Shown here: positions 1-56,672 of the stretch, one piece after another
Position numbering within the stretch: the first letter of the stretch is position 1
How the letters are laid out: the number at the start of each line of letters is the position of its first letter
Source of the DNA: Candidatus Woesearchaeota archaeon
Lineage (GTDB): Archaea > Nanobdellota > Nanobdellia > Woesearchaeales > JAGVYF01
Assembly: GCA_018303425.1 (NCBI GenBank)
Contig: JAGVYF010000019.1
Location: forward strand, 1-56,672
Length of the DNA: 56,672 nucleotides
Direction: 5' to 3'
Made by a program: the position numbers and the translations under genes
The notes under the pieces: generated by a model
What the model was told of the DNA's origin: nothing
Seen by the model: the letters and a program-made list of their open reading frames with translations, nothing else
The model's database searches: none

Positions 1-810
1 ATTAAAGAAGGTTTAGTTAGTCAACGCATTAATCCTGAAAATGCCGGCAATGAGTTAATAATTCGGCTTCAAGATTTAATGAATTTATTTGAAATGGTAA
101 GGTTATGGGCTCAAAAAACCGGGAATGATTTAGTAGTTAGGGAATCAAATAAATTAGTGGAAAAAGTAGGTGGTGAAATTAAAACCATGGCTACAGTGAT
201 TGATGGGGTATATAAAATAATTGAACAAGCAGGATTACCTGTTTCTGGATTAAGGAAAATGCTGCCATTTGGAAATAATGATTCAGTAAGAGTTGATGCT
301 TTAGTAGATAACCTTCAAACTCAAATAAAACAAATCGAAAATTTAGAGAAAAGTGTATTACTATTGACTTCTGGTGCGGGACTGGGCGGAATTTTTGCAG
401 AGATGCGTCCAGTTATCAGTAAATTAGAAGGGCAGTTGCTTCGTTTTGATGTATTATTTAATAAACTCAAATTGGCATCAAAAGCAGCAACCAACATAAA
501 TGGGCAGGAAATTAAAAATTTGCTGACTAACTTAGTAAACCATGATAATGAAATGGCAATAGAGATGGAAGAGTTGGGTGCATTATTAAAGAAAGGAAAT
601 CTAATTCATGAATCTCCGCTTTTCGTTGAACTTTATAATAATTTTTCAAATTTTAATAATCAAATTACAAATAGTTTAAGGTTTGGCGGTTCAGATTTAA
701 ATTTATTAAAAAAAGAATTAGCAAAAGCAGTAACTATGCTTCCTAACAATAGGCGAGACCGGTTCATCAACAACTTAATCAAAGAATTAAATGCGCTAAT
801 AAACAGGTAA
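1..810 (+). CDS. Hypothetical coiled-coil protein, 5' end outside window
   Basis: The frame is open from base 1, so the gene starts upstream; the first internal ATG is at 79 and should not be taken as the start. About 269 residues are visible. They are helical and charged, with no motif I recognise. The stretch LRKMLP followed by helix (about residues 85-125 of the visible part) resembles the LKKLLP segment of the next gene, and a later LFVELYNNF resembles LFKTYYNSF there, so the two genes look like tandem paralogues. The missing N-terminus may therefore contain membrane helices as in the next gene, but that is inference. No function can be assigned. Confidence 0.7.
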   Translation: MKEGLVSQRINPENAGNELIIRLQDLMNLFEMVRLWAQKTGNDLVVRESNKLVEKVGGEIKTMATVIDGVYKIIEQAGLPVSGLRKMLPFGNNDSVRVDALVDNLQTQIKQIENLEKSVLLLTSGAGLGGIFAEMRPVISKLEGQLLRFDVLFNKLKLASKAATNINGQEIKNLLTNLVNHDNEMAIEMEELGALLKKGNLIHESPLFVELYNNFSNFNNQITNSLRFGGSDLNLLKKELAKAVTMLPNNRRDRFINNLIKELNALINR

Positions 811-823
811 TTTTTTTCAAAAA

Positions 824-2926
824 ATGAAAAACAAATTTTTAATATCAAACATATTGGTGTTTCTGCTTAACATTATTCCAGTTAATGCTGCAATATTAGA
901 TTCTAAAGTTTTTAGCAATGTCAGGGAAATTTTATTAATACTATTTAGGGTGACCGATTCATCTACCGAAACATTGTTACTTTTTGCAAGAATATCCATT
1001 TTTATGTTTGTAACTATCCTAGTTTTTGCTGTGCTTGATAAATATTGGAAAAGACAATCTTATGATGAATCCTCGAGCAGAGGTTCTTTACTTATCGCTT
1101 TAGTTTTTGGGTGGAGTACTTCAATATTGTTACCAAAAGAAACACTTTTGTTAGTATATGGAGCATATTCTTCAATTTTAATATCTTTATTGTTTTTATT
1201 GCCTGCAATTGGTTTATTATACTTAAATTTTAAAATTTTGCCCGGATTGGGGATAAGTGATATATTTTTGGCATTAAGCAGGCTCTTAATTTTTTCTTTA
1301 ATATTGCTTTTATTAGCAAGCATGCAGACAGGTTTTGAAACCATATTTGAATCTACAAGTTCTCAAGAGATAAGAGATGCAGCAGAAAATTTTATGTTCA
1401 TTAATAATATAGCAATATTAATTCTAGTTGTTGCTTTAATAGTTTTATCTATTTACTTTTTATTTGAAGTATTTTCATTAATTTCAGGAAGCTGGGCTGG
1501 GACAACACTTCAACCTGGAATTGGGGTGGGAACAACACCAACTCCAAATATCCCGGCTTCGGGTGTAACTGCTCCAGTCAACCCGGTTGGGGGAACAAGC
1601 ACGTTACACGGAAATCTCGGGACAGGGACAGTTCCAGGTCAGAGTGTAAGTACTGCATCTCCGGGTTCAAATGTAAGTACTGCATCTAATGCTCCAGCCA
1701 GTGCAGTTACTAGCGCTGCAAGCGCTACATATTTCAAAATTATAAACCATGCCTCAGGTATGGCGCCACATTTACCTTTATTGGGGACGGCATTAGCCCC
1801 TGTAATTAAAGCAATTGATACTGCAAAAACCACTGCACAAGCTGCTGAAAACGGGACTTCAAATCCTGCTGCAATAGGGGATGTAAAAAAAGAAATTGAC
1901 AAAAGCATTGCAGTTGTTAATCAAGTAATCGATAAAGGATTAAATGTAATTGGCGAAATATTTGAAATTGATATTGAAAACAAAATAGCTTCAGAATTAA
2001 AAGAAGCAACCCAGGACATCAAAGACGGCATGAAACAAATTATTGCAGTTGCTGGAACAGCAGATCCGCTGATTCAAAGACTAATTGGATTAATCCACAA
2101 CCAATTTAAGAGGCAAGACAATATTATAGCGGCTTTAGTTGCTCGTAAAACGGATTTTGTTAAAAGTTTGGCCGATATGAAAAAGCGTAATGGGGTAATT
2201 TGGGTATTTTGTGAAAATATTTACACGCGCGCTCAACAATTAGGCGATAGATCGCTTGAAAAAAAAGTTAAAAAGTTACAGAAGGCTATTGAAGATGAAA
2301 TAAAACTTATTGACCTTGAACTTCAAAAAGCAGCTGAGGCAAAAAAAACATTGTATCTCCCAATTTCTTCATTGAAAAAACTATTGCCTGGTAAATCAGA
2401 TTTAACAAAAGTAAAATTATTTGTTGAAGATTCACAATATTTAAATTTGCAATTAGAAGATTTAAGTCAGAAGTTATTGATGTTGTCCAAAAATGCCGGT
2501 GTTATGGATGTGAATGGTTTAAACAATAAAATTGATAAGTTGATTGATTTGCTGCTGCAATATTTAGCGCAAGATTCTAATATATTTAATATGGCTCCTG
2601 CAACGAATAAAACTGATTATTCAAATCAGCTTGCAAAATTTGCATTTTTAGCAATAAGCTGTAAAAAATTTATGGATGAAATTAAAATAGTTCTTGAAAA
2701 AAGTCGTTTAGAAGAACCTGAACTTTTTAAGACCTATTACAATTCATTTAATATGTTTTATGATGAAATTAAAAGAGTTAAAAATAAACTTGTTATTTCA
2801 ACAGACAGATATTCTACCGGTTCAGCCCGCGCTGAGTTGTACAGTGGAAAAAGGAAAATGATGCCTAAAGGCATAGGCCAAGGCATAAACTCTTACATTG
2901 AAGTTTTAAGAAAGATGAAACGATAA
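824..2926 (+). CDS. Multi-pass membrane protein with Ser/Thr/Pro linker and coiled-coil domain
   Basis: A 700-residue protein. The first 22 residues form a hydrophobic signal-like segment ending in VNAA. Further hydrophobic helices follow at about 50-65, 85-100, 105-135, 145-170 and 190-220. Residues 225-300 are a low-complexity Gly/Thr/Pro/Ser/Ala linker with a short repeat (VSTAS twice). Residues 320-700 are helical and charged, probably coiled coil. The C-terminal half resembles the preceding gene. It lies 13 nt after that gene and 2 nt before cytidylate kinase, so it is probably cotranscribed. I do not recognise the family; a scaffold or envelope role would be a guess. Confidence 0.75.
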   Translation: MKNKFLISNILVFLLNIIPVNAAILDSKVFSNVREILLILFRVTDSSTETLLLFARISIFMFVTILVFAVLDKYWKRQSYDESSSRGSLLIALVFGWSTSILLPKETLLLVYGAYSSILISLLFLLPAIGLLYLNFKILPGLGISDIFLALSRLLIFSLILLLLASMQTGFETIFESTSSQEIRDAAENFMFINNIAILILVVALIVLSIYFLFEVFSLISGSWAGTTLQPGIGVGTTPTPNIPASGVTAPVNPVGGTSTLHGNLGTGTVPGQSVSTASPGSNVSTASNAPASAVTSAASATYFKIINHASGMAPHLPLLGTALAPVIKAIDTAKTTAQAAENGTSNPAAIGDVKKEIDKSIAVVNQVIDKGLNVIGEIFEIDIENKIASELKEATQDIKDGMKQIIAVAGTADPLIQRLIGLIHNQFKRQDNIIAALVARKTDFVKSLADMKKRNGVIWVFCENIYTRAQQLGDRSLEKKVKKLQKAIEDEIKLIDLELQKAAEAKKTLYLPISSLKKLLPGKSDLTKVKLFVEDSQYLNLQLEDLSQKLLMLSKNAGVMDVNGLNNKIDKLIDLLLQYLAQDSNIFNMAPATNKTDYSNQLAKFAFLAISCKKFMDEIKIVLEKSRLEEPELFKTYYNSFNMFYDEIKRVKNKLVISTDRYSTGSARAELYSGKRKMMPKGIGQGINSYIEVLRKMKR

Positions 2927-2928
2927 AA

Positions 2929-3483
2929 ATGATAATCACGATTTCAGGTAAGGCTGGTTCAGGCAAATCCACTATTGCAAAACTTGTCGCCAAGAAACTT
3001 AATTTTAAACATTATTCAATGGGGGACTTGCAACGCAAGTACGCAAAAGACAGGAGTCTTACTATTGAAGAGTTGGGAAGGTTAGAAGCCGAAGATGATA
3101 CTATTGATAGAGAGGTTGACGCATCTCAATTAAAGTTAGCTAATGAACAGGATAATTTTGTTATTGATTCATGGTTAGGTTTTTATTTTATCCCCAGTTC
3201 AATTAAAATTTTTCTGACTTGCGACAATAAAATTTCAGCGCAAAGGATATTTGAAGACATTAAATCTAAAAAAAGAGATTTATCTGAAAGGCCCGTAAAA
3301 ACTGCTAAAGAAGCGCAACAAATTCTTGAAGAGAGGATGGAAGTCAACATGGAAAGATGGAAAAAGTATTATTGTGTTGATTTTATGGATTCTAAAAAAT
3401 ATGATTTAGTGATAGACACCTCTAAACTTAACATACAAGGTGTATTGGATAAAGTTTTAAAATTCATAAAAAATCGTGTTTAG
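2929..3483 (+). CDS. cmk: Cytidylate kinase (archaeal type)
   Basis: A 184-residue nucleoside monophosphate kinase that transfers phosphate from ATP to CMP or dCMP. The P-loop GKAGSGKS is at residues 7-14. The segment HYSMGDLQRKYA that follows matches the NMP-binding region of archaeal Cmk, and the length is that of the short archaeal form, which lacks the bacterial insert. The lid carries the basic stretch SKKRDLSERP. The start ATG lies 2 nt after the preceding stop, so the genes are probably cotranscribed. Confidence 0.9.
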   Translation: MIITISGKAGSGKSTIAKLVAKKLNFKHYSMGDLQRKYAKDRSLTIEELGRLEAEDDTIDREVDASQLKLANEQDNFVIDSWLGFYFIPSSIKIFLTCDNKISAQRIFEDIKSKKRDLSERPVKTAKEAQQILEERMEVNMERWKKYYCVDFMDSKKYDLVIDTSKLNIQGVLDKVLKFIKNRV

Positions 3484-3495
3484 TAAACCGATACT

Positions 3496-3553
3496 TTTAT
3501 AAATACTCCCCCATAACCAAAGATATACTTCTTATGAAGATAAATCATGAGGT
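3496..3553 (+). promoter_or_regulatory. TATA box and Shine-Dalgarno site of the FKBP gene
   Basis: TTTATAAA at 3496-3503 would place the transcription start near 3525, giving a leader of about 35 nt. GAGGT at 3549-3553 sits 8 nt before the ATG at 3562. This is one of the few leadered genes here; most neighbours have the TATA box about 27 nt from the start codon. Confidence 0.65.
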
Positions 3554-3561
3554 AGTTTAAT

Positions 3562-4257
3562 ATGGATAAAATACAAGAAAAAGATTTTATTGAAATTGAA
3601 TATACTGGAAGGTTAAAAGGAGAAGGCTTTGTATTTGATACCACTGATTCGAAAGAAGCAAAAAAAGCAGGAATATTTAACGAAAAAATAGATTATGCGC
3701 CAGCAATTATCTGTGTAGGTGAATCCCAACTTATTGGTATGTTGGATAAGAAGCTAATAGGAAAAGAAGTAAGTAAGGAATATAAAATTGAGCTTGTTTC
3801 TGAAGAAGCTTTCGGAAATAAAGATTCAAAATTGCTTAAACTTATACCGGTCTCAGTATTTAAAAAACAAAAAATTAACCCTGCTCCAGGTATGCGGGTT
3901 AACATTGATAATGCATATGGGATTATAAGAACTGTGACAGGGGGTAGAATTTTTGTAGATTTTAACCATCCATTGGCCGGAAGAGAAGTCATTTACTCTA
4001 TCAAAATTAATAGAAAAGTTGAGCATGATGAAGAAAAAGTTAAAGCATTAATGAAACTTGAGCTTGGAATTAAACCAGAGCACATAAGTTTAAAAAATGG
4101 TGAAATATCCGTTGATTCCAAAATTGAAATACCTGATGAATTCGCAGATATGCTTAAGCAAAGGTTCAGTGAAATGATCCCTTCTGTGAAAAGCATAAAA
4201 TTTGCGTTTAAAAATAAAGAGACTTCAAAAGCGAATTTAGGCAATAAAAACGTTTAA
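3562..4257 (+). CDS. FKBP-type peptidyl-prolyl cis-trans isomerase, long archaeal form
   Basis: A 231-residue SlyD/FKBP26-like isomerase and chaperone. The FKBP core begins with DFIEIEYTGRLK (residues 8-19) and continues with FDTTDS, then the PAIICVGESQLIGMLDKKLIG segment that corresponds to the G-x-x-x-x-G-x-x-x-x-L region. An insert-in-flap domain (VSEEAFGNKD through GMRVNIDNAYG, and FVDFNHPLAGREV) follows in the order known for the family. The last 80 residues are the C-terminal extension of long archaeal FKBPs. It has its own promoter and a Shine-Dalgarno site. Confidence 0.88.
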   Translation: MDKIQEKDFIEIEYTGRLKGEGFVFDTTDSKEAKKAGIFNEKIDYAPAIICVGESQLIGMLDKKLIGKEVSKEYKIELVSEEAFGNKDSKLLKLIPVSVFKKQKINPAPGMRVNIDNAYGIIRTVTGGRIFVDFNHPLAGREVIYSIKINRKVEHDEEKVKALMKLELGIKPEHISLKNGEISVDSKIEIPDEFADMLKQRFSEMIPSVKSIKFAFKNKETSKANLGNKNV

Positions 4258-4327
4258 ATACTTTAGCAGTATTATATTATTAGCAGCATTATATTATTAA
4301 GTTAGTGTAGAGGTGGGTAAATTGGAT

Positions 4328-5422
4328 ATGTATAATCATCAAAATGGGGTTGTTAGACAATCTCAGACTCAAAAATCTGACGTTGATGCGGAACTTGAAG
4401 CATTATTATCTCAGCAAAGGGCTAGTATCAAAGTTATTGGTGCAGGCGGCGGTGGTAATAATACTATTAGCCGGATTAGCGAGGTTGGTATCAAAGGAAT
4501 TGAAACTATTGCAATCAATACTGATGCTCAAGATTTATTATATACGACTGCCGGTAAGAAAATCCTTATCGGCAAGGACACAACGCGGGGTTTAGGGGCA
4601 GGTTCAATCCCTAAAGTGGGGGAAGAAGCTGCGCGTGAATCTGAACAAGAGATCAAACAATCATTACAGGGCTCAGACATGGTTTTTATCACGTGCGGGT
4701 TAGGGGGAGGAACCGGGACAGGTTCAGCTCCGGTAGTGGCTGAGTTAGCGAAAAAAATTGGCGCTTTAACTGTAGCAATTGTTACAATGCCTTTTAGTGT
4801 TGAAGGCCAAAGAAGGTATCAAAATGCAGTTTACGGTCTTGAAAAGCTTGAACAGATTGTTGACACGTTAATAGTTATTCCAAATGATAAACTTTTAGAA
4901 CTGGCACCCGATTTGCCGTTAAGCACGGCATTTAAAGTTGCTGATGAAGTTTTAACAAATGCTGTTAAAGGTATTGCTGAAATGGTAACTAAAGCAGGTT
5001 TAGTAAATTTAGACTTTGCAGATATCAGGGCGGTAATGAGTAACGGCGGGGTGGCGCTTATTGGCGTTGGTGAATCAGATTCCGAAAACAGAGCAATTGA
5101 AGCAGTGCATAAAGCAATTGAAAACCCTTTGCTTGACGTGGATATTTCGGGCGCGAATGGGGCTTTGATTAATGTCGCAGGAGGGCCCGATATGACGCTC
5201 GAAGAAGCGCGTAAAGTTGTTGAAGCGGTTTCAGAAAAACTTGATGTAGATGCAAGAGTTATTTGGGGAGCCCAAATTTATGATGATATGGAAAAAACAA
5301 TTAGAGCGATGCTAATTGTTACAGGGGTAAACTCTGCCCAGATTTTTGGTCCTTCAAAAATGACTGTTGACAAAAAAAAGAAAGATATTGAAAATCATTT
5401 AGGGATAGAATTTGTAGATTAA
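4328..5422 (+). CDS. ftsZ: Cell division protein FtsZ
   Basis: Tubulin-like GTPase that forms the cytokinetic ring. After a variable N-terminus comes the nucleotide-binding region [16 protein letters not shown], then the tubulin signature [17 protein letters not shown], the synergy-loop region [15 protein letters not shown] and the C-terminal subdomain. The frame also opens at GTG 4313, but AGGTGG at 4311-4316 is better read as a Shine-Dalgarno site 11 nt before ATG 4328, so I place the start at 4328 (364 residues; 369 from the GTG). Gene order ftsZ-secE-spt5-rpl11 is widely conserved in archaea. An A/T repeat (TATTATATTATTAGCAG) precedes the gene. Confidence 0.97.
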
Positions 5423-5424
5423 GA

Positions 5425-5646
5425 TTGACAGCGGATAAAACAATGCAACAAGAAGATTCAGCAAATTCATTGAAATTCAAGGTAAAAAGATTTTTAGTTG
5501 AATGTAAAAGAGTTTTAGTGATTACAAAAAAACCAGACTATTCCGAATTCCAGGGAATTGTCAAAGTTTCAGGTTTAGGCATTTTATTAATAGGGTTTAT
5601 TGGCTTTTTGGTTAATTTGATTTCAAATTTCATAATGGGATGGTAA
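5425..5646 (+). CDS. secE: Preprotein translocase subunit SecE / Sec61-gamma
   Basis: A 73-residue single-span subunit that clamps the SecY channel. An amphipathic segment (FKVKRFLVECKRVLVITKKPD, residues about 18-38) is followed by a C-terminal transmembrane helix (residues 50-70), as in archaeal SecE. The listed start is TTG 5425, 2 nt after ftsZ. ATG 5443 is an alternative that would give 67 residues. It sits between ftsZ and spt5, which supports the call. Confidence 0.9.
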   Translation: MTADKTMQQEDSANSLKFKVKRFLVECKRVLVITKKPDYSEFQGIVKVSGLGILLIGFIGFLVNLISNFIMGW

Positions 5647-5648
5647 TA

Positions 5649-6131
5649 ATGGAAGAACAACAAAATACAATAATTTTTGGATTAAGAACAACTGCAAATA
5701 GAGAAGATCAAGTTATGGATTTCATACACTCTAATGTTTTAAAGAAGAAATTAGAGGTTTATTCAATTATAAAACCGCATGGAATGCGCGGTTATATATT
5801 TTTAGAAGCAAAAACTAAATTAGATGCAGAACAAGCTACTTTTGGCATCCCTTATGCGCGGGGAATATTAAGAAAACCTGTTGAATATAAAGAAATTGAA
5901 CATATGCTTGAACAAGTCAAACTAGAGGTTAATATCCGTAAGAATGATATTGTTGAACTTATTTCAGGTCCATTCAAGCGTGAAAAAGCAAAAGTTACAA
6001 GAGTTGACAAAACCAAAGAAGAAGTTGTTGTGCAACTTTTAGAATCAGCTGTCCCAATTCCAGTAACAGTTAAACTTGACACTGTTAAAGTTATTAGAAG
6101 AGATTCTGATGATAAAGAAGATGGGGAATAA
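5649..6131 (+). CDS. spt5: Transcription elongation factor Spt5 (archaeal NusG)
   Basis: About 160 residues with an N-terminal NGN domain (FGLRTTANREDQVMDF to GILRKPVEY) that binds the RNA polymerase clamp and a KOW domain (VELISGPFKREKAKVTRVDKTK) near residues 98-120. An ATG at 5640 is also in frame, but GGGATGGT just before 5649 is the better ribosome-binding site, so I use 5649. It starts 2 nt after secE and is certainly in the same operon. Spt5 pairs with Spt4, which is not in this window. Confidence 0.93.
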   Translation: MEEQQNTIIFGLRTTANREDQVMDFIHSNVLKKKLEVYSIIKPHGMRGYIFLEAKTKLDAEQATFGIPYARGILRKPVEYKEIEHMLEQVKLEVNIRKNDIVELISGPFKREKAKVTRVDKTKEEVVVQLLESAVPIPVTVKLDTVKVIRRDSDDKEDGE

Positions 6132-6168
6132 AATATTTAATTTTTATTACTTCAGGGGTTTAATAATC

Positions 6169-6257
6169 CGTAGCTTGCTACGATAATTAATTAAACACAT
6201 AAAGTTAAAAAATACCCCACAGCTTGCTGTGGTTGGGATTTTTATTATTTTTTTTGT
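6169..6257 (+). terminator. Two GCTTGC-loop hairpins followed by a T-rich tract
   Basis: The first hairpin is CGTAG-CTTG-CTACG at 6169-6182. The second is CCACAG-CTTG-CTGTGG at 6217-6232, followed by a T-rich run to 6257. The place after spt5 and before the rpl11 promoter fits an operon terminator. Both hairpins share the CTTG loop, which is more than a terminator needs, so they may instead be small palindromic repeats that have been recruited. Confidence 0.5.
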
Positions 6258-6288
6258 GTTCATGAAACCATATTTATGAAATCGAAGG

Positions 6289-6296
6289 TTTTATAA
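6289..6296 (+). promoter_or_regulatory. rpl11 TATA box
   Basis: TTTTATAA centred about 27 nt before ATG 6320. Archaeal initiation about 25 nt downstream would start the mRNA at or next to the start codon (leaderless). It shows that rpl11 is separately promoted from ftsZ-secE-spt5. Confidence 0.6.
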
Positions 6297-6319
6297 ACTA
6301 AACTTAAATCTCAAGTATT

Positions 6320-7057
6320 ATGGCAAAACAATCAGTTGATGTATTAATCGAGGGCGGTAAAGCTACAGCTGCGCCACCATTAGGTCCTGCATTAGGCCCA
6401 TTAGGCGTAAATATAGGCCAAGTTGTAGCTGAGATTAATAAAAAAACTGAAAGTTTTAAAGGTATGCAGGTTCCTGTAAAAGTAACTATTGATTCTGAAA
6501 CAAGAGAATTTATCATTAGTGTAGGCACCCCGCCAGCATCAGCTTTAATTAAGAAAGAAGCAGGTGTTGACAAAGGCGCAGGCAATCCTCTAATTGATAA
6601 GGTTGCTGATTTAAAAATTGAACAAATTATAAAAATAGCTAAAATGAAAGAAGACAAGCTTTTGGGTAAAGGCTTAAAAGAGAGAGTAAAAGAAATTATT
6701 GGAACTTGCGACTCTATGGGAATTCTTGTTGAAGGCAAACAAGCTCGTGAAACAATTGCAGATGTTAATACTGGTACATTTGACGAAAAAATTCTTTCAG
6801 GTAAAACTGAATTAACAGTTGAAGAGTTAAAGGTTCTTGAAGAGGAGAAAAAGAGATTAAAAACTGAAATGGAAGCAAAACATGCTGAATTTGAAACAAC
6901 TGCAAAAAGTATAATTAAGTCTATGGAGAAAAAGCCTAGAAATACAATTAAAGCAAAATTGCTCGAGATGAAAGTTCCAATGAGCATCATTGAAGAGTTA
7001 TTGCCTGTGGAAGCAGCAGCGCCTGTAGCAGGAGCAGCAACTGCGGTTAAGAAATAA
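6320..7057 (+). CDS. rpl11: Large ribosomal subunit protein L11 (uL11) with long C-terminal extension
   Basis: The N-terminal domain shows the family signature KATAAPPLGPALGPLGVNIG (residues 14-33) and the C-terminal rRNA-binding domain follows (GAGNPLIDKVADLKIEQI, IGTCDSMGILVEGK). Archaeal L11 is normally about 160 residues; this one has 245. The extra 80 or so residues are a charged helix (EEEKKRLKTEMEAKHAEFE), a second basic helical part and an Ala/Pro-rich tail. L1, L10 and L12, the usual downstream neighbours, are absent: the next gene is convergent and overlaps the 3' end by 11 nt. Confidence 0.95.
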   Translation: MAKQSVDVLIEGGKATAAPPLGPALGPLGVNIGQVVAEINKKTESFKGMQVPVKVTIDSETREFIISVGTPPASALIKKEAGVDKGAGNPLIDKVADLKIEQIIKIAKMKEDKLLGKGLKERVKEIIGTCDSMGILVEGKQARETIADVNTGTFDEKILSGKTELTVEELKVLEEEKKRLKTEMEAKHAEFETTAKSIIKSMEKKPRNTIKAKLLEMKVPMSIIEELLPVEAAAPVAGAATAVKK

Positions 7058-8054
7058 ATTTAATTAATTCTATTATGGTTTGATTAATATCATCATTTTT
7101 TATAACTAAATCGTATTTGATTTCATCTAATGAAAAAGAATATTTTGGATCATAATATCTTATCAGTATTGTTTCTGTTACTTGATTATACTGCCGATTT
7201 TCCATTTGTTGCATCAGCTCATCAACAATTTTTTTAGTTAAGGATTGTTTAAGTTTTGGTATAACCTGCTTAACTTGTTCAATTTTTTCAGGAGTATTTA
7301 GATATTCTTCAACAATATGGTTTATTCTCATATTCATCGAACATTCAATTTTTACATGCAACCCCCCTTTCATTGCTTGATATATTTTTTCTGGTATAAT
7401 CGAGTTGCCAACTTTGCGGCTTTCACCTTCAATGATTATATATTTTGTATTTTCTAATTTTTTGAATTCATGAAATAAGAGATTTTCAAACATTTTTTGA
7501 TTTCTGGGGATTAAACCAATTCCTCCGAATAAAGAACTTCTGTGCTGCGCAATCCCCTCTAAATCTATTTTAGGCATATTTATTTTTTGAATTATTTTTG
7601 TTTTTCGTGTTCCTGTTAAACCATGTATTACAATCAGCCGGGGTTTAACATGATAATTATTCAATTTATTTAAAATATAATTTCTGTATGCTTTATACCC
7701 GTTTTCAAGCTGTATTGCTTTATAATTTCCTTTTTCAAGAATTTCCGTTATTACTTTAGAACGCATACCTCCTCTTGAACAGTATACAATTAAGTTTTTA
7801 TCTTTGTGCTGTTTAAAAAATTTCAAATATTCGCCAATTCTGGGTATAAATATTTCTTTTCCTTTTTCAATAGCGGCTTCAGAACCATTTTTTCGGTATA
7901 GCAGTCCAATAATATGTCTTTCATCATTACTCAAGATTGGCGCATTTATTGCGCCAGGAATATGTGATTCGTTGTATTCTTTAGGTGTTCTTGTATCTAT
8001 TAAAACATTATTTTTTAATTCTAATGCTTCTTCAACTTTTAATAAATTAACCAT
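7047..8054 (-). CDS. mnmH: tRNA 2-selenouridine synthase-like protein (rhodanese plus P-loop)
   Basis: A 335-residue protein with the MnmH/SelU/YbbB order: an N-terminal rhodanese domain (LIDTRTPKEYNESHIPGA; active-site loop YCSRGGMRS at about residues 92-100, with the Cys present) and a C-terminal P-loop domain. The family exchanges sulfur for selenium at the wobble 2-thiouridine of some tRNAs, using selenophosphate. The P-loop reads GLTGTRKT where GLTGSGKT is usual, so Arg replaces the Gly before Lys. No selD is in the window. In methanogens with this activity the two domains are separate genes; here they are fused as in bacteria. It may be active, altered in substrate, or degraded. Confidence 0.85.
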   Translation of the reverse strand: MVNLLKVEEALELKNNVLIDTRTPKEYNESHIPGAINAPILSNDERHIIGLLYRKNGSEAAIEKGKEIFIPRIGEYLKFFKQHKDKNLIVYCSRGGMRSKVITEILEKGNYKAIQLENGYKAYRNYILNKLNNYHVKPRLIVIHGLTGTRKTKIIQKINMPKIDLEGIAQHRSSLFGGIGLIPRNQKMFENLLFHEFKKLENTKYIIIEGESRKVGNSIIPEKIYQAMKGGLHVKIECSMNMRINHIVEEYLNTPEKIEQVKQVIPKLKQSLTKKIVDELMQQMENRQYNQVTETILIRYYDPKYSFSLDEIKYDLVIKNDDINQTIIELIKFIS

Positions 8055-8140
8055 ATTAACTGTTATAATCCAGTTATTTTAATAAATTAACTGATTGTTG
8101 GGGAGTATTATATATAATTCAAGTTCCTCACGCAAAAAAA

Positions 8141-8317
8141 TTAATTATCTCGTTTTTTATCAATAAGTTCTTTAATTTTTTTAGTTTCTTCTTCAACTTT
8201 GACTAATAAAGAAATATCACTAAAATGTTCTTCCGCGCATTCATTGCAATAACATTCAGATGAATCCTTAATACAAAATAAGGCAGGCTCATAACAGATG
8301 ATGCATTTTTTCCCCAT
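8141..8317 (-). CDS. Small Cys-rich putative zinc-binding protein (58 aa)
   Basis: ATG at 8317, stop at 8141-8143. The peptide begins MGKKCIICYEP and has two CxxC-like knuckles (C5-x2-C8 and C22-x-C24-x2-C27, with H31 and C15 as further possible ligands) followed by a charged helix rich in Glu and Lys. This resembles a one-site B-box or treble-clef finger. A TATA box (TTTATAAA, 8341-8348) is 27 nt from the ATG, supporting a leaderless transcript and this start. No partner is evident. Confidence 0.7.
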   Translation of the reverse strand: MGKKCIICYEPALFCIKDSSECYCNECAEEHFSDISLLVKVEEETKKIKELIDKKRDN

Positions 8318-8340
8318 AACAATGATATTATAAGTGATGA

Positions 8341-8348
8341 TTTATAAA
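8341..8348 (-). promoter_or_regulatory. TATA box of the 58-aa zinc protein
   Basis: TTTATAAA, a self-complementary core, lies 27 nt from ATG 8317 on the minus strand. It is the main support for expression of that small gene. Confidence 0.5.
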
Positions 8349-8506
8349 ATTAACGGTATTATTCAAGTAAAAAATTAAATGCGGAAAAGTAAGTTTTTCC
8401 ATGCAAAATCTGATTTTACAGATATTAAAAATAACATTGCAAACTTTATTAATAGGCAAGTCAAATTCTATTTTTGACAGGGAGATTCTCTATTTAGAAT
8501 TAAGTT

Positions 8507-8953
8507 TTACTTTTTTATTTTTTTGGCAGGCTTTTTATTTAATTTTGTCTTTGGCTGTTTTTTAAAAATAAAATAAACCATTAACCATGCGCTGCCTTCA
8601 AGTATAAAGTAAATTTCTGCGAAATATGCGAGTACGAGAATAATTCTTGGAATTACCATGTTAAGTGAGAATGATCCCGGTTGCCAGAAAATCAATAGTT
8701 CTAGGACAAGTAATAAAGCTACGTATATTAGGCCAACTGCAATTCTTAATTTGTAATGAATCCTTTTTCCGAATACAAAGCCATGCAATGCCCCAACTAA
8801 AAAACAGGTTAATGCCAATGATACTATAGATAATAAGGTATAATCTTCAGAAAAATAACTTAAAAATCCTGTAATTATTATGTTTACAAAAACAATTAAA
8901 AATAAATTAATCCAGATAGTATCTAACCATTGCTTTTTTATCATGTTCACCAT
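8507..8953 (-). CDS. Four-helix integral membrane protein
   Basis: 148 residues with hydrophobic helices at about 13-33, 42-62, 70-90 and 100-130 and a very basic Lys-rich cytoplasmic tail (NKKPAKKIKK). No family recognised. It is the last gene of the operon running from 15399 to 8507; its ATG overlaps the stop of the preceding gene within ATGGTGA. A second in-frame ATG at 8944 is possible. Its location suggests a membrane partner for the secreted proteins upstream. Confidence 0.65.
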   Translation of the reverse strand: MVNMIKKQWLDTIWINLFLIVFVNIIITGFLSYFSEDYTLLSIVSLALTCFLVGALHGFVFGKRIHYKLRIAVGLIYVALLLVLELLIFWQPGSFSLNMVIPRIILVLAYFAEIYFILEGSAWLMVYFIFKKQPKTKLNKKPAKKIKK

Positions 8954-10248
8954 GCGTTTGTTGCGCTTGAATCTGCATTTGATTGACTTGAACCGCTATT
9001 TGAGCCAGAATTTGGTGCTGTTATCACTTCGGCAAATTCAGTTATATCTGCAAATCTGTTGCAGGTGTTTCCTACACTTGACCTTAAACAAAGTTTGTCG
9101 TAATTTTTTGTTGAATACTGTATAAATGCAGTTTCACCGACATGGTTTACTGCGCCCTGTTTACTTTGGTCCTGTTTAAATATAGCAACTTGCAATGCGT
9201 TACTGCTAAATAAATCTATATTATATGTAACCCTATCTGTTTCTTTTTTAGGTTTGATTTGTAAAGTTATTTTATAAAGATATTCTATATTACCTTCAGG
9301 GTTAATAATTTTGGTTTTTTCTCCTTCAATATGCGCAACAAGATTTCCAAGCAACGAGCTATCAACAATTATTCCTTGGCTTGAACCTGCTTTTTTTATA
9401 GTTTTGTCGCAGATGCCCGCGGGGGGTTCACCTGTGATAAACTGGCCAAAAGATCCCTGGAAGAATCGTTCAGACCATTCAAAACCATTTATACCCAGTT
9501 TATCTGCTAAATACCTCCCTGCTGTTGCTCCTTCATAAATCGTATCCATTCGCTCATAGAATGTGCGGGAATCCCAACGTTCTTGTTCGAATTGCCTTAT
9601 TATTTTTTTTGCAAGTTCAAAATCAAAATCCGGGGTTTCTCCTGCTTTTTTCCTGGCTTCTGCATCAGCAAGCCATGAATTAGAATCTGCAATAATTTGG
9701 TCTTTTTCTTGGTTTTCTAAATTGCTCATTAAAGAAGGGTTATTGCCATATTTCACTAATTCTTCATGCCGTTCTTCTATTTTTTGTGTAATACTTGTAT
9801 CGTACTCCTTATATGCGGATTGTAACTTATATAAATTTGATAATGGGGTAGTTTTGTCAATAGAACTTGTTATTGTAGATATTATTATCCTAATTTTATT
9901 TTTTTGTTCATCTGTAAATTCTACTGAATTATCTTTGGCTTCTTTTATCAGAAGAGTTAAAATTGCATCTACTTCTTTAATCTTAGATTTAATATTTTGA
10001 GAGGGTTTAGAACCAGTACCGATTTGTGTTACTTTAATATTCATTAGGTCATCTAGGATAGTAGCTACTGCTGCTTGTGCAGACTGATCATATAATATAT
10101 TTTTACCTACAACCCCGTTATTAGGTAGTTCATTTAAAGGTATAGTCTCCGTATCCATTCCAGTAACCTCTGCGTTCCAATTAGCAAGCACACTTATCAT
10201 TACCATAAATACAAGCATAATTATAATTAAATTGATTTTTCGTTTCAT
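8947..10248 (-). CDS. Secreted or membrane-anchored protein, unknown
   Basis: 433 residues. The frame opens upstream at 10269, but ATG 10248 overlaps the preceding stop as TAATG and has AGGTAGGG as a ribosome-binding site, and a signal peptide starts exactly there (MKRKINLIIIMLVFMVMISV). The mature part has a helical central portion (about residues 60-220) and then a beta-rich part with a few Cys (ICDK, LCLRS, CNRF) typical of exported proteins. It ends in a Ser/Asn/Gly-rich tail. No known domain seen. Confidence 0.7.
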   Translation of the reverse strand: MKRKINLIIIMLVFMVMISVLANWNAEVTGMDTETIPLNELPNNGVVGKNILYDQSAQAAVATILDDLMNIKVTQIGTGSKPSQNIKSKIKEVDAILTLLIKEAKDNSVEFTDEQKNKIRIIISTITSSIDKTTPLSNLYKLQSAYKEYDTSITQKIEERHEELVKYGNNPSLMSNLENQEKDQIIADSNSWLADAEARKKAGETPDFDFELAKKIIRQFEQERWDSRTFYERMDTIYEGATAGRYLADKLGINGFEWSERFFQGSFGQFITGEPPAGICDKTIKKAGSSQGIIVDSSLLGNLVAHIEGEKTKIINPEGNIEYLYKITLQIKPKKETDRVTYNIDLFSSNALQVAIFKQDQSKQGAVNHVGETAFIQYSTKNYDKLCLRSSVGNTCNRFADITEFAEVITAPNSGSNSGSSQSNADSSATNAW

Positions 10249-13217
10249 TATATCCCTACCTTCTTGCATATATTTGCAGCACCGTCAAATTTGTCAAGTA
10301 AATTTTTGTTTTCCTTTAAAGCTTTAAAATCTTGCAATATGCTTTGTACTTTTTTACTTGACGAAATAATTCTGCAAATTGCATTAGCTTTTGCTGAGGG
10401 GCTGCTGCAAAGTTCTTCTGATAATCCTAATATTAAAGATACAGGGTCATGGAACAAGTTTTGAATTGTCTGACCAAATTTCTTTACAATGTGCGCAAAT
10501 GGGATAAGATCAAATATTTGTCCATACACAAATCTGCACTCTTGATAAGCAACCTGGTTATCGCAGAAAGCAACTGGTACGCCTGTTGGGACTTGATTTT
10601 CTAAACAGTCAATATATAAACACTGAATTTGTTGCCTTTTTTTTAGATTATACATAACGCCTGGAATACAACCAGTCATTGCACTTAATAAAAGATTATC
10701 TTTTGGATTTGACGGCCACATTCCAGGTGCGGAATTGGCTTCAGTAGTTTTTGACATTGATTCATAAAAATTAGACAATGGTCCGCTGAATGAACCTTTT
10801 TCGCATGACATAAATCCACAGAATTTTTTCAAACTTTGTGTAATGCCCCGTATTACTCTGCTTTGGCTTTTTGCAGCGCCGTCTAATGAAACATGGGCTT
10901 TTACTGCTGCAGGAGCAGTAGGCGGGTTAGTTTTCAGTGCATCAATTAATCCTGCAGGTCCAAGACTTAATTTATGGAACAAGTCGCTTCCCAATGTAGC
11001 TAACCTAAGTCCAGTGCAAACTTTCTCGCTTATATCATATATCTTTTCAAGAATGCCAAATATACCGGTCATTTTTGCCTGTTCACGGGCTTTCTTAATT
11101 TTATTAGCAACAGTAGCCCCAACTGTGCCTGCGCGGGAATCAACTACTGGCAGTTTTAAACTAATATCAATATTTTGTGGTTGTGTAACTCTCTCTCTAT
11201 TGATAACTGAAATAATTTGTAATTTACATTCGGCATTTATTTCGTTGATTGAACCAAGTCCCCCCTTTGTTTGGCCGGATACAAAGATCCCATTATCAGT
11301 TGCAATAATTCTTTTGTTCAATTCTAAACCTGTACCGGCGCAACTAGTTAATATAGCATCGACAATTTTAATATTTTTAACAGATGATACTAATGGCAAA
11401 ACAAAATAAACCTTTTGTGATTTAAAGAGTGTATCCTTTGATATTGCAGCAGGTCGAGTTAAAACGTTGCCTTCCATTCTCCAATAATTTTTAGGCAGTC
11501 CTTCAGCTTCAACAATGTCAACGGTGTTATTATATATGACTGAATTACCGCTAAAATCAATCAATTCAATTTCATATTCAGCGTCAATCAGTGGTCCGGG
11601 CACTATAGAACCAATATTGTTCCATTCACAGATATATTCGCTCTTATTGGAGCTTGCGCAGCCTTTTTGGAAATTTTGGCCTTCGTTGATTACTCCGCCA
11701 AACCGGCCGATTGCAAGAACCGGTGAATCTTCTTCCAGCACGAGTTTAATGTTTAATCCTTCGCCTTGCAGTAAATATCCAAACTCTCCTGAATTAATTG
11801 TTGCTTCTTTCACAATTGGCCCTTTTTTGTCAACTATAAATTCCGATTCCAGCACCCCTTCTAAAGCGTTGCCTGCGTCGTCTTGTGAACCTTCTGCTAA
11901 TGAGGCTTTTACAAAACTGCCATGATTTTTAGCAACTTCAATATTGTGCCAGTAACATGTCCAGAGATTATCTTCTTTAGCGCAATCATCTGCCCATTCT
12001 TTAGAATATATAGAGTTAAGCTGTCCTAAGTTTAAACCAACAAAATATTTTTTTTGGCCGTTAATTAATATTGCTTTTTCAAAACCAGAACCCGACTCAC
12101 TAATTTTCATTTTAAGAGTATTATTTTTTTCTTTTAAATAACATAATCCCCCGTTGCAGTTGCTCTCAATTGAGACTATTGAAGGTTTTTGGTTGTCAAG
12201 CTGCAATGAGAAAGGCACACTTTGATCTGCATTATTCCCGGCGCCATCTTTTATACTGAGATCAATTTGACCGGATGCTTGCTCAGGGAACAAATAAACA
12301 TCGTTCCATTGGCATAAATGTACCCCTCCCAAATCCCTGCATGAGGCTTTTAAATTTTCATACGCAATTTTATAATGTGTAATTTTATTTAGTGATGATA
12401 AATCGCCAATAACCTCGGCAAGATTGGATTCTTCAATGTAAACCAAAATATCTACATGTTGTAATCCGTTTACGCCAATATATGAAACTTCCTTGCCGTC
12501 TTTGAAAAATAATGCTTCATTAGTTTCAACCCGCGGCAATGTTTTGTCAACAGTAAAGCTTTGCGAGGTATAAGACCCAATATTTCCTGCGCCATCATAT
12601 ACATTAACATTTAAGACGTATGTGCCTGATTCAAGGTCAAGTATCTCGCTGTCGGTATAACTGCATTTGCCTGTAGCATTTAACTCGGATTGTTTAATCC
12701 CTACAAATTCAATTCTTTTAAAACCTGAACATTTGCCTGCACAGGAAGCATCTGGACATGCGCTGTCTGTTAATTTATAGGTAACTTTGATATCATTTCC
12801 AATCTGTTTAACTTCTAAATCTTCAATAACTGGATTAATATTATCAATAGTAATAGATGCGTCTTTGGTCGCAACAATTGAACCTGACTCGCTATATAAT
12901 GAAACAGTAAATGGATAAGATTTAGCTTCAAAAAATCCCCCGTCTTCAACATATTTACACTTAAAAAAATTATTATTCACTTCAACACAAGTATCAAATT
13001 CAACATCTTCAATTTTTACTTGTCCTGGGCTGACAAAACTTTCATTATCAATTTTTACTACTGCTTCAACTATTGCATCATCATTCGTTTCCCTATTATA
13101 ACCATTAGTGTTATCTTGTCCATAGACATTTATTTGGCTAATGGTGCTTTGCGCAAAAGTAACCGGCATAGACAAAATCATTATAATCATTAATATTGCA
13201 TAAAATTTTTTATTCAT
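10248..13217 (-). CDS. Large secreted protein with Ig-like repeats
   Basis: 989 residues with an N-terminal signal peptide (MNKKFYAILMIIMILSMPVTFA). Residues about 25-590 hold at least four beta-sandwich repeats that share a D-x-A-G-N-type loop (YDGAGNIG, KDGAGNNA, QDDAGNAL) and a Cys-aromatic motif (CQWNDV, CYWHNI, CEWNNI). The C-terminal third is helical with paired Cys residues (KKFCGFMSCEKG, CIPGV, CLYIDCLEN), suggesting disulfide bonds outside the cell. It is coupled to both neighbours by overlapping codons. A surface adhesin or S-layer-associated role is plausible but unproven. Confidence 0.75.
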   Translation of the reverse strand: MNKKFYAILMIIMILSMPVTFAQSTISQINVYGQDNTNGYNRETNDDAIVEAVVKIDNESFVSPGQVKIEDVEFDTCVEVNNNFFKCKYVEDGGFFEAKSYPFTVSLYSESGSIVATKDASITIDNINPVIEDLEVKQIGNDIKVTYKLTDSACPDASCAGKCSGFKRIEFVGIKQSELNATGKCSYTDSEILDLESGTYVLNVNVYDGAGNIGSYTSQSFTVDKTLPRVETNEALFFKDGKEVSYIGVNGLQHVDILVYIEESNLAEVIGDLSSLNKITHYKIAYENLKASCRDLGGVHLCQWNDVYLFPEQASGQIDLSIKDGAGNNADQSVPFSLQLDNQKPSIVSIESNCNGGLCYLKEKNNTLKMKISESGSGFEKAILINGQKKYFVGLNLGQLNSIYSKEWADDCAKEDNLWTCYWHNIEVAKNHGSFVKASLAEGSQDDAGNALEGVLESEFIVDKKGPIVKEATINSGEFGYLLQGEGLNIKLVLEEDSPVLAIGRFGGVINEGQNFQKGCASSNKSEYICEWNNIGSIVPGPLIDAEYEIELIDFSGNSVIYNNTVDIVEAEGLPKNYWRMEGNVLTRPAAISKDTLFKSQKVYFVLPLVSSVKNIKIVDAILTSCAGTGLELNKRIIATDNGIFVSGQTKGGLGSINEINAECKLQIISVINRERVTQPQNIDISLKLPVVDSRAGTVGATVANKIKKAREQAKMTGIFGILEKIYDISEKVCTGLRLATLGSDLFHKLSLGPAGLIDALKTNPPTAPAAVKAHVSLDGAAKSQSRVIRGITQSLKKFCGFMSCEKGSFSGPLSNFYESMSKTTEANSAPGMWPSNPKDNLLLSAMTGCIPGVMYNLKKRQQIQCLYIDCLENQVPTGVPVAFCDNQVAYQECRFVYGQIFDLIPFAHIVKKFGQTIQNLFHDPVSLILGLSEELCSSPSAKANAICRIISSSKKVQSILQDFKALKENKNLLDKFDGAANICKKVGI

Positions 13218-13315
13218 TTGTTATAATTCTCCATTTGCGTTGCGGTTTTTAGCATAATTTGAGTTGAGATTACGGCCGTAAAAATTTTGTTATTTACAGT
13301 TATTGAGGTTTTCAT
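13214..13315 (-). CDS. 33-codon microprotein coupled at both ends
   Basis: ATG at 13315, stop TGA at 13214-13216. The start overlaps the stop of the upstream pilin-like gene as ATGA, and its stop overlaps the start of the Ig-like gene, again as ATGA. The peptide begins MKTSITVNNKIF and is polar with Thr and Asn; it has no membrane segment or Cys. Without it there would be an unexplained 94-nt gap in an otherwise gapless operon. It may act only to couple translation, or be a real small protein. Confidence 0.55.
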   Translation of the reverse strand: MKTSITVNNKIFTAVISTQIMLKTATQMENYNK

Positions 13316-15399
13316 TTTTGTGGCGTCAACTTATCTTTATATTTTTCAGCCATATTTTCGAAAACACTTATTTCATCCATTACTAAATTATTTGCGCCAG
13401 GCATGTTGACAAATAACCCATAAAATGTAATTGGCGTATTTTTATTCATATCTTCTTTATACAATGTGAAAGGAATTTCATATTCAATTGCAGGCATTGG
13501 CATCACCATGTCTCCGGGGCCGGGTAAATATACCCATTCACATTTAGACTTTTTCATGAATTTTTTCATTTTGAAACATTGCAAACTTTCAGGTATTGTG
13601 AAATTTCCGTCGTACATAAGCATCACTCTAACATTATAATTTCCTTCTACAAGCTCTATATCTTCTTGTGTTGAACTGGTATCAAATACTGCAACTCTTT
13701 TAAAATCCGGATCAATTTCAGAATTTTGTAATCTTTCAAAAACAATCATCATGCTTTCTTTTTTCCCTAAAACTCTTGGTGAATTTTCAAGTATCCATTG
13801 ATTAATCCCAAGCCTATCTAATTGTTTAATATTCCCCGCAACTCTTTTAGATACCAATGGTTTCATCCTAAATATGCCTGCTTCTTTGTTAGCATCCAGT
13901 TCAGTTGTAAAATCAGGGGAAACTAACTGCAAATATTCAGGGTGTATAAAGGTTAATGAACCTAAACCTACCGGGAAGTTGCTTGTTAATTCGCCATTTA
14001 AATCCGTTTGTCCAATAACGCAGCTATCAACAGAATTAAATAACACGCTGACACCTTCAATAGGCTGATTCGTGATAGAGTTTCTTACTTCTAAATGAAC
14101 TTCACCGGAATTTCTTTTGTCAATATCACAAAACATTGAATCTTCTAATTCAGCGCCGAACACTTGATTATTTTCATATTTTAAAGGTTCATTGTTTCGG
14201 ATATTGGATTCAAGGGCAAATCTGAATACATATCCTTGTTCTTTTAATGCGTCAGGGTCTTCAATCTCAATGACAACCGGGTGTGATATATCATATATAG
14301 TGTCATACTTTTCAATTGCCAGGCTTAAACCAGGGATAATGCTCGGCAATATTTGTTCGGGCATAACAACTCCGCTATTACTATTTAATGAAAGATAGAT
14401 TGGCCAATTGGAATAATAATTAAAATTTACATTTAACTTATTAGTATAACTAAAAGGCACAATTAAATTTTTATAAATTTGTAATGCAGTTTCAGCATAT
14501 TCTTCAGCGCTTAGTTCCGGCAAGGCTATGTTAAGTGATGGATCTGCCTGTAAAAACATATATTTTTCTTCAAATAAGCTTTTTAGTTTTTTTTCAACTT
14601 CAACTTTGGTCCAGAACACATTTTTAAGCTGCATTTCACTTGCAGCAAAAGGGGGCAACAAATTTCTGTTAACGCCGGAATATGTGCTTATTAACTCAAT
14701 ATCAGTATATTCCAAAAATTTCTTTTTAAGTTCAATCCCTGCTATATCTCTTGCTGCATCCAATATCTTTCTGAGATTTAAATCAATCTGGGCAAAAAAC
14801 TTAGAATGACTAGTAACTCTTGTACCGGTGTTAACTTTTAATGGGTAAAGCACATTTACTTGTACATTTGAAACTCCAATGTTAGCCTGCGCTTCAGGTT
14901 CACTGTCTTCTATAGTAAATTTAGGGAATTCTTCAAATCTTCTTGTGCAATATTGAAGGTTTTCTTCGACATATATAGCAAGCTGTTCTTCTATTTTTTT
15001 ATTGCTTGGTGTTAAACTTTGATCAAAGTTGCAGGCTCCAACGCAACTATTGGGACTTTTCATATAAAACCAGTACGGAACTTTGATGCCTGGCGCAAAT
15101 TCAACTCCTTCTGATGATGTTGGTTCCGGAGTTATTATGATTCCTTGTTGTTCAATGTCGATATATCCTCCCTGCGCGCCTAATTTTCTCAATCCTTCAA
15201 CGGCCGTATTTTCAACACACTTTTCAATAAACCTTTTCAATGGTTGGAGATCTGAAGGAACTTCTTCAATGTACGGTTTAAAATTTCCATAGTCTTGTCC
15301 AATACTCTTAAATGCGTATAATGTTGCAATAGAAAAAACGAGCATTACACCTAATGCGATAAATAAAGTAACTTGGCCTCTTTTTGATAATCTATACAC
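13312..15399 (-). CDS. Surface protein with class III (pilin-like) signal peptide
   Basis: 695 residues. The N-terminus is SKRGQVTLFIALGVMLVFSI, fitting an archaeal prepilin signal: a basic residue and Gly before the cut, Gln after it, then an unbroken hydrophobic helix that in pilins builds the filament core. The rest is far longer than a pilin. Around residues 440-500 a carboxypeptidase-regulatory/PEGA-like beta domain appears (EVRNSITNQPIEGVSVLF, TDLNGEL). Several Cys pairs are present. It is first in a five-gene operon with its own promoter (ATTTATAAAT near 15424-15433). The prepilin peptidase is not in the window. Confidence 0.75.
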   Translation of the reverse strand: MYRLSKRGQVTLFIALGVMLVFSIATLYAFKSIGQDYGNFKPYIEEVPSDLQPLKRFIEKCVENTAVEGLRKLGAQGGYIDIEQQGIIITPEPTSSEGVEFAPGIKVPYWFYMKSPNSCVGACNFDQSLTPSNKKIEEQLAIYVEENLQYCTRRFEEFPKFTIEDSEPEAQANIGVSNVQVNVLYPLKVNTGTRVTSHSKFFAQIDLNLRKILDAARDIAGIELKKKFLEYTDIELISTYSGVNRNLLPPFAASEMQLKNVFWTKVEVEKKLKSLFEEKYMFLQADPSLNIALPELSAEEYAETALQIYKNLIVPFSYTNKLNVNFNYYSNWPIYLSLNSNSGVVMPEQILPSIIPGLSLAIEKYDTIYDISHPVVIEIEDPDALKEQGYVFRFALESNIRNNEPLKYENNQVFGAELEDSMFCDIDKRNSGEVHLEVRNSITNQPIEGVSVLFNSVDSCVIGQTDLNGELTSNFPVGLGSLTFIHPEYLQLVSPDFTTELDANKEAGIFRMKPLVSKRVAGNIKQLDRLGINQWILENSPRVLGKKESMMIVFERLQNSEIDPDFKRVAVFDTSSTQEDIELVEGNYNVRVMLMYDGNFTIPESLQCFKMKKFMKKSKCEWVYLPGPGDMVMPMPAIEYEIPFTLYKEDMNKNTPITFYGLFVNMPGANNLVMDEISVFENMAEKYKDKLTPQK

Positions 15400-15502
15400 C
15401 TTATCATATTTTAAGAAATTCGTATTTATAAATATTACTAATTATTATATTATAGTATTAAAACCTAATTTTATTTTATTAAAATAAAGAAAAATTATTA
15501 TT

Positions 15503-17446
15503 TTACCTAATTTTAGCGCCATCGCCTATTTCAGCAATAACTTCAGATTTTTTTGATTTTAACTGTTTACCTGAATAATAAACTTTTTTATCTTTAACCT
15601 CTAAAATTACTTTTAAGAAATCGCTAAACTCAATTTGTTTGGTTTCATTGTTAAATCCTTCAACTTCTATGCTTGAACCAGATGGAACATCACAGTTCAG
15701 TAATACAACCTTTCCTTCTTTTTCAGCGGCAAGCAACATGCCTTCTGACTGTTTACCGCGCAATTTTGCAGATTTTAAGTTAGAAACAACAATAATCTTT
15801 TTTCCGATTAGTTCTGCCGGTTTATACCATTCTTTGATTCCAGCTATTAGCTGAATTTCGTTTCCAATATTAACTTTTAGAATTAATAGTTTATCAGCCC
15901 CTGGATGTTCTTCGGCTCCTGTTATTTCGCCGACTTTCAAGTTTAATGGGAATACAGGTTTCGAATCAAGTTCTGTTTTAGGGAACAAGATTTCACCTTT
16001 TGTAATTTCGGTGTTAGGTTCAAGCAATCCCCAGACAAAATGTTCAATGGTTTCTTGATTAAAGTTGTATTGCTTGCATATTTTTGCAGAAGTACGGGGC
16101 ATAAATGCTTGTAATAAGATGTTAATTAGCCGAATCGAATCTACTACAGTATAAACCACCTTGGAAAGTTTCTTTTTATCTTCTTCTTTCCATGGCTCTT
16201 TTTCATTGATATATTTATTAATCTGCTTGATTGTACGCCAAATATTTTCAAGAGCAATATTGAAATCAAAATGTTCCATATTTGCGTTAAGTTCTTTTAA
16301 TAATTTTTTAGTGTTAAATATTTTATCCGGCCTGGCTTTTGGAACTTTTCCATTAAAATATTTTTCAACAAGCACGGCGCTGCGTGTAACTAAATTTCCT
16401 AGTTCATTTGCAAGTTCTGTATTATAACGTTCAACTAAATCTTCTTCAGAAAAGTTTCCGTCCTGTCCCGCAGGTGTTGATCTTAAAAAATAATATTTCA
16501 ATACATCTGCGCTATATTTATTTATAATTTCTAAAGGTTCAACCACATTGCCTTTAGATTTAGACATTTTTTCTCCATTCTTATCATTAATAAAGCCATG
16601 CACATATACTTGATTTGGGAGTTCAATATCTGCAGCAAATAACATGCAAGGCCATATAACCGTATGGAACCAAGTAATATCCTTGCCGATTACATGAACA
16701 TTTGCCGGCCAAAATTGCGCTTCTTTATTTCCTAAACCGGAAATATAATTAATTAAGGCATCAAACCAAACGTAAATTACATGGTCCGGATCATTTGGGA
16801 GAGGAATCCCCCATTTAATTGTTGATCGTGATACGCATAAATCTTTTAATTCATCATTCTCAAGCCTGTGCAGGATTTCGTTTCTTCTAAATTCAGGGAA
16901 AATAAATTTTTTATTTTTTTTAATATGCTTTAAAAGTTGATTGCTATATTTACTTAGCTTGAAAAAGTAAGCTTCTTCTTCAATAACTTTTACAGGTCTT
17001 CCGCATTTTGGACAATTACTATTTTCTAAATTTTTTTCAGTGTAGTAAGTTTCACATGGCACGCAATGCCATCCCTGGTAAAGTCCTTTATAGATATCTC
17101 CTTTCTCCAGCACTTTATTAAATATTTCAGTTGCTTTTTTCTTGTGATATGGCGCAGTTGTTCTTATAAAAAAATCGTTTGAAATCTCTAATTCTTTTGC
17201 AAATTCTTTAAACTTTTCAGCCATTTGGTCAACAAATGCTTGAGGTTCAAGACCGGCGGTTTCAGCTGCTTCCTGTAACTTTTGGCCATTTTCGTCTGTG
17301 CCAGTTAAAAAGAATACATCATAACTATTAACTCTTTTCCATCTTGCGCAAACATCTGCAATTATTTTTTCAAATGCGTGTCCAATGTGCGGTTTTCCAT
17401 TAGGGTAATCAATCGCAGTGGTTATGTAATAAGTCTTTTTAGCCAT
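15503..17446 (-). CDS. metG: Methionyl-tRNA synthetase, bacterial-like, with C-terminal tRNA-binding domain
   Basis: 647 residues; charges tRNA-Met. Class I motifs are clear: YPNGKPHIGHAF near residue 20 and KMSKSKGN near 300. A zinc knuckle CVPCETYY-CPKCGRP lies between. The last 110 residues form an EMAPII/Arc1p-like OB fold (KVGEITGAEEHPGADKLLIL, LRGKQSEGMLLAAE). The AIDYPNGKPHIGHA start and GTDENGQK loop are those of the Bacillus/Thermotoga-type enzyme rather than the usual archaeal form, suggesting transfer from bacteria. Start ATG is followed by MAKKTYY, the expected N-terminus. Confidence 0.95.
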   Translation of the reverse strand: MAKKTYYITTAIDYPNGKPHIGHAFEKIIADVCARWKRVNSYDVFFLTGTDENGQKLQEAAETAGLEPQAFVDQMAEKFKEFAKELEISNDFFIRTTAPYHKKKATEIFNKVLEKGDIYKGLYQGWHCVPCETYYTEKNLENSNCPKCGRPVKVIEEEAYFFKLSKYSNQLLKHIKKNKKFIFPEFRRNEILHRLENDELKDLCVSRSTIKWGIPLPNDPDHVIYVWFDALINYISGLGNKEAQFWPANVHVIGKDITWFHTVIWPCMLFAADIELPNQVYVHGFINDKNGEKMSKSKGNVVEPLEIINKYSADVLKYYFLRSTPAGQDGNFSEEDLVERYNTELANELGNLVTRSAVLVEKYFNGKVPKARPDKIFNTKKLLKELNANMEHFDFNIALENIWRTIKQINKYINEKEPWKEEDKKKLSKVVYTVVDSIRLINILLQAFMPRTSAKICKQYNFNQETIEHFVWGLLEPNTEITKGEILFPKTELDSKPVFPLNLKVGEITGAEEHPGADKLLILKVNIGNEIQLIAGIKEWYKPAELIGKKIIVVSNLKSAKLRGKQSEGMLLAAEKEGKVVLLNCDVPSGSSIEVEGFNNETKQIEFSDFLKVILEVKDKKVYYSGKQLKSKKSEVIAEIGDGAKIR

Positions 17447-17534
17447 AGTACCAATTTAATGTGTTTTACTTATAAATATTCCTATATCTTACTTAAGATA
17501 CATTAAATTAATTTTGCAGAATTTAATGTTTTTT

Positions 17535-18368
17535 TCATTGCATAAATAATTTTTGCATCAATAACGCATCTTTTTCAATATTTGGGCTTTCAGAAACAAT
17601 AATGCCTTTAACTTTGTACTTTTGAAATGCTTTAATTAAACCTTTATAATCGAATTTGTTATTTTCATCTTCTAAAACTAAATGGTTTCTTTCGCCTTTA
17701 GGGCCATAGTTCATACCTGAAAAATGTACGTGCATATCTTCAATATAACTTTTCCCTAATTCGTTTTTGATATAATCAATAGTTGAACCAAAATCTTTTT
17801 CGCCGTTAAACTTTCCAATACTTCTAGCGTATAAGTGAGCAAAGTCTACACATAAAGAAACACCTTTAATTTCTTGGGCAATTTTTACAAGCTCTTTTAT
17901 TGAACCAAACTGACTGCCTTTACCAGTTGTTTCAGGACTAATTTTAATTGTATTGCCTTTTTTTCTTAAGCTTAAAACTATCTCTTGAATTTCTTTTTTG
18001 ATTTTTTCATAAACTTTTTCAGTGTCTTTTCCCTGATAATATCCTGCATGAAATGTAACTGATTCTGCGCCAGCAATGTTAGCAATTTCTGCGCTTTTCA
18101 ATATCCTTTGCTTGCTTGCTGCAATTTTTGAAGGTTCATTTGAACAAAGGTTTACAAAGTATGGTGCGTGACATGATAATTTTAGGTCATTATCCTCTGC
18201 AGCTTTTTTTAATTCTTTAGCTTTTTCGTTTGTTAAATTTATAGAATGCACAAATTCAAGTTCCATAGCATCAAGACCGAGTTCACGTATGTAATTAGGA
18301 GCATCTATAGTGTTGCGATTAGGCATATTCAAGGGTATGCCCGCAGTTCCGAATCTTATTTTGTCCAT
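17535..18368 (-). CDS. nfo: Endonuclease IV-like AP endonuclease (TIM barrel)
   Basis: 277 residues, the usual length of the Nfo family, which cuts DNA 5' of abasic sites. Likely metal ligands are seen in order: His in LSCHAPYF, His in VTFHAGYY, Glu in ISPETTG, Asp and His in VDFAHLYAR, His residues in MHVHFSG, and Glu in VSESP. It may instead belong to a close sugar-isomerase-like branch, but SPETTGK and CHAPYF favour the endonuclease. Together with EndoQ, PolX and Ogg in the window it would serve base-excision repair. Confidence 0.85.
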   Translation of the reverse strand: MDKIRFGTAGIPLNMPNRNTIDAPNYIRELGLDAMELEFVHSINLTNEKAKELKKAAEDNDLKLSCHAPYFVNLCSNEPSKIAASKQRILKSAEIANIAGAESVTFHAGYYQGKDTEKVYEKIKKEIQEIVLSLRKKGNTIKISPETTGKGSQFGSIKELVKIAQEIKGVSLCVDFAHLYARSIGKFNGEKDFGSTIDYIKNELGKSYIEDMHVHFSGMNYGPKGERNHLVLEDENNKFDYKGLIKAFQKYKVKGIIVSESPNIEKDALLMQKLFMQ

Positions 18369-18542
18369 TTTATTTTTTCTTTAGAAAGTTTTCAGTTCTT
18401 TTAATCATTTTTTTTTAAGCTTGATAACACTGTATTTTTATCGGTGCAATGTAGGATTTTCTTTAGATGCATCTAATTTGGCACGCTTAAAGAGGATTTT
18501 AGATTTAATCTGGCTGTTCATATTCCTTATGATATAGTAACC

Positions 18543-18550
18543 TTTATAAA
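18543..18550 (+). promoter_or_regulatory. rps6e TATA box
   Basis: TTTATAAA 27 nt before ATG 18574, giving a leaderless transcript. The 205 nt between the endonuclease gene and rps6e hold divergent promoter sequence and otherwise nothing I recognise. Confidence 0.6.
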
Positions 18551-18573
18551 GGCTTCTTTAATTCATATAGTAA

Positions 18574-19008
18574 ATGGCTGAATTTAAACTTGTAATCTCT
18601 GGAAAAGAAGGCAAAACATTACAGAAAGAAATAAAAGAATCTGAAGCAGATGTATTCATTGGCTTAAAAATAGGTGACAGGGTAGAAGGCGCAAATTTAG
18701 GCTTTGAAGGATATGAATTTGAGATCAGGGGCGGTTCTGACTATTGCGGTTTTCCAATGAGAAAAGGTTTATCCGGTACACTAAGAAAATCTCTTTTAAT
18801 GGGTAAAGGTGTTGGTTGTTTAGGCAAAGAAAGAAAGCTTAGAAAAAAAACATTACAAAGAAATCGCGGAGGATTTAGACGAAAAAAAACAGTATGTTCT
18901 GAGGTTATCCACGAAAAGATTTCTCAAATTAACCTAAAAATTCTTAAAACAGGTAAATCTTCTATTTTTGAAGTTCCTGCAACTGAAGAAGCTCCTGCAT
19001 CTGAATAA
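18574..19008 (+). CDS. rps6e: Small ribosomal subunit protein S6e (eS6)
   Basis: 144 residues, archaeal length. Family signature region SDYCGFPMRKGLSG (about 56-69), then the basic stretch RKLRKKTLQRNRGGFRRKK. The acidic, Ala/Pro-rich tail after residue 130 is short. A protein of the archaeal/eukaryotic small subunit, next to aIF2-gamma as in many archaea; each gene has its own TATA box. Confidence 0.95.
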   Translation: MAEFKLVISGKEGKTLQKEIKESEADVFIGLKIGDRVEGANLGFEGYEFEIRGGSDYCGFPMRKGLSGTLRKSLLMGKGVGCLGKERKLRKKTLQRNRGGFRRKKTVCSEVIHEKISQINLKILKTGKSSIFEVPATEEAPASE

Positions 19009-19061
19009 ACTATAATAAGCGTTACTTTTATATAGTTATATCTAGAATTTTCATATAATTA

Positions 19062-20297
19062 ATGGCAAGACCAAAAAAAAACCCTGAAATTGTACAGCCC
19101 GAATTAAATATTGGCTTAGTCGGGCACGTTGATCATGGTAAAACTACTTTAACTGAAGCCCTTTCAGGTAAATGGACAGATACTCATTCTGAAGAATTAA
19201 AAAGAGGAATCACCATTAGGCTCGGTTATGCTGATGCTACAATAAGAAAATGTGAAGTTTGCGGCAAACATGTTCTTGAAAAAAAACATTGTAACAAATT
19301 AGCTTTAGCAGTAAGAAAAATTAGTTTTGTAGATGCCCCTGGCCACGAGAGTTTAATGGCTACTATGTTATCTGGCGCAACTATTATGGACGGCGCATTA
19401 TTGCTTGTTGCAGCTAATGAAGAATGTCCTCAACCGCAGACGAGGGAACATTTAATGGCCCTTTCGATTTCCGGTCTAAATAAAGTGGTTGTTGTGCAAA
19501 ACAAGATTGATATCGTAACAGAGGAACAGGCTATTAAAAATTATGAACAGATTCAAGCTTTCTTGAAAGGCACGGCTTATGAAAAAGCGCCAATTGTGCC
19601 AATTTCTGCGCAACGTCGTGTTAATATTGAAATATTGCTTGACATAATGATAGATACATTTAAAGTGCCAAAAAGAGATTCTACAAAAATACCTTTAATG
19701 TATGTTGCAAGGTCTTTTGATATAAATAAACCGGGTTCTAATCCGCTCGATATGGTTGGGGGCATTATCGGGGGAGCACTTGCGCAGGGGGAGTTTAAAG
19801 TAAAAGATGAAATTGAAATTCGGCCTGGAAAGACTTATAATGAGCAGGGGGTTGCAAAGTATAAATCCATTAAAACTAAAATATTCGCGTTGAAAACTGG
19901 CGGTGTTGACGTAAAAAAGTTAGGTCCGGGAGGTTCAATTGGAATTTTAACCTCTCTTGATCCTGCAATTGTTAAATCTGATGCACTTACAGGCAGTGTA
20001 GTTGGTCATGTTGATAAATTGCCGCCTGTATGGTCTGAATTAAAAATTGAGACACATTTAATGGAACGGGTTGTAGGCTCTAAAGAGGATCTTGTAGTTG
20101 AAGGCATTAAAATTGGGGAATCATTAATGCTCAATGTGAATGCAGCCGCGACTGTTGGGGTTGTTACAAAACTAAAAAAAGATTATTTTGAATGTAAACT
20201 TAAGCTTGCAGTGTGCGCAGATAATGGGGCAAGAGTCACAATTTCCCGAAGAGTCGGTAATAGGTTTAGGTTAATTGGTTATGGGGTTATTGTTTAA
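19062..20297 (+). CDS. eif2g: Translation initiation factor aIF2 subunit gamma
   Basis: 411 residues, the expected length. GTPase that carries initiator Met-tRNA to the small subunit. Motifs: GHVDHGKTT (G1), the KRGITIRLGYADA switch I region, a zinc knuckle CEVCGKH-KKHC, DAPGHE (G3), QNKID (G4, NKxD) and PISAQ (G5). Domains II and III follow (DINKPGSNPLDMVGGIIGG). TATA-like TTTATATA is at 19027-19034, about 31 nt from the start. Confidence 0.97.
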   Translation: MARPKKNPEIVQPELNIGLVGHVDHGKTTLTEALSGKWTDTHSEELKRGITIRLGYADATIRKCEVCGKHVLEKKHCNKLALAVRKISFVDAPGHESLMATMLSGATIMDGALLLVAANEECPQPQTREHLMALSISGLNKVVVVQNKIDIVTEEQAIKNYEQIQAFLKGTAYEKAPIVPISAQRRVNIEILLDIMIDTFKVPKRDSTKIPLMYVARSFDINKPGSNPLDMVGGIIGGALAQGEFKVKDEIEIRPGKTYNEQGVAKYKSIKTKIFALKTGGVDVKKLGPGGSIGILTSLDPAIVKSDALTGSVVGHVDKLPPVWSELKIETHLMERVVGSKEDLVVEGIKIGESLMLNVNAAATVGVVTKLKKDYFECKLKLAVCADNGARVTISRRVGNRFRLIGYGVIV

Positions 20298-20724
20298 ATA
20301 ATCCGTATGAGCATAGCTAAGGCTATTTTGTGAAATTAACTGCTATAACATTAACATAATTTTGTTTATTGTTAAAAAACAACTTAATGAAGCGGTAAAA
20401 AATTATTCTCAATTTATTCTTAAATTTGTGCAAGAACCATCGGTGCTGTTCAGAATCATTTCATTCTCAATTAGTATCTTCGATTTAACTATGACTGCAA
20501 GAACATTTTTGGCTACTTTATGTTTCAAACATCGGAATTCCATTTGTCTTAAGTCACTTCGTTCCTAACTTACAACAAAATTGTAAGTATTGACAAGTGG
20601 TTTCACTACTGATTATTATTTTGGAATTTCGACTGTGCTCAAAATACGGCAGGGGGTGAGCAAAGCGAACATGCTATTCGTACCCAAGAATCTTTGATTC
20701 TGGGCACAGAAATGGCTCAGCCAT
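20298..20724 (+). other. Hairpin-rich 427-nt intergenic region upstream of hisS
   Basis: No credible gene. Many inverted repeats occur: ATAGC-TAAG-GCTAT at 20313-20326; ACTTACAA-CAAAA-TTGTAAGT at 20568-20588; CCATTTGTC near 20540-20548 pairing with GACAAGTGG near 20592-20600 (one G-U), which encloses the previous hairpin; AGAATC-TTT-GATTCT flanked by CCC and GGG at 20683-20704; ATGGCT-C-AGCCAT at 20712-20724, directly abutting the hisS ATG. This density is unusual in the window and could be a structured 5' leader or a decayed palindromic element. Confidence 0.5.
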
Positions 20725-22008
20725 ATGAACCTTGAAACAGCGAGAGGAGTAAAGGATATTGAACCCAGAGATAAAATCATTCGGAATTATGTAGTTAGGA
20801 ACTTAACAGAGGTTTTTGAGAAATATGGTTATTCACCATTTGAAACTCCCATTATTGAAAGATACGACGTACTTTCCGCAAAAGGCGGGGCAGGAAAAGA
20901 ATCTGATGTTATGAAAGAAACTTTCAAATTAACTGATCAAGGTAAAAGAAGATTAGGTTTAAGATTTGAACTTACACTCTCTTTTTGCAGATACATTGGG
21001 ATGAATCCTAACTTGAAAATGCCTTTCAAAAGATATGAGGTTGGGCCGGTATTTAGGGATGGGCCAATAAAATTAGGCAGATATAGACAATTTTGGCAAT
21101 GTGACGTTGATATTGTTGGGACTAGAAGTGTTGTTGCTGATGCAGAATTAATTTTTCTTGCATTAGACTGTTTTAGAAGGTTAAATTTAGAGGCTTATTT
21201 AGAAGTTAATAATCGAAAATTATTGAAAGCAATAATTGATTATGCCGGGATTCAAGAATCAAAAGCAAATTCCGTAATTATTTCTATCGATAAGTTAGCT
21301 AAAATTGGCAAATCCGGCGTAAAAATCGAGTTAATTGAAAAAGAATTAAGCGAAAAAGAAATTAAAAAGTTATTTACTGCATTTGATATTGAAGGTTCAA
21401 ATAAACAAAAAATAAATGAACTAAGAAAAATTTTATTGTCCGATTTGGGAAAGAAAGCATTGGACGAAACAGAAGAATTGTTTTCTTATATTGAGAATAA
21501 AGATGTAATTTTTAATATTGCACTTGCTCGCGGTTTAGGGTATTATACTGGGTCTATATTTGAGGGGTTTTTAAAAAAAAGTCAGATAACCGGTTCTATT
21601 TGCGGAGGGGGAAGATACGATAACATGATTGGGGACCTTCTTTCAACAGAAAAAGAATATCCTGCCACCGGAATTAGTTTTGGGCTTGATGTGATTACTG
21701 ATGCGTTGAAATGCGATAACAAGCAAGAACAGGAAAGTTTAGTTAAAGTTTATGTTATTCCAATAAAAACATTAAAAGAATCTTTAGGGATTGCGCAAGA
21801 ATTAAGAAAGAATAATCTTAATACTGATATTGACTTAATTGGGAAAGGAATCAGTAAAAATTTAGATTACGCCAATGCATTAAAAATTCCGTACGTATTA
21901 TTTGTTGGACCGAAAGAATTAGAGATAAATAAAGTGAAATTAAGAGATATGAAAACAGGTAAAGAAGAATTATTATCAGTTAAGCAGGTAATTAAACAAC
22001 TTTTGTAA
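20725..22008 (+). CDS. hisS: Histidyl-tRNA synthetase
   Basis: 427 residues; class II synthetase for tRNA-His. N-terminal ARGVKDIEPRDKI matches the family start. Motif 2 region PFKRYEVGPVFRDGPIKLGRYRQF, the His-specific LARGLGYYTGSIFE and the motif 3 stretch SICGGGRYDNMIGDL (near residue 290-305) are intact, followed by an anticodon-binding domain (VYVIPIKTLKESLGIAQELR). No clear TATA box at leaderless distance was seen; the gene probably has a leader carrying the hairpins before it. The 3' end overlaps map by 17 nt, convergently. Confidence 0.95.
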   Translation: MNLETARGVKDIEPRDKIIRNYVVRNLTEVFEKYGYSPFETPIIERYDVLSAKGGAGKESDVMKETFKLTDQGKRRLGLRFELTLSFCRYIGMNPNLKMPFKRYEVGPVFRDGPIKLGRYRQFWQCDVDIVGTRSVVADAELIFLALDCFRRLNLEAYLEVNNRKLLKAIIDYAGIQESKANSVIISIDKLAKIGKSGVKIELIEKELSEKEIKKLFTAFDIEGSNKQKINELRKILLSDLGKKALDETEELFSYIENKDVIFNIALARGLGYYTGSIFEGFLKKSQITGSICGGGRYDNMIGDLLSTEKEYPATGISFGLDVITDALKCDNKQEQESLVKVYVIPIKTLKESLGIAQELRKNNLNTDIDLIGKGISKNLDYANALKIPYVLFVGPKELEINKVKLRDMKTGKEELLSVKQVIKQLL

Positions 22009-22885
22009 GAACTTCGCATCCATTCTTAGTAACAAGTAATGTGTGCTCTGCCTGAGTTACCATTCCGCCAGACCTTTCAACCAATGGGGCGTATTCATGC
22101 ACCATTTCAGTTTCATTCAATTTTTTCAGGGTATAGTTTACTTGCGCTTCGCTAAATTTTTCATATAAACTTCTTTTGGAGAAAGGCAAAGTTTTAAATT
22201 TTTTTTCAATATATTTTAAAATGTCTCTAGTAAATCCTACGCGCATTGCTTTGAAGCTCGTCATTGAAAAAATTTCGGGTATTCCTTGTTCTTTTATCAT
22301 TCCTACACCCTCTGTTGCAAATGGTTCAATCGCAATTATTGTTCCTTCTTTAAGTTCTTCTCCATCGCCATTGTCATAGTTAGGGATTGTAGGATAACAA
22401 TGTGTAATATATTGGTCAAGGCCGTGTCCGGATAAATTTTTTATCGGGTGAAAACCTTTTTTTGTAATTGCAGATTCGATTGCTAAGCCTATTGCGCCAA
22501 TTTCAACCCCCGGTTTAACAATTGATATAGCTGCTTCTAATGCCTCGCGAGAAGCATCAATTAATTTTTTATACTTGCCTGACAAATCAATTGTACAGGC
22601 ATTGTCACCGATATAACCATTTACATGCACGCCAACGTCAAGTTTTACAAGTTCATCTTTAAATATAAAATTGTCATCTTTTTTAGCGGCGTAGTGTGCA
22701 GCAGTATCATTGCACGAAATATTAACCGGGAATGCCAGCTCTCCGCCTTCATTTTTTATAAATGCTTCAATTTGTTCTGTTACATTTAACAGTTTAGCGC
22801 CAGGTTTTATTAAACTGCTGCCAAAATAAAGAGCCTTGCCTGCTATTTGTCCTGCCTTTCTCAAAGAATTAAAATCTTGTGTCAT
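21992..22885 (-). CDS. map: Methionine aminopeptidase, type II
   Basis: 297 residues, the archaeal type-II length with the helical insert. It removes N-terminal Met. Metal ligands fit the family: the two Asp in KLDVGVHVNGYIGDNACTID, His in LSGHGLDQY, Glu in AIEPFAT and Glu near the C-terminus (TQAEHTLLV). Start at 22885 is supported by an ATTTAAAC TATA box at 22909-22916, about 27 nt upstream on the minus strand. Confidence 0.95.
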   Translation of the reverse strand: MTQDFNSLRKAGQIAGKALYFGSSLIKPGAKLLNVTEQIEAFIKNEGGELAFPVNISCNDTAAHYAAKKDDNFIFKDELVKLDVGVHVNGYIGDNACTIDLSGKYKKLIDASREALEAAISIVKPGVEIGAIGLAIESAITKKGFHPIKNLSGHGLDQYITHCYPTIPNYDNGDGEELKEGTIIAIEPFATEGVGMIKEQGIPEIFSMTSFKAMRVGFTRDILKYIEKKFKTLPFSKRSLYEKFSEAQVNYTLKKLNETEMVHEYAPLVERSGGMVTQAEHTLLVTKNGCEVLTKVV

Positions 22886-23333
22886 ATGGGCTATACTACT
22901 GCTTCCCTATTTAAACTTTTTGGGGTGCTTAATAGTTTTGGGATAACATCGCGTGTAATTGGTTCTGTGAAAATAAATTTATTTGTATTTAATATATTTA
23001 TTTATATTTGTCAGTCCCTACATTTTAATACGAAATTATCAAGGCTATTTTTGCAGATTTTTAATTTAGTGAATATGTTAATTTAGAGTTTGGAAAGGTT
23101 TGCATTTTCTTGGCAATAATTGTTTTATAGAACTTTTTAGGAGAGCATCCAAAAATCTGCTTTATTCCGAAAGTCCATTATTTAGATATAAGTATATCTC
23201 AATAATAATAGTTCGCCAAGAACCATTTCTTGCAATTATATTTTAGATACGAATACTAATTGATAATGGAACGACTCTGGACAAAACCCCCAAATCACAA
23301 ATCTTATAAAGGTTGATTCTATAAATAAATCCG
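22886..23333. promoter_or_regulatory. 448-nt divergent intergenic region between map and lonB
   Basis: It holds the map TATA box (22909-22916, minus) and the lonB TATA box (CTTATAAA, 23303-23310, 27 nt before ATG 23334). Between them are an AGATATA-AG-TATATCT inverted repeat (23184-23199) and a CAAGAA-CCAT-TTCTTG hairpin (23217-23232). TTCTTGGC near 23107 and GCCAAGAA at 23215-23222 form a wider inverted pair. No gene is supported. Confidence 0.5.
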
Positions 23334-25382
23334 ATGGTGAATTTAAACCTAAAATCAACTAAAGATATTAAGGTAGACAATAGCATTGTTAATCAAGTAG
23401 TTGGCCAGGAGATAGCTGTTAAGATAATTAAGAAAGCCGCGCTTCAAAGAAGGCACGTTCTTTTAATCGGTGAGCCCGGTACAGGGAAGAGTATGATTGG
23501 TCTTGCATTAGCAGAACTTTTACCTAAAGAAAAGCTGCTTGATACAATTTCTTTTAATAATCCTAATGATGAAAATCAGCCTTTAATTCGTACTGTGAAA
23601 GCTGGTGAAGGCAGAGAAATTGCAATGAAATCTAATCTCCAGGGTATGAATGCATTCAAAAATCAAACAATTATAATGTTCATCGTTGTGCTTGCAGTTT
23701 CACTTATACCTTATTGGTTATGGAGTACAAAACAAATTTCAGATATAATTTTTGCAGCGTCAATGATAACGGGTGTAATGTTCATCGTGGGTTTCATGTT
23801 ATTCCTTAATGTTGGTCAAAGGGCTAACGGCAAAGTTAAAGTGCCTAAAGTTATAGTTGATAATTTTAAACGAAAGCAGGCACCATTCTATGATGCAACT
23901 GGTGCGCATGCAGGTGCATTGTTAGGTGATGTACTTCATGATCCGTTCCAAACTTTTTATCCTTTCACCGTAGTAACAAAACAGGGCCTAAGTGATCTTT
24001 CTCAAATAAAACTAATTAATCAAATTGATGTATTATTAGAAAAAAATAAAAACAAAATTATGAAAAAACACCTAAATAATTATGAAGCAATTCACTTGTC
24101 AAAGAATGAGTTACATATCTTAGGTGAAACAAACAATTCAATTTCTCCTGTTGAAGTTTTATCATGCAATCGTTATGATTATGATGGTGAAATGATAAAA
24201 TTAACAACATCTGAAGATAAGGAACTTATTGTTACACCTGAACATAAAGTGGCTATTAACAAAAATAACCGAATTAAATATGTCGAAGCTCAAAATATCA
24301 AAAAAGATGATGAGGTTATTTCTAAATATGAGAATATTTTAATTGATGAACAAGAGATTATTAATACTTATGATGAAAGACAACAAGAACAGTGTAAATT
24401 TTATTATCAATATTTAAATATTAAACAAAAAAATCCTACATGGGGATATAAACGCATTGCAAATGCTATGGGTCAAAAGATTGGTAAAACAAGGTGGTGG
24501 CATGCTCAAAGACATACTCCTGTTCCAATTCAAACCGCAAACTGGCTTAAACAAAAAGGGTTACTTCCACTGAAAATTGATAGCCCTCAATTATCATTAA
24601 TTGCTAAAGTTTTAGGTGCTACTTTTGGCGATGGTGGAATTTTTGAGAATTTAAATGGCATTTTCCTTTCAAGTTCTGAAAAATCAGCAGTTGAAGAGTT
24701 TGGTCGAGATATTGAAAACATATTTCAATTAGAGAAATATACAAACTCCAGAATTATTGAAGGCGGAGAATATGGTCATTCTTGGTGTTATAAAAATACC
24801 AACCGCAATGTGATAAGATTCTTTTTGGCTTTGGGCGCTCCTAAAGGAAATAAAACAACTCTGAATCTATTTGTTCCTAATTGGGTAAAGATTAATTCCG
24901 AATTTGAAAAAGAGTTTTATGGTTCTTTTTTAGGCGGAGAACTTGGAACACCAATAATTCATAAACATGGGAATTACTTAACTTCATTAGAAGTGGGTAT
25001 AACTGGTACGTTGGAATTTAAACAAAACAGACTATTTTTCTTGTCTCAATTGAAAAACTATTTATCTATAAATGATGTTGAATGTACATCAATTTATGAA
25101 GGCAAAACAACAAGCCCGGACTCATTAATTTTTCGCTTGTTGATCGAAAAAAAGTTAGACAATGTTCTCTATTTTTTAATAAATATAAAAATTAATTATT
25201 GTAAATATAAAGTTGAAAGATTATATCGAGCACTGGGGAAATGGACGCAATTAAAAATAAATAAATATCATGAACTGACACAAAGAGGTTATGGCGCAGA
25301 ACATGCGATGAAGACGCTTAACCTTAGTCCTAATTCATTATATTTAATTTTAAACCATTTTGGAGAAAAGGCAAAAACATGA
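23334..25382 (+). CDS. lonB: LonB protease N-terminal part fused to N-terminal part of an intein with LAGLIDADG endonuclease
   Basis: 682 residues. Residues 1-206 are archaeal LonB: Walker A GEPGTGKS at 46-53, two membrane helices at about 112-158 that anchor the protease, and the conserved [19 protein letters not shown] that ends the first extein. From residue 207 the sequence is intein: block [11 protein letters not shown], block B with VTPEHKV (TxxH), a helix-turn-helix-like insert ([12 protein letters not shown]), LGATFGDGG and FLGGELGTP as the two LAGLIDADG helices. It stops with TGA inside ATGA, overlapping the next ORF. Residue 1 of the intein is Thr where Cys or Ser is usual. The promoter fits a leaderless start. 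Confidence 0.88.
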
Positions 25383-25495
25383 AATTAATATCTGAAAAAG
25401 TAACAAGAGTAGAAAAAATTCATTATAAGGGCAAATTGTATAATGTTACAACTGATTCAGGTAATTTAATTGCTAATGGAATTCTATGTAAAAAT
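23952..25495 (+). mobile_element. Intein in lonB, broken before its C-terminal 39 residues
   Basis: Inserted between HDPFQ and [12 protein letters not shown] of LonB, between Walker A and Walker B. The N-part (476 aa, with DOD homing endonuclease) lies in the first ORF; the C-part (39 aa, block [15 protein letters not shown], block G ILCKN then Ser+1) lies in the second. The break falls before block F, as in natural split inteins. The two ORFs overlap by ATGA, and AAAAGG at 25366-25371 could serve as ribosome-binding site for the second. One added A in the CAAAAAC tract at 25372-25378 would fuse them, so a frameshift is the main alternative. Penultimate residue is Lys, not His. Confidence 0.85.
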
Positions 25496-26740
25496 TCAGG
25501 GGGCCTGGGCACACCTGCGCACGAACGAGTTATAGCCGGCATGATACATAAAGCGCATATGGGGGTTTTATTCATTGACGAGATTGCAACTTTAAAACCT
25601 TCTACGCAGCAAGATTTGCTTACTGCGTTGCAGGAAGGGCAATATCCTATAACTGGGCAATCTGAACGTTCAGCCGGCGCAATGGTAAGAACTGAACCAG
25701 TACCTTGCAGATTCATATTAATTGCCGCAGGAAATTTGGAAACTATTAAACATATGCATCCTGCTCTAAGATCAAGAATCCGGGGTTATGGCTACGAAGT
25801 TTATATGGATGACACAATGATTGATACTGACGAAAATAGGATGAAAATTGCGCAGTTTGTTGCGCAAGAAGTTGTAAAAGATAATAAAATCCCACATTTT
25901 TCAAAAGCTGCTGTTGAAGTCATAATTGAAGAAGCCAGAAAAATGGCTAACCGTAAAAACCATTTAACATTAAGATTAAGGGAACTTGGCGGGCTTGTCA
26001 GGGCAGCTGGTGACATTGGGCTTGAACAAAAAGCTAAACTTGTTGAACCAAAACATATTATGGCGGCAAAAAAAATTGCAAGAACTTTAGAAAAACAGAT
26101 AGCTGATAAATTTATTGAACATAAAAAAGAGTACGAAGTTATTAGGACCAAAGGTATAGAAATAGGCAGGGTTAATGGGTTGGCTGTAATTGGTGGGTCT
26201 GGTGCATTTTCCGGTATAATTTTGCCGATTGAAGCAGAGGTAACGCCTGGCGGTAAAGAATCAGAAATAATTGCCACTGGTAAACTAGGTGATATCGCAA
26301 AAGAAGCAATAAAAAACGTGAGTGCAATAATAAAAAAATATTTTGGAAAAGATATCAAAGAGATCTATGATATTTATGTACAATTTTTACAAACATATGA
26401 AGGTGTTGAAGGTGATTCTGCCAGTATTGCAGTTGCAACTGCGGTCATTTCTGCGCTTCATAAAATTCCAGTTAGGCAAGACATAGCAATGACCGGTTCG
26501 TTAAGCGTGAGGGGGGAAGTTTTACCAATCGGGGGAGTTTCTGCAAAAGTTGAAGCAGCAATAGAAGCGGGTTTAAATGCCGTAATTGTACCAAAATCAA
26601 ATGTACAGGATATTATCCTTGATAAAGATAAAGAAGGCAGGATAAAAATTATTCCTGTTGAGAACATTGCTCAGGTTTTAGAACAAATTCTTATATGGAA
26701 AGGTAAAGAAGACATTTTGAAGAAGATTAAGAGTGCGTAA
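25379..26740 (+). CDS. lonB: Intein C-terminal part fused to LonB protease C-terminal part
   Basis: 453 residues. Residues 1-39 are the intein C-part ([19 protein letters not shown] to ILCKN). Residue 40 (Ser) begins the second extein, [12 protein letters not shown], then Walker [11 protein letters not shown] (63-72), the AAA+ sensor and arginine-finger region ([11 protein letters not shown]) and the Lon protease domain. The catalytic dyad is intact: Ser347 in GDSAS and Lys390 in GGVSAK, 43 residues apart as in archaeal LonB. Alone this ORF lacks Walker A and the membrane anchor, so it can only make a working protease by joining the product of the preceding ORF. Confidence 0.88.
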
Positions 26741-26741
26741 G

Positions 26742-27909
26742 TTAAAACAACGGTTTCCCATAAACCCCATCATACCCTGGCTCAATCTTAACTTCGCCAT
26801 TTCTGTACCTAATAATCGCATCAGCAATCTTTATGTCCGTATATTTGATTAATTCTTCACGCGGAGTATGAAGCAAAATCTTAAATTCATGTCCAATTTT
26901 AGAAATTTTATTATATTCTTGTACAACAGATTTAGTCATAATGCCCCTACCCATGATAGCAGAAATAATCTCTGACAACGGAATTAAGGTGTGGTAAGTT
27001 TTAGCATCTGCAGGTTTAAAACCATAGGGCCTATCAGCAAGTTCTTCAATTCTGTGTTCAACACCGATGGTTAAACCTTTATTACATTTCGGGCAGATAT
27101 TGTTTAATTTTACAGATTCATCAGGTTTTAGCGCAACATTGCAGTTTCTGTGCCCGTCAATATGATATTTTCCATATGCAGGGTCAACTTCAATTGTTCC
27201 AGCAAGTCTTTCTTTAGTATGCAATGATTTGATTATTGAGTCATAAGAAAGTTTACAATCAAAGATTGTTGCTTCTCTTCCAATCTTATGCGGCCAGAAT
27301 GAGTGCAAATCTGAAAAGGATACTAACGAATATTTGTCAAGTTGTGAAAGTCTCCAGTTCATGATAGGGTCCGAACTTAAACCCGTTTCAAGTGCATGTA
27401 TATATTTAGTTTGATCATGGAAAGCTTCTTGCACAGAATTAAATCCAGAGTTGCTTCCAAGCAACCCAAACCATGGAGTCCAAATATGCGCAGGTATGAC
27501 TTCAATATCCTTAGATATTGAACGCAACGATTCAACAAACTCAGGGCAAGGAATTTTAAATATTGGCCTTCCATCATAGTCAACTCTGCCTTTAGTTTTA
27601 AGCCATTCAGTAATTTGCGAAACAACTTCAAATGATGGTGCAAGCACGAGGTTATGTACACGACGACCTTTGTTATCTTGCGTATAAACTAAAGAAATTT
27701 CAGTTGTAAGCATAAATGGAAAATTAGTTTTAGTATAATAAATCTCGTTTTCTTTTCGAATTAATGACTCTTTCAAATGCTCTATCCACTGCGGGTGTGT
27801 AAAATCCCCTGTTCCTAATAATGAAACACCTTTAATCTTTGCATACTTTTCAAGTTTTTGTCGCTCTAGAGTATTTTCCATGTATATGTAAATCTGCTAT
27901 AATAGTCAT
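26742..27909 (-). pseudogene. Endonuclease Q (PHP domain) with frameshift after codon 18
   Basis: EndoQ cuts DNA 5' of deaminated bases. The long frame (ATG 27881, 379 aa) has the family sequence KIKGVSLLGTGDFTHPQW, PAHIWTPWFGLLG, FSDLHSFWP and the zinc knuckle CPKC, but lacks the first metal motif. That motif is present just upstream in another frame: ATG 27909 begins MTIIADLHIHGKYSRATK, then TGA at 27850. The TATA box at 27931-27939 is 26 nt from 27909, so 27909 is the ancestral start. About seven residues are missing at the junction compared with the family, so a deletion of about 20 nt is likely. The product starting at 27881 would lack the HxH ligands. Confidence 0.8.
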
Positions 27910-27930
27910 AACATTGTAATAAAAATAATC

Positions 27931-27950
27931 TTATATAAACTTTTATATAT
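27931..27950. promoter_or_regulatory. Overlapping divergent TATA boxes of endoQ and polX
   Basis: TTATATAAA (27931-27939) read on the minus strand is 26 nt from ATG 27909. TTTTATATAT (27941-27950) on the plus strand is 27 nt from ATG 27972. The two boxes abut, so initiation in the two directions may compete, linking the two repair genes. Confidence 0.6.
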
Positions 27951-27971
27951 ACAAAACACCTAATTTTTGCA

Positions 27972-29690
27972 ATGGTTAAAAGGCTTCATAAAATATCAAA
28001 TAAAGAAGTTGCGCAAATCTTTTATGATATAGCGGACATTCTTGAAATTCAGGATGTGCAGTTTAAGCCAAGGGCATATGAAAAGGCTGCGCAGGAGATT
28101 GAATTATTGCCTGAACTGCTTTCTAAATACTACGAAGAAAATGTGATTGATAACATTCCCGGAATTGGGAAAAGCATAACTGAAAAAATTCGCGAGATTC
28201 TTGAGACTGGAAAATTAAGATATTTTGAAAAGTTAAAAAAGAAGCTGCCGGAAGGGATTTTTAAATTAATGCAGGTTTCGGGCATAGGGCCAAAGAGAAT
28301 AAAAAAATTACACATTGAATTAAAAATTAGATCCTTATCTGATTTAAATAAAGCAATCAAACAGCACAAGATACAGGAACTTGAAGGGTTTGGGAAAAAA
28401 TCTGAAGAAGATCTTGAAGAAGGTCTGAAACTTGTCAAGCAAAGAGAGACAAGGTTGTTGCTAGGTGACGTTTATCCTTCAGCAATGGAATTAGTAAAAA
28501 AATTAAAAACTGTTGCCAAAGATGTTACTCTTGCAGGTTCTGTTTTAAGGATGAAAGAAACAGTGCACGATGTTGATATTCTTGCAACTTCAGATATGCC
28601 TGGAAAAATTATTCAGTATTTTACAGAGCTGTCTCAGATAAAAAGGGTTCTGGCTAAAGGCTCAACAAAAGCTTCTATCATGACAAAGGATAACGTGCAG
28701 ATAGATTTGAGAGTTGTAAAACCTGGACTATATGGTTCAGCATTTCAATATTTTGCAGGTTCAAAAGAGCATAATATTGCATTAAGAAAGATTGCTATAA
28801 ATAAAGGTTATAAATTAAATGAGTATGGTTTATTTTTAAGAAAAACCGGCAGGGTTATTGAATCAAAAGATGAAAAAAAGATATATCAAAAATTAGGGTT
28901 GCAATGGGTTCCTCCTGAAATAAGGGAGTATAATGGAGAGATTGAAGCAGCGCAGAAAAATAGGATACCCCAGTTAATAGAATTTAACGATATGCAGGGA
29001 GATCTGCATACGCATACTAATTATAGTCATGGTGATAATAGTTTGACAGAGATGGTCGAAGCAGCGAAAAAGCTAGGTTATAGTTATATTGGGATTACAG
29101 ATCATTCTAAAACTTTAAGGATTGCTAAAGGTATGCCAGTAAATAAATTATTGGGACAGATTAAAGAGATTGACCAGTTAAATGGGTCAGTTAATGGAAT
29201 CAAGGTGCTGAAAAGTGCTGAAGTTGATATTCTTGTAGATGGTTCTTTGGATTATTCTGATGATGTGCTTAAACAGCTAGACTATGTTTTGGCTTCAATC
29301 CATTCTGGATTTAATAAAGATAATACAAAACGAGTTTTAAAGGCAATGGACAATGATTATGTAAAAATTATAGGTCATCCTACTGGAAGATTAATCAATG
29401 CGCGGGACTCTTTTTCATTGAACTTTACAAAGATTTTTGCAAAAGCAAGAGAGCGCGATATTGCTTTGGAGATTAATTCTCAACCTTTAAGGTTAGACTT
29501 AAAAGACTCATTTATCCGCGAGGCCGTTGAGCAAAAAGTAAAGCTTGCAATAAACACAGATGCCCATAGCACATATCAGCTTAATAATATGATTTATGGC
29601 ATTGGCCAGGCAAGAAGGGGCTGGGCAAAGAAATGTGATGTTATTAATACAATGAGCTATTCTGAGCTTATTAAATTCTTTAAAAAGTAA
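27972..29690 (+). CDS. polX: Family X DNA polymerase with PHP exonuclease domain (PolX)
   Basis: 572 residues, the usual PolX length. Helix-hairpin-helix motifs (IPGIGKSITEKI, VSGIGPKRIKKL, LEGFGKKSEEDL) occupy the first 150 residues. The nucleotidyltransferase core has LAGSVLRMKETVHDVDIL with the DxD metal pair. The C-terminal PHP domain is intact: GDLHTHTNYSHG, ITDHSKT, ILVDGSLDY and INTDAHS. PolX fills short gaps in base-excision repair and the PHP part is a 3'-5' exonuclease or AP-processing site. It is divergent from endoQ, a sensible repair pairing. Confidence 0.95.
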   Translation: MVKRLHKISNKEVAQIFYDIADILEIQDVQFKPRAYEKAAQEIELLPELLSKYYEENVIDNIPGIGKSITEKIREILETGKLRYFEKLKKKLPEGIFKLMQVSGIGPKRIKKLHIELKIRSLSDLNKAIKQHKIQELEGFGKKSEEDLEEGLKLVKQRETRLLLGDVYPSAMELVKKLKTVAKDVTLAGSVLRMKETVHDVDILATSDMPGKIIQYFTELSQIKRVLAKGSTKASIMTKDNVQIDLRVVKPGLYGSAFQYFAGSKEHNIALRKIAINKGYKLNEYGLFLRKTGRVIESKDEKKIYQKLGLQWVPPEIREYNGEIEAAQKNRIPQLIEFNDMQGDLHTHTNYSHGDNSLTEMVEAAKKLGYSYIGITDHSKTLRIAKGMPVNKLLGQIKEIDQLNGSVNGIKVLKSAEVDILVDGSLDYSDDVLKQLDYVLASIHSGFNKDNTKRVLKAMDNDYVKIIGHPTGRLINARDSFSLNFTKIFAKARERDIALEINSQPLRLDLKDSFIREAVEQKVKLAINTDAHSTYQLNNMIYGIGQARRGWAKKCDVINTMSYSELIKFFKK

Positions 29691-29693
29691 AAC

Positions 29694-29701
29694 TTTATAT
29701 A
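29694..29701 (+). promoter_or_regulatory. TATA box of the MinD-like gene
   Basis: TTTATATA 27 nt before ATG 29725, immediately after the polX stop. It makes the MinD-like gene separately promoted and leaderless. Confidence 0.55.
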
Positions 29702-29724
29702 TCATAAATATATTTAATATTGTT

Positions 29725-30540
29725 ATGGGCAATGGTAAAACTATAAGTATCATATCAATTAAAGGGGGTGTTGGAAAAACTACTACGACTGTGAATCTTG
29801 GAGCTATTCTTGCTAAAGATTTTAATCAGAAAGTATTATTAGTGGATGGCAACCTATCTTCACCAAACTTGGGCGATCATATAGGCATAATTAATCCTGA
29901 TTTTACATTGAAAGATGTTTTGATGGACAAGATTGGCGCTAGCGGCGCCATATATAAACACGAATTGGGTTTTGATGTTATACCCTCAACTTTTACACCG
30001 AATGCAGATAGGTTTAGCGTGTTTAAACTCAAAGAGAAACTTCTTAAGATTAAGCGTAATTATGATTTTGTATTAATTGATTCTTCTCCGAATTTAAATA
30101 ACGAAATGCTTTTGGCAATGGTTGCAGCTAATGAATTAATAGTTGTTACAACTCCGGACACACCTACATTAAGGTGTACGATTGAAGCTGTTGAAGTTGC
30201 AAAACAACAAAAAACACCCATATCTGGCTTAATTATCAATAAACAACGTGGAAAACGGTTTGAAGTTACAAAAAAAGATCTTGAATCTCAGACAAAGGTT
30301 CCTGTTTTGGCTGTGCTTCCTGATGATATAAAAATTCTTGAATCTTTGTCCAAGACGACACCATTACCGTACTATAGTCCTAAAACCAAAGTTACTAAAA
30401 TGTATCATAACATTGCAAAACATATAATGGGAGAAACTGAAAATTCTGTTGTTATAAAGCAACCATTTAAAAGCCGGGTAAAAAACTTTTTAAACAGATA
30501 TATTACGATAGAAAGCGGTAATCAGCCAATCAAGGAGTAA
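29725..30540 (+). CDS. MinD/ParA-family ATPase
   Basis: 271 residues. Deviant Walker A KGGVGKTTT (about residues 12-20) with the signature first Lys, Walker A' LLVDGNLSSPN, and Walker B FVLIDSSPNLN. The ~40-residue C-terminal tail is basic and ends in an amphipathic stretch (KSRVKNFLNRYI) that could bind membrane, as in MinD. Archaeal MinD-like proteins position surface structures or act in segregation; which applies here is unknown. It is followed after 4 nt by a small helical protein, a likely partner. Confidence 0.88.
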   Translation: MGNGKTISIISIKGGVGKTTTTVNLGAILAKDFNQKVLLVDGNLSSPNLGDHIGIINPDFTLKDVLMDKIGASGAIYKHELGFDVIPSTFTPNADRFSVFKLKEKLLKIKRNYDFVLIDSSPNLNNEMLLAMVAANELIVVTTPDTPTLRCTIEAVEVAKQQKTPISGLIINKQRGKRFEVTKKDLESQTKVPVLAVLPDDIKILESLSKTTPLPYYSPKTKVTKMYHNIAKHIMGETENSVVIKQPFKSRVKNFLNRYITIESGNQPIKE

Positions 30541-30544
30541 TTTA

Positions 30545-30943
30545 ATGACATTATTTAAAAAAAAGGTTCCAATTGGCCAGTTAAAGATACGAGAACTTTA
30601 TAAAACTCCAAGGGAACAAATATTTTCTTTACAAAAACGGTTTGATTCTTTGCAGGATATAGATATTAATTTAACAACTCATTTAGGAGAGCTTGATCTA
30701 AATGCTTGGAGTGAAATAAAAGAAATAGAATCTATTCTAGGGAACCTTAAAAAAAGCATGGACCAAATAAATCAAGATATTTCTTTTATAGGAAATAATC
30801 AGGAATTTTTTATTTCAGAATTAAACTTGACTGCTAAAAATGAAGATTTGCTCCGTTTTTCAGATGATTTGGAACGAATAAAACCATTTAATTTTATTAC
30901 CATTAAACAATTTCAAAAACTTTTAAAGGACATGATTAACTAA
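30545..30943 (+). CDS. Small coiled-coil protein paired with MinD-like ATPase
   Basis: 132 residues, mostly helical with heptad-like spacing (residues about 22-110), no Cys, no membrane segment. No family recognised. It begins 4 nt after the ATPase gene, with AAGGAG overlapping that stop as ribosome-binding site, so the two are translated together. Its 3' end overlaps srp54 by 8 nt, convergently. A regulator or adaptor of the ATPase is the simplest guess. Confidence 0.65.
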   Translation: MTLFKKKVPIGQLKIRELYKTPREQIFSLQKRFDSLQDIDINLTTHLGELDLNAWSEIKEIESILGNLKKSMDQINQDISFIGNNQEFFISELNLTAKNEDLLRFSDDLERIKPFNFITIKQFQKLLKDMIN

Positions 30944-32297
30944 ATTCCTGCGCTTTTCCGCCCATTCTTTGCATAAGTTTTTTAATCCCTTTTTCAGATC
31001 CTGCGCTGCTTCCAAACATTTTCATCATTTTTTTGGTTTGCTTGTGTTGTTTTAATAATTCACGCACATCACTGGTTTCAGTGCCGGACCCATTTGCAAT
31101 TCTTTCAATCCTGGTTGAAGTTATTTTTTCAGGGTCTTCAAGTTCATCTTTAGTGCAGGAGTCCAGGATAAATTTCCATTTTTTCAGTTTGCTTTCTTGA
31201 ATTTTTAATGCATCTTTTGGGAGTTTTATTTGCCCCATGCCCGGAATCATTTCCATTAATTTCCCTATGCTGCCCATTTTATTCATAGCTTCCATTTGTT
31301 GGTAAAGGTCAAGAAGATTAAAATCCCCCTTCATTAATTTTTTACCTAAATCTTCTGCATCTTCTTCATTGATTGCATCTTTAGCTTTTTCTAGCAAGGT
31401 TTGAATGTCTCCCATACCGAGTAATCTGCCTACAAAACGTTTAGGTTCAAAAAGTTCAAAATCATCTATCTTTTCACCAGTGCCGAGAAATTTTACCGGC
31501 GCAGATGTAATTGCGCATGCGCTTAATGCCCCGCCTCCTTTCGCAGTGCCATCAAGTTTTGTTATTATTACTCCTGTGACATTACAAGTGTTATGGAAAG
31601 TTTCGGCTTGTTTTTGCGCGCTTTGTCCGACATCGGCTGCCATCACCAATAAACGTTCATCAGCTTTTATGCAATAATTAATTTTTTTAAGTTCTTCTAC
31701 AAGTTCATCATTAAGCGCATCTCTGCCGGCTGTATCAATTATTAATAAATTATATTTTAAAAGTTCATGTTCAAATTTTTTATAAATTTCAACTGGGTCT
31801 TTTATTGCTGAATCTCCGAATACTGGAATATTCAAATTTTGACCAAGGGTTTGTAATTGTTTAAGCGCTGCAGGTCTCCATGTATCTGTGCTCATTAATG
31901 CAATTTTATATCCGCGTTTTTGATAGAATTTCGCAAGTTTTCCTGCAGTCGTAGTTTTACCGTTACCGAATAAACCAATTAACATGATTTTGAAGGGTTG
32001 TTTTTTTTCAATTTCTAGTTCTTTAGGTTCTTTACCTAAAAAATTAGTTAATTCTTCATATAATATATTAATTAGAAATTCTTTTTTCGATAATCCTTTT
32101 GGTGCATCATCCTTCAATGCCCTTTCTTTGATTTTATTTGTCAGTTCAAATACAAATTTAACATTAACATCACTTTTAAGCAAGGCTTTTTGTAAATCCT
32201 TGATTAATTCATTCACTAATTTTTCATCTACAAAAATAGATTTTGCAATCTTATTTAATGTATTCTTGAGGGATTCGCTTAAATTTTCAAGTATCAT
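30936..32297 (-). CDS. srp54: Signal recognition particle protein SRP54
   Basis: 453 residues, full length. N-domain helices, then the G domain: GLFGNGKTTTAGKLA (G1), DTWRPAALKQL, DTAGRD (G3), TKLDGTAKGGG (G4) and GTGEKIDDFE (G5). The M domain follows with methionine-rich helices (MEAMNKMGSIGKLMEMIPGMG) and the RNA-binding helix-turn-helix (RIERIANGSGTETSDVRELL). It binds signal peptides and 7S RNA. The promoter CTTTATAAAG (32320-32329) is 28 nt from the ATG. Confidence 0.97.
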   Translation of the reverse strand: MILENLSESLKNTLNKIAKSIFVDEKLVNELIKDLQKALLKSDVNVKFVFELTNKIKERALKDDAPKGLSKKEFLINILYEELTNFLGKEPKELEIEKKQPFKIMLIGLFGNGKTTTAGKLAKFYQKRGYKIALMSTDTWRPAALKQLQTLGQNLNIPVFGDSAIKDPVEIYKKFEHELLKYNLLIIDTAGRDALNDELVEELKKINYCIKADERLLVMAADVGQSAQKQAETFHNTCNVTGVIITKLDGTAKGGGALSACAITSAPVKFLGTGEKIDDFELFEPKRFVGRLLGMGDIQTLLEKAKDAINEEDAEDLGKKLMKGDFNLLDLYQQMEAMNKMGSIGKLMEMIPGMGQIKLPKDALKIQESKLKKWKFILDSCTKDELEDPEKITSTRIERIANGSGTETSDVRELLKQHKQTKKMMKMFGSSAGSEKGIKKLMQRMGGKAQEFS

Positions 32298-32319
32298 TAT
32301 GATAGAGGACCGAAGTGAC

Positions 32320-32329
32320 CTTTATAAAG
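32320..32329 (-). promoter_or_regulatory. srp54 TATA box
   Basis: CTTTATAAAG, 28 nt from ATG 32297 on the minus strand; leaderless initiation expected. The rest of the 96-nt gap to 32393 is A/T-rich and holds nothing else that I recognise. Confidence 0.6.
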
Positions 32330-32393
32330 CTAACGCCTAATTTTATCACTTAGATAAGTAAATAAAAAAAAATAAATAAAAATAGACAAAATT

Positions 32394-32615
32394 CTAGATC
32401 TCGATATCTAGATCACTTTCCAATGTGTCAAGTTCACTTGTATCCAGTTCCTGATTTAATTGATCAACTTCTTTAATTTCTGAATCAATTGCAGGAGTAG
32501 TAGCTTGAGCACTTTGTTGAACTTCGTTATTGTCTTGAATAGGCGCGCTTTTTGAGCATCCTATAATTGTAACTAACAATACAATTCCGATTAATAAGAT
32601 TGCAGATTTTTTCAT
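32394..32615 (-). CDS. Small lipoprotein
   Basis: 73 residues. A signal peptide with positive start (MKKSAILLIGIVLLVTIIGC) ends in a lipobox-like IIGC, so the Cys at residue 20 is probably the lipid-modified N-terminus. The mature part is short, acidic and disordered (Gln, Ser, Glu, Asp). Its ATG overlaps the stop of the preceding gene by 4 nt (ATGA). Function unknown; it may anchor or assist the larger exported protein upstream. Confidence 0.75.
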   Translation of the reverse strand: MKKSAILLIGIVLLVTIIGCSKSAPIQDNNEVQQSAQATTPAIDSEIKEVDQLNQELDTSELDTLESDLDIEI

Positions 32616-33988
32616 TGTGCATCACCTACTTCAGTTGAATCTTCATTTTCATTATCAATCTGATCTTCAATCTCATCTAAATCTGAATCTTCAAGTTCTT
32701 CGGTTCCGTCATTGTCAGCAATAGATTTTACAATCTGTTGTAAAACACTTTGTGCTTCCTTCAATGCTTCTTTAGCTTTTGTAATATACTCATGAGCTGT
32801 TTCAACATTCCTTGCATCGTATTCTGTTTTTGCAAGTTCAAAGTTTGCTTGAGCATTTTCAAGGAAGCTATTAAACTCAACAATTAATGGTTCGGTAGCG
32901 CCAGTATCTTTACTAGCTTCAGCCATCCTTTCAATAATCCTGTTTAACTTAACTTTTAAATGTTGTGAACTAATTACAATTCCACCTATTCTTGAATTAA
33001 CAAGTTTACCTGCAGCCCTTTTTACTGCTTGATTTGCTTCTTGAGTAACTTTTCTTAATTCTTTGAACGCTGTATTAATATCAGCTTTAGGTGTAGTCTC
33101 ATCAAAGTTTTCAACTTTTAACATTATTGCATTAACTTTTGCAATCTCTTTTTCCAAGAACGCTTTAGAGTTAGCAACTTCATCTTCAGTTAAGTATTCA
33201 GCAGAATCAACTCTTTCTAATAACTGATTTAAAGTTTCAAGAACTCTTTCGCTTGCGTGTTGTAAAACTTTTTTAGCATCAGCTTTAATTTCAGGACAAT
33301 TATCGTCTTCACAAGCTATTTCTTTCTTTCTTTCTTCAAATTTATCCATTGCTTTCTGATAATTATTTTTTGCAACTTCATACCTTTCTTTAGCTTTTTC
33401 AAGTTTATCTCTTGCATTAGTTAATTTTTCTTTTGTTAAAGCCCTTGCTTTGAACTCTCTTTCTTTTTTGTATTTTTCAAAGTTTTCATCCTGCTCAAGT
33501 TCTTGAACTTTTCTTAAAGCTTCAGATTTATGTTCAACAATGTTTTGGATTCTTTCAAGATCTTTCTGTTGTAGATTTGCTACAAGTTTTAACCTTTTTT
33601 GTGCCTTTACTTCACAGCCTTCAAGACCTTGTTCTTTGCACTTTTTCACTGCCTGCATTAACCTTGATTCCTGAAATTCTCTAAACTCTTCTTTTGCCAG
33701 AGTTTTAATTCTTTCAGCTTGTTCTGCGGTTGCAAGTTTTTTGATTTCTCTGAATACGTTTTCTTTAGTTTTTGCAGCTTCACCAACTACTTTTCTTGCT
33801 TTCTGAGTTAATTCTCTTTTAACTGAATCTGAATTATCTGTCTTTTCAGTTTCAGTATTTGTTGTTTCAACATTTGCAGATTCTGTGTTATCTAAATTGG
33901 TACTGTCAGTATCTTCTTCGGCAAATGCCAAAGGAACAATACTAAAAACCAGTAAACACATAATCATCAATGCGTATGTTTTTTTCAT
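32612..33988 (-). CDS. Exported helical repeat protein
   Basis: 458 residues with a signal peptide (MKKTYALMIMCLLVFSIVPLAFA). The mature protein is almost all charged helix, rich in Lys, Glu and Ala, with one Cys pair (CKEQGLEGC, about residues 117-125) and another (CEDDNCPE). The last 40 residues are acidic. Possibly related to the DUF5667-type archaeal exported helical proteins, but I cannot confirm this. A poly-Pu ribosome-binding site (GGGAGGGA near 34007-34014) precedes the ATG. Cotranscribed with the lipoprotein. Confidence 0.7.
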   Translation of the reverse strand: MKKTYALMIMCLLVFSIVPLAFAEEDTDSTNLDNTESANVETTNTETEKTDNSDSVKRELTQKARKVVGEAAKTKENVFREIKKLATAEQAERIKTLAKEEFREFQESRLMQAVKKCKEQGLEGCEVKAQKRLKLVANLQQKDLERIQNIVEHKSEALRKVQELEQDENFEKYKKEREFKARALTKEKLTNARDKLEKAKERYEVAKNNYQKAMDKFEERKKEIACEDDNCPEIKADAKKVLQHASERVLETLNQLLERVDSAEYLTEDEVANSKAFLEKEIAKVNAIMLKVENFDETTPKADINTAFKELRKVTQEANQAVKRAAGKLVNSRIGGIVISSQHLKVKLNRIIERMAEASKDTGATEPLIVEFNSFLENAQANFELAKTEYDARNVETAHEYITKAKEALKEAQSVLQQIVKSIADNDGTEELEDSDLDEIEDQIDNENEDSTEVGDAQ

Positions 33989-34218
33989 GATAAATCCCTC
34001 CCTTATTTTATTTTATTATATTTTATAAAAACATAATTCGCCAAATCTTTTTTTTGGGTTAGTATTATTCTGATGATTTTTGTTTATAAACTTACTTTTT
34101 TTTTAAATCATTTTTAATCAATTATCAAAGCTTTAACACTTTACAAAACTTTACAAAGCCTCGTTTAAACAAATAAAGCTCTTTTTAACCCCATTTTGGC
34201 TATTGCTCGTAGAAAACT

Positions 34219-34225
34219 ATTTAAA
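34219..34225 (+). promoter_or_regulatory. TATA box of the membrane-tethered regulator
   Basis: ATTTAAA centred 26 nt before ATG 34248. It decides the start: the TTG at 34203 lies upstream of this box and cannot be used by a transcript starting here. The divergent 33989-34247 region otherwise holds A/T-rich sequence with the ribosome-binding site of the minus gene. Confidence 0.55.
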
Positions 34226-34247
34226 CCACATTTCGTTTAAAGTATAC

Positions 34248-34934
34248 ATGAAACGTTTATTATTTTTTGTTTTGATATTTATTTTATCAATTTCATTGGT
34301 TGAAGCGGCTACTGTTCAAGGTACTATTTACGATTTATCGTTAAATAAAGCTAATAATGTAATTGTGACGGTTGATTCTAAACCTATACAAAAAATCATT
34401 TCACCTTACGGATTTTATACTTTTGATCTACCCTTGGGCGAATACAACCTTCGCGCAGAATATTATGAAGACCAAGTCTTAATTTCTATGGCAGAAGAAT
34501 TTGTATTAATTGAACAGCAAGGAACATTTAGAGTTGACCTTGTATTATTTTCAAACCTTGAAGATGATACAGAAGTAATTGAATTACCTGAAACAACTTT
34601 GGAAAGAGAATCTTATTGGTTTTATTATGTACTGGCACTATTCATTATTGGTATTTTCTTTTTGAGGTATCGTTTAATTCAAGTTAACAATAATAAATCA
34701 ATTAAGAATGAACAACTTAAACAAGAGATTAAAATAGTAAAAGTTGACACTGAACTTAATGACCTTCTAAATCTTATCAAGCAAAACAATGGAAGAATAA
34801 CACAAAAAGAAATAAGAAAACATCATCCATCAATGTCGGAGGCTAAGATGTCATTAATGATAACTGAGCTGGAACATAAAGGTCTAGTAAAGAAAGTTAA
34901 AAAAGGCAGAGGGAATGTTATTTTTAGAAGATAA
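34248..34934 (+). CDS. Membrane-tethered winged-helix protein with extracellular beta domain
   Basis: 228 residues from ATG 34248, where the signal peptide begins (MKRLLFFVLIFILSISLVEA). Residues about 20-110 are a carboxypeptidase-regulatory/PEGA-like beta domain (VQGTIYDLSLNKANNVIVTV, FDLPLGEYNLRA) outside the cell. A transmembrane helix lies at about 125-145, then a cytoplasmic linker and a C-terminal winged helix (GRITQKEIRKHHPSMSEAKMSLMITELEHKGLVKKV). This is the architecture of archaeal one-component sensors: an outside domain coupled directly to DNA binding. The target is unknown; the divergent exported-protein genes are candidates. Confidence 0.78.
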   Translation: MKRLLFFVLIFILSISLVEAATVQGTIYDLSLNKANNVIVTVDSKPIQKIISPYGFYTFDLPLGEYNLRAEYYEDQVLISMAEEFVLIEQQGTFRVDLVLFSNLEDDTEVIELPETTLERESYWFYYVLALFIIGIFFLRYRLIQVNNNKSIKNEQLKQEIKIVKVDTELNDLLNLIKQNNGRITQKEIRKHHPSMSEAKMSLMITELEHKGLVKKVKKGRGNVIFRR

Positions 34935-34964
34935 TTATTCATCATTTTTCAAGAGATAATTAAC

Positions 34965-35185
34965 TCAATTATTGATTGCGTCTATTCCTTTTTCTTTGTG
35001 CATACAATTTGGCAGTCCTGGATTGTCATACAAAATTGCGGGTATTCCCGTTGTGTAAGTATAATCAACTTTATAACCTGCACTTTTTAAATTTTCAGAT
35101 AATTCTAATAATTTTGGATCTTGTCCTTCCAAAGAAGAGTCAAAAAATGTTATTCTGCTATTTTAATTTTGTCATTTAAATTCAT
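34965..35185 (-). pseudogene. Frameshifted small thioredoxin-fold-like gene (second of a pair)
   Basis: ATG 35185 follows the upstream stop with no gap. It reads MNLNDKIKIAE then hits TAA; shifting by one base gives ITFFDSSLEGQD through GYKVDY, GIPAILYDN and a Cys near the end, stopping at 34965. The total length of 221 nt is one short of 74 codons, so a single base is missing near 35152-35157. The restored product (73 aa) aligns with the next entry: I-[ST]-F, GYKV, then IP[AT] followed by L(Y). The IP step is like a thioredoxin cis-proline, but no CxxC is seen. Confidence 0.55.
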
Positions 35186-35427
35186 TCACTCATCATCCTT
35201 TTCAAGCCATTCAATTAACTTTTCAATACTTTTTTCTCCTACAGCTTTACACGTTGCCATATCTGCCTCACATACAATGTTGGAATGCATGCAACAGGAA
35301 TTGTTGAAACCTTGTATCCGATATTAAGAAGCTTTTCAACATATTTCTGATTCTCTTTATCTTCCGGGTGATAGCAGAAACTAATCTTGTAAGTTTCAAT
35401 TTTTTTTTGTAGTGTTAATTTTGGCAT
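35186..35427 (-). pseudogene. Frameshifted small thioredoxin-fold-like gene (first of a pair)
   Basis: ATG 35427 lies 1 nt after the preceding stop (a start at 35436 is also open). It reads MPKLTLQKKIETYKISF to IPTLYV, then drifts into an unlikely tail. With one base restored near 35270-35275 it becomes IPTLYCEADMATCKAVGEKS and ends in an amphipathic helix (IEKLIEWLEKDDE) with a stop at 35186, directly before the next ATG. The restored 80-aa protein has a beta-alpha-beta pattern, an IPTL cis-Pro-like turn and two Cys afterwards, resembling small glutaredoxin-like proteins. Function unknown. Confidence 0.55.
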
Positions 35428-35428
35428 C

Positions 35429-35752
35429 TTAATCATTCATGTAGTCTTTGTATTTCTTAATTAGTTCTTCTCGCACAAATGTATTATGCTTTCCTACAAT
35501 CTTTTCTAGGTCATTTCTCGTATCAAACTGTTCAAATGCTTCTAGGGTAGGTTTACTTATCTTAAGCTCAAATTCTTCTGTTGGTTTAGATGCAATGTAC
35601 ATGCGTAATTGTTCCCTTAAATCTGAAACTGTTTTCGCACTTGCAATTGTGATGTAAGAAGGCACTTCTTCTCTATCATCCTGGTCAAAATGAAATCCAC
35701 TTTGATAATATAATCTAAATTATGAATTTTTTTCTAAGTATAATTTTGTCAT
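35429..35752 (-). pseudogene. Small unknown gene with in-frame TAA at codon 11
   Basis: ATG 35752 (MTKLYLEKNS) is followed by TAA at 35720-35722 and then continues in the same frame with coding-like sequence (FRLYYQSGFHFDQDDREE) to the stop at 35429. An internal GTG at 35665 gives a 78-aa product but would leave the sensible upstream sequence untranslated. Whole length 107 codons. The end is a charged helix (VREELIKKYKDYMND). No family recognised; N-terminal part faintly resembles the next gene upstream (EKDNLGFYVEGY versus EKNS*FRLYYQSGF). Confidence 0.5.
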
Positions 35753-35814
35753 TTTAGATCACCCTTATTTAATATTTTTTCAATGCTAGTTTTCTGTATT
35801 TTTTTCATTTTCAT
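35749..35814 (-). CDS. Possible 21-codon leader or microprotein ORF
   Basis: ATG 35814 is preceded by GGAGG (complement of 35819-35823) and the ORF ends with TGA overlapping the next ATG as ATGA. The peptide begins MKMKKIQKTSIEKIL. It fills the only gap in a compact operon. At this length chance cannot be excluded. Confidence 0.3.
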   Translation of the reverse strand: MKMKKIQKTSIEKILNKGDLK

Positions 35815-35829
35815 CCATCCTCCGACTAT

Positions 35830-36096
35830 TCATTTTAATTTATCAAGGAGTGTCTTTCTGTACTCCTTAATTGCTCGTTCATCTTTGATTGTAATCGTTC
35901 CAGTATAGAAGATTGGTTTAGATAAGATTTTTTCGGGAATACTTTCTATGTACCAAAATAAACCCTCTAAATCAAAACATCTATAATATTGGAACATATT
36001 TGGCCTTCTCAAATTTTTTGAAATTCCTGCAAGAAAGGCAATGGGTTCATATTTATCATAACCTTCTACATAGAATCCTAAATTATCTTTTTCCAT
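35830..36096 (-). CDS. Small unknown protein
   Basis: 88 residues from ATG 36096 (95 if a TTG at 36117 is used). The TATA box ATTTAAAT at 36122-36129 is about 30 nt from ATG 36096 but only 8 nt from the TTG, so 36096 is preferred. Begins MEKDNLGFYVEGYDKYEP; contains an aromatic-rich centre (FQYYRCFDLEGLFWYIE) and a basic helical end. No family recognised. First gene of the compact small-gene operon and the only sizeable one that is intact. Confidence 0.6.
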   Translation of the reverse strand: MEKDNLGFYVEGYDKYEPIAFLAGISKNLRRPNMFQYYRCFDLEGLFWYIESIPEKILSKPIFYTGTITIKDERAIKEYRKTLLDKLK

Positions 36097-36121
36097 CTTA
36101 ATATCTAACTCAAACAATCAC

Positions 36122-36129
36122 ATTTAAAT
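36122..36129. promoter_or_regulatory. Shared palindromic TATA element
   Basis: ATTTAAAT is self-complementary and stands about 30 nt from ATG 36096 (minus) and 34 nt from ATG 36160 (plus). No other TATA-like sequence fits either gene, so one element may serve both. A TrmB-type regulator encoded on one side could control its neighbour here. Confidence 0.45.
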
Positions 36130-36159
36130 ATTATTCCGCACTTTTCACACCACGGAAGT

Positions 36160-36912
36160 ATGAAAATGGAAGAACTAAAAGCGTTAGGCTTATCGACTTA
36201 CCAAAGTAAAGCGTTAGAAGTACTATTTAGTAAACGATATACTCTGAAAGAGTTAAGTAAAGTAACTGGAATCCCTGCCGGAAAAATATCGACAGTAGTT
36301 AAACAATTATTAGAAAAAGGATTAGTACAGGAAACAAGCACAAGGCCTAAACATTTGTATATTGAAAACGTTTCCATTATTATTTCTAAATTAATTAGAG
36401 ATTATGAACTTAAACAGCAAAGTGTTACCGATAAACTCCATGATTTAGCCACGCATTTTGATCAAAAAGCAAATAGGCAAACTCATTTTTTTGAAATTGG
36501 GACAAATGTGAAAGATAATAAAAGACTGCAATTAAGAACTTTTCATGAGGCCGAACGTGAAGTATTACAAATAATAAATATTCACCATAAACCTAAATCG
36601 AATAGAGAAAGCAAGACTTTATGGGAAAAAGAAATTGGAAATGCAATTAATAGAGGCGTTATGTTCAAAGCAATTTATCCCCTGGGCATAGAACTTCCTT
36701 TGATTTTAAATTTTCTTGATAAAACTAAATTTCAAGTAAAAAGAGCAAACCTTGATTTTACACGATGCGATATTATTGATAGTAAAAAGGTTTTATTAAA
36801 ACTTGTGCATGAAGATCCAATCACATTCGGCGGTGTAATATTTATCGAAAACCAAAAATTTGCAGAAAACCTCAAAATATTATTTTTTAAATTTTGGCAA
36901 GAAGCTGAATAA
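36160..36912 (+). CDS. TrmB-family transcriptional regulator
   Basis: 250 residues. The N-terminal TrmB winged helix is typical: LKALGLSTYQSKALEVLF, then LKELSKVTGIPAGKISTVVKQLLEKGLVQE (residues about 25-60). A coiled linker follows, then a C-terminal phospholipase-D-like fold region (REVLQIINIHHKPKSNRE, VMFKAIYP) that in this family binds effectors or dimerises. It is divergent from the small-gene operon, its likely target. The effector cannot be inferred. Confidence 0.82.
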   Translation: MKMEELKALGLSTYQSKALEVLFSKRYTLKELSKVTGIPAGKISTVVKQLLEKGLVQETSTRPKHLYIENVSIIISKLIRDYELKQQSVTDKLHDLATHFDQKANRQTHFFEIGTNVKDNKRLQLRTFHEAEREVLQIINIHHKPKSNRESKTLWEKEIGNAINRGVMFKAIYPLGIELPLILNFLDKTKFQVKRANLDFTRCDIIDSKKVLLKLVHEDPITFGGVIFIENQKFAENLKILFFKFWQEAE

Positions 36913-37147
36913 AAAATCCTTTAACCAGGTTCCAAAATTCTGAAAAACCCTTATTCGCGCCTACAACTGCACCAGTTATTAAATTATTTGTGTCATTACT
37001 ATTTTCTGTTCCGGTTTGATTATCAACTCCAACAACCGCGCCAGTTATTTGATTCTCTGAAATCGTGAAACTTGCTTGCGTAGTACCGGCATAAACTTGC
37101 TGAATTATTAAAATCCATATTAATAATAACATTATTAATCTTTTCAT
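36887..37147 (-). CDS. Small exported protein with ITGAVVG repeats
   Basis: 86 residues from ATG 37147, where a signal peptide starts (MKRLIMLLLIWILIIQQVYA); the frame opens earlier at 37171. The mature part carries ITGAVVG twice, separated by a 17-residue Asn/Thr/Glu-rich spacer, and ends in a hydrophobic amphipathic helix (FWNLVKGFFIQLLAKI). Similar short ITG(x)AVxG motifs occur in exported proteins of DPANN archaea as I recall them; meaning unknown. Its 3' end overlaps the TrmB gene by 26 nt; it follows thrS by some 30 nt. Confidence 0.55.
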   Translation of the reverse strand: MKRLIMLLLIWILIIQQVYAGTTQASFTISENQITGAVVGVDNQTGTENSNDTNNLITGAVVGANKGFSEFWNLVKGFFIQLLAKI

Positions 37148-37178
37148 GATAACTACGAAATGAAAGGACAATAAAAAT

Positions 37179-39074
37179 CTATTGTTTATTATTAATTTCT
37201 TTCTGTAATCTTGTTACAAAATCATCAACTTTCAAAGCATTTTGAATTTCACCATCACGTGTACGTGGGGTTACAGTTCCGGTTTCTTTGTCCTTTTCTC
37301 CTACCACTAAAATATAGTTGCACTGTTTAAGTTGCGCATCTCTGACTTTTTTAGGAATAGATTCAGATCTGGTGTCAAGTTCAACTCTAAAACCGGCGTT
37401 AAACAATTTTTCATAAATTTTTTTAGCATAATTTTCGCCTTTCTCAGATACAGAAAGAACAGCTACTTGTCTAGGGTTTATCCATAGTGGGAACCTTCCA
37501 CCATAATTTTCAATAACCATACCAATAAATCTTTCAAGTGAACCCAGAATCGCTCTGTGAATCATGATTGGAGTTTTTCTAGTGCCATCATCTGAATCAT
37601 ATATTGCTTTAAATCTTTTAGGCATAGACAAATCTACTTGGATAGTTCCGCATTGCCAGTTTCTGCCTAGAGCATCTTTAAGATTAAACTCTATTTTTGG
37701 GCCATAGAATGCGCCCTCCCCTTCTTTAATTTTATAGTCCAGTTTTTTCTTGCTTAATGCCCCTGTTAAAGAGTTGATTGCAAATTCCCACTCTTCGTTA
37801 GTGCCTATTGATTTTTCAGGTCTTGTAGCAATGAAGGTGCTAATTTCTTTAAATCCAAAAGTTCCATAAATGTCGATTGCATATTCCAACATATCGATTA
37901 TTTCGGTTTGTAATTGTTCATCAGTGCAAAATACATGCGCATCATCCTGTGTAAATGCTCTTACTCTCATTAATCCGGATAATACCCCTGATAATTCATG
38001 TCTATGGACATAACCGAATTCGGCATTTCTTATTGGCAATTCTTTATATGAATGAATTTTGGTATTGTAAATTAATAATCCCCCCGGACAGTTCATAGGT
38101 TTAACTGCATAATCTTCGTTATCGATTTTAGTGAAATACATTGCTTCTTTAAAATTGTCCCAGTGCCCTGAAAGTTTCCAGAGTGACGCGTTTAAAATTG
38201 TTGGAGTTCTAATCTCTTCATAACCTCTTTTTCTATTTTCTTGTCTTGCATATTCAATAAGTTTGTTGTATAGATACATGCCATTTGGGTGCCAGAATGG
38301 AAACCCCGGGCTTTCTTCATGAAACGAGAATAAGTCTAAATCTTTACCAATTTTTCTATGGTCTCTTTTCTTTGCTTCTTCAATGATTTCTAAATATTGG
38401 TTCAAATCTTTTTTGTCTGCAAAAGAGATACCATAAACTCTCTGCAACATTTTATTTTTAGCATTTCCTCTCCAATAAGCGCCTGCAATTTTAGTTAACT
38501 TGAAAGCTTTAATCTGCCCGGTATGCTGCACATGCGGACCCCTGCAGAGGTCAATAAATTTGCCCTGTTGATATATTGTAATGGAATCTTCTTTAAGTTC
38601 TCTAATCATCTCAGTTTTATACGGATTGTCAAGAAAAATTTGAAGCGCTTCTTTTTTTGTTACTTCTTTACGTTCAAATTTCAGCTTAGCATTGGCAATT
38701 TCTTTCATTTTAGCCTCAATTTTAGATAAATCTTCTGGCGTGAAAGGTTCATGGTCAATATCATAATAAAAACCCTCATCAACAACTGGACCAATAGTTA
38801 ATTTTGCATAGGGGAATAATTGTATAACTGCGTCAGCTAAAATGTGCGCAGTAGAATGCCTAAATATTTCAATACCCTCTTTATCTTTAAATGTTAATAT
38901 TTGTATTTTTGTATCGTGCTTGATTTCTCTTGACAAATCCCATACTTTATCATCTACTTTGATAGCAAGCGCAGACCTAGTTAATCCCTCAGAAATACTT
39001 TCAGCTATTTTTAAGCCAGTAACTCCTTCCTTAAAATTCTTTGAACTTCCATCTAAAAATGTAATTTTAACCAT
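37179..39074 (-). CDS. thrS: Threonyl-tRNA synthetase, bacterial type
   Basis: 631 residues with the bacterial order: TGS domain (1-60), N2 editing domain (FRHSTAHILADAVIQLF with the HxxxH pair, later DLCRGPH), class II core (motif 2 FGYVHRHELSGVLSGLMRVR; zinc ligands in MNCPGG and DDAHVF; motif 3 MIHRAILGSLERFIG) and anticodon-binding domain (ISEKGENYAKKIYEKL-like). Most archaea use a different D-Tyr-deacylase-like editing domain, so this gene was probably acquired from bacteria. Leader of about 20 nt predicted from TTTTATAAAC near 39115-39124. Confidence 0.96.
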   Translation of the reverse strand: MVKITFLDGSSKNFKEGVTGLKIAESISEGLTRSALAIKVDDKVWDLSREIKHDTKIQILTFKDKEGIEIFRHSTAHILADAVIQLFPYAKLTIGPVVDEGFYYDIDHEPFTPEDLSKIEAKMKEIANAKLKFERKEVTKKEALQIFLDNPYKTEMIRELKEDSITIYQQGKFIDLCRGPHVQHTGQIKAFKLTKIAGAYWRGNAKNKMLQRVYGISFADKKDLNQYLEIIEEAKKRDHRKIGKDLDLFSFHEESPGFPFWHPNGMYLYNKLIEYARQENRKRGYEEIRTPTILNASLWKLSGHWDNFKEAMYFTKIDNEDYAVKPMNCPGGLLIYNTKIHSYKELPIRNAEFGYVHRHELSGVLSGLMRVRAFTQDDAHVFCTDEQLQTEIIDMLEYAIDIYGTFGFKEISTFIATRPEKSIGTNEEWEFAINSLTGALSKKKLDYKIKEGEGAFYGPKIEFNLKDALGRNWQCGTIQVDLSMPKRFKAIYDSDDGTRKTPIMIHRAILGSLERFIGMVIENYGGRFPLWINPRQVAVLSVSEKGENYAKKIYEKLFNAGFRVELDTRSESIPKKVRDAQLKQCNYILVVGEKDKETGTVTPRTRDGEIQNALKVDDFVTRLQKEINNKQ

Positions 39075-39139
39075 TTATAATCACTTTTTACTTCTTCATA
39101 AAAGAAATAGGACTAGTTTATAAAAAGCTTACGGATAAT

Positions 39140-39259
39140 GACAGTGTTTTCAAATCGTTATAACTTCAGTAGCAGGCTTTGGAAAATTGGGTTGGTATAG
39201 TTTAATAAGGGTTTACTAAAATATCTAAATCTCAATATAGATTATTTGGAAACACTGCC
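39140..39259. mobile_element. 120-bp MITE-like element with 16-bp inverted ends and 8-bp target duplication
   Basis: Left end GACAGTGTTTTCAAAT (39140-39155) and the complement of the right end GGCAGTGTTTCCAAAT (39244-39259) match at 14 of 16 positions. Perfect 8-bp direct repeats CGGATAAT flank it (39132-39139 and 39260-39267). There is no ORF inside. The 8-bp duplication and the GGCA-TGTT-CAAA pattern recall IS6-family ends (IS26: GGCACTGTTGCAAA), though that link is inference. It inserted exactly at the stop codon of the following minus-strand gene without damaging it. Its ends could also fold as a 14-bp RNA stem with one G-U. Confidence 0.7.
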
Positions 39260-39266
39260 CGGATAA

Positions 39267-39473
39267 TTAATAATAGTCCTTATCTATTAACCTTACCATA
39301 TACTCGGTTTTATCATCCGGATCAAAACCAATTGGATATCTCGTAATTCTTCCTTCAGATCTGGCTTTTTCTGCCATTTCATAACCTAACTGATACCATT
39401 TACTTTTTTTAATGTGAAGTCTCGGAAGGATTAAACCTGAATTAATTTTTTTCTCTAAATTATTATTTATCAT
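39267..39473 (-). CDS. Small unknown basic protein
   Basis: 68 residues, intact frame, basic, with ILPRLHIKKSKWYQLGYEMAEKARSEG then a short beta-like end. No family recognised. The stop codon lies at the edge of the MITE target duplication (39260-39267). Confidence 0.5.
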   Translation of the reverse strand: MINNNLEKKINSGLILPRLHIKKSKWYQLGYEMAEKARSEGRITRYPIGFDPDDKTEYMVRLIDKDYY

Positions 39474-39515
39474 TAAAACTAATGATGAATTCGGAGTATT
39501 TATTTATTTATATTC

Positions 39516-41195
39516 TCAAGAACCAATATGCAGAAACTTTTTAACTTCCAGGCCTACATTTTCCAAAAATCCGGCCTTTTTTTTAGTTTTTGTAATCGGT
39601 CTTATTGAAGTTGGATTCGGAACTGGGTCAGGTAAATCCAAATCAAGTTCTATTGTACCCTGTGTGATGTCAGGCAGGTCTAAACTGATAGGCAACGTTT
39701 CACGAGAAGTTTCGTTCCTATACCCGGAAAGCAGTTCTGAAGCTTCTTTTTCAAATAAACTCTTTTTGATATTTTTAGTTTCAATAATATCGGGAATTTT
39801 AGGTACTTTATCCAATTCAATTGTGGCAACATTAAAATTTTCTTTACTTTTTAGTTTTATGGCTATCTCATTATACTTATCCTTTAAATTTTGAATTTTT
39901 TTCATTAATGGCATTAATTTTTTTTGACTATGTTTACTTTGAAGCCTAATAAGTTTTATTTCAAATTTCGTGATTGATTTATCTATATCGTTTAATTTGG
40001 TTTTGTTTTCTTTCATTTTATCATTCTCTTCTTTAACTTTAATTTTGATTAATTGGTTAAGTTTGTTTTGCATAAGTATTAATGTATTTTGCAAAGTATT
40101 AACTTTTTTGTCTTTATCCATTATTAGTTTTTCGGTTTTAGACTGATTTAATTGCAGAGTCTGTTTGGCATCATTAGATTTTTTTGTTTCTATTAATTGT
40201 ATTTCTTTTTCAAGTTCCTTAATCTTTTGATCTTGTTCTTCTCCTTCAGATTTTTGTTTTTCAATTTCTTCTTTTAATCCGCCTATGTTTGAAAATAATT
40301 CATAGAGTTTATCTTTATCAAGTTCATGTTCCATCGCCGTAGATTTTTTTATATGTATTGTTTCTTCAAGCGCATTAAATTTCAGGCCGGATTCATTATT
40401 TTCAATATCATGCTTCTCATATTTTTCTTTTAATTCATTGATATCAGAGAATAAATTATTAAGTCTGCATTCATTTTGGCTAATATTTTTCTCTGCAATC
40501 ATACTGGTTGGTTTTAATAAAGGGAATTCAGTATTTTTTATTGTACCTGCAGATGTCTGGGGTAAATCAATTTTAGGATTTAAAAGGTAATTTAAATTTG
40601 TAATTTGTTCATCAGATTCAGTTTTTTGTGGTTTAGACAACAATCTAATTTTCTCTTCTTCTTTAGGGTCTTTAATATTTTTGAAAGGATGTAATAATCT
40701 TTTAAACTTATTTGTTTTTGGTTCTTCTGCATTTTCAGAGTTTATTTGTTTTTGTTCATTTAATTGCCTTGTTTGAATATCATTAGGCGGTTTTGATGCT
40801 ATTAATTGTATCTCTTTTTCAAGTTCCTTAATCTTTTGATCTTGCTCATTTTTTTCCAAGTCTTGTTTTTCAAATTTTTCTTTTAATTCATTAATCTCTG
40901 AAAAAATCTCATAAAGTCTGCGTTCATCCTGACTAAGCAGATTTTCAGTTGCAGCTAATTTTTGTTTTAAAAAAGGAAGTTCTTTATTTTCTACTGTATT
41001 GATAATTAGCTTAGGGGGGTCAATTTTAAAATCACTTTTCATGGATTTTATAGAACTAATCAGTTCAGGTATTGGTTCCTGAAATTTTACCCTTCCTTTT
41101 GTTAGTTCAGGTTTAATTTTTTCAACGTTTTTTGTTTTAATATTTTTAAAATGTTTTAGTAACCTTCTAACTTTTCTGGGCTGTAAAGGACTCAT
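39516..41195 (-). CDS. Long coiled-coil protein with three internal repeats
   Basis: 559 residues, no membrane segment. Three copies of a block occur: [EF]xPxLK, then LxxL/IFS-INELKEKxEK, then KIKELEKEIQLI (about residues 70-130, 230-290 and 295-345). A further long helix (360-470) and a Pro/Asp/Leu-rich disordered end follow (LDLPDITQGT, LDLDLPDPVP). Two 45-bp DNA segments inside (40192-40236 and 40801-40845) differ at only one base, so one duplication is recent. It begins 2 nt after the next gene and is surely cotranscribed. Structural or scaffold role likely; no family recognised. Confidence 0.7.
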   Translation of the reverse strand: MSPLQPRKVRRLLKHFKNIKTKNVEKIKPELTKGRVKFQEPIPELISSIKSMKSDFKIDPPKLIINTVENKELPFLKQKLAATENLLSQDERRLYEIFSEINELKEKFEKQDLEKNEQDQKIKELEKEIQLIASKPPNDIQTRQLNEQKQINSENAEEPKTNKFKRLLHPFKNIKDPKEEEKIRLLSKPQKTESDEQITNLNYLLNPKIDLPQTSAGTIKNTEFPLLKPTSMIAEKNISQNECRLNNLFSDINELKEKYEKHDIENNESGLKFNALEETIHIKKSTAMEHELDKDKLYELFSNIGGLKEEIEKQKSEGEEQDQKIKELEKEIQLIETKKSNDAKQTLQLNQSKTEKLIMDKDKKVNTLQNTLILMQNKLNQLIKIKVKEENDKMKENKTKLNDIDKSITKFEIKLIRLQSKHSQKKLMPLMKKIQNLKDKYNEIAIKLKSKENFNVATIELDKVPKIPDIIETKNIKKSLFEKEASELLSGYRNETSRETLPISLDLPDITQGTIELDLDLPDPVPNPTSIRPITKTKKKAGFLENVGLEVKKFLHIGS

Positions 41196-41197
41196 TT

Positions 41198-41725
41198 TTA
41201 TTTAAATAAATTACTAAATTTTTTTTTATTATCCCCTGGCCTTGGCGGAGAGGGCATTGGGGCGCCAGTTAAATTTGGGCTTTCCATTGACCTGGGAGCC
41301 ATAGGTCTTTGCATCTGGGGCATTTCTCCAAAATTTAATTTTTGAGGTTCAAACATAGACCTATTTCCACCTGAACTTGGTGTCACCATCCTTTTAATAA
41401 AAGGAATATCAGAATTTAACATATTAGCAACTGCAATTATGCCTTTAGCAATCTTTTCGTTTTGTTCAATTATTATGCCCATTTTTTCATGCAAAGGCTT
41501 AAGTTCTCTTATAAAAAGTTCTTCTTCTTTTTCTTCAAGCTTCATCTCATCAGTTGCTTCTTCAAATGTTTTCATGAAATTATTTAATGTCTCAGTTAAC
41601 TTTTCCATTGATGCCGTTACGTCTTTTTGTTCAGGAACTTTTGACTTTGATTCTGGTCTTCTGGATTTCATTAAATCAATTTCATCCCTTAATGCTTCAA
41701 GTTTATCAATATCACTTTTAATCAT
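41198..41725 (-). CDS. Coiled-coil protein with Pro/Met-rich tail
   Basis: 175 residues: acidic helical N-terminal 110 residues with heptad pattern, then a low-complexity Met/Pro/Ser tail (PQMQRPMAPRSMESPNLTG) and a basic end KKKFSNLFK that may be a docking peptide. Translationally linked to the long coiled-coil gene downstream. Function unknown. Confidence 0.65.
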   Translation of the reverse strand: MIKSDIDKLEALRDEIDLMKSRRPESKSKVPEQKDVTASMEKLTETLNNFMKTFEEATDEMKLEEKEEELFIRELKPLHEKMGIIIEQNEKIAKGIIAVANMLNSDIPFIKRMVTPSSGGNRSMFEPQKLNFGEMPQMQRPMAPRSMESPNLTGAPMPSPPRPGDNKKKFSNLFK

Positions 41726-41763
41726 TATCTATCACCATTTTTAGTATTTGTGTATATATTTGA

Positions 41764-41988
41764 ATATATAATAATTTATGTTATACTAAAGTTTACCCTT
41801 TTAGTATTTATAAAGGTTTTGTTAGTGGTTTACATTACTTCAGAGTAGTGAAATCAGTTAATCTTGAGCCTGTTGAAATTGATGGTGATTATGTCGGCAG
41901 GCATAAAGAGATTTTATTAAGAGTTTTGCCTGGAGAGATTAACTTGTTAATCCCCGGAGATTCTAAATATCTTTCAAATATATATTGA
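41764..41988 (+). pseudogene. Remnant of a diacylglycerol/lipid kinase (YegS/DagK) C-terminus
   Basis: An open frame from 41764 to TGA 41986 without a proper start. Its second half reads HYFRVVKSVNLEP, VEIDGDYVGRHKEIL, RVLPGEINLLIP, which matches the ending of DAGK-catalytic-domain proteins, where hy-x-a-x-x-V is followed by v-x-x-DGE-x-x-g and then v-x-P-x-a-l-x-v-l-v-P. The nucleotide-binding domain is absent, so this is the last 50 or so residues of a lost gene. Confidence 0.55.
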
Positions 41989-42136
41989 TTTGTTTATTCA
42001 TTATTTTCTAATCTTTTACTTGTGTCTATATCTGCAATTTGTTATAGAAAGACATCTTTAGAGAGCTTTGCAAAAAGGAATTTTTAGCTAAATAAATTTC
42101 AAAAAGTAAATAAAATCTTATTTTTCCACCAGTGTA

Positions 42137-42301
42137 TAGTAATTGTGAATAATTTTCGTACATTTTTCACAATTACTAATAAGCAAATGTATGGATAAAT
42201 ATACGATTATTTAACACATTTGCTATACCGCTGAGGGTTATATTGGAAAAATAGGGTCTTAAAAATCTCCAATTTAGTATTTGACTCGCAGGGGAGATTT
42301 T
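42137..42301. repeat. Three consecutive inverted repeats
   Basis: TAGTAATTGTGAA (42137-42149) pairs with TTCACAATTACTA (42166-42178), 13 of 13. AGCAAATGT (42182-42190) pairs with ACATTTGCT (42216-42224), 9 of 9. AAAATCTCC (42262-42270) pairs with GGAGATTTT (42293-42301), 9 of 9. They fill the non-coding stretch downstream of the thermosome gene. They may terminate that transcript, form a small RNA, or be the debris of a mobile element. Beyond these the 41989-42381 gap holds nothing I recognise. Confidence 0.6.
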
Positions 42302-42381
42302 GATTTATAAAGGCTAAAATTACGCCATTCCAAATTCTCATTGAGGGGTTTGCCTAAAAAAAGAATTATGCAAAGTCCTCT

Positions 42382-44028
42382 TTACATCATACCGCCCATT
42401 CCAGGAGGCATTCCACCCATCCCGCCAGGTGGCATTCCCTGTTGCGCGCCACCGGAAGCTCCAGCTATAACATCATCAATTCTTAATATCATTATAGCAA
42501 CTTCAGCCGCGGATTGTACTGCCTGAGTTTTAATCTGTAAAGGTTCGATTATCCCGTCAGCCCATGAGTCTGTAACTTTGCCGTTGAATACATCAACACC
42601 GGCCCATTTTTGTCCCCTATCATGCGCAGCTTTTAATCCAGTTATCATATCAATTGGATCTAGGCCGGCATTTTCAGCTAATGTCCTTGGTATTACTTCA
42701 ATAGCATCCGCAAAAGCATTAACTGCAAGCTGTTCTCTGCCTGATAATGAATCTGCAAAATATCTTAATTTTTTAGCAAGTTCGATCTCAATTGCTCCGC
42801 CGCCAGCTACAACTTTACCATTTCTAATTGCTGAAGCAAGTACTCCGATTGAATCATCTAACGCTCTCTTTACTTCATCAATTACATGCTCAGTGCCACC
42901 CCTGACGAGAATTGTAACAGCTTTGGGGTTGATACATTCTCGCACAAAAGTCATTTGTTCGTCACCAACTTTCTTTTCTTCCACTATACCCGATTTCCCC
43001 AGTTCTGCCGGCGTCAAATCGTCAAGATTGGTAACAATCTTAGCACCTGTCGCTCTAGCTAATTTTTCAATATCTGATTTTTTGGCTCTCCTTACTGCGT
43101 ATATTCCTTTCTTTGCAAGGTAATGCTGCGCAATATCGTCAATGCCCTTTTGGCATATAACAACGTTAGCGCCGGAGTTTGCCACTTTTTCAACCATGTT
43201 ACGCAACATTTTTTCTTCCTGATCAAGGAATGCTTGTATTTGTGACGGATCATTTATTTGTATTTTTGCATCAGTTTCGGTTGATCTAACTTCAATAGCC
43301 GAATCAATTAACGCGATTTTTGCATTCCTTACTAATGTTGGCATGCCTGAATGCACTCTTTCTTTGTCAAGTATGATGCCTTCAATTAATTCAGTATTTT
43401 CTACGCCGGAACCAACTTTCTTTTCAATTTTGATATTATCGATTATAACGCTTTTTTTGCCATCAATTACTTCAGTGATTTTTATGATTGCATTAACTGC
43501 TATTTCTGCAAGTTTATTTTTTGCAACTGCTGCACCTTTGCCGTTCATTGCAGTTGAAGCAATCATTTTTAGAATTTCTTTATCGTTTGTTTCAATATCT
43601 ACTGCAAGTTCTTTTAATATTTCTTGGGCTTTCTCAGCTGCAATGCCGTAACCTTTTGAGAGTACAGTTGGATGAATGTCCATATCTAATAATTGTTCAG
43701 CTTTTTTTAGCAATTCGCCAGCAAGAATTGCTGCCGTAGTTGTGCCATCTCCAACTTCATTTTCTTGAGTTTTTGCAACTTCAACCAACATTTTAGCTGC
43801 TGGGTGTTCAATTTGCATTTCCTGTAATATTGTTACCCCATCATTTGTTACTGTCACATCACCTAGCGAATCAACAATCATCTTGTCCATTCCTTTAGGA
43901 CCTAGGGTTGTGCGTACCGCTTCAGCTACTAATTTAGCTGCGGCAATGTTATTTCTTTGGGCATTTCTGCCAGTTGTCCTTTGTGTACCCTCGGGTAAAA
44001 TAAATATTGGTTGAACCTGATTTGTCAT
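42382..44028 (-). CDS. thsA: Thermosome subunit (group II chaperonin)
   Basis: 548 residues. ATP-driven folding chamber subunit. Family signatures: [32 protein letters not shown] (about 33-52), [27 protein letters not shown] and the [13 protein letters not shown] segment near 400, with the Gly/Met-rich tail ([12 protein letters not shown]). A good ribosome-binding site AGGAGG (complement of 44038-44043) is 9 nt from ATG, and the TATA box TTTATAAA (44118-44125) gives a 65-70-nt leader: expected for a strongly expressed gene. Confidence 0.97.
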
Positions 44029-44117
44029 TTTAATTTTCCTCCTATCAATTCTTTCTAGCTTTCTTTAATTTTTAAGAACTATCACCTGTTTAGGTTAAGT
44101 TTAAGATTAAATGGTTC

Positions 44118-44125
44118 TTTATAAA
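44118..44125 (-). promoter_or_regulatory. Thermosome TATA box
   Basis: TTTATAAA followed by a leader with AGGAGG. A 10-bp palindrome ATACCGGTAT (44167-44176) lies upstream and could be a regulator site for this divergent region. Confidence 0.55.
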
Positions 44126-44276
44126 GATTGCGGTAGACCGGGATATTTTGAAAGTCCATTGTTAATATACCGGTATTAAATTAAATTCTATCTATGTAAG
44201 AATTATTTTAATAATCGATTATCAGTTACTAATTAATGATGGGGTGCCTTTGAAACAGCATTAACTTACCCAAACC

Positions 44277-44286
44277 TTTATATATA
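44277..44286 (+). promoter_or_regulatory. TATA box of the Lhr-type helicase gene
   Basis: TTTATATATA about 72 nt before ATG 44354, so a leader of about 45 nt is predicted. The leader holds a tandem GATAGGAC repeated once (44331-44346) just ahead of the start, the second copy being close to a weak ribosome-binding site. Confidence 0.5.
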
Positions 44287-44353
44287 AAAACTCGAAAGTA
44301 TAGTCTAAAAAAGATATTTTCTTAGTAAGTGATAGGACGATAGGACCAATCAA

Positions 44354-46972
44354 ATGATAACATTTAAAGATAAACCTGACAGCGCAGCGGTATTAAAAAA
44401 GCTTTTGAATCCTATAATCAGTAATTGGTTCTTCAAGAAATTTAAAGATTTTTCATTGCCGCAGTTATATGGGGTTTCAGAGATACATTCAAGAAATAAT
44501 ATTCTAGTTTCAGCGCCGACAGGCGCAACTAAAACATTGACGGGTTTTTTATCTGTGCTTAACGAATTAATTGATTCTGCTGAAAAAGGAAAATTGGAAG
44601 ATAGGGTTTATTGTGTTTATATCTCGCCATTGAAAGCGCTAAACAATGATATAAAAAAGAATTTAGTTGAACCATTGCAACAGATGGAAGAGTTAGAAAA
44701 AAAACAATTCCCTATCCGAATTTCCGTGCGTACAGGTGATACCCCCCAAAGCGAAAGAGCTAAGATGTTGAAAAATCCGCCCCATATTTTAATTACTACG
44801 CCGGAATCACTGTCTATTCTGCTGTCTTCTCCAAAGTTTAGGGATAAACTTAACAATGTAGAGTGGTGCATTATCGATGAAATTCATGCATTGGCAGATA
44901 ACAAGAGGGGTGTGCACTTATCGTTAACAATGGAAAAACTTCAGAGGCTTTCTCCAGGTATGGCAAGGGTTGGTTTAAGCGCAACGGTTTCGCCTTTAGA
45001 AGAAGTTGCTCAATTTTTAGTAGGGGTTAAACGTTCATGTAAAATTGTTGATGTGCAGTTTATTAAAGAACTGGATTTGCAAGTAATAAGTCCAGTGCCG
45101 GATCTAGTCAATATTGATTATCAAACATTATCAAAGAAAACATATGATCTTATTGATAAATTAATACATGAGCATAAAACTACTCTCATTTTTACAAACA
45201 CAAGGGCGGGGACTGAAAGAGTCGTGCATCATTTGAAAGACAAATTCCCGCAAAAATATTCAGAGATCAAAGAAGGTTCGCCAGACGAAGTTTCATCTTT
45301 AATTGGGGCACATCATGGCTCACTTTCAAAAGAACATAGATTGAATATTGAAGAAAGTTTAAGAAAAGGCAAACTGAAAGCAGTTGTATGTTCGACTTCT
45401 TTAGAGTTGGGCATTGACATAGGTTACATTGATCTTGTGATTTTATTAGGTTCACCGAAAAGCGTTGCAAGAGCTTTGCAACGCGTGGGCCGGTCAGGGC
45501 ATCAGTTGCATTCTATCACAAAAGGAAGAATAATTGTAATGGATCGTGACGATCTTGTAGAATGTTCCGTTTTATTAAAAAATGCAGTAGAAAAAAAAAT
45601 TGACAGAATACATATCCCCTCTAATTGTTTAGATGTGCTTGCGCAGCAAATTTATGGGTTTGCGATTGACGAAGTTATTGAAACTAAAGAACTTTATAGG
45701 TTAGTTAAACAATCATATTGTTACAGAGACTTGTCAATGGACGATTTTATAGAGGTTATTTATTATTTGTCAGGTAAATTTATTTCGCTGGAGGATAGGC
45801 ACGTTTATGGAAAAATTTGGTTTGAAGAAGGCAAAATCGGCAGACGCGGTAAAATGGCTCGGGTTCTTTACATGACAAACATCGGCACTATTCCGGATCA
45901 GCATGGCATTGTCGTAAAGATTGGAACGCAAAGTATTGGCACAGTTGATGAAGGTTTTCTTGAGAAATTAAAATCCGGCGATATTTTTGTTTTAGGGGGG
46001 AATACTTACCAGTTTAAATTTGCGCGTGGAATGGTTGCGCAGGTAAACGCTGCCCAAGGTAAAACTCCTACAGTTCCGAGTTGGGTATCAGAAATGTTGC
46101 CTTTGTCATTTGACCTTGGCACTGAAATTCAAAGGTTTAGGGGGTTGATGCAAGACCAGTTTAATAGCAAAGTAAATAAAAAAGAGATATTACAATTTAT
46201 TCATAAGTATCTTTATGTAGATGAAGTTGCAGCAGAAGCGATTTATAGTTATATGTATGATCAATATCTTTTTATTGGGATCCCCAATCTCCGGTGGCTG
46301 CTTATTGAAAATTATAATGATGGTCAAAAAAAGTATAGCATATTTCATTCTAATTTTGGCAGAAGGGTTAATGATGTGCTTGCAAGAGCAGTTGCATTTG
46401 TAATTTTTAGAACTCAACATAGAGATGTTGAAGTTGGTATCCGCGATAATGGATTTTATGTTGCCTCTGACAAACCAATTAACCCGTTGAAAGCCTTTGA
46501 AATGTTGAAGTCAAAAGAATTAAGAAAGCTAATGGATCTTGCAATTGAAAAATCTGAGGTACTAAGAAGAAGGTTTAGACATTGCGCAGGGAGATCGCTG
46601 ATGATTTTAAGGAACTATATGGGCAGAAAGAAAAATGTTGGAAGGCAGCAAGTAAGTTCTATGATTCTTTTAAATGCCGTGAGGCGGATTTCCCCTAATT
46701 TCTCCATCTTGAAAGAAGCACGGAGAGAAGTACTTGAAGACTTGATGGACATTGGAAATGCCGTTAAAGTTTTGGAACTTGTGGAAGAAAAAAAAATTAA
46801 AGTAACTGAACAATCTACAAAAATCCCATCCCCATTTTCATTCAACATAATCGCGCAAGGTTACGCTGACTTGTTCAAAGTAGATGAGCGGGTTGATTTT
46901 TTAAGAAAAATGCACGGATTGGTTAAAGCGCAGATTGGGCTGAATATGAAGAAAACTACTAAATCTGAATAG
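44354..46972 (+). CDS. lhr: Lhr-type superfamily 2 DNA helicase with altered Walker A
   Basis: 872 residues, archaeal Lhr-core length. Motif Q/I region VSAPTGATKTLTG (about 53-65), Ia YISPLKALNNDI, Ib TTPESLSILL, II IIDEIHAL, III GLSATVSP, IV LIFTNTRAGTERV, V VVCSTSLELGIDIGYID, VI RALQRVGRSGH. A winged helix and the Lhr-specific beta domain follow (GTIPDQHGIVVKIG). Motif I should read TGSGKT; here TGATKT, so the Gly before Lys is Thr. The other motifs are intact, so the protein is either still active with unusual ATP binding or the base is wrong. It would act in DNA repair. Confidence 0.93.
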   Translation: MITFKDKPDSAAVLKKLLNPIISNWFFKKFKDFSLPQLYGVSEIHSRNNILVSAPTGATKTLTGFLSVLNELIDSAEKGKLEDRVYCVYISPLKALNNDIKKNLVEPLQQMEELEKKQFPIRISVRTGDTPQSERAKMLKNPPHILITTPESLSILLSSPKFRDKLNNVEWCIIDEIHALADNKRGVHLSLTMEKLQRLSPGMARVGLSATVSPLEEVAQFLVGVKRSCKIVDVQFIKELDLQVISPVPDLVNIDYQTLSKKTYDLIDKLIHEHKTTLIFTNTRAGTERVVHHLKDKFPQKYSEIKEGSPDEVSSLIGAHHGSLSKEHRLNIEESLRKGKLKAVVCSTSLELGIDIGYIDLVILLGSPKSVARALQRVGRSGHQLHSITKGRIIVMDRDDLVECSVLLKNAVEKKIDRIHIPSNCLDVLAQQIYGFAIDEVIETKELYRLVKQSYCYRDLSMDDFIEVIYYLSGKFISLEDRHVYGKIWFEEGKIGRRGKMARVLYMTNIGTIPDQHGIVVKIGTQSIGTVDEGFLEKLKSGDIFVLGGNTYQFKFARGMVAQVNAAQGKTPTVPSWVSEMLPLSFDLGTEIQRFRGLMQDQFNSKVNKKEILQFIHKYLYVDEVAAEAIYSYMYDQYLFIGIPNLRWLLIENYNDGQKKYSIFHSNFGRRVNDVLARAVAFVIFRTQHRDVEVGIRDNGFYVASDKPINPLKAFEMLKSKELRKLMDLAIEKSEVLRRRFRHCAGRSLMILRNYMGRKKNVGRQQVSSMILLNAVRRISPNFSILKEARREVLEDLMDIGNAVKVLELVEEKKIKVTEQSTKIPSPFSFNIIAQGYADLFKVDERVDFLRKMHGLVKAQIGLNMKKTTKSE

Positions 46973-47080
46973 GAGTAATACTTTTATAAAATTGAGTTTT
47001 ACGAATGCAGTTATTACTTTTTTATAATCTCAATATCGGATATAAGATAAATTTATATTTATATAAAGAATACCTCTTTC

Positions 47081-47863
47081 ATGGATTTATTTCAAGCAGT
47101 TATCTTAGGAATTGTGCAAGGCATAGCGGAGTGGTTACCGATTAGCTCTGAGGGGGTTAATTCACTGATTCTGATTTATTTCTTTAATTCATCATTAACA
47201 GATGCAGTATATTTGTCAATCTGGCTTCATTCAGGGACTTTACTTGCGGCAGTTGTGTTTTTTAGAAAACAAATATTAAAATTGTTAAAGAATCTTAGAC
47301 ATTATTCTTTTAAAGAAACTCCTTATAATAATTTGACAAACTTTTTAGTTGCTTCAACAATTGTAACTGGGATTATTGGTTTGCCAATATTACTTTTCGG
47401 TTTGGATAAATTAGATTTTAATGGTAATTTAGCAACAGCATTTATCGGAATTTTGTTAATTATCACCGGCTTTTTACAATTATTCATAAAAAACCAAACT
47501 CTCAAAAAATTACCAACTACTTTTGATGGAATCTTGGCAGGTTTTGTGCAACCTTTTGCAGGGCTTCCGGGATTGAGCAGATCTGGTTTAACTGTGTCAG
47601 TTTTAATATTTAGAGGCTATAATCCTGAAACTGCATTATCATTAAGTTTTCTTATGTCAATCCCTGCAGTGTTTGGTGCAGAAATTGTTTTAATATTATT
47701 AGACAAAGTAACTTTCAGTTATTATTTGTTGCTTGCAATGGTGTTTTCTTTTATAATTGGATTATTTACTCTTAATTTTCTTACTCAGTTTGCAAAGAAA
47801 TTTAACTTTGGATATTTTTGTATTTTATTAGGTTTAATTTCATTTACACCGCTAATTTTATAA
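47081..47863 (+). CDS. uppP: Undecaprenyl-diphosphatase-like UppP (BacA)
   Basis: 260 residues, about eight membrane helices. The two active-site segments face each other as in the family: GIVQGIAEWLPISSEG (residues 10-25) and GLPGLSRSGLTVSVLIF (about 163-180), with Glu, Ser and Arg present. It dephosphorylates polyprenyl diphosphate; in archaea the lipid carrier would serve glycosylation of surface proteins. ATTTATAT (47051-47058) 26 nt before the ATG supports a leaderless start. Confidence 0.92.
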   Translation: MDLFQAVILGIVQGIAEWLPISSEGVNSLILIYFFNSSLTDAVYLSIWLHSGTLLAAVVFFRKQILKLLKNLRHYSFKETPYNNLTNFLVASTIVTGIIGLPILLFGLDKLDFNGNLATAFIGILLIITGFLQLFIKNQTLKKLPTTFDGILAGFVQPFAGLPGLSRSGLTVSVLIFRGYNPETALSLSFLMSIPAVFGAEIVLILLDKVTFSYYLLLAMVFSFIIGLFTLNFLTQFAKKFNFGYFCILLGLISFTPLIL

Positions 47864-47887
47864 AGATTAAAGCATCTAATTTTTTTA

Positions 47888-48742
47888 ATGGTAGAATTAA
47901 TTAATTTATTGGTTCCGCTGATTGCAGTTTTCACTGGGGCTGCTAATTTAATTTGGAGCCGGATTGTTTTAGTTAGGCATAAAGTTAATTTTCATAAATT
48001 TTTGCCGATTACTTTTATTTTAGCCAGTCTTTTCATGTTGCCATTCTTAGGTTTTATAGAAAATTTTTCAATGCGCATGCTTGAACCAATAAACATTTCT
48101 TTAATGATGGGTTTAATATTTGTAGCATACATGTACAATTTTTTTTTCTTTAAGGGATTTGGGCATGAAACTTTATGTGAAGTAGAATTTTTAATGTTAC
48201 TTGTTCCATTGTTTGCGATAAGTTTAGCATTTTTTATTTTTCCTTCTGAAAGATTATTATTGCCTCTTTTTTTGGGCATCATAGCAACAATTGTTTTGGC
48301 ATGGTCACATTTTTATCATGGCCATATAGAATTTACTAAAAATTCGAAATATATATTGTTATCAATTTTGTTTCTTGCCATTGAATATATGTTTGTTAAA
48401 CAATTACTTGGCTTGTATAATCCGTTTACACTTTATTTTGTGCGGACATTTTTTCTAACTATTTTATTTAATTTATTATTCCCTGTGAAATTTAAAGAGA
48501 TACCTCGAAAGTCTTGGAAGTACTTGGTTGCAGGGGTGATGGCTTTCGTAATTCAATATGTTGCAACTTTTACAAGTGTTGAATTTAACGGGATTGTAGT
48601 CACGAATTTAATAATGAACTTATTGCCTGTTACGGTTTTCACCTACGCATACTTTATTTATAAAGATAATCCGGGCTGGAAAAAGATTGTTGCCGGCATT
48701 GTAATTCTTAGTTGTATCCTTATTATTCAAATTTACGGTTAA
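47888..48742 (+). CDS. DMT/EamA-type membrane transporter
   Basis: 284 residues with ten predicted membrane helices in two halves, the EamA pattern. The C-terminal half ends with the typical AYFIYKDNPGWKKIVAGIVILSCI. Residues are not conserved enough to name a substrate. It lies 24 nt after uppP, so it may be cotranscribed; a role in moving a lipid-linked or sugar compound is possible but unproven. Confidence 0.75.
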   Translation: MVELINLLVPLIAVFTGAANLIWSRIVLVRHKVNFHKFLPITFILASLFMLPFLGFIENFSMRMLEPINISLMMGLIFVAYMYNFFFFKGFGHETLCEVEFLMLLVPLFAISLAFFIFPSERLLLPLFLGIIATIVLAWSHFYHGHIEFTKNSKYILLSILFLAIEYMFVKQLLGLYNPFTLYFVRTFFLTILFNLLFPVKFKEIPRKSWKYLVAGVMAFVIQYVATFTSVEFNGIVVTNLIMNLLPVTVFTYAYFIYKDNPGWKKIVAGIVILSCILIIQIYG

Positions 48743-48774
48743 ACTTTTAAATTAGTTCAGTAATATACCTGAAT

Positions 48775-49476
48775 ATGGAGATTATGAAAGGAATCAAAAT
48801 AGTAGACCTTGGTTTAAAGATAGGCAAAATTTTAATTTTTGCAGATTTCCATATTGGTTATGAAGAAGCATTAAACAAGCAAGGAATATTTATGCCTATG
48901 TTCCAGTTTGGAGATACTATTAAAAGAATTATTCCAATACTTGAAAAAGTTAAACCTGAAATAATTATTATAAATGGAGACTTGAAACATGAGTTTGGCA
49001 TAATTAGTGATACTGAATGGAAGCAAACTTTAAAACTCCTTGAACTCTTTCAAAACCATTCAAAAAATGTTGTACTCATAAAAGGCAATCATGATAAAAT
49101 CCTTGAACCTATTGCTAAAAAGAAAGGCCTTGAAATAACTGACCATTACATTGTTAAAGATTGTTACATCTGTCATGGAGATGCTATTCCTAAAAAAGTT
49201 GAACAGAAAACAATAATCATAGGTCATGAACATCCGGCTATAACTTTAAGAACCGAAATAAGGGCTGAGAGGTTTAAATGTTTTCTGTTAGGGCGGTATA
49301 AACAAAAAAATCTTATTGTTCAACCATCATTTAATCTTGTAACAGAAGGCACTGATGTTTTAAGGGAGCGTTTGTTGAGCCCTTTTCTAAAACAGGATTT
49401 AGATAATTTTATGGCGTTTATAGTTGGGGATAAAGTATTTGATTTTGGCAAACTTAAGAAGTTAAGGAATTTGTAA
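48775..49476 (+). CDS. Archaeal SbcD-related metallophosphoesterase
   Basis: 233 residues. Calcineurin-like motifs in order: ADFHIGYE, IIINGDLKHEFG, LIKGNHDK, CHGDAIP and IGHEHPAITL. The order and length match the archaeal metallophosphoesterase group known as SbcD-related. Substrate unknown. In some archaea this gene lies next to Lhr helicase; here it follows 1.8 kb after it. Two in-frame starts (48775 and 48784) are close. Confidence 0.88.
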   Translation: MEIMKGIKIVDLGLKIGKILIFADFHIGYEEALNKQGIFMPMFQFGDTIKRIIPILEKVKPEIIIINGDLKHEFGIISDTEWKQTLKLLELFQNHSKNVVLIKGNHDKILEPIAKKKGLEITDHYIVKDCYICHGDAIPKKVEQKTIIIGHEHPAITLRTEIRAERFKCFLLGRYKQKNLIVQPSFNLVTEGTDVLRERLLSPFLKQDLDNFMAFIVGDKVFDFGKLKKLRNL

Positions 49477-49538
49477 TTTAATTAATGCTATTATTTACTC
49501 GTAAGCCCTATATGTCAAAAATTTAATTTTGATTATTG

Positions 49539-49589
49539 AAACCGCAGATTATTTGAATTAAACCGCAGATTATCCGCAGGTTTTATAAA
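49539..49589 (+). promoter_or_regulatory. Direct-repeat operator candidate and TATA box of ogg
   Basis: AAACCGCAGATTAT occurs at 49539-49552 and again at 49560-49573, exactly 21 bp apart, and a partial third CCGCAGG follows. The TATA box TTTATAAA is at 49582-49589, 27 nt before ATG 49612. Two helical turns between repeats, just upstream of the TATA box, suit a dimeric or cooperative regulator. Confidence 0.5.
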
Positions 49590-49611
49590 TAACTAATCTC
49601 CCCACAATACT

Positions 49612-50412
49612 ATGCAAACATTACGTGTTAAAGATTTTAACCTGCCATTGACATTAGAATCTGGACAATTTTTTCGTTATAATAACTTTGCGGGATTCTA
49701 TTACGTCAACTCAAAAGATAGGGTTATATCTCTAAAACAAAATGGTGACTATTTAATATATGACGGGGTTGAGCAGGATTTTTTAAAAAATTTATTTGGA
49801 TTAAATGATAACTATAACAAAATTATTAAAGAAATCTCAACTGATAAATTAATGACTTCATTAACGCAAAAGTATAATGGTTTAAGGTTGATGCGCCAGG
49901 ATCCATGGGAATGTATGATTTCATATGTTTGTTCATCTGCTTCAAATATTCCGAAGATACAAAAAAACATTGAACTTCTTTCCCAGCATTTTGGAGAAAA
50001 AGTTAAAGTTGGAGGTTATATTTCACACTCATTTCCTAAAGTTGGCAATATTAACCTTCTTGAAAAAATAGTTCATTCAAAAACCGGTTTTAGGGCAAAC
50101 TATATTTATGAAATTAATAAGATGATAACCCTCCAAAAAATTAATCACTTGCAAAATATGGAATATAATGATGCGCATAATATTCTTACTCAATTGCCAG
50201 GCATCGGTCCAAAGGTTGCTGATTGTATATCTTTATTCTCACTAGGACATACAGAAGCGTTTCCTGTTGATACCTGGATAAAACGTATCATGGAAAAACA
50301 TTACTTTGACGGAAATCAAACTTCTAACAAAAAGATTAAGCAGTTTGCCCAAGAATATTGGGGCAAGAATGCAGGATATGCGCAGATGTTCTTGTTTATG
50401 CTGCGGAATTAG
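49612..50412 (+). CDS. ogg: 8-oxoguanine DNA glycosylase (Ogg1/AlkA superfamily)
   Basis: 266 residues. A divergent N-terminal beta domain, SGQFFRYN, is followed by the helix-hairpin-helix LPGIGPKVADCISLF with the catalytic Lys201 and Asp220 in FPVDTWIKR, matching the Ogg1 Lys and Asp spacing. DPWECMISYVCSSASNIPKI is the typical family region. It removes 8-oxoguanine and then cuts the strand. The stop abuts the convergent HAM1 gene with no spacer. Confidence 0.92.
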   Translation: MQTLRVKDFNLPLTLESGQFFRYNNFAGFYYVNSKDRVISLKQNGDYLIYDGVEQDFLKNLFGLNDNYNKIIKEISTDKLMTSLTQKYNGLRLMRQDPWECMISYVCSSASNIPKIQKNIELLSQHFGEKVKVGGYISHSFPKVGNINLLEKIVHSKTGFRANYIYEINKMITLQKINHLQNMEYNDAHNILTQLPGIGPKVADCISLFSLGHTEAFPVDTWIKRIMEKHYFDGNQTSNKKIKQFAQEYWGKNAGYAQMFLFMLRN

Positions 50413-51525
50413 TTATTTTCTACTTTTTAGAAATTCTACTAATCTATTCCATCGATCGCTCGTAGCATCTTTTTCATATTCTTCTTCAGTCATTTCTGCA
50501 ATAGTTTTGGTTTGACCATCAACAACAAACCTAGTACCCAAAATTTTATTTTTAATAAATGGTTTGTTTGGATCACCTCTTGCTTCTGAATAAAATTTTC
50601 CATTCACTGTAGATTTAAATATTTTCGGTTCTTCAAGTGTTTCATCAAAATAAGTAACTGCCATTTCAAAGTAAGCTTCAAGAGGTCTATCTTTAAAAAT
50701 ATCAGCAAAACCTTGTTCGCCTAACTTTTCAAGTTCTCTCCCTACCCTTGAACCTGGCCATTCTCCGCGTGAAGGGATTACTAATCCTGAATCATCACAA
50801 ATGATTGGTCTACACATTACTGAATATGCTACTTTGGCTTTATGTTTTGCAATCTCTTCGATAGTTAAATGATGTTCAGAAATTTCTAAGGGGGCTTGTT
50901 TTAATCTTACAAAATTTCCAAGCCCTTTTTGAGCAGAGTTAACTTTTCCAGCATTAGATGTTACAAAATAAAGATAATCTTCAGTATCATGTTCAAAATC
51001 TTTTGCTTCTAAATAACGAGCAGATTGGTACCAACTTTCAATTGAGCCTGATTTCCACCAACCTATAACTTCTGGTTGTGGTATAAGTTCTGGCTTATGA
51101 AATAGTACTTCACCAGGATTAAATTTAATTCCAGGTTCTGACAGCCTTACTTCAAGTGGTTGATTCCCTTTAAACCAGGTACCATTTCTAATTAAACATC
51201 TTCTTAATGCAATGTCTTGAAAATGATTGCCTTCAAATTCTTGAATTGAATAATCAAAACCTGAATTAACATTTGAAACATTATTATCATAAACTTCTGA
51301 AAAATTATTAATCAACCATTCTAATTCACCAGGGTTTTGTTGTAAAAATTAAAAATATGCATCTTCATATAAAGTTAATGCACCTTGTACACTAACAGGT
51401 TGCCCTTTAACATCCCAAATTAAACGCCATTTATCTTTACCATAAATCTTGTCAAAATTAGCCAGAACTTCATTCTTTCTACTTCCAATTGCTCCAGGTC
51501 TACCAATTTTCTGCCAATCTGTCAT
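50413..51525 (-). pseudogene. HAM1/RdgB nucleotidase fused to unknown N-terminal domain, in-frame TAA at codon 59
   Basis: One frame of 371 codons from ATG 51525 to 50413, interrupted by TAA at 51349-51351. The C-terminal 190 residues show the HAM1 pattern FVTSNAGKVNSAQKGL, IICDDSGLVI, GSRVGRE, so it would hydrolyse ITP, XTP or related non-canonical nucleotides. The N-terminal 180 residues (GRPGAIGSRKNEVL; EGNHFQDIALRRCLIRNGTW; PGEVLFHKPELI) are a conserved-looking domain I do not recognise. A shorter TTG-initiated product (300 aa, from 51315) is possible but starts mid-domain. TATA box ATTTAAAT (51547-51554) is 26 nt from ATG 51525, supporting it as the original start. Confidence 0.72.
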
Positions 51526-51581
51526 GTTAATTTATTTTTATAAACAATTTAAATATTCTACTATTCTTTAAGAGATATATT

Positions 51582-52199
51582 CTAAAACTCAATCCCTCTC
51601 CGCGCAAAAATCCCCTTCTCAAACGGATGTTTTTCCATCTGCATGTTAGTGACTAAATCAGCAATTTTCTTAATTTTATCAGGTGCATTGCGTCCGGTTA
51701 ATATGAGTTCCATTTTCGCAGGTTTACTTGAAATCATTTCAAGAATTTCATCAACAGAAATTAGGCCTTTTGCAATGCAGTTATTAATTTCATCTAAAAA
51801 TACCATATCGTATTCGCCTGAATTGATTATTTTTTTTGCGCGCTGTAAAGCTTCAGAAACAAACGCTTTTTCTTCAGCGTCGCTTGTAAAACAGTGTCTG
51901 CAATCACCGCAATCTTCTTCAGTTCGTATGTAAAAACCTTTGTAAATATTTTCGTCAAGTTTAACTTGCACATTTTCTTTTAAGCACATTTTGCCATATT
52001 GTTCAATTTCTATCATGTTGCTTAGATAATTTTGTATTGCGATATATTCTCCGGTATAGTAACCCCCTTTAAGAAATTGTATTATTTTTATTCGGAGATT
52101 TTGTCCAATTCCCCGCAATGCCATGCCGAATGCAGTAGTGGATTTACCCTTGCCATCTCCTGTATATACATGTACTAAGCCTAAGTTGTCTTTACTCAT
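51582..52199 (-). CDS. cobA: Cob(I)alamin adenosyltransferase (CobA type)
   Basis: 205 residues. P-loop GDGKGKSTTAFGMALR (14-29), QFLKGG, FLDEINNCIAKGLI and the end HPFEKGIFARRGIEF are all CobA signatures. It adenosylates corrinoid to form coenzyme B12. An inserted Cys cluster CGDCRHC near residues 96-102 is not in the bacterial form and may bind a metal or sense redox state. It sits 1 nt after nrdJ, whose reaction needs adenosylcobalamin. Confidence 0.93.
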   Translation of the reverse strand: MSKDNLGLVHVYTGDGKGKSTTAFGMALRGIGQNLRIKIIQFLKGGYYTGEYIAIQNYLSNMIEIEQYGKMCLKENVQVKLDENIYKGFYIRTEEDCGDCRHCFTSDAEEKAFVSEALQRAKKIINSGEYDMVFLDEINNCIAKGLISVDEILEMISSKPAKMELILTGRNAPDKIKKIADLVTNMQMEKHPFEKGIFARRGIEF

Positions 52200-52200
52200 T

Positions 52201-54342
52201 TTATACGGAGCATTTGGAAAATCCGCAGCTAGGACATGTGCTGCATCCCTCTGAATGGTACAATTTTGTTTTGCATTGCGGGCAAAGATTTTCTTCAGTT
52301 TCTTTTTTTTTATGGTGTTTTGTAGTATCTAAATTAATTACTTGCGCTTCTCTGCTGCCATCTCTGTAAATAGTTATACCTTTGCAGCCTAACTGATAGG
52401 CTAATAAGAAAGCTTTTTCAACATCTTTAGTTGTCGCATCATGTGTAAAATTAACCGTTTTAGAAACTGCATTTTCAATGTTTCTCTGGAAAGCCGCTTG
52501 AATCTTGATATGCCATATAGGGTCAATATCATGTGACACAACAAATATTTTTTTTACGTCTTGAGGCACAGCATCAACATGCTGTACTGAACCTGTTTTA
52601 GCAATTTCTTCCATTAATTCCTCCGAATAAAAACCGCGTTCTTTAGCAATTTTTTCAAAAAAATGGTTAATATAAAGAAGTTTATGGTCTCCGCCTAGAA
52701 TATTTTGTTTTACAAAAGATATTGCGAATAATGGTTCAATCCCATTTGATGCGTCAGCAATCATCCCAATTGAACCCGTTGGCGCAATCGTTGTTCTTGT
52801 TGCATTTCTCATGTTTTGTCCATTGTAGATGCTTCTTTCAATATTGGGAAAATTGCCTCTTTCTACTGCAAGCGCAATAGATTTTAGTTTAGATTCTTGC
52901 TGAATAAATCCCATTATTTTTTCAGCAGTTTCAACAGCTTGTTCAGTGTTGTATCCGATATTAAGTTGCAGCAACATATCGGCAAAACCCATTATGCCCA
53001 AACCTATTTTTCTATTCCCTTTGGTCATATTTTCAATTTCAGGTAGAGGAAAATTATTTTTATCTATAACATTGTCTAAAAAGTGTACAGATATATGCAC
53101 AACTTTTCTGAGTTCATCATAATCAATATTGCCGTTCTTAACAAATTTCACCAGGTTGATAGAACCAAGGTTGCATGATTCGTAAGGTAGTAAAGGCTGC
53201 TCCCCGCATGGATTAGTGCTTTCAATTTCCCCAATTTCAGGAGTAGGATTATCTCTGTTCATCCTGTCAAGAAACACAATTCCGGGCTCACCATTTTTCC
53301 ATGCATTTGTTACAATTAAATTAAAAACATCTCTTGCTAATAAGGAACCTTCATGAATCTTTGTTCTTGGATTATAAAGTTCATACTCTTCATCATTTTC
53401 AACTGCCTGCATGAATTTCTCAGTTAAACCAACTGAAATATTAAAATTATTAAAAGCTCCTTCTTTTTCTTTGCAATTGATAAATTCTATAATATCCGGG
53501 TGATCAATGCGCAATATTCCCATGTTAGCCCCTCTCCTTTTTCCGCCTTGTTTAATTGTCTCAGTGGCGACATTATAAACTTTCATAAATGAGATTGGTC
53601 CGGATGATACTCCTTTAGTACTCATCACCACATCATTTTTCGGTCTTAATCTGGAAAATGCGAAACCTGTGCCCCCTCCCGATTTATGAATAATTGCAGC
53701 ATGTTTTACCCCATCAAATATTTCGCTGATTGAATCTCCAACCGGCAAAACAAAACATCCAGCTAATTGTTGAAGTTCATTACCCGCATTCATTAAAGTT
53801 GGGCTATTAGGCAAAAATATTAGAGAAGTCATTATATCAAAAAACTTTTTTGAGGTTTCTTCGACATTTCCATTATACAATGCATCTGCAGAAGCAATAT
53901 TCTCCGCCACCCTTCTAAACATATCTTTAGGAGTCTCAACTAGTTTCCCGTCGTGATTTCGTTTAAGATATCTTTCAGCAAGAACTTTGATACTATTCAT
54001 AGGGAGCTTCAAATCATCTTCTCTACCTAAAATTTTTAGCTTTTCATCTCTTAATTTTTTACGATTTTCTCTATAAAGAATATATGCTTTAGCTGTTGAA
54101 GCGTAACCTCCTTCAATTAACACATTTTCAACAAGATCCTGAATTTGTTCAACCTTGGGAATTGTATGCCCGTTAAATTTATTTTCTAAACCTTGACTGA
54201 CTAATGAAGCTACATATTTAGCTTTTTCAAAATCGTGCCCACCAACAGATTTAGCCGCTTTAAAGATTGCTTCGGCAATTTTAATTTGATCAAAATTAAC
54301 TATAGAACCATCCCTTTTTTGTATTTGTTTTAATGTCCCCAT
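52201..54342 (-). CDS. nrdJ: B12-dependent (class II) ribonucleotide reductase NrdJ
   Basis: 713 residues from ATG 54342; GTG 54351 also opens but GGGGTG is better as the ribosome-binding site 6-7 nt before 54342. An ATP-cone (QKRDGSIVNFDQIKIAEAI) at the N-terminus senses dATP. The catalytic barrel has LAGCFVLPV, HKSGGGTGFAFS, NPCGEQPLLPYESCNLGSINL and APTGSIGM. The C-terminal tail CPQCKTKLYHSEGCSTCPSCGFSKC is Cys-rich, serving reductant transfer and possibly zinc. It makes deoxynucleotides by a radical from adenosylcobalamin, supplied through the neighbouring CobA. Confidence 0.96.
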   Translation of the reverse strand: MGTLKQIQKRDGSIVNFDQIKIAEAIFKAAKSVGGHDFEKAKYVASLVSQGLENKFNGHTIPKVEQIQDLVENVLIEGGYASTAKAYILYRENRKKLRDEKLKILGREDDLKLPMNSIKVLAERYLKRNHDGKLVETPKDMFRRVAENIASADALYNGNVEETSKKFFDIMTSLIFLPNSPTLMNAGNELQQLAGCFVLPVGDSISEIFDGVKHAAIIHKSGGGTGFAFSRLRPKNDVVMSTKGVSSGPISFMKVYNVATETIKQGGKRRGANMGILRIDHPDIIEFINCKEKEGAFNNFNISVGLTEKFMQAVENDEEYELYNPRTKIHEGSLLARDVFNLIVTNAWKNGEPGIVFLDRMNRDNPTPEIGEIESTNPCGEQPLLPYESCNLGSINLVKFVKNGNIDYDELRKVVHISVHFLDNVIDKNNFPLPEIENMTKGNRKIGLGIMGFADMLLQLNIGYNTEQAVETAEKIMGFIQQESKLKSIALAVERGNFPNIERSIYNGQNMRNATRTTIAPTGSIGMIADASNGIEPLFAISFVKQNILGGDHKLLYINHFFEKIAKERGFYSEELMEEIAKTGSVQHVDAVPQDVKKIFVVSHDIDPIWHIKIQAAFQRNIENAVSKTVNFTHDATTKDVEKAFLLAYQLGCKGITIYRDGSREAQVINLDTTKHHKKKETEENLCPQCKTKLYHSEGCSTCPSCGFSKCSV

Positions 54343-54444
54343 ATTTAACACCCCATTTACTTTTTTTGAGATTTATTATTTATATATTTAATTCTAGTGC
54401 ATACATTAGTTTAGAGTTAGTAATTATCTAATAATAGTAACAAA

Positions 54445-54648
54445 TTATTCTTCAGAAATTTTGATACAATTTACAGGGCAAACTTCTTCAGCTTCCTTAT
54501 TTTTTCCAATATCACTTAAATTTGTTTGTTTTGGTTTAGCTTTAAATAGGCCATTTTTTTCAACAAGTTCCCAGTTTTCAGGGCATTGCACAGTGCATGC
54601 GCCGCAACCTATGCATTCTTCTTCGTTATAATTTATTTTAAACGGCAT
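54445..54648 (-). CDS. Single-cluster [4Fe-4S] ferredoxin
   Basis: 67 residues from ATG 54648 (the frame opens at 54690, inside the preceding gene). Ligands CIGCGACTVQCPENW and the distant CPVNC give one [4Fe-4S] cluster as in Pyrococcus/Thermotoga small ferredoxins. It starts 4 nt after the DUF1858-like gene. A role as electron donor, for example to NrdJ or its reductant, is possible but not shown. Confidence 0.88.
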   Translation of the reverse strand: MPFKINYNEEECIGCGACTVQCPENWELVEKNGLFKAKPKQTNLSDIGKNKEAEEVCPVNCIKISEE

Positions 54649-54652
54649 CTGG

Positions 54653-54934
54653 TTATTCCTCTTCACCAGCGGATTCATCTTCAAAATCACTATAATCTTC
54701 TTCTGTTTCTACAGCAATCTTTTCATTCATTTCTTCAATCATTTCATCTATTTGCTCATCATCCATTCCATGACCTTTTGAACCTTCTTCAATGGTTTCA
54801 GTTGCAGCCATATGGCATCCGACACAATGCAAACCATATTTTAGCATTACTTCTACAGTCATTGGAAATTTGTCAATTACTTCAACAAAACTCATTTTCT
54901 TTGTAATTTGATGTTTGGTTACCATAATTTTCAT
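54653..54934 (-). CDS. DUF1858-like protein with CxxC
   Basis: 93 residues from ATG 54934 (90 from ATG 54925; a TATA-like TTTTTAAAGG near 54953 is about 28 nt from the latter). The centre, VIDKFPMTVEVMLKYGLHCVGCHMAATETIEEGSKGHG, matches the DUF1858 domain usually seen next to iron-sulfur or hybrid-cluster proteins. A long acidic tail follows. Together with the ferredoxin it forms a small redox operon. Function unknown. Confidence 0.82.
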   Translation of the reverse strand: MKIMVTKHQITKKMSFVEVIDKFPMTVEVMLKYGLHCVGCHMAATETIEEGSKGHGMDDEQIDEMIEEMNEKIAVETEEDYSDFEDESAGEEE

Positions 54935-55130
54935 ATGAAAATTTAATCCTTTTTAAAGGTTGTTGTTTTTTGGTTCTGTTGTGATAATTCTTAATTATGT
55001 TTAAGTATAGAAATAGACCGCGAGTATGTTCAAATTGGGGGATATATGTCATACCATTAACGAAAAATAGCGTTATTGTAGGTCAATAAATTTAAATTTA
55101 TAAATAAAAATCATCAGAAAAAAATTTAAT

Positions 55131-56324
55131 TTATTTTATCATATTTTGATAATATAATAATATAAATATAACTGATATGAAAAACAGGCCCAAAATAAAT
55201 AATTCTAATGTTTTATTTTCTTTGGATATATCCCAGTTAAACGGGATTTCTATTAATGGCAGTTTAAATTCTAAACTCTCATTTATTAAGTTTTCTTCAA
55301 TCTCTAATTCTTTAGGTAATGTTGGTTTATCCGGAAAAATTATACCATTACTTCCTGAATGGGGAGCATTTAATCTTGCTTCAACAATAGAACTAATATT
55401 CGCAACTTCTTTAATTCCAAATCCCGAAAAATTTAAAACGATTGCAGTAATAATTTGATTAGTCTTATCCTGTTCAGCATTTGCTATTATTGACCAAACC
55501 CCCATACACTTTCCTATTTCTAAATCCCAATCGTGGCAAACATATGTCATTAGATCTGTTTCTTTACTAATGTTAAACATGCTATAATTAAAAATAAGAG
55601 TAGAATTTGCAAACTCGTAATTCGTTTGTATAACATAATTTGACAAAAACCCAGCATTTGGCGTTTCAAGTTTAAAGAATGACATGTTTTTAGGATTTTT
55701 GCTTGAAACATTTGTGTTATGCAAAGTTGCATAAAACTCGTTATTTGTTTTGGCAAATTTTATATCATAAACTGTTTCAGCCATTGTATGGTAATTACCT
55801 GAATAATTTTCCAATGTATAAATTTTAATATTTGAATTTGGATAATAAAATTCGAGATTAACACCAATATTGTCCTTTTGATTCATATCCATTTCAAAAT
55901 CGAAAGCCCGAGCAACAATAAAGGTATTTTTTAAATATTTGCGGTTTCCTACAGAATCAACTGCCTCGCATGTAATAAGGTAATCTCCGTTAACAACAGG
56001 GTTATAACTTGTATTACCTGAAAATGAGTGATTGGTATTATCCGGCAAAGTTAATATTATGCTAGTATTCGACAAGGGATTGTTATCAAAAACCTTTAAA
56101 TAAAGATTGACAGAGTTATTTGCAATAACGATTTTGGGGTTTATGGAGCAATCAGTTATATTTGGCAGTTCAATATCTGAAATAACTTTTAATAAAACTT
56201 CTCCGCTCGCCAAACCATCAATTCGCTGTAATTTGTTAATAGTTAATACATTAAAAATATTTATTAATAAGATAAATATTAAGAATGACATTGCCCACAT
56301 TAAAAGTTTATTGCCGCTTTTCAT
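55131..56324 (-). CDS. Exported glycoprotein-like Ig-fold protein
   Basis: 397 residues. N-terminal hydrophobic signal or anchor (residues about 8-30), an Ig-like beta domain (ITDCSINPKIVIANNSVNLYLKVFDN, then CEAVDSVGNRKY), a second beta domain with CHDWDLEIGKC, many Asn-x-Ser/Thr sites and a C-terminal membrane helix (ELFILGLFFISVIFILLYY). It is 21 nt after the next gene. Probably a surface protein; no family assigned. Confidence 0.7.
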   Translation of the reverse strand: MKSGNKLLMWAMSFLIFILLINIFNVLTINKLQRIDGLASGEVLLKVISDIELPNITDCSINPKIVIANNSVNLYLKVFDNNPLSNTSIILTLPDNTNHSFSGNTSYNPVVNGDYLITCEAVDSVGNRKYLKNTFIVARAFDFEMDMNQKDNIGVNLEFYYPNSNIKIYTLENYSGNYHTMAETVYDIKFAKTNNEFYATLHNTNVSSKNPKNMSFFKLETPNAGFLSNYVIQTNYEFANSTLIFNYSMFNISKETDLMTYVCHDWDLEIGKCMGVWSIIANAEQDKTNQIITAIVLNFSGFGIKEVANISSIVEARLNAPHSGSNGIIFPDKPTLPKELEIEENLINESLEFKLPLIEIPFNWDISKENKTLELFILGLFFISVIFILLYYQNMIK

Positions 56325-56345
56325 AGTTTTTTCTCAATCATCCTA

Positions 56346-56672
56346 CTATTGTCTTACTGCAGTTTCAAATTTAATAGTGATTTTTCCTTCATAATTTTTT
56401 AATTTAGCATCTTTTGGCACTATCCCCTTAATTTCAATTGTTTTTTCTTCATTTTCTAATAAATTAAATGATGTATCTTCAGTATAAATCCATTCAGCAA
56501 GTTCGCCATTAACGAACATTGAAACTTTTACAAATTGATTGTTGTTCTTTAGTTCAATTTTTCTTGTGCTGGTTCCACCAGGTTTTATGGTGCCAAAATA
56601 AAGCGCGCTGTTATTCACATTAAAACCGGTATAGTTTCCGACAGTTAAAAACATATCATATTCCCATATTTC
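56346..56672 (-). CDS. Exported beta-rich protein, 5' end outside window
   Basis: The frame is open to the right edge (EIWEYD precedes the first ATG at 56654), so the gene starts beyond the window. The visible 108 residues read as one beta-sandwich (LYFGTIKPGGTSTRKIELKN, then EEKTIEIKGIVPKDAKLKNYEGKITIKF), similar to extracellular NEAT/DUF-like Ig domains with a P-G-G-S/T turn. Probably in an operon with the next exported protein. Confidence 0.6.
   Translation of the reverse strand, partial: EIWEYDMFLTVGNYTGFNVNNSALYFGTIKPGGTSTRKIELKNNNQFVKVSMFVNGELAEWIYTEDTSFNLLENEEKTIEIKGIVPKDAKLKNYEGKITIKFETAVRQ

Follow-up and report, generated by a model that had tools for sequence, protein, structure and literature searches.

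We asked whether a 33-codon open reading frame (ORF) lodged between two larger genes of a Woesearchaeota genome (G000; 937 kb, GC content of 32%) is a selected small gene or a fortuitous opening in a spacer. The window, that is, the whole stretch of DNA analyzed, comprises 56,672 nucleotides. An earlier note had reported that the ORF overlaps both of its neighbors by an ATGA, and this was found to be exactly the case (Table 1). On the minus strand, the upstream 695-amino-acid (aa) gene ends in ..ACG CCA CAA AAA TGA, the first ATGA being made of the last A of the lysine codon and the TGA stop, and the ATG of the small ORF occupies positions 13315-13313. At the other end, the TGA of the small ORF (13216-13214) and the start codon of the 989-aa gene overlap, so that a 4-nt stop/start overlap of co-directed genes is present at both junctions and the two large genes are separated by a spacer of 94 nt. 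As the note had also stated, no signal or membrane segment is evident in the 33-aa sequence.

Table 1. Positions of the features discussed; g108 loci are numbered on their own sequences
Feature	Locus	Positions	Strand	Description
33-codon ORF	window	13214..13315	-	MKTSITVNNKIFTAVISTQIMLKTATQMENYNK, TGA stop; ATGA-linked at both ends
Upstream ATGA	window	13312..13315	-	Stop of 695-aa gene and start of 33-codon ORF
Downstream ATGA	window	13214..13217	-	Stop of 33-codon ORF and start of Ig-like gene
695-aa gene	window	13312..15399	-	Pilin-like N-terminus (short basic part, QVTLFIALG-type hydrophobic segment)
989-aa Ig-like gene	window	10248..13217	-	N-terminal signal-like segment, weak Ig-like matches
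GGAG	window	13229..13232	-	Shine-Dalgarno-like; 11 nt ahead of the Ig-like start codon
g108 microprotein	L257	6124-6270
g108 microprotein	L222	6025-6171
g108 microprotein	L220	4872-5018
g108 microprotein	L210	4685-4831
g108 microprotein	L224	4235-4384
g108 microprotein	L216	4196-4342
g108 microprotein	L239	6215-6361
g108 microprotein	L213	6121-6276
g108 microprotein	L227	2358-2504
g108 microprotein	L229	6147-6290
g108 microprotein	L230	6129-6269
g108 microprotein	L247	6126-6272
g108 microprotein	L299-L315

Positions 8507-15399 of the minus strand hold a run of four co-directed genes, encoding the 695-aa protein with the pilin-like N-terminus, the 989-aa Ig-like protein, a 440-aa protein, and a hydrophobic 148-aa protein. 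The 695-aa protein had no match in Pfam, and the matches of the 989-aa protein (Big_13, DUF7743, and Big_3_2) were all below the cut-off. A 695-aa-type gene upstream of an Ig-like gene is a pair conserved throughout the order in Woesearchaeota, and our search of the literature on this group returned nothing about their junction. The operon had been described as having no other gaps. This holds downstream, where the last three genes are joined without gaps, the 989-aa gene ending in TAATG (a 1-nt overlap) and the next junction reading ATGGTGA, but not upstream, where about 100 nt separate the 695-aa gene from the gene before it.

The Ig-like gene is preceded by its own Shine-Dalgarno (SD)-like GGAG, which lies inside the spacer. 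The 3' end of the G000 16S rRNA reads ..GGATCACCTCC.. and ends in CACCTCC, and at a spacing of 11 nt GGAG occurs 8 times in this genome, compared with 1.5 per position in the background, an enrichment of about fivefold. No GGAG-type site was found in front of the small ORF. The archaeal TATA-like motif TTTAWATA was absent from the spacer, and a scan for bacterial-type promoters remained at chance level. A repeat or mobile insert was rejected, the spacer DNA having no second copy in G000, and so was an RNA element, the spacer folding no better than its shuffles (z = +0.84) and matching no Rfam family.

We then compared the locus with 77 distinct junctions between orthologues of the two genes in relatives; a scan of genome contigs with a single protein gave no match, and a profile scan gave matches. 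The commonest arrangement (31 of the 77) had no intervening sequence, the upstream stop codon overlapping the start of the Ig-like gene directly, nearly always as ATGA; the upstream gene ended in ATGA in 43 junctions. Spacer lengths ranged from overlaps to more than 500 nt. The nearest genomes in the set, G001 and G002, belong to the same family but to another genus, with about 33% protein identity for the gene compared. G002 has a direct ATGA overlap without an ORF, G001 has a TAA stop and then 86 nt of spacer that hold no linked ORF, and the reading frame of the 33-codon ORF was likewise absent from the other junctions examined. The proposal that a small ORF is conserved at this place, be it as a coupling device or as a microprotein, thus finds no support for the 33-codon ORF. 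Differing spacer lengths in relatives were what the earlier note had named as refuting it, and the nearest relatives show them. Since the nearest relatives represent another genus at this level of identity, a young, lineage-specific ORF would still be compatible with the comparison.

Gaps of at least 40 nt were found at 30 junctions, 11 of which carry a conserved microprotein of about 49 aa (see below). Among the other 19, an ORF linked by ATGA at both ends occurred only in L241; this ORF of 45 codons, unrelated in sequence, lies in a spacer with a GC content of 61% and is probably a chance product at such a GC content. In G000, the upstream protein has its whole C-terminal motif and the downstream protein its whole signal-like segment, indicating that the extra DNA lies between the two, and because direct overlap is the commonest state in relatives, the start codon of the small ORF was probably inherited.

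On these grounds, we hold with moderate confidence that the ORF lies in a lineage-specific spacer that is open by chance and may act as a passive relay, its 33-aa peptide probably not being a selected product. A spacer of 94 nt would have been inserted into, or would have grown at, a junction that in many relatives is a direct ATGA overlap. The start codon of the ORF would be a relic of that overlap, its stop codon would be supplied by the ATGA in which the Ig-like gene starts, and the codons in between would be free of stops by chance. The Ig-like gene would be initiated mainly via its own GGAG, while ribosomes that terminate on the 695-aa gene may restart at the relic ATG, translate the small ORF, and restart once more for the Ig-like gene. 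Because a translated gene ends in the very codon that the relic ATG overlaps, the 33 codons are likely to be translated to some extent, and this position, together with the SD-like site in the spacer, leads us to favor a spacer with a possible passive relay.

The composition of the ORF is neutral. Its codon score was -0.03 bits/codon, compared to an average of 0.15 bits/codon for coding stretches of the same length and -0.06 for non-coding open ones, which places it at the 59th percentile of the non-coding and the 12th percentile of the coding stretches. No homologue of the peptide better than E = 0.025 was found in 60 relatives, and this best match sits inside an unrelated longer frame; the missing homologues are weak evidence, since no genome of the same genus was among those compared.

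How surprising such an ORF is was estimated from the stop-free rate. Dinucleotide shuffling left the interior of the ORF free of stops in 8.9% of cases, and among intergenic windows of 32 codons in G000 the stop-free share was 8.3%; multiplied by a frame factor of 1/3, these rates give a probability of about 3% that a 94-nt spacer is in frame and open, given both ATGAs. The presence of the ATGAs themselves is less surprising than it appears, since the first was probably inherited and for the second it suffices that an A follows the start codon, as in 38% of the genes of G000. We also surveyed spacers of 20 to 140 nt bounded by ATGA on both sides, with simple longest-ORF calls as baseline genes, so that all counts are approximate. 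G000 has 3 such spacers, of which 1 was open versus 0.09 expected, which taken alone is suggestive of more than chance, but over eight genomes (2.37 Mb) 4 of 21 were open versus 1.8 expected, an excess that is not significant (Poisson P = 0.11). A looser count of linked ORFs also picked up real small genes, so the double-ATGA criterion enriches for genes without being proof for a single ORF. ATGA links at both ends of an ORF this long are not rare enough to make it a gene; for the window the finding is close to ordinary, and the first ATGA is better accounted for by descent. In our rough weighing, a fortuitous ORF is fairly probable, whereas selection on the ORF in whatever role, or some other cause, keeps a substantial though smaller share. 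Side by side with these counts, we note that the minus strand of the G040:C1 sample (L159-L178) carries a 46-codon ORF that is ATGA-linked at both ends, MRTKMKFTITKKIAKHGSQAIIIVPRMLESFLKPGTLTKINIEVLK, and resembles an AbrB-type small gene by eye; two further linked ORFs, of 96 and 61 codons, lie in the same sample.

The main rival to a chance-open spacer is that the ORF is translated and kept open by selection in order to pass ribosomes on via two ATGA reinitiations, its frame and ends being constrained and its sequence free. Coupling by termination-reinitiation was seen in 13 of 14 native ATGA pairs tested in Haloferax volcanii and Escherichia coli (Huber et al. 2019, PMC6728339), whereas a gap of about 20 nt nearly abolishes coupling in both organisms and, in E. 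coli, 15 nt of upstream reading frame is enough for reinitiation (2023, PMC10666635). The junctions described here resemble these pairs in their 4-nt stop/start overlap between co-directed genes of one run, and the probable ancestral junction of the 695-aa/Ig-like pair is of the same type; they differ in that two successive overlaps flank an unconserved 33-codon ORF. With a gap of 94 nt, the Ig-like gene must either initiate by itself, at the SD-like site it possesses, or receive its ribosomes via the small ORF, and given the effect of a 20-nt gap, a relay ORF would be a natural way to keep coupling over this distance. An ATGA-to-ATGA relay as a coupling device is thus mechanistically plausible by analogy, and selection for it would be in line with the exact ATGA register at both ends, with the probable ancestral direct coupling of the gene pair, and with the single open linked ORF in G000. 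However, many relatives tolerate gaps of 40 to 500 nt without a linked ORF, the survey of several genomes shows no significant excess, and the Ig-like gene has an SD-like site of its own. We therefore consider a selected relay unlikely, albeit deserving of serious attention.

Unexpectedly, a clearly conserved small gene at this junction came from another genus of the same order. In genus g108 (family f9), the spacer encodes a protein of about 49 aa in the same slot, with the consensus MNLIKIxxxxKRKFSExYDIKxYRKxASEQxxVxxYxxxxxKIxIxxEK. Of 20 g108 genomes, 15 carry it, and no other genus of family f9 does. Two extra copies occurred in genomes placed in other families, L301 (G277, f57) and L312 (G082, f24); one of them lies at the very start of a contig, and transfer, misplacement, or a binning error may account for them. 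Among members with a 695-aa-type neighbor in reach, the microprotein starts -4, +1, or +2 nt relative to that gene's stop codon in all but one, the exception being +54 nt in L239/L307. Where the start of the Ig-like gene could be called, the microprotein ends close to it; L210 and L220 carry ATGA at both joins. In all 66 pairwise comparisons pN was lower than pS, and the closest pairs, for which dS is unsaturated, gave dN/dS values of 0.07 to 0.36, so that, judging by its codons, the g108 microprotein is clearly conserved and under purifying selection. It matched nothing above the cut-off in Pfam and NCBIfam, and the one member scanned against PHROGs had no match. AlphaFold2 predicted a low-confidence helix (mean pLDDT of 66.8, pTM of 0.30). 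It represents a microprotein family under purifying selection in uncultured DPANN archaea that is matched by no curated family scanned.

The g108 protein thus resembles the 33-codon ORF in its slot, in its two neighboring genes, and, in L210 and L220, in its ATGA joins, but differs from it in length, in sequence conservation, and in purifying selection, and the two show no similarity. One could imagine that small ATGA-linked ORFs, serving as relays or partners, have arisen repeatedly and independently at this junction in different lineages, as the 49-aa protein in g108 and the unrelated 33-aa one here. If so, small ORFs would keep translational coupling over an enlarged spacer, a reading to which we give only a minor weight. 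In any case, the junctions of this one gene pair, variously overlapping directly, gapped, or filled by micro-ORFs, form a natural series well suited to testing whether relay ORFs preserve coupling.

The conserved protein of g108, tightly joined to both neighbors, also gives some credit to the suggestion that the 33-codon ORF itself encodes a functional, lineage-specific microprotein between the two surface genes. Membership of the 33-aa peptide in the g108 family was rejected, since its score of 2.3 bits was equalled by 20% of its own shuffles, and an alignment made by eye was lost on shuffling. The family profile had no match in G000 either. The overlooked microprotein that the earlier note had suspected at this junction is accordingly encountered in g108, but the 33-codon ORF, with its neutral codon score and no homologue in the 60 relatives, improbably is one.

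Lastly, we regard it as very improbable that the ORF is an N-terminal extension of the Ig-like gene severed by a frameshift, or by a one-base assembly error: although the two reading frames differ by one and in one relative (L010) a long N-terminal extension of low complexity begins at the ATGA, the stretch before the ATGA in G000 contains no long homopolymer, and a complete signal-like segment directly follows the SD-served ATG of the Ig-like gene.
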